DNA from: Phaeospirillum sp.
GTDB taxonomy: Bacteria > Pseudomonadota > Alphaproteobacteria > Rhodospirillales > Magnetospirillaceae
Length of the DNA stretch: 34,740 bases
NCBI GenBank assembly: GCA_030651575.1
Contig: JAUSFB010000012.1
Location: 1-34,740, forward strand
Reading direction: 5' to 3'
Under the pieces are notes generated by a model that ran no database searches, was not told the origin of the DNA, and saw only the letters and a list, made by a program, of their open reading frames with translations. Position 1 is the stretch's first letter. Every line of letters starts with the position of its first letter. Positions 1 to 34,740 of this stretch are shown piece by piece. A program made the translations under genes and the position numbers.

Positions 1-487
1 ACCCGCGCCTGCGCCGGAACCCGCCCCCGCCCCGGAACCCGCGCCTGCGCCGGAACCCGCCCCCGCCCCGGAACCCGCACCTGCGCCGGAGCCTGATACT
101 ACTCCGACATCTGAGCTTCCCCCGGAACCCGCGCCTGCGCCGGAACCCGCGCCTGCGCCGGAACCCGCACCTGCTCCGGAACCCGCACCTGCGCCGGAAC
201 CCGCGCCTGCGCCGGAACCCGCGCCCGCCCCGGAGCCCGAGCCTGCGCCGGAACCCGAGCCCGCCCCGGAACCCGCGCCTGCGCCGGAACCCGAGCCTGC
301 GCCGGAACCCGCGCCTGCGCCGGAACCCGAGCCTGCGCCGGAACCCGAGCCTGCGCCGGAACCCGCGCCCGCCCCGGAACCCGCGCCCGCCCCGGAACCC
401 GCGCCCGCTCCGGAACCCGAGCCTGCTCCGGAACCCGCGCCTGTGCCGGAACCCGCGCCTGCGCCGGAGCCCGCGCCGGAACCCGAC
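1..487 (+). repeat. 18-bp in-frame tandem repeat encoding PEPAPA
   Basis: About 26 copies of an 18-bp unit (consensus CCGGAACCCGCGCCTGCG) run from the window edge to about 487. Copies differ mainly at synonymous sites (GCG/GCC/GCA, CCT/CCC) and by Glu/Ala swaps. One non-repeat interruption lies at about 90-120. The unit is a multiple of three, so copy-number change keeps the frame. The array probably continues upstream of the window. It would form an extended, rigid Pro-rich stalk. Confidence 0.95.
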
Positions 488-2299
488 GACAAAGATCACT
501 TCGATAACGGTGTCGGCAACGGTTCCGATAACGGTACTCCCGGTCATTCGACGTCCAATGACGAGAATATCAGTGGAACCGGCGACCCTGAGCATCAGGG
601 CGGCAAGGACCACAAGTCCGAGTCCCACGACGACAAGGGCGGCAAGGACCACAAGTCCGAGTCTCACGACGACAAGGATCACTTCGATAACGGTGTCGGC
701 AACGGTTCCGATAACGGTACTCCCGGTCATTCGACGTCCAATGACGAGAATGTCAGTGGAACCGGCGACCCTGAGCATCAGGGCGGTAAGGACCACAACT
801 CCGAGTCCCATGACGACAAGGGCGGGCATCATGCCGAAGCCTCGGTCGTGGAGACGCCGGTTCTCAGCAGCAGCGCGCATGTCCATACGGTGACCGACCC
901 CGGTGCCACGGTCGGGGCCGCCATTGGGGCCGACAGCGCCCATACCACCACGCAAACCGTTACGACCGGCGGCAATGGAACCGATTTCGGCAATGACAGC
1001 GGCACCTTGGTCATCCATGCCACTGCCGATAAGGGCGGGGACAAGAGCGGCTTCGATATCTTGTATGACGGCCAAGTGATCGGCCATGCCGGAGCTGGCA
1101 CCACGACCCTCAGTGGTCTGGATGTTCACGACGGTGGCAAGCTGAGCTTCCAGGGCGCCAAGGGCACCAATGTCACCGTTGATCAGATTACTCTGAACGG
1201 CGAGAACATCGATGCCGGCCAGGGGGCCAAGAGTGGCGGCGTGCAGGTTGACAGCAGTCACCATAACTTCGACCTTCACAATGGCTCGGTGTCTTTCACC
1301 GTCAACGACGCCAATGCCGGCGCGGTGACCACCACCAGCGAGACCACTCACACCCAGTCCTTGCATGTGGATGTCACCGGAGAGGAATCCCAACTCGGCG
1401 GCATCCATGTGACCGGCCTGCATGCCGGCGATACGGTCAGTGACTCGGGCCATCTCTGGGTCGCCGGCAGCGACGGTTCGGTGACCATCTCCGAGGCGCA
1501 GTTGGATGGAATGGTGTCGGAGGGATCGATCCATCACGACTTCACCGTGACCAGCTCTCACGGCGCGGTCGATACGGTCGGCGTGTCCGGTCTCGACCAT
1601 GATGGCGGGGCCTACGAAGTGCCAAGCCATCTGGTCGCCGACCTCAATATCGCGGCGACCGACCAGGACGCGTCCGCCAGTCTGACCTACAACATCGACG
1701 GGGTGCCCGCCGGTTGCTCGTTGATCAGCGACAGCGGCACGCACGAGGCCGGGACGGATGGTTCGTTCTCATTGTCGAGCGACGACATGCACAATCTGCA
1801 ACTCGTCATGCCCGCCGATGGCAGCGTTTCCGACTTCGACCTGACCGTCAGCGCCACGGCCCAGGACGGAACCTCGGTCGCGAGCGCCTCTCAGAGCCTG
1901 CATGTGGGCGTTAGCGAGGCCCTCGACGGTGGCGATGCCGACAGCATCGGTGTCAGCGGCGCCGAGGACCACGGGATCATCAGCGCTTCCGGCCATGACG
2001 TGATGGGCGGCGGCAATGATGGAGATACCTTCCTGTTTGACTTCGGCGGTGGTCACGATACGGTTGGCGGTGGACAAGGCGGCAACTGGACCGACGTGGC
2101 CGATGCCGCCGACAACGACCATGGCTCGGCGGCGCACGCCTCCGGCGACTCGCAGAACTGGACCGATGTCTCCGAGCATCACGGTGCGGCCCAGCCCGAA
2201 TCCGGTCATGACAAGGGTCACGACGCCCCCGTCCAGCACCATGGCGGCGGTGAAGAGGCTCATGCCCAGTTCGAAAGCATCGACCATGGCAAGATGTAG
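2..2299 (+). CDS. C-terminal part of a giant repetitive secreted/surface protein (5' end outside window)
   Basis: The frame is open from the window edge to TAG at 2297-2299, so this is the last 765 residues of a longer protein; the GTG at 443 lies inside the repeats and is not a real start. Order, counting from position 2: residues 1-160 are a Pro/Glu/Ala repeat (unit PEPAPA) broken once by PDTTPTSELP; about 162-275 are two copies of a 61-residue Asp/His/Gly-rich repeat; about 334-404 resemble a calcium-dependent carbohydrate-binding module (ILYDGQVIG); then Thr/Ser/Asp-rich beta-type sequence; about 669-692 contain GGGNDGDTFLFDFGGGHD, like the RTX calcium-binding repeat end of type I secreted proteins. 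No Cys-rich or membrane segments are seen. By analogy with RTX adhesins it is probably exported by a type I secretion system and acts outside the cell. Function is inferred; the N-terminus is unseen. Confidence 0.8.
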   Translation, partial: PAPAPEPAPAPEPAPAPEPAPAPEPAPAPEPDTTPTSELPPEPAPAPEPAPAPEPAPAPEPAPAPEPAPAPEPAPAPEPEPAPEPEPAPEPAPAPEPEPAPEPAPAPEPEPAPEPEPAPEPAPAPEPAPAPEPAPAPEPEPAPEPAPVPEPAPAPEPAPEPDDKDHFDNGVGNGSDNGTPGHSTSNDENISGTGDPEHQGGKDHKSESHDDKGGKDHKSESHDDKDHFDNGVGNGSDNGTPGHSTSNDENVSGTGDPEHQGGKDHNSESHDDKGGHHAEASVVETPVLSSSAHVHTVTDPGATVGAAIGADSAHTTTQTVTTGGNGTDFGNDSGTLVIHATADKGGDKSGFDILYDGQVIGHAGAGTTTLSGLDVHDGGKLSFQGAKGTNVTVDQITLNGENIDAGQGAKSGGVQVDSSHHNFDLHNGSVSFTVNDANAGAVTTTSETTHTQSLHVDVTGEESQLGGIHVTGLHAGDTVSDSGHLWVAGSDGSVTISEAQLDGMVSEGSIHHDFTVTSSHGAVDTVGVSGLDHDGGAYEVPSHLVADLNIAATDQDASASLTYNIDGVPAGCSLISDSGTHEAGTDGSFSLSSDDMHNLQLVMPADGSVSDFDLTVSATAQDGTSVASASQSLHVGVSEALDGGDADSIGVSGAEDHGIISASGHDVMGGGNDGDTFLFDFGGGHDTVGGGQGGNWTDVADAADNDHGSAAHASGDSQNWTDVSEHHGAAQPESGHDKGHDAPVQHHGGGEEAHAQFESIDHGKM
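488..823 (+). repeat. Two copies of a 183-bp (61-residue) in-frame direct repeat
   Basis: The segment starting GACAAAGATCACTTCGATAA at 488 recurs at 671, an offset of 183 bp, nearly identical at nucleotide level. Each copy encodes DHFDNGVGNGSDNGTPGHST followed by an Asp/Glu/His/Lys-rich tail. The first copy has a doubled GGKDHKSESHDD submodule, the second only one. The near identity of third codon positions suggests recent duplication. The abundance of Asp, His and Glu suggests metal binding, which is an inference. Confidence 0.9.
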
Positions 2300-2387
2300 G
2301 AGATTCAGCTGATTTCGGTCCAGGCCGTCTTTCAGACACAGATGCGCACAGATAAACACAGGTGAATTGAGAACATTTCCATCTGTG

Positions 2388-2402
2388 TCCCGCACAGCGG
2401 GA
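2388..2402. other. Small perfect hairpin in the convergent intergenic region
   Basis: TCCCGC-ACA-GCGGGA is a perfect 6-bp stem with a 3-nt loop, between the 3' end of the giant protein gene and the convergent photolyase. It lies next to ATCTGTGT-type direct and inverted repeats (2335-2420). There is no T-run, so it is not a typical intrinsic terminator. Confidence 0.5.
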
Positions 2403-2461
2403 ATCTGTGTGTATCTGTGGCCCATTTCCCGTCCGGTCCGCTTGGATGTCGATTGAGCCTA
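2392..2461 (-). repeat. Dispersed 3'-flank repeat, copy A (46-bp core 2416-2461)
   Basis: The core at 2416-2461 matches 9530-9575 at 42 of 46 positions. Similarity continues outward to about 2392 (GCACAGCGGGAAT versus GCGCAGCGGGAAT) with a roughly 10-bp length difference. On the minus strand the repeat begins exactly at the TAG stop codon of the photolyase gene. Copy B has the same relation to the PSD-like gene, although the two genes are unrelated. Confidence 0.85.
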
Positions 2462-3886
2462 TGCCTTCAACCCGGCGAATGCGGCCAGTGCCCGCTTGCG
2501 GGCCTGATCGTGATCGACCAGCGGGAGCGGATAGGTCTTGCCGAGCGTCACTCCCGCTTGACGGAGAACCTGGGCGGGGGCTCGCCATGGCTGGTGGAGC
2601 CAGCGGTCGGGCAGGCCGGCCAGTTCCGGGCACCATTCTCGGACATAGGCCCCGTCGGCGTCGAATTTCTCGCCTTGCAGCACCGGATTGAACACCCGGA
2701 AGAAGGGGGAGGCGTCGGCGCCGCAGCCCGCCACCCACTGCCAGCTTGCCGCGTTACTGGCCAGATCGGCGTCCACCAGGGTGTCTCGGAACCACGCTTC
2801 GCCCACTCGCCACGACACCAGCAGATCCTTGACCAGGAACGACGCCGTCACCATGCGAATGCGGTTATGCATCCAGCCGGTGGCCCAAAGCTGGCGCATG
2901 CCGGCATCGACGATGGGATAGCCGGTGCCGCCATGCCGCCATGCCGCCACGCCGTCCGGATCGTCCCGCCAGACCAATCGCTCGAATTCCGGCCGCAGCG
3001 GACGCTGGGGAAGGTCGGGGAATTGGCGCAGCAACTGGGCGGAGAATTCCCGCCAGCCCAACTCGGCCAGAAAGCGGTCGCGGCCTTCCCCCGGTTCTCC
3101 GGCGGCCCGCGCGGCATGAAACAGCTGCCGGGGCGATATCTCGCCAAAGTGAAGATGCGGCGACAGGCGCGAGGTCCCGTCCTGGCCCGGCCGGTTGCGG
3201 CCAACGGCGTAGAAGGGAAGATTCCTGCCGAGAAACTCGCTTGAGCGGGCCTGGGCGGATGCTTCGCCCGGTCGCCATGATCGGCGCAGCCCGTCGGCCC
3301 AATCCGGCGTATGCGGCGTCAACCGCCAGGACTCCAGGTCGTCGCCGGCAATGGCGCCGGACCAGGGCCGCAGCGCGATGGGCGGCGGCAGGGGCGGCGG
3401 CGGCGGTGGGGCGGCGAGGCAAGCCTTCCAGAACGGCGTGAAGACCTTGAACGGCTGACCCGACTGGCTGACGATAGTGTCGGGCTTGAACAGCAAGGCG
3501 GCGTCGAACGACCGGGTGGCGACGCCAAGCCCGGCCAAGGCGGCGGCGCATGCCGCATCCTGGCGCTCGGCCCAGGGCTCGGTCCGACGGTTCCACAGCA
3601 CGGCGTCCGCCTCGACCTCGCGCGCCAGTCGGGGCAAGACCGTCTCGGCGAGGCCGTGCAGCAGGTGGAGCGGCGCCCCCAGCGACTGGTCCAGTGCCTT
3701 CAGGCTATGATGCAGCCACCAGCGCGAGGCCCCACCCTCGGCCCATGGCCCGTCCGTCTCGGCCTGATGGATATAGACCGGGATGACTGGACGGCCCGTC
3801 GCCACGGCCGCGGTAAGGGCGGGGTTGTCGCCCAGGCGCAGATCGCGGCGGAACCAGACGATGGTCGGAGCGGGGTTCGGCGGCAT
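2459..3886 (-). CDS. phrB: Deoxyribodipyrimidine photolyase (class I CPD photolyase/cryptochrome family)
   Basis: A 475-residue cytoplasmic flavoprotein that repairs cyclobutane pyrimidine dimers with blue-light energy. The N-terminus TIVWFRRDLRLGDNPAL is the classic start of the antenna-chromophore (alpha/beta) domain. The C-terminal FAD domain shows GYPIVDAGMRQLWATGWMHN, then DADLASNAASWQWVAGCGAD and FFRVFNP, which build the FAD and lesion pocket. ATG at 3886 is chosen because the family begins at this point and AAAGG lies about 10 nt upstream; the frame is open a further 34 codons to 3988, but that part has no family similarity. The length is normal. The gene converges with the giant repeat protein gene, and its stop codon sits in a dispersed repeat. 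Confidence 0.95.
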   Translation of the reverse strand: MPPNPAPTIVWFRRDLRLGDNPALTAAVATGRPVIPVYIHQAETDGPWAEGGASRWWLHHSLKALDQSLGAPLHLLHGLAETVLPRLAREVEADAVLWNRRTEPWAERQDAACAAALAGLGVATRSFDAALLFKPDTIVSQSGQPFKVFTPFWKACLAAPPPPPPLPPPIALRPWSGAIAGDDLESWRLTPHTPDWADGLRRSWRPGEASAQARSSEFLGRNLPFYAVGRNRPGQDGTSRLSPHLHFGEISPRQLFHAARAAGEPGEGRDRFLAELGWREFSAQLLRQFPDLPQRPLRPEFERLVWRDDPDGVAAWRHGGTGYPIVDAGMRQLWATGWMHNRIRMVTASFLVKDLLVSWRVGEAWFRDTLVDADLASNAASWQWVAGCGADASPFFRVFNPVLQGEKFDADGAYVREWCPELAGLPDRWLHQPWRAPAQVLRQAGVTLGKTYPLPLVDHDQARKRALAAFAGLKA

Positions 3887-4191
3887 GACGGGAAACCTTT
3901 CGGGGGAATTGTACCGGGAAAGCCCGTCTGGCGCATAGGCCGCAGTCTGGACCGCCCCCAATTGGATGTTTGTTGCTGTTATCGGCATATTTTTACTTGT
4001 AATACGCTGCTCTTGACTTCTCGGGGGCCAGCAAACCCAGTGACCACGTCATTTGTTGAAGGGTTGTGTGGTAAATCACGGAGAAAGTGTTGGAAGGTGC
4101 GGATTGATTCTTGTCCTTGGCCTGCGCTGGGGTCAAGATCGGGATACAAGGCATCCGTTGCCCGGGCGCGCTGGATCAAGGAAATGGCTGA
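3887..4191. other. Divergent intergenic region, photolyase / binding-protein operon
   Basis: About 305 bp without a supported gene, between two divergent start codons, so it should hold promoters for both. An AT-richer segment lies at about 3980-4015. A TTGACT at 4013-4018 has no good -10 partner at normal spacing, so no promoter is called. The ribosome binding site of the right-hand gene (AAGGAA) is at 4178-4183. Confidence 0.5.
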
Positions 4192-5223
4192 ATGCTTCGT
4201 GTGAAAGGTTGGATGAGGGCTCTCGCCGGGGTGGCGATGGTGGTCACCGGCTTGGCGGTTGGACCGGCCGACGCGGCGGATCGGCCGACGCTGGAGGCGG
4301 TGCGGGCCAATCACGACATGCGTTGCGGCGTGTTTCCCGACGATCCCGGACGCAGCGCCATCAACGCCACGGGGCGATGGGACGGTTTTTATGTGGATTT
4401 CTGCCGGGCGGTGGCGGCCGCCGTGCTGGGAAACCCGGATTTCGTCCAGTATGTGGAGGTCGGGTCCAAGACGCGCTTCTCGTCCCTGATGGACAAGAAG
4501 GTCGATGTCGTCATGTACAGCTCGACCTGGACCATGGGGCGCGAGAATGATTTTCGCATCGCCTTTCCGGCGGTCTACCTGTTCGACGGGCAGGGCTTTT
4601 TGGTGCGGCGCCAGTCGGGCATCAAGGGCCTGGCCGACCTTCGGGGTAAGTCCATCTGCGTCACAGAGAACACCACCACCCAGAAAACCATTGAGGACAT
4701 CAACCGCAGCCGGAACTTGGGCGCCAAGATCGTCTATTCCAATGGCGACAATTTCTTTCGCGGCGCCTGTGACGCCTATACCGCCGACCGGATGAATTTG
4801 GCCACCAACCGCGCCAACCGCTCGGACGACGCCACTCAGTACATTATTCTGCCGGACGTGGTCTCGCGCGAGCCCATCGGCCCCATGGTGCGCAATGATG
4901 ACGTTCAATGGACGCGGATCATCCGGTCGGTGGTGCACGCCCTGATCGTGGCCGAGGAGTTGGGGCTGACCCGCGACAATGTGGACGCGGCCCTGGCGGC
5001 GGGGCGAGGCGGCGAGACCGACCTTCTGTTGGGAGGCTCGGGCAATTTCGGCGAGCAGATGGGGCTGACCCGCGACTGGGCCTTTCGCGCCATCAAGGCG
5101 GTGGGCAATTACGGCGAGGTCTATGATCGCCATTTCGGGCCGAAAACCGCCATCGGCGTCGAGCGGGGATTGAACCGGCTGTGGTCCGACGGCGGCGTGC
5201 TCTACGCGCCGTTGTTCAAGTGA
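4192..5223 (+). CDS. Periplasmic amino-acid-binding protein (family 3, AapJ-like), likely a sensory partner
   Basis: A 343-residue solute-binding protein. A signal peptide covers about residues 1-28 (hydrophobic [15 protein letters not shown], then ADA-AD). The mature part follows the general L-amino-acid-binding protein AapJ pattern: [25 protein letters not shown], a [18 protein letters not shown] stretch and a TTTQKTIED region. The ATG at 4192 is preceded by AAGGAA with 8-nt spacing; an internal ATG at residue 8 is possible. No permease or ATPase genes lie beside it. Instead a hybrid histidine kinase starts 10 bp downstream, so it may deliver ligand to the kinase sensor domain, as TorT does for TorS, rather than serve transport. 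That role is inferred; family assignment is firm. Confidence 0.88.
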
Positions 5224-5233
5224 CCGCCGCCGC

Positions 5234-8200
5234 ATGAGCAACGCGCCGCCGCAGCCCAGGACGATCAGACATCAAGGCGTGGGATTTCGCCTGGTGGTCG
5301 CCCTGCTGTCGGTATTCGGCCTGTTCATGGTGTCCACCGCGGTGGTGGTCTATGCCCTTCACGAACAGTATTGGGGCTTCAAGGGGCTGGCGGAGAAGCA
5401 TTTCGACCGCGCCATGACCGTGGCCGAGCTGTCCCGCGATGCCGAGATGCTGGCCACCGAAGTGTTCGAGGGCATGTTGGGCATCGCCCGCAGCAATACC
5501 GAGGAGCAGGCCTCCACCTCGGCGCTGGTGCGGATTTTCACCGATGTGCGCGACAAGCTGAAAGGCCCTGACGGCGATCAGGCCAGGGCGCTGGGTGAAA
5601 TCGACAAGTTGCAGCAGCCCTATTTCGACAGCCTGCAAACCCTGCGCGCCTTGCTGGTGGAAGAACGGGCGCTGAAGAGCGAGCGGCTCAACGCTCTGAA
5701 GGATCTGAACGCGGTCGCCGACGAGGCCGAGCACCTGCTGATCGGAGCCTCGCGCGGCGGCGAGTTCGCGGTTCACGCCTGGGCCATTCTCGGCGGCGCG
5801 GCTTCGGTGCTGACCTCCGAGCAGGTGGGGCAGATCGCGGCCATCCGCGCCCGCGCCGAGGAGCATGTCAAAGGCATGAGGGCTGCGGCGGGGACGGACC
5901 CCGCCAGGACCGGCTTTGCCGATCGGTTGGAGGTGGTGGCCCGTCAGATCTTCGAAATGCGCGAACCGACCCTGCAAAGCCAGCGCGCCTCCCTGGCCAC
6001 TGCGCGCCAGACCCGGGTGCTGTCGCAGAAACTGACCAGTAGCACCGTCAACTATTACCTCGATCTCAAGCATCAGGCCCAAGACGCCATCGCGCGCCAC
6101 GAGATGATCGCCCGGTATACCATCGGCCTGGCCGCCGCGCTGCTGGGCCTCGCCATTATCCTGACCGTGATCGTCGTCTCTTATATCGGGCGTTCGATCG
6201 TGCGCCGGCTGAATGCGTTGAGCCAATCCATGACGGCGCATGTGAACGGCGCGCCGGTGGTCATCCCCACCGATGGGAGTGACGAGATTTCGGATATGGC
6301 GCACGCCTTCGAGGTGTTCGTCACCGCCCGCCGCTCCGCCGAGAACGGGCTGGAGGCAGCCCGCAGGGAAGCCGAACAGGCCAACCGGGCCAAAAGCGAG
6401 TTCCTCGCCAATATGAGCCACGAGATCCGCACCCCCCTGAACGGGGTGATCGGATTCGGTCATCTGCTGCGCCAGACCGAACTCAACCGCACGCAGGAAG
6501 ACTATGTGGCCAAGATCCAGAACTCGGCGCAACACCTGCTGCGGGTGATCGACGACATCCTCGACTTCTCCAAGATCGAGGCCGGCCGGTTGGAGTTGGA
6601 GCATGTCGCCTTCGACCTCAGCGAGGTGCTGGACACGGTCTCGGACATCTTGCTGGCCGGCGCGGTCAAGAAGGGGGTCGAGTTTCTCATCGTCGCGCCG
6701 CGCGACCTGCCGCATGAACTGGTGGGCGACCCGCTGCGGCTGGTGCAGATCCTGGTCAATATCGTCGGCAACGCCATCAAGTTCACCGAGTTCGGAACCG
6801 TCCGGCTGGCCATTTCGGTGGTTGAGCTTGATGCCGAGCGTGCCCGCCTGCGCTTTGACGTCAGCGATACGGGAATCGGCATGACCGACGCCCAGGTCGG
6901 CAATCTGTTCGGGGAGTTCCAGCAGGCCGACCGGTCGATCACCCGGCGTTTCGGCGGCACCGGCCTGGGCTTGGCCATCAGCAGGCGGCTTGCCGACCTG
7001 ATGGGGGGGCGGATCAAGGTCCGCAGCGACGAGGGCAAGGGCAGCACCTTTTCCTTCACCTTCGACTTCCAGCGTCAGCAGGACGCGATTGCGCGCGATT
7101 GCATCATTCCCGAGGATGTCGCCGATCTGCGGATTCTGGTCGCCGACGGCAACGACGTCACCCGTGGCGACCTTACGCAGCGGCTGGCCGGATTCGGATT
7201 CGGCCATGCCGAGGCGGCGACCGGACAGGCGGCCGTGGACGAGTGGGGCCGGGCCGCCCGCGAGGGCCAGCCCTATAGCTTGATGATTCTCGACGACACC
7301 ATCCAGGGGCCGGATTGTTCACGGGTGATGGCGGGGGTGATGGAAGAAGACGCCACGGGGCGTCCTCCACCGGTGATCATCGTCACCGGGTTTGCCCAGC
7401 CGCGCATCGACGGGGCCGCCATCGCGGCGGTGCTGCGGAAGCCGCTGCGCACCTCGGATCTGTTCAACGCCATCCTCAGCGTCTTTGGCAAGACGGTTCC
7501 AACCTCGAAATACCGCCGCTGGGCCGAGTTCCAGACGCCGCAGGAATGGGTGATGCTGCGGGGCAAGCGGGTGCTGCTGGTCGAAGATCAGCCGTTCAAC
7601 CGCGAAATCGCCACGGCCTTGTTGCAAAAGCAGGGCATCGAGGTCGAGATCGCCGTCAATGGGCGCGAAGCGGTGGAGCGGGTGCTGGCCGTGGACCCGG
7701 GTTATTTCGACCTTGTCCTGATGGATGTGCAGATGCCGGAGATGGATGGCAAGCAGGCCACCCGCCTGATCCGCGAGACCTTCTCCGCCGAGCAGTTGCC
7801 CATCATCGCCATGACCGCCCATGTGCTGGGCGAGGAGCGCGAGGCCTGTCTTCAGTCCGGCATGAACGACCATATCGCCAAGCCGGTCGACGTCAAGAAA
7901 CTGTGGTCGGTGCTGTTCAAATGGGCCGGCCTGGGCGGCTGCGACGTGGTGGAGCCGCCGTCCAGGCCGGCGGAACCGTCGGCGGGCATCCTTCCGGCCA
8001 CCCTGCCGGGCTTCGATATCGTCCCGGCGGTGCGCAGACTGGGCGATAACGCCGTCCTGCTCCGCGATCTGATGCTGGAATTCGCCAAATGCGCCCCCCA
8101 GGTGGGAGAGCAACTGCGCGACGCGCTGACCCGCCAGGATCGGGAGCAGGCCGAACGGGTCGCCCATAGCCTTAAAAGCATGGCGGCCTCGGTTGCCGCC

Positions 8201-8605
8201 GCCGATCTGTCCGCCGCCGCCGCCGCCCTGGAAGCCGCCCTGCACGCGAATGACGCCACCGAGGAGCTTGTCGGGCGGCTGGACGCGGCCTTTGCCACCG
8301 CCTTGCAATCCATCTCCACCTTGCCCGGAGCCGCGCCGGTGGTGGACGCCGCCCTGCGCCCACAGTGGGATGGTGCCGCATGGGTGGTCCGGCGCAACGA
8401 GATGAACGCCATCGCCGGGCTGTTGGAGCGTCAGGATTTCGACGGCGAACGGATGTTCAGGGAACTGGTGGCCACTTGTTTTTCGGACGGAGCGGCCCCG
8501 GCGGAACTGGCGGCCATCGGCGCCTTGATCGACGACCTGAACTTCAAGCAGGCCGCGCGGCAGTTGAGGGGCCTGTTGGACACTATGCCAGGTGGCGGAT
8601 CATGA
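5234..8605 (+). CDS. Hybrid sensor histidine kinase (TM-sensor-TM-HAMP-HisKA-HATPase-REC-REC-HPt)
   Basis: A 1123-residue inner-membrane phosphorelay kinase. TM1 is about residues 17-42; a mostly helical periplasmic domain follows to about 294 (TorS-like in layout); TM2 is 295-318; then HAMP. HisKA carries [11 protein letters not shown] with His396. The ATPase domain has N box [15 protein letters not shown] and [13 protein letters not shown]1 (about 640-760) is partly degenerate: one of the two N-terminal acidic residues is Gly (VADGND), though Asp687/688 and the Lys remain. REC2 is canonical with Asp831 in [13 protein letters not shown] and AKP. The C-terminal HPt has His978 in [10 protein letters not shown]. 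The gene sits between the binding-protein gene and the GGDEF gene, whose ATG overlaps its stop (ATGA at 8602-8605). The likely flow is ligand, kinase, HPt, REC-GGDEF. Confidence 0.93.
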
Positions 8606-9504
8606 GCGAGCGGCAGAGCATCCTTATCGTCGATGACGACGCCACCGGGCTGCGGGTGTTGCGGCAGGCCTTTGTCGATCAGTACCGCGTGTTGTTCGCC
8701 ACCACCGGCGGGGACGCGCTGCTCATCGCCCAGCGCGAATTGCCCGACCTGATCATTCTCGATATCGTGATGCCCGACATCGACGGCCATTCCGTCTTGC
8801 GTCAGCTCAAGGCCAACGAGCAGACTACCGATATCCCGGTGATCTTCCTGACCGGACGGACCCGTGAGGCCGACGAGAAGATCGGGCTGGAACTGGGGGC
8901 GGTCGATTACTGGACCAAGCCGGTCAAGATCGATATCGCCCGAATTCGCGCCCATAACCACCTGGAACTCAAACGGCATCGCGACCTGCTGGCCAGATTG
9001 GCCCTGACCGACAGCCTGTGCGATATCCCCAACCGGCGCAGCTTCGATCTGAGCCTCGACCGCGAATGGCGCCGGGGCCTTCGGTTCGTGCGGCCGCTGT
9101 CGATGGTCCTGATCGATGTGGACAAGTTCAAGTCGTTCAACGATCAGTACGGCCATCCGGCCGGCGATGGTTGCCTGCGACGTGTCGCCGGGATCATCGA
9201 GGATTGCCTGGAGCGTCCCGGCGATCTGGTGGCCCGCTATGGCGGCGAGGAGTTCGCCTGCATCCTGCCCGAGACCGAGCGCGACGGGGCCTCGCAAATC
9301 GCCGAGCAATTGCGCCAAGCGGTGCTGGAAGCCCGGATTCCTCACGCCCGCTCGCTGGCCGATGGCTTCGTCAGCATCAGCTGTGGTGTCGCAACCATGA
9401 TTCCAAGCCATGGGCTGCGGCCGGAGGTTCTGGTCGATGTGGCCGACAAGGCCCTTTACATGGCCAAACGGGATGGCCGCAACCGGGTCGTCACGGCTCC
9501 TTGA
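8602..9504 (+). CDS. Response-regulator diguanylate cyclase (REC-GGDEF)
   Basis: A 300-residue cytoplasmic protein that should make cyclic-di-GMP from two GTP when phosphorylated. The N-terminal receiver starts [11 protein letters not shown] and has phospho-acceptor Asp54 in [10 protein letters not shown], with T and K residues in FLTGR and TKP. The C-terminal cyclase has [10 protein letters not shown] for metal and GTP binding and the active-site signature GGEEF at residues 214-218. An inhibitory I-site RPGD at 205-208 lies five residues before it, so product feedback is expected. The start codon overlaps the kinase stop, implying translational coupling and making this receiver the most likely output of the upstream phosphorelay. 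The layout is close to half of PleD (one REC rather than two). Confidence 0.93.
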
Positions 9505-9515
9505 TGCTTTGATCG

Positions 9516-9575
9516 GCGCAGCGGGAATATGTGGCCCATTTCCTGTCCTGTCCGCTTGAATGTCGATTGACCCTA
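9516..9575 (-). repeat. Dispersed 3'-flank repeat, copy B (46-bp core 9530-9575)
   Basis: This is the second copy of the element at 2392-2461, with four mismatches in the 46-bp core and a shorter outer part. On the minus strand it begins at the TAG stop codon of the PSD-like gene, and it fills most of the 68-bp gap to the convergent cyclase gene. Confidence 0.85.
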
Positions 9576-10874
9576 GGAGTCCGCGACCGGGGATTTTGGC
9601 GTCACCGTCGCCAGGATCGAGCCTGTCAGAATGACCGGGGTGTCATCGTCATAGGGCGGGGTCAGCACGAAATCGATCGCGACGCCCGGTTCGAAAATCA
9701 GGCAATGGGTTGATCCGCCATACTGGAAGTAGCCCAGTTCGTCGCCTTTTCCGATGGTCTGGCCGACCTGGACGGTGGCGATGCATGACGAAATCTCCGC
9801 CATGCCGACGAAGATGCAGGCCACCATGCCCAGGCCCGGCACTCCGCTATCGACCACGATGACCATCCGGGTCGCCACATGGGCGATGTAGCCCTGGGAA
9901 TTGTTGGGGCCGGCCGGGTCATAGCCTTCCGACGGCACGTCCGAGTAATAGGTGCCGGGGACAAGATAGGCCTCGACGACCCGCCCGCCGACCGGGGCGT
10001 GCCAGCGGTGGTAGTCATAGGCGCTGAGGAAGGCCTGATAGACCGTTCCACCCGCATAGCGTTCGGCGAGGTCGGCCCGTGCGGCGGTGAAGATGTCGCG
10101 GAGCGAGTAGGGCTGAGTCTTGAGCCAGAAGTCGTCTTGCAACCTTACCCCCCGCTGGAGGGCGAATGGCCGCGACTCGCAGGCCGCCACCACTACCTTG
10201 GGGTCGCCGGGGCCGGCCACCGGGCGGACGCCCGGCCTGAACCGGCGGATGAAAAAGTCGTTCCACGAACGGTAGCCCCAATGGGGCTGGGCGGGATCGC
10301 ACTGGAACAGCGCCATATCCACATACTTGCTGGCCTCGGCGCTGAACCATCCCCTGGGCCGATCCGTCGTCAGAACGTCGCGGGACCGGGGGCTGTCGAG
10401 GAAGGTGCTCCAATGCTCCAGCACCGCCCTGATCTTCGCGTTGACCTCGGGGAACTGAAAGAAGGCGAAGCCGGACGGAACGCACATGGGCAGATCCAGC
10501 AACGCGTTGATCGGGCACCCGACCAGTTCCGTCGTGTCGAATGGCGGCGCGTAATCCATCAGGGCGTTGATCATCCGCATCAGCTCGCCGATGGTTGAAT
10601 AGTGCAGGGCCGGCGCATTGAGGGTGGCCTTTTCCAACTCCTGCTCCAGCGCGGAGGCTTGGGCGATGGCCTGGTTCAGATGCATGCGCAGGATGGGGGT
10701 GTTTTCGATCAGGTCGGAGAGAGCCTGAACCGCCGGCGTCAGCGGTTGGACTCCCTTGGCCCTGGCATGGGCGGCGAGGGCGGCGCGGAAGGCCGACAGC
10801 GCCTGCTCGTCCTTTGGCAGCCAGCCGCCGTGGCGAACCTTGTTGGGGGGCGGCTGCGTGGTGATGTCAGTCAT
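9573..10874 (-). CDS. Phosphatidylserine decarboxylase-like pyruvoyl enzyme
   Basis: A 433-residue protein with a PSD-associated N-terminal region and a C-terminal PSD catalytic domain. The self-cleavage site GYFQYGGSTHCLIF is present: Ser388 of GGST would become the pyruvoyl group at the start of a ~46-residue alpha chain. Other supporting parts are YDYHRWHAPVGG, the His region of the catalytic centre, and RSWNDFFIRRF. There is no membrane segment, so it is probably soluble or peripheral. It is longer than housekeeping bacterial PSD (about 230-320 residues) and belongs to the long PSD-like group also found in fungi and other bacteria, which may act on small metabolites rather than membrane lipid. 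ATG at 10874 is chosen for the GGAAAAGGG just upstream; the open frame to 10988 has no family similarity. It is a single gene. Confidence 0.85.
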   Translation of the reverse strand: MTDITTQPPPNKVRHGGWLPKDEQALSAFRAALAAHARAKGVQPLTPAVQALSDLIENTPILRMHLNQAIAQASALEQELEKATLNAPALHYSTIGELMRMINALMDYAPPFDTTELVGCPINALLDLPMCVPSGFAFFQFPEVNAKIRAVLEHWSTFLDSPRSRDVLTTDRPRGWFSAEASKYVDMALFQCDPAQPHWGYRSWNDFFIRRFRPGVRPVAGPGDPKVVVAACESRPFALQRGVRLQDDFWLKTQPYSLRDIFTAARADLAERYAGGTVYQAFLSAYDYHRWHAPVGGRVVEAYLVPGTYYSDVPSEGYDPAGPNNSQGYIAHVATRMVIVVDSGVPGLGMVACIFVGMAEISSCIATVQVGQTIGKGDELGYFQYGGSTHCLIFEPGVAIDFVLTPPYDDDTPVILTGSILATVTPKSPVADS

Positions 10875-10994
10875 GGTCTGCCCTTTTCCATCGCGGGACG
10901 CGCTCCTTTGAGGTGGTGCGCTTCCAGGGGATCGCCAAGATAATACACTGGTTCGGAGCCTTGAAGTCAGGCTGAAGGAGATTGACAATCAGTC

Positions 10995-11212
10995 CCAAGT
11001 TGGCCATAATTGGGGCATAACAAAGCAGGAGGCATACAGATCTTGGAATGACGTCGCCAGAGTATCCGATGACCGAGCACCCCATGTGGAGTGGTCCGTC
11101 GAGGGTAGGAGGGTGTTGCAATAGATATGACGCCACCGGGTCGAGTATGAGGTGCTGATAGTTTGGCACCGTTGATTGAGACATCACTGTCGTACGACTT
11201 ATCGGCCATTGC
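10995..11212 (-). pseudogene. Possible decayed IS5-type transposase fragment
   Basis: On the minus strand near 11209, MADKSYDSD resembles the second-Asp motif of IS5-family DDE transposases (typically ADKGYDSD). About 130 bp on, in another frame, DTLATSFQDLYASCFV followed soon by a stop resembles the family's C-terminal YDKLA..F..L pattern. The distance between the motifs is much shorter than in intact enzymes and the frames disagree, so the copy would be deleted and frameshifted. No terminal inverted repeats were found. This is a weak motif-level call. Confidence 0.25.
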
Positions 11213-11246
11213 GCCGAGTGCATAGGGCCTGTAGGTCCAAAACCAA

Positions 11247-11290
11247 AAGCCCCGCGCCGAGCATTGTGTCTCTCGCGGGGCTTCGGTTTT
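11247..11290. terminator. Bidirectional intrinsic terminator-like hairpin
   Basis: AAGCCCCGCG (11247-11256) pairs perfectly with CGCGGGGCTT (11274-11283) around a 17-nt loop. GGTTTTT follows on the plus strand and TTTTGGTTTTGG on the minus strand. The nearest gene reading into it is the minus-strand FlaG-like gene, about 250 nt upstream. Confidence 0.75.
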
Positions 11291-11540
11291 TCTGGGGCGG
11301 GGCTTGGCTATTTATGGCGATGATCCGCCGCAAGGGCCAAGTGGCGCCGCCGCCTGCCCGGAGCGGGATGGGGCCGGGGCATCGTCTGTGCCAAACACAA
11401 GCGTTCCCGCCCTTGCGGGCAGGTCGGCCGGGCCAATGCCTCCGAGTCCGGGAATCGCCCGGAGATTCAGCCGAGGGCAGTCCCGACGCCGACGCGCTGG
11501 GCCAAGTTGGAACTGCCCTTTGTCGGATCGTTGCGGACCG

Positions 11541-11984
11541 TTACAGGCCGACCGGCTTGACGCCGCCGCCCGAGGGAGTCGTGCGAGCGTCACCCGTTGC
11601 CGGGCTGACCGGCGGGGCGGCGACCGAAGCGACCGGGGCCGGCGGGATCGTGGCGTCGACCGAGGCGGCTTTTCCAGAGTCGGGCGTGACGGTCGGCTCC
11701 GACGAACTGGGGGCGCCTCCCTGGACGCGCTGATATTCCGCGACAACCTTCTTGGACGGGTACTGATCCAGTTCCTCGCCGGTCGAGCCGTCACGAACCA
11801 CCAGCAACGCAAGGCCGGTGTCGTTGTCGACTTTGATGACGGGGCTGGTAAAGGCCGCAGCCTCCGCCGGAGAGGCGGCCCGAGCCTTCTCGGGCTCGTG
11901 CGGCGGCGGCGCCGGGGGTTGGGTCGGATGCGCTTCCGCGGCAGCGGTGCGAGGGGTCACATTGGATGCAATCGAGGTGGACAT
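11541..11984 (-). CDS. Small Pro/Ala-rich protein with FlaG-like core
   Basis: A 147-residue protein. Residues about 45-90 (PVIKVDNDTGLALLVVRDG then STGEELDQYPSKKVVAEYQ) match the pattern of FlaG flagellar proteins: a short strand, D-TG, V-V-D--TGE-L-Q-P, then a helix. On both sides are disordered Pro/Ala/Thr-rich tails. AGGAGGG lies five nt before the ATG at 11984, a strong ribosome site. There is no signal peptide or membrane segment. No flagellar genes lie nearby, so a role in filament length or flagellar assembly is only a suggestion from the core. The bidirectional hairpin at 11247-11283 probably ends its transcript. Confidence 0.6.
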   Translation of the reverse strand: MSTSIASNVTPRTAAAEAHPTQPPAPPPHEPEKARAASPAEAAAFTSPVIKVDNDTGLALLVVRDGSTGEELDQYPSKKVVAEYQRVQGGAPSSSEPTVTPDSGKAASVDATIPPAPVASVAAPPVSPATGDARTTPSGGGVKPVGL

Positions 11985-12181
11985 TCTGCCCTCCTAATCT
12001 AGGTGTTTCCATGTGCGCTGGGACATGCACTTCGGCCGCCCATCTAGTAGATAACCAACTGGCACAGGGTATAACCTACGCACAACACGGCTAAAATTGC
12101 AATGAAATTCGGAAATCGCTCCGTCATGGATCGGGCCTGGGCCTCCCCGGCCAGCTATTCAAATGGTGAAAGCAAGACGGC

Positions 12182-13834
12182 TTACTTTCGCCGCGGCCGC
12201 CAACGGTCCGCGGCGACGGGGGCGTCGAGCCGCAGCGGCTGGGCCAGCAATTCGGCGCGCAGGACGCTGCCATCCACCGCCAGCGGCAGCGCGTCCATGA
12301 ATTCAAGCCGATGGGGCACCTCACGCGCGCCGCGCCGCAGGGTGATCCAGCGCCGCAGGTCATCGGCCAGCTCGGCCCCGGCGGGGCCTCGGGGGACGAC
12401 GAAGGCGCGCAGCTCCCCCTCGGGACGCTCGATCACGCCCGCCGCCGCCACGTCGGGATGGGCGGTCAGGGTGGCCTCCACATCCTCCAGCCTGACCCGC
12501 GTTCCGTCGATGATCGCCACCGTTTCTTTCTGCGTCAGGGGCTCGGGCCAGATGTAGTTGTCCAGATCGCGATGGCCCAGCCGGCCGGTCAGAAGCCAGC
12601 CGTTGACGCGCCGGGCCGGCCCCGTGACCTGATCGCCCCAATAGCCGAGGAAGCTGCCCGGCGCATTGGGCGATACCGCCAGGATGCCCCGCTCGCCGGC
12701 CTTCAGGGGCCGTCCGCGCTCATCGACCGCCTCGACGGTCAGGCCGGGAGCCGCCCGGCCGGGAGATGGCGGGCGCAATTCCATCAGCCCCGCCAGATTG
12801 GCGGCGATGGCGCCGGTCTCCAGCACTCCCCAGGCTTCGTTGGCATGGATGCCGAACGCCCGGATCACCCGTTCGTGCAGATCTGCGCTCAGTGGTTCCG
12901 GCCCGCTGGCCAGGGCGCGCGGCATGGCGTGGGGACGCTGGGACGCAGCATCGGTCAGTAGTGCCAGATCGGTCGGGGGCAGGTAGGCGGCGCGGATTCC
13001 GTGCCGCCCCATCATGTCCAGCGCTTCGCCGGGATCAAAGACGCCGGTGCGGGCCAGGATGGGCACGCCATGATGCCAAGCCGGCAGGACGGCGCGGAAC
13101 AGCGCCTCGCCGGTCATCCAGTCGGCGGGGGTCCAGGTAACGTCGCCGAACTGGGGGAAAAAGCCCATGGACATCTCCACCGCTGGCAGACCGCCGGCCA
13201 TGGCGCGATGGGGCAGGACCGCGCCGGGGGGCTTGCCGCCGCCATCGGGGGGGTAGAACACGAAGGCGGGATGGCTGGAGGGGGTGACCAGCGGCGCGAA
13301 ACTGTCCGAAGCCTGCTCCAGCGCCGCCCACATCTCGATGCAACCGGGGCCGCCGCCGTTGGGCGTCAGCACCATCTGGATGGCCGGCAGCAGGTGGCGC
13401 ACCTCGTCGAGGGCGGGCAGGGCGGCGGGATCGACCACCGCCACCCGGGCGCCGCTGTCGGCCAGCCGCCAGGCCAGCGGCTCGGCCCCCAGATCCATGG
13501 GAATGGGCACCGCCGCCGCTCCCATGCGGGGAATCGCCAGCACGGCGATGGCGGCTTCGATTCCGGCCGGCAGCACCAGGGCGATTCGGTCGCCGGGAGT
13601 CACGCCCTGGGCGCTCAACACATTGGCCAGCCGGTTGGACAGCAGCCGCAGCACATGGAAAGTGTAGCGGTCGATCCGGCCATCGGCGGCCTCGACGATC
13701 AGGGCGGTGCGATGGCCGTCGGCCCCGGCCATGGTCTGGCGGTCGCAGACGTCGAAGGCGAGGTTGTAGCGGTCGGGAATGCGCCAGCGGAAGGTTCGGC
13801 AGGCCTCCTCGTAGCTGCGGGGATTATTCGGCAT
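12182..13834 (-). CDS. Degenerate acyl-CoA synthetase (AMP-binding) family protein
   Basis: A 550-residue homologue of medium-chain acyl-CoA/acetyl-CoA synthetases: the N-terminus FRWRIPDRYNLAFDVCDR is typical of that group and the whole fold is covered. Yet the catalytic motifs are altered. The phosphate loop, normally YTSGTTG-PKG, reads YPPDGGGKPPG from Tyr194. The TGD motif is TGRLGHRD (Arg418 for Asp, which should bind the ATP ribose). The C-terminal GK Lys that drives adenylation is Ser523 (AVDGSVLR). Only the WGVLETG motif is near normal. It therefore probably lacks normal acyl-adenylate activity and may bind a ligand or act structurally. It is the last gene of an operon, starting 6 nt after the GH114-like gene ends. 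Confidence 0.85.
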   Translation of the reverse strand: MPNNPRSYEEACRTFRWRIPDRYNLAFDVCDRQTMAGADGHRTALIVEAADGRIDRYTFHVLRLLSNRLANVLSAQGVTPGDRIALVLPAGIEAAIAVLAIPRMGAAAVPIPMDLGAEPLAWRLADSGARVAVVDPAALPALDEVRHLLPAIQMVLTPNGGGPGCIEMWAALEQASDSFAPLVTPSSHPAFVFYPPDGGGKPPGAVLPHRAMAGGLPAVEMSMGFFPQFGDVTWTPADWMTGEALFRAVLPAWHHGVPILARTGVFDPGEALDMMGRHGIRAAYLPPTDLALLTDAASQRPHAMPRALASGPEPLSADLHERVIRAFGIHANEAWGVLETGAIAANLAGLMELRPPSPGRAAPGLTVEAVDERGRPLKAGERGILAVSPNAPGSFLGYWGDQVTGPARRVNGWLLTGRLGHRDLDNYIWPEPLTQKETVAIIDGTRVRLEDVEATLTAHPDVAAAGVIERPEGELRAFVVPRGPAGAELADDLRRWITLRRGAREVPHRLEFMDALPLAVDGSVLRAELLAQPLRLDAPVAADRWRPRRK

Positions 13835-13840
13835 GGGGGC

Positions 13841-15055
13841 TCACTGTCCCAGCGGCATCAGGTCTTCGAACCACAGATAGGTGTCGACGTCGTCGAACAT
13901 CACGCCGTCGAAGCCCAGGTCCATCACGCCGGTCAGGTACTTGCCCAGCACGCCCTTCCATTCGCCGCTGCCGGTGTCGGTGATGAAGACGCCGGGGGCC
14001 TCGTCATGGGCGAACAGGAAAGCGGGATTGCCCACGTCCCAGTCCTTTTGCCAATACCAGCGCCAGTCGAAGGCCCGGCCGATGGGCATCACCGCCAGCA
14101 CCAGCCGGCGCGGCCCCAGCTTCTTGAATTTCAGCGTGGCGATGTCGGATTTGACCAGCAGATCGGCGCCACGATGGGCCACGTCCACCACCACAACGTC
14201 GTAATTGGTGTTGGCGATGGCCTCGACGAACTTGCCCTTGGTGCCAAAGCGGTCCGAACGCAGGATCGGCAGCCAGTTGCGGGCATTGGCGATGGTCAGG
14301 ACCTCGACGGCGTTCTCGAAGGCGGGGTGGGCGCGCGGCGCGTCGTCCAGTTTGTCATTGCCTGTTTTGGCGAAGGTGGGGGCCTTGTCGCGCAGACCGG
14401 CGCGAAAGGCGGCTTCGGCTTCGGCCGGCGTGGCGCAGAAATCCACCGCCATCAGGTTGCGCCCCTCGGCCCGCATGGCGGCCAGGGCGTAAATCTGGCG
14501 GCGCTGGGTTTCGGCCCGCATCTGGACGGCCCGGATTTCGGCGGCCTTGCGCAGTTCCTCGGCCGGGTCGTTGCTGAACGGCCCCATCTCGATCGGTGTC
14601 GGCGGGCGGTGGATACCTTGGCGGCGCTCGCGATCCAGCTGGGCGTCCAGCTCGGTGCGGGCCTTGATCATCTCGGCCAGCGGCTTGTCGAATTTGTTGG
14701 GGCCGCAATACATGCCGTCGATCACGATGCCGTCCAGGGTTTTGACCAACTGACGGTAGGTGGCGCGCAGCGGCAGCCGCTTGATGAAGTTGGTGCCGTC
14801 GGGGTCGCGGATATCCTCCCACTCGACCTCTATCTCGCCCTTGACCAGCAGTTCGTGACCGCCGCGCATCAATACCTGGAAGTTGGGATTGCGCTTTTTG
14901 GCGTAGAGCGACAGTTCCTGGATCACTTCGCGGGTCTGGTCGCGGAAGTTGGGAATCCGCTCGATGGGCGGCGGCATGAAGTCGCGCGGCTTGTCCAGCG
15001 CCAGGGCGGGGGCGGCTAGCGCCATGCCGAGGAGAACTCCCAACACCGTTTTCAT
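13841..15055 (-). CDS. Secreted GH114-like (endo-alpha-1,4-polygalactosaminidase-type) TIM-barrel protein
   Basis: A 404-residue protein with a signal peptide (MKTVLGVLLGMALAAPALAL). The C-terminal half matches the GH114/TM1410 pattern: VVVDVAHRGADLL, VLAVMPIGRAFDWRWYW, FLFAHDEAPGVFI, a WKGVLGKYL helix and FDGVMFDDVDTY, with acidic residues at strand ends. The region at about 25-230 is less familiar and rich in charged helices (RRQGIHRPPTPIEMGPF). By family it may hydrolyse a galactosamine-containing polysaccharide in the periplasm or outside; the substrate is not shown. The start at 15055 gives the signal peptide, and its ATG overlaps the stop of the upstream oxidoreductase gene (ATGA), implying coupled translation. 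The longer open frame to 15334 is inside that gene. Confidence 0.8.
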   Translation of the reverse strand: MKTVLGVLLGMALAAPALALDKPRDFMPPPIERIPNFRDQTREVIQELSLYAKKRNPNFQVLMRGGHELLVKGEIEVEWEDIRDPDGTNFIKRLPLRATYRQLVKTLDGIVIDGMYCGPNKFDKPLAEMIKARTELDAQLDRERRQGIHRPPTPIEMGPFSNDPAEELRKAAEIRAVQMRAETQRRQIYALAAMRAEGRNLMAVDFCATPAEAEAAFRAGLRDKAPTFAKTGNDKLDDAPRAHPAFENAVEVLTIANARNWLPILRSDRFGTKGKFVEAIANTNYDVVVVDVAHRGADLLVKSDIATLKFKKLGPRRLVLAVMPIGRAFDWRWYWQKDWDVGNPAFLFAHDEAPGVFITDTGSGEWKGVLGKYLTGVMDLGFDGVMFDDVDTYLWFEDLMPLGQ

Positions 15056-16161
15056 TTCAGGAGGTCTCCCACATGCCGGGCGATGGCCAGACAGGATGTC
15101 AGGCCCGGACTCTCGATGCCGTACAGCGCCACCGCGCCGGCCGTGCCGGTCTCGGCCGGGCCGTGGATGACGAAGTCGCGGGCCGGCTGGTCGGGGGCCT
15201 GGATCTTGGGCCGGATGCCGGCATAGGCGGGCTCCAGCGCCCCGTCCTTCAGCCCCGGCCAATAGCGGCGGATGGCGGCGTAAAACGAGTCGCCCCGCCT
15301 TGGATCGACCGTGTAATCCTCGGCCCCGACCCATTGCACATCGGGGCCGAAGCGTCCGCGTCCGCCCAGGTCGAGGGTGAAGTGAACTCCCAGACCGGCG
15401 GCCACCGGCACCGGATAGACCAGCCGGGAGAAGGGTGACTTACCGGTCAGTCCAAAATAATTGCCCTTGCACAGATAGGCGGTCGGCGCCCCGGCGAGGC
15501 CCAGCCCGGCGGCCAGTCCGGGGGTGGAGAGGCCGGCGCTGACCACCACCGAACGGGCCAGCAGGGTCATGGGTTCGGCCCCGCCCACCTGAATTGCCGT
15601 GCCGGTCTCGGTGGGATGGCCGCCGATCACCGGCGATTTGAGGGCCAGCGACGCCCCCCGGCTTTCGGCCTCGGCCAGCAGCGCCAGCATCAGGGCATGG
15701 GTGTCGATGATGCCGGTGGCGGGCGACCACAGCGCCTTGACGCAATTCAGCTCGGACTCCTGGGCGCGGGCCTCGGCGGCAGAGATGGCGCGCAGCCCCT
15801 CGACGCCGTTGGCCCGTCCCTTGGCCAGGATGGAGTCGAGGGTGGCGGCCTCGGCCTCGTCGGTGGCGACGATCAGCTTGCCGACCATCTTGACGGTGAC
15901 GCCGCGCGAGGCGGCGAAGTCGCGCAGCATGGCGTTGCCGGCGACGCAAAACCGGGCCTTCAGGCTGTTCGTGGGGTAGTACATGCCGGCGTGGAGGACT
16001 TCGCTGTTGCGCGATGAGATGCCGCAGCCCATGGCGGCCCCGGCCTCCAGCACGACGACTTCGCGCCCCGCCACGGCCAGATGACGGGCGATGGCCAGTC
16101 CCACTACGCCGGCGCCGATCACCACGCAATCGACCCGTTCCGCCGCCGCTTCCGTCAACAC
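15052..16161 (-). CDS. FAD-dependent oxidoreductase, L-2-hydroxyglutarate dehydrogenase (LhgO)-like
   Basis: A 369-residue DAO-type flavoprotein. The dinucleotide fold is at the N-terminus (VIGAGVVGLAIARHLA, then VVVLEAG). SSRNSEVLHAGMYYP and LKARFCVAGN are characteristic of the L-2-hydroxyglutarate dehydrogenase/oxidase group. The C-terminal part has YAGIRPKI and GIESPGLTS, which close the FAD site. Expected reaction: oxidation of L-2-hydroxyglutarate or a similar 2-hydroxyacid to the 2-oxoacid, passing electrons to the quinone pool or oxygen. It is first in a three-gene operon with the GH114-like and acyl-CoA-synthetase-like genes, an odd association that does not explain its substrate. It is divergent from the molybdopterin enzyme. 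Confidence 0.88.
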   Translation of the reverse strand: MLTEAAAERVDCVVIGAGVVGLAIARHLAVAGREVVVLEAGAAMGCGISSRNSEVLHAGMYYPTNSLKARFCVAGNAMLRDFAASRGVTVKMVGKLIVATDEAEAATLDSILAKGRANGVEGLRAISAAEARAQESELNCVKALWSPATGIIDTHALMLALLAEAESRGASLALKSPVIGGHPTETGTAIQVGGAEPMTLLARSVVVSAGLSTPGLAAGLGLAGAPTAYLCKGNYFGLTGKSPFSRLVYPVPVAAGLGVHFTLDLGGRGRFGPDVQWVGAEDYTVDPRRGDSFYAAIRRYWPGLKDGALEPAYAGIRPKIQAPDQPARDFVIHGPAETGTAGAVALYGIESPGLTSCLAIARHVGDLLK

Positions 16162-16298
16162 GTTGTTCCGCCCCGAAGATTCAGCCTCAACATGTCGCGG
16201 AGCATAGCACCAGCCGCCGCCGCGCTCCAGATGCGTTGCACCCGACCGGAATGACGGCTACAGTCCGCTCGACGAATAGCAACACAAGGCGAACATCG

Positions 16299-18332
16299 GT
16301 GACTGTCGAGACCGCCCCCTCCGTCTGCCCCCATGACTGCCCCAGCGCCTGCGGCTTGGTGGTGGAGCGGCCCGCACCCGATCGGATCGGCCGGGTTCAC
16401 GGCGCCGCCATGCCCTATGTGGAGGGCGTCATCTGCGCCAAGGTCGCCCGCTATGCCGAGCGGGTGCACCATCCCGACCGGGTGCTGCATCCGCTGCGCC
16501 GGGCCGGGGCCAAGGGCGAGGGGCGGTTCGTCCGGATTTCGTGGGACGAGGCGCTGGACGAGATCGCCGAACGGTTCAAGGCGGCCTCCGCCCGGTTGGG
16601 GCCAGAGACGGTGTGGCCGTACTTCTACGCCGGCACCATGGGGCATGTGCAGCAGTCGGGCATCAACCGCCTGCGCCGGGTCATGGGGTGGTCCGGTCAG
16701 TTGAAGACCATCTGTTCGTCCGCCGCCAGCGCCGGGTGGGGGGCGGGGGTGGGCTCGAAATGGGGCGTGCCCCCCGGCGAGATGGCGCAAAGCGGCCTGA
16801 TCGTGGTGTGGGGGGCCAACCCTGCCGCCACTCAGGTTCAGCTGATGGGGCTGATCAAGCAGGCCAGGACCGCCAACGGGGCCAAGCTGGTGGTGGTCGA
16901 TCCCTATCGCACCGCCACCGCCGCCAAGGCGGACCAGCACCTGATGTTGCGGCCCGGTACCGATGGCGCGCTGGCTTGCGCGGTGATGCATGCGCTGTTC
17001 CGGGACGGGTTGGCCGACCGCGACTATCTGGCGCGCTACACCGACTGTCCCGAGCGGCTGGAACGTCATCTGCAAAGCCGCACGCCGGAATGGGCCGCCG
17101 CCATCACCGGATTGACGGTGGCGGAGATCGAGGCTTTTGCCGCGCTTTACGGCGGCGTGAAGAACAGCTATCTGCGGGTCGGCTACGGCTTTGCCCGCTC
17201 ACGCAATGGCGCCGCCAATATTCACGCGGTCAGCTGCCTGCCGGCGATCACGGGCGCGTGGCGGCACAAGGGCGGCGGCGCGGTTCAAAGCACCGGCGGG
17301 GTGTTCGACCTCGGCCGGACTCTGCTGGACGGGCTGGACGTGCCGCAGGCCAAGACCCGCGTGCTGGATATGAGCCGGATCGGCCCGGTGCTGACCGGCG
17401 ACGACCTGGGCGACGGGCCGCCGGTGACCGCCATGCTGGTGCAAAACTCCAACCCGGCGACGGTGGCCCCCGATAGCGGGCTGGTGCGCCGGGGGCTGAT
17501 GCGCGACGACCTGTTCCTGGCGGTGCACGAGCAGGTGATGACCGCGACCGCCCGCTTCGCCGATATCGTGCTGCCAGCCACCACCAGCATGGAACACGCC
17601 GACCTTTACACCTCTTATGGCCACACCTTTTTGCAGATGGCCAAGCCGGTGATCGCGCCGCTGGGCGAGGCCCGCTCCAATCACCGGGTCATCGCCGAGC
17701 TCGCCCGTCGCCTGGGGGCCGTGCATCCCGGCTTCGAGATGGACGAGGCCGAGATGATCGAGCAGGTGCTGGCGGCCTCCGACCTGCCCACCGCCGATGA
17801 ATTGCACGCCATGGGTTGGCTGAACTGCGCCAAGGTGTTCGATGACGCCCACTTCCTGTCGGGCTTTGGCCATCCCGATGGCCGGTTCCGCTTCGCGCCC
17901 GATTGGGGGGACGCGGCCATGCCGGAATTGCCCGACCATTTCGCGGTGACCGACGAGACCGATGCCGGGCATCCCTTCCGCCTGATCACGCCGCCGTCGC
18001 GGCACTTTCTCAATACCACATTCACCGAGACGCCGACCTCGCGAGCCGGGGCGGTGCGGCCCACCGCCCTGGTCCATGCCGAGGATTGCGCCCGGCTGGG
18101 ACTGGTCGATGGCGGGTTGGTCCGGATCGGCAACGCCAAGGGCTCGGTGGTGGCGCATCTCCAGGTCACCTCCGGCATCGCCAGGGGTGTGGTGGCGGTG
18201 GAAAGCATCTGGCCGGACGAGTGTTTTGTCGAAGGCCGGGGCATCAACCACTTGACCAGCGCCGACGCGGCCAAGCCGGCCGGTGGCGCGGTGTTCCACG
18301 ATACCAAGGTCTGGTTGGAGCCGGCGAGCTGA
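16299..18332 (+). CDS. Molybdopterin-dependent oxidoreductase (formate dehydrogenase/DMSO reductase superfamily)
   Basis: A 677-residue enzyme. The N-terminal [4Fe-4S] motif is CPHDCPSAC (Cys10, 14, 18) with the fourth ligand Cys46 in GVICAK. The molybdopterin domains follow: RISWDEALDEIAERF, VVWGANPAAT, VVVDPYRTATA, MLVQNSNPATVAP, ADIVLPATTSMEHAD. The C-terminal beta-barrel ends with ADAAKPAGGAVFHDT. No Tat signal is visible, so it is probably cytoplasmic. The GTG start at 16299 is chosen because AAGGCG precedes it at 8 nt and the Fe-S motif follows immediately; ATG at 16251 is an alternative. No ferredoxin, cytochrome or cofactor genes are adjacent, so substrate and partner are unknown. A normal Sec or Cys metal ligand could not be confirmed. 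Confidence 0.88.
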   Translation: MTVETAPSVCPHDCPSACGLVVERPAPDRIGRVHGAAMPYVEGVICAKVARYAERVHHPDRVLHPLRRAGAKGEGRFVRISWDEALDEIAERFKAASARLGPETVWPYFYAGTMGHVQQSGINRLRRVMGWSGQLKTICSSAASAGWGAGVGSKWGVPPGEMAQSGLIVVWGANPAATQVQLMGLIKQARTANGAKLVVVDPYRTATAAKADQHLMLRPGTDGALACAVMHALFRDGLADRDYLARYTDCPERLERHLQSRTPEWAAAITGLTVAEIEAFAALYGGVKNSYLRVGYGFARSRNGAANIHAVSCLPAITGAWRHKGGGAVQSTGGVFDLGRTLLDGLDVPQAKTRVLDMSRIGPVLTGDDLGDGPPVTAMLVQNSNPATVAPDSGLVRRGLMRDDLFLAVHEQVMTATARFADIVLPATTSMEHADLYTSYGHTFLQMAKPVIAPLGEARSNHRVIAELARRLGAVHPGFEMDEAEMIEQVLAASDLPTADELHAMGWLNCAKVFDDAHFLSGFGHPDGRFRFAPDWGDAAMPELPDHFAVTDETDAGHPFRLITPPSRHFLNTTFTETPTSRAGAVRPTALVHAEDCARLGLVDGGLVRIGNAKGSVVAHLQVTSGIARGVVAVESIWPDECFVEGRGINHLTSADAAKPAGGAVFHDTKVWLEPAS

Positions 18333-18354
18333 GGGGGGATCACCCGGACAACCT

Positions 18355-18431
18355 TGCGGCCAAGGGCCGGCGCGGCCCGTGCCGCGAAAGCCAAGCGAAC
18401 GGAGTTCGCGCCCGGCGACTGAGGGACAGAA
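18355..18431 (+). repeat. Structured dispersed element, copy 1
   Basis: A 77-bp unit identical to copy 2 (18434-18510), with start-to-start distance 79 bp. It can fold as a three-way junction: outer stem GCCGG 18366-18370 with CCGGC 18412-18416; hairpin A CGCGGC-ccgt-GCCGCG 18371-18386; hairpin B GCGAAC-gga-GTTCGC 18395-18409. It ends ACTGAGGGACAGAA. The stop codon of the upstream molybdopterin gene sits in a similar CTGAGGGG string. Confidence 0.85.
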
Positions 18432-18433
18432 CA

Positions 18434-18510
18434 TGCGGCCAAGGGCCGGCGCGGCCCGTGCCGCGAAAGCCAAGCGAACGGAGTTCGCGCCCGGCGACTG
18501 AGGGACAGAA
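18434..18510 (+). repeat. Structured dispersed element, copy 2
   Basis: This is a perfect tandem duplicate of copy 1. It ends directly against the AAGGAA ribosome site (18511-18516) of mipZ. If transcribed, it would be in the mipZ leader and could affect translation. Confidence 0.85.
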
Positions 18511-18521
18511 AAGGAACATCC

Positions 18522-19325
18522 ATGACCAAGCGCGCACATGTGGTCGTCGTCGGCAACGAGAAGGGGGGGACCGGCAAATCGACGGTGTCCATGCACCTGA
18601 TCATCTGCATGTTGGAGCAGGGATTGTCGGTGGGCAGTATCGATATCGATGCCCGTCAGGCCACGCTGACCCGCTATCTGCGCAATCGCGAGACCCGCAA
18701 GGATCTGGCCGAACTGGGGCTGCAATTGCCCGAGCATGTGGCGGTGCCGCCCACCCATGATCGCGAGGGCGACGAGGCCCGGTTGCAGGAGACGTTCCAG
18801 GCCATGGTCGCCAGGCATGACGTGGTGGTGATCGACACGCCCGGTAGCGATCACTACCTGTCGCGGCTGGGTCATTCCTTCGCCGATACCCTGGTGACGC
18901 CGCTCAACGACAGCCTGATCGATCTGGATGTGCTAGCCCTGGTGGAGCCCGGCACCATGAAGATCCAACGCCCCAGCCATTATTCCGAGATGGTGTGGGA
19001 GACCAAGAAGGCCCGCGCGCTGCGGGGCGAGAAGGCGGTGGTGGACTGGATCGTGCTGCGCAACCGGCTGTCCAATCTGGACGCCCGCAACAAGCGCGAT
19101 ATGGAAATGCTGCTGGCTGATCTGGCCAAGCGGGTCGGTTTTCGCGTCATTCCCGGTTTGGGCGAGCGGGTGATCTACCGCTCCATGTTCCTGGAGGGGC
19201 TGACCTTGCTGGATCTGCGGCAAAAGATCCTGGGCTTCGAGTTCAGCATGAGCCATGTCGCCGCCCGCCAGGAATTGCGGACCCTGGTGGAGGGCATCGG
19301 GTTGAACCGGCTGAAGGCGCAGTAA
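18522..19325 (+). CDS. mipZ: MipZ-type ParA/MinD ATPase (division-plane positioning)
   Basis: A 267-residue cytoplasmic P-loop ATPase. The deviant Walker A, NEKGGTGKST with signature Lys14, and the switch VVIDTPGSDHYLSR match the MipZ family, which forms ParB-linked gradients that keep FtsZ away from the poles in alphaproteobacteria. IDIDARQATLTRYL, LVTPLNDSLIDLD and DWIVLRNRLS are also close to Caulobacter MipZ. Length is normal (about 270). AAGGAA lies five nt before the ATG. Two tandem copies of a structured repeat lie directly upstream. galU follows after about 100 bp. No parAB or fts genes are in view. Confidence 0.92.
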   Translation: MTKRAHVVVVGNEKGGTGKSTVSMHLIICMLEQGLSVGSIDIDARQATLTRYLRNRETRKDLAELGLQLPEHVAVPPTHDREGDEARLQETFQAMVARHDVVVIDTPGSDHYLSRLGHSFADTLVTPLNDSLIDLDVLALVEPGTMKIQRPSHYSEMVWETKKARALRGEKAVVDWIVLRNRLSNLDARNKRDMEMLLADLAKRVGFRVIPGLGERVIYRSMFLEGLTLLDLRQKILGFEFSMSHVAARQELRTLVEGIGLNRLKAQ

Positions 19326-19349
19326 CCTCTCGTTGCTTCCCGGGCGCAG

Positions 19350-19400
19350 GCATGGCAAAACATGCCGCGACCGGTGCCGAGGGCGCGCCCCGTTGACCGG
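19350..19400. other. Hairpin-rich mipZ-galU spacer, possible diverged relative of the structured element
   Basis: GGCATG-GCAAAA-CATGCC is a perfect 6-bp hairpin, followed by CATGCCGCG...GGGCGCG, similar to parts of the element copy at 26054. The resemblance is partial and could be chance in GC-rich DNA. No T-run follows, so it is not called a terminator. Confidence 0.3.
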
Positions 19401-19428
19401 ACGAAACAATGCTCGAAGGGAGTTTCCT

Positions 19429-20307
19429 ATGTCGCGTCGCGTGCGTAAGGCCGTGTTCCCCGTGGGTGGCATGGGCACCCGTTTCCTGCCCGCCACCAAG
19501 GCGATGCCCAAGGAAATGCTGCCGGTGGTCGACAAGCCGTTGATCCAGTACGCGGTCGAAGAGGCCGCCGCCGCCGGGATCGAGCACTTCATCTTCGTGA
19601 CCGGACGCGGCAAGAACGCCCTGGAAGATCACTTCGACCACAATCCCGAGCTGGAGCGCATCTTGAAGGAGCGCGGCAAGTTCGATCTGGTCGAGGCCGT
19701 CACCAGTTGGATGCCCAAATCGGGCCAGATTTCCTATACCCGCCAGAGCGAGCCGCTGGGCCTGGGCCATGCCGTATGGTGCGCCCGCGATCTGGTGGCC
19801 GACGAGCCTTTCGCCGTGCTGCTGCCCGACGATCTGATCCTGGCCAAGACCGCCTGTCTGAAGCAGATGGCTGCGGTCCACACCGAGGTGGGGGGCCATG
19901 TGGTCGCCGTCTCCGACGTGCCGCGCGAGCACACCAAGCGTTACGGCATTCTGGATGTCGAATTTGACAATGGCCGCCTTGCCAAGGCCAAGGGACTGGT
20001 GGAAAAGCCCGATCCGGAAGTGGCGCCCTCGACGCTGTCGATCATCGGCCGTTATATCCTGCACCCGGCGGTGTTCGAGGTGCTGGACAAGAAGGAAAAG
20101 GGTGCCGGCGGTGAAATTCAGCTGACCGACGCCATCAGCCAGACCATCGGGATGGTTCCGTTCCACGGTTTGCGCTATGACGGCCAGCGGTTCGACTGCG
20201 GCGACAAGATCGGCTGGATGGAAGCCAATTTGGCCTTCGCCCTGGCCCGCGACGACACCGCCGAGGCGGCGCGCGAGTTGATCCAGCGTTTCGCCGCCGC
20301 CCTTTGA
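19429..20307 (+). CDS. galU: UTP-glucose-1-phosphate uridylyltransferase
   Basis: A 292-residue cytoplasmic nucleotidyltransferase: UTP + glucose-1-P to UDP-glucose + PPi. The N-terminus VFPVGGMGTRFLPATKAMPK is the nucleotide-binding signature, followed by MLPVVDKPLIQYAVEEA. The sugar and metal region has LPDDLIL, and the C-terminal part has VEKPDPEVAPS and GGEIQLTDA. The ATG at 19429 has GAAGGGA about 9 nt upstream; longer in-frame starts lack the family N-terminus. ugd follows 29 bp downstream, so its product feeds directly into the next enzyme; probably one operon. Confidence 0.96.
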   Translation: MSRRVRKAVFPVGGMGTRFLPATKAMPKEMLPVVDKPLIQYAVEEAAAAGIEHFIFVTGRGKNALEDHFDHNPELERILKERGKFDLVEAVTSWMPKSGQISYTRQSEPLGLGHAVWCARDLVADEPFAVLLPDDLILAKTACLKQMAAVHTEVGGHVVAVSDVPREHTKRYGILDVEFDNGRLAKAKGLVEKPDPEVAPSTLSIIGRYILHPAVFEVLDKKEKGAGGEIQLTDAISQTIGMVPFHGLRYDGQRFDCGDKIGWMEANLAFALARDDTAEAARELIQRFAAAL

Positions 20308-20336
20308 TTCTGCTAACGACCAAGGATTAGAGCGCC

Positions 20337-21644
20337 ATGCGCATCGCCATGATCGGTACCGGCTATGTCGGGCTGGTGTCGGGGACCTGCTTCTCGGAAT
20401 TCGGCATCCATGTCACTTGCGTCGACAAGGACGCCCGCAAGATCGAGCTGTTGGGCGAGAACGTCATGCCCATCTACGAGCCGGGCCTTGACGAGATGGT
20501 CGCCGCCAATGTGGACTCGGGACGCCTGTCCTTCACCACCGAGTTGGCTCCCGCCGTCAAGAGCGCCGACGCGGTGTTCATCGCCGTCGGCACTCCGTCG
20601 CGCCGGGGTGACGGCCATGCCGACCTGTCCTATGTCTATGCCGCCGCCGAGGAAATCGCCGACGCCATGGACGGTTATACCGTGGTGGTGACCAAGTCCA
20701 CCGTGCCGGTGGGCACCGGCGACGAGGTCGAACGCATCATCCGCGCCCGGCGTCCCGATGCTGATTTCGACGTGGTGTCCAACCCGGAATTCCTGCGGGA
20801 AGGCTCGGCCATCAACGATTTCATGCGGCCCGACCGGGTGGTGATCGGCACCGAGTCCGAGCGCGCCCGCAAGGTGATGAAGCAGCTCTATCGGGTTTTG
20901 TTCCTGATCGAGACGCCCATCGTGTTCACTTCGCGCCGCACCTCCGAGCTGATCAAGTATGCCGGCAACACCTTCCTGGCCACCAAGATCACCTTCATCA
21001 ACGAGATCGCCGATCTGTGCGAGAAGGTGGGGGCCGACGTCCATGACGTGGCCAAGGGCATCGGCCTGGACGGGCGCATCGGCAAGAAGTTCCTGCATCC
21101 CGGCCCCGGCTATGGCGGCTCGTGCTTTCCCAAGGACACGCTGGCGCTGGTCCGCACCGCTCGCGATTACAACGCGCCGCTGCGCATCATCGAAACGGTG
21201 GTCGCGGTCAATGACGAGCGCAAGAAGCAGATGGCGGCCCGCGTCGTCGCTGCCTGCGGCGGTTCGGCCCAGGGCAAGACCGTGGCGGTTCTGGGGCTGA
21301 CCTTCAAGCCCAATACCGACGACATGCGCGACTCGCCTTCCATCGACATCGTCACCGCCCTGGTCGAGGCCGGCGCCACCGTCAAGGCCTTTGATCCCGA
21401 GGGCATGGATGAGGCCCGCAAGCTGCTGCCGCGCGCGGTGCAGTATTGCGACAACGCCTATGCCACCATGCCCGGCGCCGACTGTCTGGTGATCATCACC
21501 GAGTGGAACGAGTTCCGCGCCCTGGACCTGGAGAAGGTCAAGTCGCTGCTCAAGGCTCCGACCCTGATCGACTTGCGCAATGTCTACGCGCCGGACGAGA
21601 TGAAGGAATTGGGCTTTGCCTATGCCAGCATCGGCCGGCCCTGA
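20337..21644 (+). CDS. ugd: UDP-glucose 6-dehydrogenase
   Basis: A 435-residue cytoplasmic enzyme that oxidises UDP-glucose with two NAD+ to UDP-glucuronate, a precursor for acidic polysaccharides and lipid A or LPS sugars. GTGYVG (residues 7-12) starts the NAD fold; STVPVGTGDEV and NPEFLREGSA are conserved; the catalytic Cys263 lies in GPGYGGSCFPKDT; LGLTFKPNTDDMRDSPS marks the UDP-binding domain. Length is typical. AAGGA lies upstream of the ATG. A terminator-like hairpin follows at 21677, so galU-ugd probably form a closed unit. Confidence 0.96.
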   Translation: MRIAMIGTGYVGLVSGTCFSEFGIHVTCVDKDARKIELLGENVMPIYEPGLDEMVAANVDSGRLSFTTELAPAVKSADAVFIAVGTPSRRGDGHADLSYVYAAAEEIADAMDGYTVVVTKSTVPVGTGDEVERIIRARRPDADFDVVSNPEFLREGSAINDFMRPDRVVIGTESERARKVMKQLYRVLFLIETPIVFTSRRTSELIKYAGNTFLATKITFINEIADLCEKVGADVHDVAKGIGLDGRIGKKFLHPGPGYGGSCFPKDTLALVRTARDYNAPLRIIETVVAVNDERKKQMAARVVAACGGSAQGKTVAVLGLTFKPNTDDMRDSPSIDIVTALVEAGATVKAFDPEGMDEARKLLPRAVQYCDNAYATMPGADCLVIITEWNEFRALDLEKVKSLLKAPTLIDLRNVYAPDEMKELGFAYASIGRP

Positions 21645-21676
21645 CGTCACCCTTATCTTATCTTACGGCAAGGGCC

Positions 21677-21703
21677 GGGCCGGAAGGTCCGGCTCTTTTG
21701 CTT
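21677..21703 (+). terminator. Intrinsic terminator after ugd
   Basis: GCCGGA-AGG-TCCGGC (21679-21693) is a perfect 6-bp stem, extended by two outer pairs including a G-U, followed by TCTTTTGCTTT. It lies 33 bp past the ugd stop. Confidence 0.7.
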
Positions 21704-21760
21704 TGGGCGATGAATAGCGTGTAGTCTGGCCGGCATCGGTCTGGCTGGAGAGTGGCCTGC

Positions 21761-26017
<4,257 letters not shown>

Positions 26018-26053
26018 GGGACGCCACCCCTGACGCGCCACCCGGCGCGGAGT

Positions 26054-26127
26054 TGCGGCCAAGGGCCGGCGCGGCTCATGCCGCGTAGCCAAGGGCGCGG
26101 ATGCGCCCGCCCGGCGCCTGAGGGACA
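26054..26127 (+). repeat. Structured dispersed element, copy 3 (diverged)
   Basis: It aligns end to end with copies 1 and 2. The outer stem GCCGG/CCGGC and hairpin A CGCGGC/GCCGCG are unchanged, but the loop of A is tcat instead of ccgt. Hairpin B is GGGCGC-ggat-GCGCCC instead of GCGAAC-gga-GTTCGC, so three pairs changed on both sides. It ends CCTGAGGGACA. It lies 36 bp after the mutase stop and 131 bp before the CBS gene start. Confidence 0.85.
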
Positions 26128-26258
26128 TCAAAACAAGACTTGGACGTTGAAATTCTCGGCCATGGGTCTCATTCTGGAGTCAATTCAGGGTAAGGCTGGG
26201 CATCGTCTCCCTGTTAGAACACGAAGCAGTTCAAAACAACTCCGAAGGGGGACTATCA

Positions 26259-26690
26259 ATGTCCGTTGAAGCTATTCTCAAGAGCAAGGGCAGTAACGTT
26301 TTCACCGTCCGGCCCGAACACTCGGTGGCCGACGCCGCCGCGCTGCTGACCACCAAGAAGGTGGGTGTGGCGGTGGTGTGCGACGCCAAGGGCAAACTGG
26401 TCGGCGTGCTGTCGGAACGCGACATCGTCAAGGGCCTGTCCCAGTACGGCAAGGCCGCGCTGGAGATGCCGGTCCGCAATATCATGTCCAGTCCGGTGGT
26501 CACCTGCGCCCCCGGCGATTCGGTCAAGGCGGTGATGGAGGTGATGACCGAGCGCCGCATCCGCCATCTGCCGGTACTGGAGAAGGACGATCTGCTGGGT
26601 ATCGTTTCCATCGGCGACGCGGTCAACTTCCGCCTGAACGAGGCTCAGTTGGAGATGAACGTGTTGCGCGATTTCGCCGCGACCCGCTGA
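26259..26690 (+). CDS. CBS-domain pair protein
   Basis: A 143-residue cytoplasmic protein made of two CBS motifs: residues about 8-62 (TVRPEHSVADAAALL, GVLSERDIV) and about 72-130 (VTCAPGDSVKAVMEVM, HLPVLEKDDLLGIVSIGDAV). Such pairs bind AMP, ATP, NADH or other adenosyl ligands in a cleft and act as energy sensors. No enzyme domain is attached. GAAGGGGG lies seven nt before the ATG. It appears monocistronic, bounded by the structured element upstream and a very strong terminator downstream. The partner protein is unknown. Confidence 0.92.
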   Translation: MSVEAILKSKGSNVFTVRPEHSVADAAALLTTKKVGVAVVCDAKGKLVGVLSERDIVKGLSQYGKAALEMPVRNIMSSPVVTCAPGDSVKAVMEVMTERRIRHLPVLEKDDLLGIVSIGDAVNFRLNEAQLEMNVLRDFAATR

Positions 26691-26700
26691 CTCCTTGTTA

Positions 26701-26748
26701 AAACCTCCCCCGGAGCCTGGGAAGGCTCCGGGGGAGGTTTCGTTTGTG
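26701..26748 (+). terminator. Strong intrinsic terminator after CBS gene
   Basis: A 17-bp perfect stem (26701-26717 with 26724-26740; AAACCTCCCCCGGAGCC and complement) closes a 6-nt loop and is followed by CGTTTG. It starts 10 bp after the CBS stop. The A/T-rich stem base gives both strands a U-run, so it could also work on the minus strand. Confidence 0.85.
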
Positions 26749-26774
26749 CATACCCCCCATGCGAGAACGTTTTG

Positions 26775-26841
26775 TTGCAGTGCAATATATCGTGTTGCGT
26801 TGCGGCGAGATTCGGGTAGATTGGCGTCATGTTGCAGCGCA
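26775..26841 (+). promoter_or_regulatory. Phasin promoter with candidate PhaR operators
   Basis: TTGCAGTGCAA (26775-26785) is a perfect inverted repeat, and TTGCAGCGCA recurs at 26832-26841. Between them, TTGCGT (26795-26800) and TAGATT (26817-26822) are spaced 16 bp apart and could be the -35 and -10. TGC-rich sites in front of phasin genes are the known targets of the PhaR repressor in several proteobacteria. Assignment to PhaR is inferred. Confidence 0.5.
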
Positions 26842-26879
26842 CAACGGTGCGTCTCACCAATCTTCGAAAGGGTTTCGCC

Positions 26880-27239
26880 ATGAGCATTAAGATTGAAGGT
26901 CTCGAAAAGTTTGTCGCCCTCGGCAAGGAAAATGCCGACGCCCTCGCCAAGAGCGGCGCCGCCACCGTGAAGGCTTTCGAGGAGATCACCAAGGCCCAGC
27001 AGGCCGTGGTCGCCAAGAATGTCGAGCAGGCCGATGCCGCCGTCAAGGCGATCCTGGCCGTCAAGAGCCCGGCCGAACTGGCCGATTTGCAGGGCAAGCT
27101 GGCCCGCGAGTCCATCGAGGCCGCCATCGCCGACAGCCGCAAGCTGGTCGAGCTGGCCACCGCCGCTTTCACCACCGCCTTCGAGCCCCTGAACGCCCGC
27201 TTCGCCGCGTTCCAGGCTCTGACCAAGACCGCCGCCTAA
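26880..27239 (+). CDS. phaP: Phasin family protein (polyhydroxyalkanoate granule-associated)
   Basis: A 119-residue, almost wholly helical protein with the Phasin_2 pattern: an N-terminal KIEGLEKFVALGKENADALA, Ala/Lys/Glu-rich amphipathic helices and LVELATAAFTTAFEPLNARF near the end. It has no Cys and no signal peptide. Phasins coat PHB granules and control their number and size; short phasins of this type (including Mms16/ApdA) are known in magnetospirilla, but I do not assign it to one of these. ATG at 26880 has GAAAGGG upstream; an open extension to 26829 is in the promoter region. A 12-bp terminator stem follows about 110 bp downstream. Confidence 0.82.
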   Translation: MSIKIEGLEKFVALGKENADALAKSGAATVKAFEEITKAQQAVVAKNVEQADAAVKAILAVKSPAELADLQGKLARESIEAAIADSRKLVELATAAFTTAFEPLNARFAAFQALTKTAA

Positions 27240-27350
27240 CCGAAGTTCGAGGGGCGCTCTTTCGCCGCTCTCGATCTTTCCGCCGTCGCATTGGGTGTCC
27301 GGGACTCTCCCCCCCATCCCGCTGTTTCGGATATTCGCGACGACGGACTG

Positions 27351-27386
27351 AACCCCGGCCATCCTCCCATGGCCGGGGTTCGCTTT
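27351..27386 (+). terminator. Intrinsic terminator after phasin gene
   Basis: AACCCCGGCCAT (27351-27362) pairs perfectly with ATGGCCGGGGTT (27369-27380) around loop CCTCCC, followed by CGCTTTTG. Confidence 0.8.
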
Positions 27387-27446
27387 TGTGCCTTCTCTTG
27401 CTCTCTGGCCTGTCGCCTACTACTTTGGGCCGAGGAGGAGAGTGAT

Positions 27447-28292
27447 ATGAGCTTTAAGGGCACCGATACCTACGTGGCCACCGAGGATCTGCTGGTGGCG
27501 GTCAATGCGGCGTTGCGGCTGGAACGGCCGCTGCTGATCAAGGGAGAGCCCGGTACCGGTAAGACCGTGCTGGCAGCCGAGGTGGCCCGCTCCCTGGGAC
27601 GCAACCTGATCCAGTGGCACGTCAAGTCCACCACCAAGGCCCAGCAGGGCCTGTACGAATACGATGCGGTGGCGCGTCTGCGCGATTCGCAGCTGGGCGA
27701 CCAGCGCGTCCACGATATCTCCAACTACATCGTCAAGGGCAAGCTGTGGGAGGCGTTCGAGGCTCAGACGCCGCCGGTGCTGCTGATCGACGAGGTCGAC
27801 AAGGCCGATATCGAGTTCCCCAACGATCTGCTGCTGGAACTCGACCGCATGGAGTTCCATGTCTACGAGACCAAGCAGGTGGTCCGGGCCGAACGCCGCC
27901 CCCTGGTCATCATCACGTCCAATAACGAGAAGGAGCTGCCGGACGCCTTTTTGCGTCGCTGCTTCTTCCACTACATCCGTTTCCCCGACCGCGACACCAT
28001 GGAACGCATCGTCGCGGTCCATTTCCCGGTCATCAAGCCGGCCCTGCTGCACGAGGCGCTGACCGCCTTCTTTGAAATCCGCGAGGTCGCGGGGCTGAAG
28101 AAGAAGCCGTCCACCTCCGAGTTGCTGGACTGGATCAAGCTGATCCTGGCCGAGGATCTCAGCCCGGAGGATCTGCGGACCAAGGACTCGCGGACCCTGA
28201 TTCCAAAGCTGCATGGCGCCTTGTTGAAGAACGAGCAGGACGTCCATCTGTTCGAGCGGCTGGCCTTCATGAGCCGGCGGGAGGGGCGCTGA
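27447..28292 (+). CDS. MoxR-type AAA+ ATPase
   Basis: A 281-residue AAA+ protein. Walker A is GEPGTGKT (residues 33-40); Walker B is LLIDEVDKAD near 116; sensor 1 is IITSNNEKELPDAFLRRC, with the arginine finger pair; a C-terminal lid follows. It belongs to the CoxD/MoxR group that works with VWA proteins as a chaperone for metal insertion or complex activation. A strong GAGGAGGAG ribosome site precedes the ATG. The TGA overlaps the next ATG (TGATG), so it is coupled to the hemerythrin gene and then to the VWA gene. Target complex is unknown; no CO dehydrogenase or methanol dehydrogenase genes are in the window. Confidence 0.92.
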   Translation: MSFKGTDTYVATEDLLVAVNAALRLERPLLIKGEPGTGKTVLAAEVARSLGRNLIQWHVKSTTKAQQGLYEYDAVARLRDSQLGDQRVHDISNYIVKGKLWEAFEAQTPPVLLIDEVDKADIEFPNDLLLELDRMEFHVYETKQVVRAERRPLVIITSNNEKELPDAFLRRCFFHYIRFPDRDTMERIVAVHFPVIKPALLHEALTAFFEIREVAGLKKKPSTSELLDWIKLILAEDLSPEDLRTKDSRTLIPKLHGALLKNEQDVHLFERLAFMSRREGR

Positions 28293-28684
28293 TGTCGATT
28301 ATCCAGTGGACCGAGGCCATGAGCGTCGGCGTCGAGGCCCTCGACAATGACCACAAGCACCTGATCCACCTGATCAACGGCCTGCATTATTCCGATACCG
28401 GCTTCTTTGAGGTGTTCAACGAGCTGCTGGACTACACCTGCACTCATTTCGAGCGCGAGGAAAACCATCTGGAAGCCATCGGCTATCCCGGACTCGACGG
28501 GCATCGCACCCAGCATGACGTCTTCACCAATCAGGTCGGGGCCATGCTGAAGCGGTATCGCGAGGAAGGCCTGTCCGAGACCGATCAAAGCGTCAGCGAC
28601 TTCCTGTGGTCCTGGCTGAAAAGCCATATCCTGATCGAGGATATGAAATACGCCGCCTGGACCAAGGCTCGGCACACGCTGTAG
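28292..28684 (+). CDS. Bacteriohemerythrin
   Basis: A 130-residue single-domain four-helix-bundle protein with all expected diiron ligands visible: His21 (DNDHKHLI), His52 and Glu56 (HFEREE), His71 and His75 (HRTQH), His112 and Asp117 (HILIED). The N-terminal W-x-x-x-x-SVGV motif is also present. It should bind O2 reversibly at a non-haem diiron site and may deliver or sense oxygen. It overlaps the MoxR stop by one base and is followed 9 bp later by the VWA gene, an unusual place for a hemerythrin and a hint that oxygen or iron matters to the MoxR-VWA target. Confidence 0.94.
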   Translation: MSIIQWTEAMSVGVEALDNDHKHLIHLINGLHYSDTGFFEVFNELLDYTCTHFEREENHLEAIGYPGLDGHRTQHDVFTNQVGAMLKRYREEGLSETDQSVSDFLWSWLKSHILIEDMKYAAWTKARHTL

Positions 28685-28693
28685 GGCTTTTTC

Positions 28694-29899
28694 ATGTTTC
28701 TCACCCTGTTTCTCGAATTGCGCGACGCCAAGGTGCCGGTCACCTTGAAGGAATACCTGACCCTGCTGGAGGCCCTGGCGGCGGGAGTGGCCGAGCTGTC
28801 GGTGGATACCTTCTATTATCTGTCCCGCTCCTGTCTGGTGAAGGACGAACGCAACCTCGACAAGTTCGACCGGGTGTTCGCCCGCGTGTTCAAGGGCGTG
28901 CTGGGCGAGGGCGACGCCCTGGCCGAGGCCATCAAGGCAGCCATCCCCGAGGAGTGGCTGCGCAAGCTGGCGGAAAAGCACCTGTCGCCCGAGGAAATGG
29001 CCGAGATTCAGTCCCAGGGCGGCTTTGAGAAGCTGATGGAGACCCTGAAGAAGCGGCTGGAGGAGCAGAACGAGCGCCACCAGGGCGGTTCGAAATGGAT
29101 CGGCACCGCCGGAACCTCGCCCTTCGGCGCCTACGGCTACAACCCGGAAGGCGTCCGCATCGGCCAGAAGGAATCCCGCCATCGCCGCGCCGTCAAGGTG
29201 TGGGACGAGCGCGCCTTTCAGAACCTGGATGACGGCCTCGAACTGGGCACCCGCAACTTTCGCATGGCGCTGCGCCGGCTGCGGCGCTTCGCCCGCGAGG
29301 GGGCCGCGACCGAATTGGACCTGCCCGGCACCATCCGCTCCACCGCCCGCTCCGGCGGTATGCTCGAACTCCAGATGGTCCCCGAGCGCCACAACAAGGT
29401 CAAGGTGCTGCTGCTGCTCGATATCGGCGGCTCCATGGATGAGCATGTGCGGACCTGTGAGGAACTGTTCTCGGCGGTGCGTTCCGAGTTCAAGCACCTG
29501 GAACACTTTTACTTCCACAACTGCCCCTATTCCGGCCTGTGGAAGGACAATCGCCGCCGCCACCAGGACGTCACCCCCACCTGGGACGTCATCAACACCT
29601 ATCCGTCCGACTGGAAGCTGATCATCGTCAGCGACGCCGCCATGAGCCCCTACGAGATCACGACCCCCGGCGGCGCGGTCGAGGAGTGGAACGAGGAGGC
29701 CGGCCATGTCTGGCTGAGGCGCCTGACCGATCACTGGCGCAGCGCCGCATGGCTGAACCCGGCGCCCGAGGGGCGCTGGCAGTGGACCCACTCCACCGGC
29801 ATCCTGGCCAAGGCCATGGGCGGGCGCATGTTCCCGCTGACCCTGGAAGGCCTCGACGGCGCCATGCGCGAGCTTAATCGCGGCAGCGCCTCGAAGTAG
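28694..29899 (+). CDS. VWA-domain protein, CoxE-like
   Basis: A 401-residue cytoplasmic protein. The N-terminal ~220 residues are helical and charged (FLELRDAKVPVTLKEYL is typical of CoxE-like proteins). The C-terminal von Willebrand A domain begins KVLLLLDIGGSMDEH; the metal site (MIDAS) is D243-x-G-x-S247, with Gly replacing the first Ser, a variant common in this group. YFHNCPYSGLWKDN and IIVSDAAMSPYE follow. It is the usual partner of a MoxR ATPase, encoded two genes upstream, and together they probably remodel or metallate a target enzyme. The gene is convergent with the sigma-factor cassette. Confidence 0.9.
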   Translation: MFLTLFLELRDAKVPVTLKEYLTLLEALAAGVAELSVDTFYYLSRSCLVKDERNLDKFDRVFARVFKGVLGEGDALAEAIKAAIPEEWLRKLAEKHLSPEEMAEIQSQGGFEKLMETLKKRLEEQNERHQGGSKWIGTAGTSPFGAYGYNPEGVRIGQKESRHRRAVKVWDERAFQNLDDGLELGTRNFRMALRRLRRFAREGAATELDLPGTIRSTARSGGMLELQMVPERHNKVKVLLLLDIGGSMDEHVRTCEELFSAVRSEFKHLEHFYFHNCPYSGLWKDNRRRHQDVTPTWDVINTYPSDWKLIIVSDAAMSPYEITTPGGAVEEWNEEAGHVWLRRLTDHWRSAAWLNPAPEGRWQWTHSTGILAKAMGGRMFPLTLEGLDGAMRELNRGSASK

Positions 29900-29926
29900 C
29901 GGCTGTGGCGAGGATTGACGGGGCCG

Positions 29927-30385
29927 TCAGGGGCGCGGTCCCGGCGGCGCGCCGGGCGGGCGGGGCGGTTCCCACCGCGCCAGTCTGGTGCGGCCTTCGT
30001 CCGAGATGCGGCTGGCGGTCTCCATGAGGGTGGCGGCCAGGGCGTCGTCCATCATCAGGCTGGCGTTACGATTTTCGTCGAACACCGCCCGCAGGGCGTC
30101 GAGGTCGAGGCGGGGGCTGGCCAGCGCGGCGCGGACTCGTGCCGGGATCGAGTGGCGCAGTTGGTGGCTGCGCTCGAACGCGGCGGCGTGGGTGGTGAAG
30201 ACTTCCAGCAGGATGGCGCCATCGGCCGGCGGCAGGGTTTCGGCGATGTGGGCTGCCACCATGGCCGGTGGGGCCGGGCCGGGCCGGTGATGGGGGGGGT
30301 GCATGACGACGATCGTCGCCAGGAAGACGTTCAGCGCCAGGGATAGCGGAAGAACCCAGCGGCGGAAGGCGGATTTCACGTCCAT
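29927..30385 (-). CDS. Periplasmic metal-sensor protein (CnrX/heavy-metal resistance family-like)
   Basis: A 152-residue membrane-anchored periplasmic protein: TM at about 10-28 (WVLPLSLALNVFLATIVV), then a His/Met-containing helical hairpin (MHPPHHRPG, ILLEVFTTHAAAFERSH, LRAVFDENRNASLMMDDALA) and a Pro-rich tail. This fits the heavy-metal-resistance family of CnrX/NccX and CpxP/Spy-like proteins, which bind Co/Ni/Cu or other metals. The start overlaps the upstream stop (TGATG at 30387-30383), and it is the last gene of a sigma/anti-sigma cassette. The metal is unknown. Confidence 0.78.
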   Translation of the reverse strand: MDVKSAFRRWVLPLSLALNVFLATIVVMHPPHHRPGPAPPAMVAAHIAETLPPADGAILLEVFTTHAAAFERSHQLRHSIPARVRAALASPRLDLDALRAVFDENRNASLMMDDALAATLMETASRISDEGRTRLARWEPPRPPGAPPGPRP

Positions 30386-30687
30386 CAGAATCCCAAGGCG
30401 GTGATCGAGGTGTAGCTGAACAGGTCGGCGAACTGAAGCGCCGCATCGGTCATCTGAAGATGGCGGCCGACCATGACGCCAAGCAATGCCGCCGCCATCA
30501 TGGGCATGGCGAAACGAGGCGCGGGGATCACGCGGGACAGCCAGTCCCTGATCCGCTCGACGATGTTCGGCCGCGCCGCCACCAGATGGCCGCGCTGGTC
30601 CAGTCGGGCGAACACCGCGCCGATCACGCGGTCGATCCGGTCTTGCGGGATTTCCATGGACCGGCGGTCCGGGCTGTCCCAACTCAT
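30385..30687 (-). CDS. Small single-TM protein, probable anti-sigma factor (CnrY-like position)
   Basis: A 100-residue protein with a charged cytoplasmic N-terminus (RIDRVIGAVFARLDQRGH), one TM helix at about 60-76 (FAMPMMAAALLGVMVG) and a short C-terminal periplasmic tail. I do not recognise a conserved family motif. The call rests on position: ATGA overlap with the upstream ECF sigma gene and TGATG overlap with the downstream metal-sensor gene, the same set of parts as the CnrH-CnrY-CnrX systems, where CnrY is a ~95-residue membrane anti-sigma. Confidence 0.65.
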   Translation of the reverse strand: MSWDSPDRRSMEIPQDRIDRVIGAVFARLDQRGHLVAARPNIVERIRDWLSRVIPAPRFAMPMMAAALLGVMVGRHLQMTDAALQFADLFSYTSITALGF

Positions 30688-31259
30688 GTCAAATCTCCGA
30701 TTCCGCCGATGCCTTGGCGCTGCAGCATGGCCCTGAGCGAACGTTTGCCCCGCACCAGCAGCGCTTCGAGGGCCGAAACCGAAAGGTCGAGGATCTCGGC
30801 GGCCTGGGGGGCGCTCAGGTCGCTGAAATAGTATAGCGTCAGCGCGTTGCGCTGTCTGGTGGGCATCTGGGCCATGGCCATGGACAGAACGCTGTCGCGC
30901 TGGGCTGCCATGGCAAGGTCCAGGCCGGCGGGGTGAGGATCCGGCGGATCGCCGGCATCCTCCAGCGGGTGGAATGGAGCCCGGCGACCCCTGTCCAGGC
31001 AGGCGTTCAGCACCACCCGGTAGAGCCATGTGGCAAATCTCGCCTCGCCATCCGGCTGCCATCTCACCGCCATTACCCAGACTTTCAAAAACGCATCCTG
31101 CACGATTTCATCCGCATCGTCGGGATTACGGGTGACCCGCGTGGCCAGAGCCAGCATTGGCCGCGCATGGCGCTCCATCAACCGGGCGAAGGCCTTGCGA
31201 TCGCCACGGGCGACGGCGCGCAGCAGATCGTCGTCGTCCGCGCGCCCGTCGCCCGACAT
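30684..31259 (-). CDS. ECF-family RNA polymerase sigma factor
   Basis: A 191-residue sigma-70 family protein. Region 2 shows FARLMERHARPMLALATRVT then RNPDDADEIVQDAFLKVW, with WLYRVVLNACLD; region 4 shows MPTRQRNALTLYYFSDLSAP and a helix-turn-helix AAEILDLSVSALEALLVRGK. There are no regions 1 or 3, as expected for ECF sigma. Two starts are possible: 31259 (AAGG about 10 nt upstream, used here) and 31307, which has a weaker site. The gene leads an overlapping three-gene cassette with a membrane protein and a metal-binding periplasmic protein, so its activity is probably released when the sensor binds metal. No efflux pump is nearby. Confidence 0.9.
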   Translation of the reverse strand: MSGDGRADDDDLLRAVARGDRKAFARLMERHARPMLALATRVTRNPDDADEIVQDAFLKVWVMAVRWQPDGEARFATWLYRVVLNACLDRGRRAPFHPLEDAGDPPDPHPAGLDLAMAAQRDSVLSMAMAQMPTRQRNALTLYYFSDLSAPQAAEILDLSVSALEALLVRGKRSLRAMLQRQGIGGIGDLT

Positions 31260-31494
31260 TTTCTGACGGCCTTGGGCCAAACGCTCTGCCTTGGTCGGTC
31301 CTAGCATCCGTAGCTTTCACGTTCGATGCCGCGTGATCCATGTGGAAAAATCGGTCTGGCCCGGACATCCCGTCGGGTTGGAGGATGGAGTTTCCCTATC
31401 CGGGGCGGAGCGAAAATTTTTGCGCGATCTCAAGGGGGTGATCACGGCGCGGACCGATGCTGGATCAGTTCGGAGCGGCCAGCCATCCGAGCTT

Positions 31495-31538
31495 CCGAGG
31501 CACCGTCCGCCCGGATGTTCCGGTGGGCGATGCCTCGG
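31495..31538. other. Long imperfect hairpin downstream of the low-complexity gene
   Basis: CCGAGGCA (31495-31502) pairs with TGCCTCGG (31531-31538); after one mismatch six more pairs follow (two G-U), then a bulge and CCGGA-TGT-TCCGG (31511-31523). That is about 19 pairs in 44 nt. No T-run lies on either side, so it may be a Rho-type processing barrier or a repeat-like element rather than an intrinsic terminator. Confidence 0.6.
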
Positions 31539-31549
31539 GGGAGGCTCCA

Positions 31550-32170
31550 TTACGCCTTGGTGTCGACTAGGCCGCTGGCCAGCAGGGCCTTGAGGTAGGC
31601 GGCGGTCGTGCTGGTGTCCGAGGTGGGTGAGGACTTTAGCAGATCCAGCAGCACGTCGCTCGACGATTTGGTGGCGTCGCTGGAGGAAGAGCTATCGGCC
31701 GAGGTTGTGGTTTCCGTGGTGCCGTCAGAATAGGTGATGACCGTGGTTTTCATCGCTCCTTGGGTCGTGCTGGTGCGGCTGACCTCGCGCTTTGACGAAG
31801 AATCGCTCGAATCGCCGCCGCTGCCGCCGCCACCGCCGGAGCCGCCACCGGGAGGCGGTCCCCCTTTGCCTTCGGGCGGCGCCTCCGCAGCCTGCTGGTC
31901 GAATTGGTCCAGCGTCTTGCGAACCAGATCGGCTTCTTCCGTGGTCAGTTTGCCGGCGGCGACGTCGGCGGTCAGTTGCTGTTCGATGGAGGCCCGCGCC
32001 GAGGTGCGGTCGGGCCGGCCTGTAGACGATGACTTCGCCTGTTCCATGACGGAGTCGATCTCGTTGGCGACCAGGGTCGCCTTGTTGGTGGACAGCCCGC
32101 TGCTTTCCAGATTGCCGAGGAGGCGGTCCTTTGGAGAATGCTGGGTAGCGCCGAGTTGGGTGATGGACAT
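31550..32170 (-). CDS. Hypothetical Gly/Ser-rich low-complexity protein
   Basis: A 206-residue protein of unknown function. Residues 1-95 are helical and charged (LGNLESSGLSTNKATLVANE; QQLTADVAAGKLTTEEADLV), reminiscent of small calcium-hand-like or chaperone-like helix pairs but without a clear motif. A Gly/Pro/Ser linker (PPPGGGSGGGGGSGG) and a Ser/Thr/Asp-rich segment follow, then a final helix (AAYLKALLASGLVD). There is no signal peptide or TM. GGAGA lies before the ATG. Real-gene status is supported by codon use and the ribosome site. Confidence 0.7.
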   Translation of the reverse strand: MSITQLGATQHSPKDRLLGNLESSGLSTNKATLVANEIDSVMEQAKSSSTGRPDRTSARASIEQQLTADVAAGKLTTEEADLVRKTLDQFDQQAAEAPPEGKGGPPPGGGSGGGGGSGGDSSDSSSKREVSRTSTTQGAMKTTVITYSDGTTETTTSADSSSSSDATKSSSDVLLDLLKSSPTSDTSTTAAYLKALLASGLVDTKA

Positions 32171-32245
32171 GGGAATCTCCTTCTGAGACGGGTATTCCCA
32201 GGGTTACACGCCCGACCCGGCGTTTCCCTGCGCCGATTTCCGGGA

Positions 32246-34462
32246 TCAGCCGCGCAGGGCCTGAAGCTCGCCGATGGTGACGCGCAACCGGTTGGACAGG
32301 CTGCGGGCCAGGGTCTCGGTAATGGCCAGCGCCACGGCGCTGTGCCGTGCCGCCAGGGCGTTGAAATGCTCGCGCGACAACACATAGACATCCACATCCG
32401 TCAGGGCATGGGCGTCGGCGGCATGTTGGCTGGCGTCGAGGAAGCCGACGCCGCCGATGATCTCGCCGGGACCGGTGGTGGCGAGGTGGTAGTTTTCCTT
32501 CTTGCCGACCGGCAGGGTGATCTTGACCAGACCTTGGCGGATCAGGAACAGCTCATCTCCGGCGCTTCCGGACTTGAACACCTTTTTTCCCGCCCGGATC
32601 GAGCGGGGCTTCAGCGCCGCTTCCAGGGCGGCATAGGCGTCGTCCGAGCATCCGGCGAAGACCGGCAGGTCGCGCAGTCCCAGCGCCGCCGTATCGCTGC
32701 CGTCGGCTGTTTCCTGCAACACCTGGGCCTCCACCCATTCCAGCGCCTCGTCCAGCTGGCGGAAGGCGAAGGCCTTGTTGGTCGGCCGGACCACGCCGGT
32801 ATCCTTCAGGAACCGCTTCATCTTCAGGCCGCTGGGGAGGCCCTTGGGGATGTCGCAAAAAACCAGGAAGGCGTTGTTCTCCTCCAGCCGGTCCTTGATC
32901 TGCTCCAGCACATGGGTGGCGGTGACGTCCAGCGACTGCACCCGGCGCATGCTGAGGATGACGTATTTGCGCTGGGCGGTCTCCGGCTCCAGCGCCGCGT
33001 GAAGCTGGCTGGCGGTGCCAAAGAACAGGCTGCCCTGCAACTCGAACACCACCATGCCGCCGCCCTCGCGCTGGAGGCGTTCCTGATCCTGGGCCGAGCG
33101 GGTACGGCGCGAAAAGATGTCGTGTCCCTCGACCCGGCTATGGATGACCGAGCTGCGGGTCTGCTCGCGGATGAACAGCAAGATGGCCAGCGCCACCCCA
33201 ACCCCGGAGGCGGCGATCAGGTTGCCAAAGATAGCGACCAAAATCACCGACAGAATTACCAGGAAGTCGAACCGGGTGGAGGGGTGAAAGAAAAAGGCCA
33301 GGCTGTGGCGGTCGATCATGCGAAAACCGATGACGATCAGGATGGCGGCCAGTCCGGAGATGGGCACCCAGGCGATCAGTGGCGACAGCATGAAATAGGC
33401 GGCCAGCGAGAAGACGCCGCTCATGGTGCCGGACATGCGCCCGGTGCCGCCGCTGGAGATATTGATCAGGGACGCCCCCATGGTCCCGGCGCCGGGGATG
33501 CCGCCGACCAGCGACGAGCCGATATTGCCCAGCCCCTGGCCCACCAGTTCCCGATTGGAATTATGGTGGGAGTTGGTCATGGCGTCGATCACCAGACAGG
33601 TCTTCAGCGTGTCGATGGATAGCAACACCGCCAGGGTCAGGGCCGGAACCAGTACCTTCATCACCACCGCCGGTCCCAGCTCACCCAGGGCGCTCCAGTG
33701 ATGGGCGATACTGTCGGCTAGGCTGCCGCCGCCGCTGGACAGGGCGCCGATCAGCAACGGATTGTCCTCGGTCCGCATTAGGGCGGGGTCGAACGCTCCC
33801 AGCGTCAGATAGGTGGCGACGCCGGCCAGCAGGGCGACGATGGCGGCGGGGATGGCGCGGGTGATGCGCGGAGTGGCCAGCATGGCGATGATCACCACCG
33901 CTCCGACCACCATGCCCTGCCACACCCAACCGGATGGGGTCCGAAGCGCGTCGAGCAGGCTGGCGCCGCGTGGCGAGCCCAGCAGCTTGGGCACCTGACT
34001 GCCGATGATGATCAGGCCGACGCCGCTGAGATAGCCGCTGACCACCGGAAAGGGGATGAAACGGATCAGCCGCCCGATGCCGGCCAGCCCGAATCCGATC
34101 TGAATCAAGCCCGCCAGCAGGCCGATCAGACTGAGCATCAGCAAGATCGTCCCCGCCGCGATACCCTGCTGGACGAAGCCGACCGCCAGGGCGGACAGCA
34201 CCGCCGCGGCCGGGGCGCAAGGCGCGGTGATCAGGCGGCTACTGCCGCCGAGCAGGGGGGAAATCAGCCCCAGGGCCGTTGCACCCAGAATCCCGGCCAT
34301 GGCGCCCTGCGCCGCCAGGGAGCCGCCCAGGGGGGCAAAGATGGTGGCGCCGAACGCCAGGGCCGAGGGCAGGGCGACCAGCATGGCGGCCAGCCCTCCC
34401 CAGGCGTTACCGATCATGTCCTTGCGCTGGCCGTCGATTGTGGTCGCAGGTGCCCCCGGCAT
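32246..34462 (-). CDS. SulP-family anion transporter with STAS and cyclic-nucleotide-binding domains
   Basis: A 738-residue inner-membrane protein. Residues about 18-430 have the SulP core with 12 or so TM helices (NAWGGLAAMLVALPSALAFG; ITAPCAPAAAVLSAL; VGQGLGNIGSSLVGGIPGAG). A STAS domain covers about 468-560 (MVVFELQGSLFFGTA; YVILSMRRVQSLDVTATHVL). The C-terminal ~595-725 is a cNMP-binding-type domain (VFKSGSAGDELFLIRQG; GPGEIIGGVGFLD). SulP proteins carry sulfate, bicarbonate or dicarboxylates; the ion is not shown here. The appended CNB domain suggests control by a small ligand, though the usual RxA phosphate-binding signature was not clearly seen. ATG at 34462 opens a normal SulP start. 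Confidence 0.9.
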   Translation of the reverse strand: MPGAPATTIDGQRKDMIGNAWGGLAAMLVALPSALAFGATIFAPLGGSLAAQGAMAGILGATALGLISPLLGGSSRLITAPCAPAAAVLSALAVGFVQQGIAAGTILLMLSLIGLLAGLIQIGFGLAGIGRLIRFIPFPVVSGYLSGVGLIIIGSQVPKLLGSPRGASLLDALRTPSGWVWQGMVVGAVVIIAMLATPRITRAIPAAIVALLAGVATYLTLGAFDPALMRTEDNPLLIGALSSGGGSLADSIAHHWSALGELGPAVVMKVLVPALTLAVLLSIDTLKTCLVIDAMTNSHHNSNRELVGQGLGNIGSSLVGGIPGAGTMGASLINISSGGTGRMSGTMSGVFSLAAYFMLSPLIAWVPISGLAAILIVIGFRMIDRHSLAFFFHPSTRFDFLVILSVILVAIFGNLIAASGVGVALAILLFIREQTRSSVIHSRVEGHDIFSRRTRSAQDQERLQREGGGMVVFELQGSLFFGTASQLHAALEPETAQRKYVILSMRRVQSLDVTATHVLEQIKDRLEENNAFLVFCDIPKGLPSGLKMKRFLKDTGVVRPTNKAFAFRQLDEALEWVEAQVLQETADGSDTAALGLRDLPVFAGCSDDAYAALEAALKPRSIRAGKKVFKSGSAGDELFLIRQGLVKITLPVGKKENYHLATTGPGEIIGGVGFLDASQHAADAHALTDVDVYVLSREHFNALAARHSAVALAITETLARSLSNRLRVTIGELQALRG

Positions 34463-34540
34463 GCTCGCCTTTCGGTGTCATGTCCCGATGATCGGCTGCG
34501 ATCAACGGGATAGGGGATGAGTCTACGCCAACTCCCGATG

Positions 34541-34740
34541 TCATAAAACCGTCATGATCGCCAGGGCCGCCGGTCCGTCTCCGTCTCTTAATTTTCCCTC
34601 GAACTCGATAATTTTCTGATCGACGGCGAGTGAGTCTCCGGCTTTGGCGTGGAGTTTTGCGATGGTTCCGTCGCGTTCGGCCTTGAGGATATTTTCCATT
34701 TTCATGGCTTCGATGACGGCCAGGGCTTCGCCGGCCTTGA
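34541..34740 (-). CDS. Biotin carboxyl-carrier domain, C-terminal end of a biotin-dependent carboxylase alpha subunit (partial)
   Basis: The frame enters from the right edge and ends at TGA 34543-34541; 65 residues are visible. GEALAVIEAMKMENILKAER contains the biotinylation motif AMKM (Lys codon 34702-34700), followed by the rest of the biotinyl fold (GTIAKLHAKAGDSLAVDQKI, IEFEG). A tail of about 17 residues (KLRDGDGPAALAIMTVL) runs past the usual end of the domain. Such C-terminal biotinyl domains occur in propionyl-CoA, acetyl/methylcrotonyl-CoA and related carboxylase alpha subunits; which one cannot be told from this part. It is upstream of, and in the same direction as, the SulP gene. 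Confidence 0.88.
   Translation of the reverse strand, partial: KAGEALAVIEAMKMENILKAERDGTIAKLHAKAGDSLAVDQKIIEFEGKLRDGDGPAALAIMTVL

Follow-up and report, generated by a model that had tools for sequence, protein, structure and literature searches.

What is the short structured sequence that stands twice, in tandem, ahead of mipZ in a contig of Phaeospirillum sp. and recurs beside a CBS gene? The window, by which we mean the whole analyzed stretch of 34,740 nt, had been given a sequence-only reading in which a ~75-nt unit folds as a three-way junction, with compensatory changes between copies, and could be a small mobile element, a transcript-stability element, or a regulatory leader. That observation was confirmed, and its interpretation was partly supported. 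The copies at 18355-18431 and 18434-18510 are 100% identical over 77 nt, the copy at 26054-26130 aligns to them gap-free at 74% identity, and a 20-nt seed from the unit is found at 3 places in the window, compared with a shuffle expectation of 0.05 (<=3 mismatches). The repeat is thus real, but the true element is longer, ~97 nt, with complete copies adding a 5' hairpin. Computational comparison across genomes places the copies in a family with a shared structure, a recurrent placement, presence at some orthologous sites and absence from others, and a constant 3' end.

Among the three options, a small mobile element fits best, while a copy-specific leader of mipZ or the CBS gene is not supported; an effect of the element on transcripts is possible. 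We give a rough probability of 0.56 to our best explanation, a nonautonomous interspersed element, MIRU-like in behavior, that spreads into gene junctions. Copies seem to slip between neighboring genes without breaking them, and we read the element as being kept folded while leaving the next gene a ribosome site. These sequences form a family, apparently not yet named, whose members are numerous at gene borders in magnetic bacteria and their relatives. The features of the window are listed below, where H1 to H4 are the hairpins of the element and R1 is a covariance model built on 24 own-genome copies.

18355-18427, + strand: element copy 1, with H2, H3, H4, and tail and without a good H1; R1 match 18329-18426
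18357-18369, + strand: H2 hairpin of copy 1, CGGCC AAG GGCCG
18371-18386, + strand: H3 hairpin of copy 1, CGCGGC CCGT GCCGCG
18390-18416, + strand: H4 hairpin of copy 1, with base GCC/GGC, variable arms GCGAAC/GTTCGC, and apical GGA
18417-18433, + strand: tail GACTGAGGGAC and A-rich linker joining copies 1 and 2
18434-18506, + strand: element copy 2, equal to copy 1 in sequence; R1 match 18427-18505
18507-18521, + strand: A-rich leader AGAAAAGGAACATCC from the element tail to the ATGA start of mipZ (ATG at 18522; MipZ PF09140)
26015-26022, + strand: TGAGGGAC, matching the element tail, at the stop codon of a phosphomannomutase-type gene
26030-26126, + strand: element copy 3, complete; R1 match 26030-26125, 104.9 bits
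26034-26126, + strand: parts of copy 3, H1 26034-26049, H2 26056-26068, H3 26070-26085, H4 26088-26115, and tail 26116-26126

Pfam matches identify MipZ, the CBS gene, the phosphomannomutase-type gene before copy 3, and a molybdopterin oxidoreductase before copy 1. A good H1 is absent from both mipZ copies and present in copy 3 (26034-26049), and the TGAGGGAC at 26015-26022 may possibly be the remnant of a truncated first copy. Copy 3 had been described as lying just upstream of the CBS gene; instead, it directly follows the stop of the phosphomannomutase-type gene, and its tail lies ~133 nt ahead of the CBS start (26259).

The consensus of aligned copies begins with H1, CCGACGAGCC-loop-GGCTCGGAGTTG, followed by H2, CGGCC AAG GGCCG, by H3, CGCGCC nnRT GGCGCG, and by H4, GCC AA (arm) GGA (arm) GCCC GGC; NYTGAGGGAC and then ~8 A-rich bases complete a four-hairpin element of ~97 nt. 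The outer stem GCCGG/CCGGC proposed for a three-way junction is not the best structure, and that junction was rejected. Its 5' side is part of H2, in 49 of 102 copies the stem would open with a C-C mismatch, and a separate H2 hairpin is kept in 102 of 103. The two inner hairpins fared better: the stem CGCGGC/GCCGCG of the first (our H3) is kept with an altered loop, and the three double changes claimed for the second (our H4) between copies 1 and 3 are there, GCGAAC/GTTCGC (18395-18409) against GGGCGC/GCGCCC (26093-26108).

The folding energy of single copies is ordinary (z -0.94 and -0.65), so the evidence for structure is covariation and not energy. In the 24 own copies, whose alignment defined the structure, 98.6% of cells were paired, 54 cells were double-changed compared with 16.7 in shuffles, and the covariation score was 0.274 compared with at most 0.031 when partners were slid. 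Three other alignments were fitted to R1 and are biased towards it: one from 80 loci of named records, with 118 matches of which 110 are distinct (97.4% paired, double changes in 18/24 pairs, score 0.413 versus <=0.038 slid); one of 84 additional matches that shares 14 with the preceding set (96.5%, 17/24 pairs, 0.553 versus <=0.062); and one from 12 stretches belonging to other families of the order, with 18 matches (98.0%, 18/24 pairs, 0.634 versus <=0.101). Genome-wide copies therefore covary, which bears out the proposal of selection on, or spread through, secondary structure. An H4 parser read 155 of 206 sequences and found 81 distinct H4 hairpins, 71 with a GGA apex.

Mutation in duplex DNA yields G-U and A-C pairs equally. 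In H2-H4, G-U exceeded A-C by 19 to 3 (P = 9e-4), and by 12 to 3 in 70 fresh rows (P = 0.035), which argues for constraint on the folded sense strand; by this measure, the sense strand is the one under pairing constraint. Pairing maintained on that strand suggests that a folded single strand, either RNA or single-stranded DNA, matters for copying or for tolerance in mRNA.

The element is abundant and widespread, although copy numbers per genome are lower bounds, a limited number of candidates having been scored in each. R1 gave at least 85 matches in the own genome (E<=0.01), where BLAST with the unit found 69 pieces. Counting the own genome in each tally, the DNA query matched 27/40 genomes, and R1 matched 46/55 genomes of the family (12/17 genera) and 43/150 genomes of the order (25/79 genera; E<=1e-5), where copies are more diverged. 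Named holders include Paramagnetospirillum kuznetsovii, P. marisnigri, P. caucaseum, Phaeospirillum sp., Terasakiella sp. PR1, and Magnetospirillum sp. SS-4; their loci were collected through an exact 24-base pattern, which biases them to close relatives, and 80 loci were used out of 90 stretches. The 12 distant stretches largely keep the H3, H4, and tail motifs and differ in the sequences of H1 and H2. On plasmids, partial matches to approximately the last 55 nt occur in two Niveispirillum records and one Azospirillum record, and these Azospirillaceae matches are intergenic in the two records that list genes. A match of 47 nt of the 5' half in the plasmid search, in Deinococcus, was judged to be chance, and phage records gave no element match. 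More copies lie away from the junctions in loci of mipZ or CBS orthologs, at L191:2297-2390 and L216:833-942.

Placement was scored against the calls of a simple codon-model gene finder made for the analysis, on sets that contain orthologous loci from several species and so are not independent. Among 138 loci (181 copies), 60 were sense between same-sense genes, 26 antisense to both genes, 30 convergent, and 5 divergent; 3 were inside predicted genes, and 14, at sequence ends, were set aside. Arrays of 2-4 copies made up 31 of the 138. A fresh set (84 matches, 14 dropped as already seen) comprised 30 sense, 18 antisense, 16 convergent, and 4 divergent loci, with 2 at sequence ends. Sense exceeded antisense in tandem gene pairs by 60:26, by 30:18 in the fresh set (P = 0.11, not significant alone), and by 90:44 over both, most strongly in the own genome (24:5). 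Divergent gaps were avoided (9/189, compared with 75/307 background gaps, which include element-bearing ones). The tail lay within 16 nt of the opposing gene's stop in 42/56 loci (fresh, 21/34) and within 16 nt of the following gene's start in 27/60 start-facing copies (fresh, 7/30). With so few copies near a start, a ribosome site can account for only part of the copies. The copies inside predicted genes are at L131:2770-2863, L174:2602-2695, and L174:5211-5304, and at L173:7459-7567 an antisense copy is, by eye, seemingly read into a gene start.

Junctions compared between genomes show sites with and without the element. R1 found no copy at the CBS junction in 15/15 congeners, in some of which the upstream gene differs. 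At the mipZ junction, 22/22 other genomes lacked an R1 match at E<=0.001. Weak matches at the mipZ junction were seen in L205 (antisense, 25.3 bits), which looks like a diverged copy, and in L203 (22.7 bits); P. marisnigri (L140) carries a different copy there, and G010 and G005 have an ATGA overlap, by our own reading of frames. The pair that best reveals the mode of insertion is C60 of the own genome, an intact ATGA overlap, and its orthologous sites L097, L116, and L182, which read ATGA-element-ATGA. Such filled and empty orthologous sites indicate that the element has been gained or lost, and presence/absence together with copy number suggests active mobility. Upstream of mipZ in L192 (G011), the junction holds ~100 nt of other DNA, tgtcatcccgagcg..., so it is possible that this junction accepts different repeats.

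ATGA is frequent at the borders of the element. The distance dd between tail and start was measured from GAGGGA for the named loci and, for most own ones, from GAGGGAC, which shifts it by about one base. ATG starts after the tail were ATGA in 22/24 at dd<=10 and 22/25 at dd<=11, compared with 275/560 in the background; the six fresh loci at dd<=11 gave 5/6 (P = 0.10, not significant alone). The upstream stop was ATGA in 10/26 (fresh, 3/6), compared with a background of 16.9%, and loci with ATGA on both sides are a minority. In ATGA-to-ATGA rows the element was in frame and open from the left ATG to the right TGA in 11/15, or in 9/13 independent loci (P = 0.009) once the insertion in L097, L116, and L288 was merged as one, that of L288 being judged orthologous from its identical frame; this count comes mostly from the data that suggested the idea, the fresh set having added only two independent cases. 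The longest common flank word showed only a slight excess (mean 4.29, compared with 3.92 by permutation), and the longest matches were mostly linker copies within arrays. The repetition of ATGA may nevertheless be a target duplication.

Under the interspersed-element reading, a copy in an operon would enter beside or inside an ATGA stop/start overlap, the clearest cases being left with ATGA on each side. The overlap would be split and duplicated by the element, with the start mostly ATGA and sometimes a second ATGA at the left end, such that the upstream gene would retain its stop and the downstream gene its start, now behind the element's GAGGGA. This motif resembles a Shine-Dalgarno site of these bacteria, and at some loci a frame that begins at the left ATG stays open across the element as far as the right ATGA. 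On the side of a convergent gene, the element would settle mostly just beyond that gene's stop codon. Local tandem amplification would then yield arrays. Against this reading, no protein that might mobilize the element turned up, the own genome giving neither a Y1 transposase nor an RVT_1 match. Before 570 ordinary background starts, GAGGG is enriched 7 times and AGGGA 11 times, and this, along with the spacing, suggests a ribosome-site function for the start-facing share of copies.

If this is true, dozens of gene junctions per magnetotactic genome carry a structured element that we have not found described, and annotation of untranslated regions, operons, and mRNA stability in the order would be affected. 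It would also offer a natural experiment in the evolution of a mobile sequence toward harmlessness to translation, one in which hundreds of copies could be compared. How the element is copied is a well-posed question, given H4 arms that are hypervariable yet complementary, an apical GGA that is mostly conserved, a 3' end that stays constant, and a transposase that is missing.

The family is not known to Rfam: at the gathering score there was no match in the window, 10 element-bearing loci gave one match, a tRNA, and the best weak match, AS-pc01, scored 20.5 bits, the cut-off being 79, and lay on the opposite strand. The element is named in no title or abstract start found in the open-licence literature, and a passage of PMC1273637 describes five other alphaproteobacterial RNA motifs.

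The closest likeness is to the MIRU, by description and not by sequence, and in another phylum. MIRU insert at DTGA sites; no paper on MIRU with DTGA was found in the open-licence literature. Passages of PMC2734929, PMC4213456, and PMC12548453 describe MIRU as mobile units of 40-100 bp (77 bp in senX3-regX3) that are dispersed, tandem, and intercistronic, with insertion at start codons, -4 coupling, and little effect on genes. The present element is likewise short, dispersed, intergenic, and often tandem, and it shares with the description in part of PMC12548453 the ATGA junctions, the arrays, and, in 9/13 independent ATGA-to-ATGA loci, a through-running open frame. The likeness is partial in that ATGA sites occur at a subset of loci and many loci are convergent or antisense; four-hairpin covariation, a Shine-Dalgarno-like tail, and antisense and convergent placements set the present element apart. 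The BOX and RUP repeats of pneumococci are described in part of PMC3049150 as short, dispersed, structured repeats, BOX being modular with tandem inner units, that are predicted to fold and to affect cotranscribed genes; the present element is similarly short, dispersed, and structured, but it shows no terminal inverted repeats by eye, its tandem unit is the whole element, it is GC-rich, and it has no linked IS as far as the Y1 search extends. The Caulobacter CIR is also a structured intergenic repeat in an alphaproteobacterium, compared here by description rather than by sequence, and a passage of PMC2229807 presents it as only partly MITE-like and discusses it with the GANTC motif.

Alternatively, the element could be a REP/BIME-like transcript element, a cluster of hairpins that protects, attenuates, or cleaves mRNA and whose mobility is incidental or long past. 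REP/BIME sequences, and REPINs with their RAYT, are dispersed intergenic palindromes near gene 3' ends that form tandem arrays, and the present copies resemble them in all of these respects, 116/121 classed intergenic loci being flanked by the 3' end of one or two genes. The sense bias in tandem gene pairs and the strand-specific pairing would also suit such a role, as would the several orthologous sites retained between species: at some, such as acpP-fabG, several species have a copy, the pattern expected of an old element that has been retained. On the other hand, about a third of the tandem-pair copies are antisense, orthologous junctions can lack a copy, and the element has four different hairpins rather than two inverted REPs. 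We consider this reading rather unlikely, albeit worth keeping in view. RAYT/REPIN mobilization was rejected, as the Y1 transposase PF01797 had no match in the own genome (5/14 control genomes were positive) and matched in only 4/17 genomes of the genus. A terminator function seems unlikely, there being no U-run past H4 in the sense direction.

It is improbable, in our estimation, that the element is SINE-like, the sense transcript of a four-hairpin RNA being written back into gene junctions, starting from its 3' end. We would give similarly little credence to its spread across Rhodospirillales by a reverse-transcribing activity that is transient or has escaped identification, and to its own ribosome site and A-rich tail rendering each insertion silent. 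Such copying would fix the 3' end, leave an A-rich tail, truncate copies at the 5' end, create short duplications, and produce arrays whose first unit is truncated, and the ends of the element fit in part. Among 70 own-genome matches, 23 begin past column 3 and none stops short of column 70 of 74. The 3' end thus varies far less than the 5' end, with one exception, the H1-H2 fragment at C69 2040-2080 that lacks H3, H4, and tail. After GAGGGAC, A makes up 57-63% at +7 to +9, compared with about 13-25% beyond +20; this stretch follows copies facing a start and copies facing a stop alike, and so seems to be the element's own. First units of arrays are often truncated, and several begin right after the upstream ATGA. 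Sense-strand pairing also agrees. However, the truncations are fewer than they appear: five of the 23 begin at column 4-5 (the other 5' subtype or near it), some of the nine that begin at 9-23 bear a different 5' module, and the nine that begin at >=36 comprise one internal deletion (C35 13847) and eight tail-only fragments. Furthermore, the 3'-truncated fragment does exist, array linkers look like the 3' flank, which simple tandem duplication would produce, and RVT_1 (PF00078, the only reverse transcriptase family covered) has no match in the own genome or G008, two genomes among the richest in element matches; it matches in 10/17 genomes of the genus.

The hairpin modules bear on a further alternative, a dead palindromic MITE whose arms are kept complementary by template-switch correction, the folded strand having no function. 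In its favor, H2, H3, and H4 show double transversions for which intermediates are few, and the main types of H2 and H3 combine freely across copies (P = 1.0). Yet correction in duplex should give G-U equal to A-C, and 31 versus 6 were seen over both sets; also, most members of the order retain the tail and the unpaired AA and GCCC adjoining H4 to a large extent. Among classical MITE features, the consensus has, by eye, no terminal inverted repeat, and the short ATGA repetition is found at some loci only. We consider a dead MITE very improbable. At the site that we take, from its motifs, to be acpP-fabG, four genomes have an element at the same position; the H4 arms are identical among them, and the H2/H3 types differ on both sides. 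Together with the free combination of H2 and H3, this suggests that modules change as units, through either conversion between copies or repeated compensation.

Least credible is a riboswitch-like cis-regulatory leader for mipZ or the CBS gene, which the position upstream of both genes in the window had suggested but which is contradicted as a general role, as one genome has at least 85 matches adjoining many other genes in either orientation, the CBS junction is empty in 15 congeners, the mipZ junction has no strong match in 22 genomes, and the GGA loops have no CsrA partner. CsrA titration through these loops was rejected on the same ground (PF02599 in 0/24 genomes, the own one included).

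Variants of the element were also seen. In tandem copies at L152:5994-6273, H2 is replaced by GCCC-GTTGA-GGGC, a subtype, and another subtype carries GGCAAGGCCAAGGGCCGCC. Several copies (L101, L133, L138, L163, L169, and others) have an extra hairpin, GGCGAGTCA...TGACTCGCC, just after the tail, which is possibly an optional fifth module.

The window holds other repeats as well. A 49-nt sequence at 2413-2461 recurs at 9527-9575, 7.1 kb away, in the same orientation and at 90% identity, with no evident relation to the element. At 2-559 and 484-825 there is an 18-base tandem repeat (19 register copies) and then a 159-nt direct duplication, with 39-nt repeats at 597-674; the repeats of 2-825 are probably a repetitive coding region.
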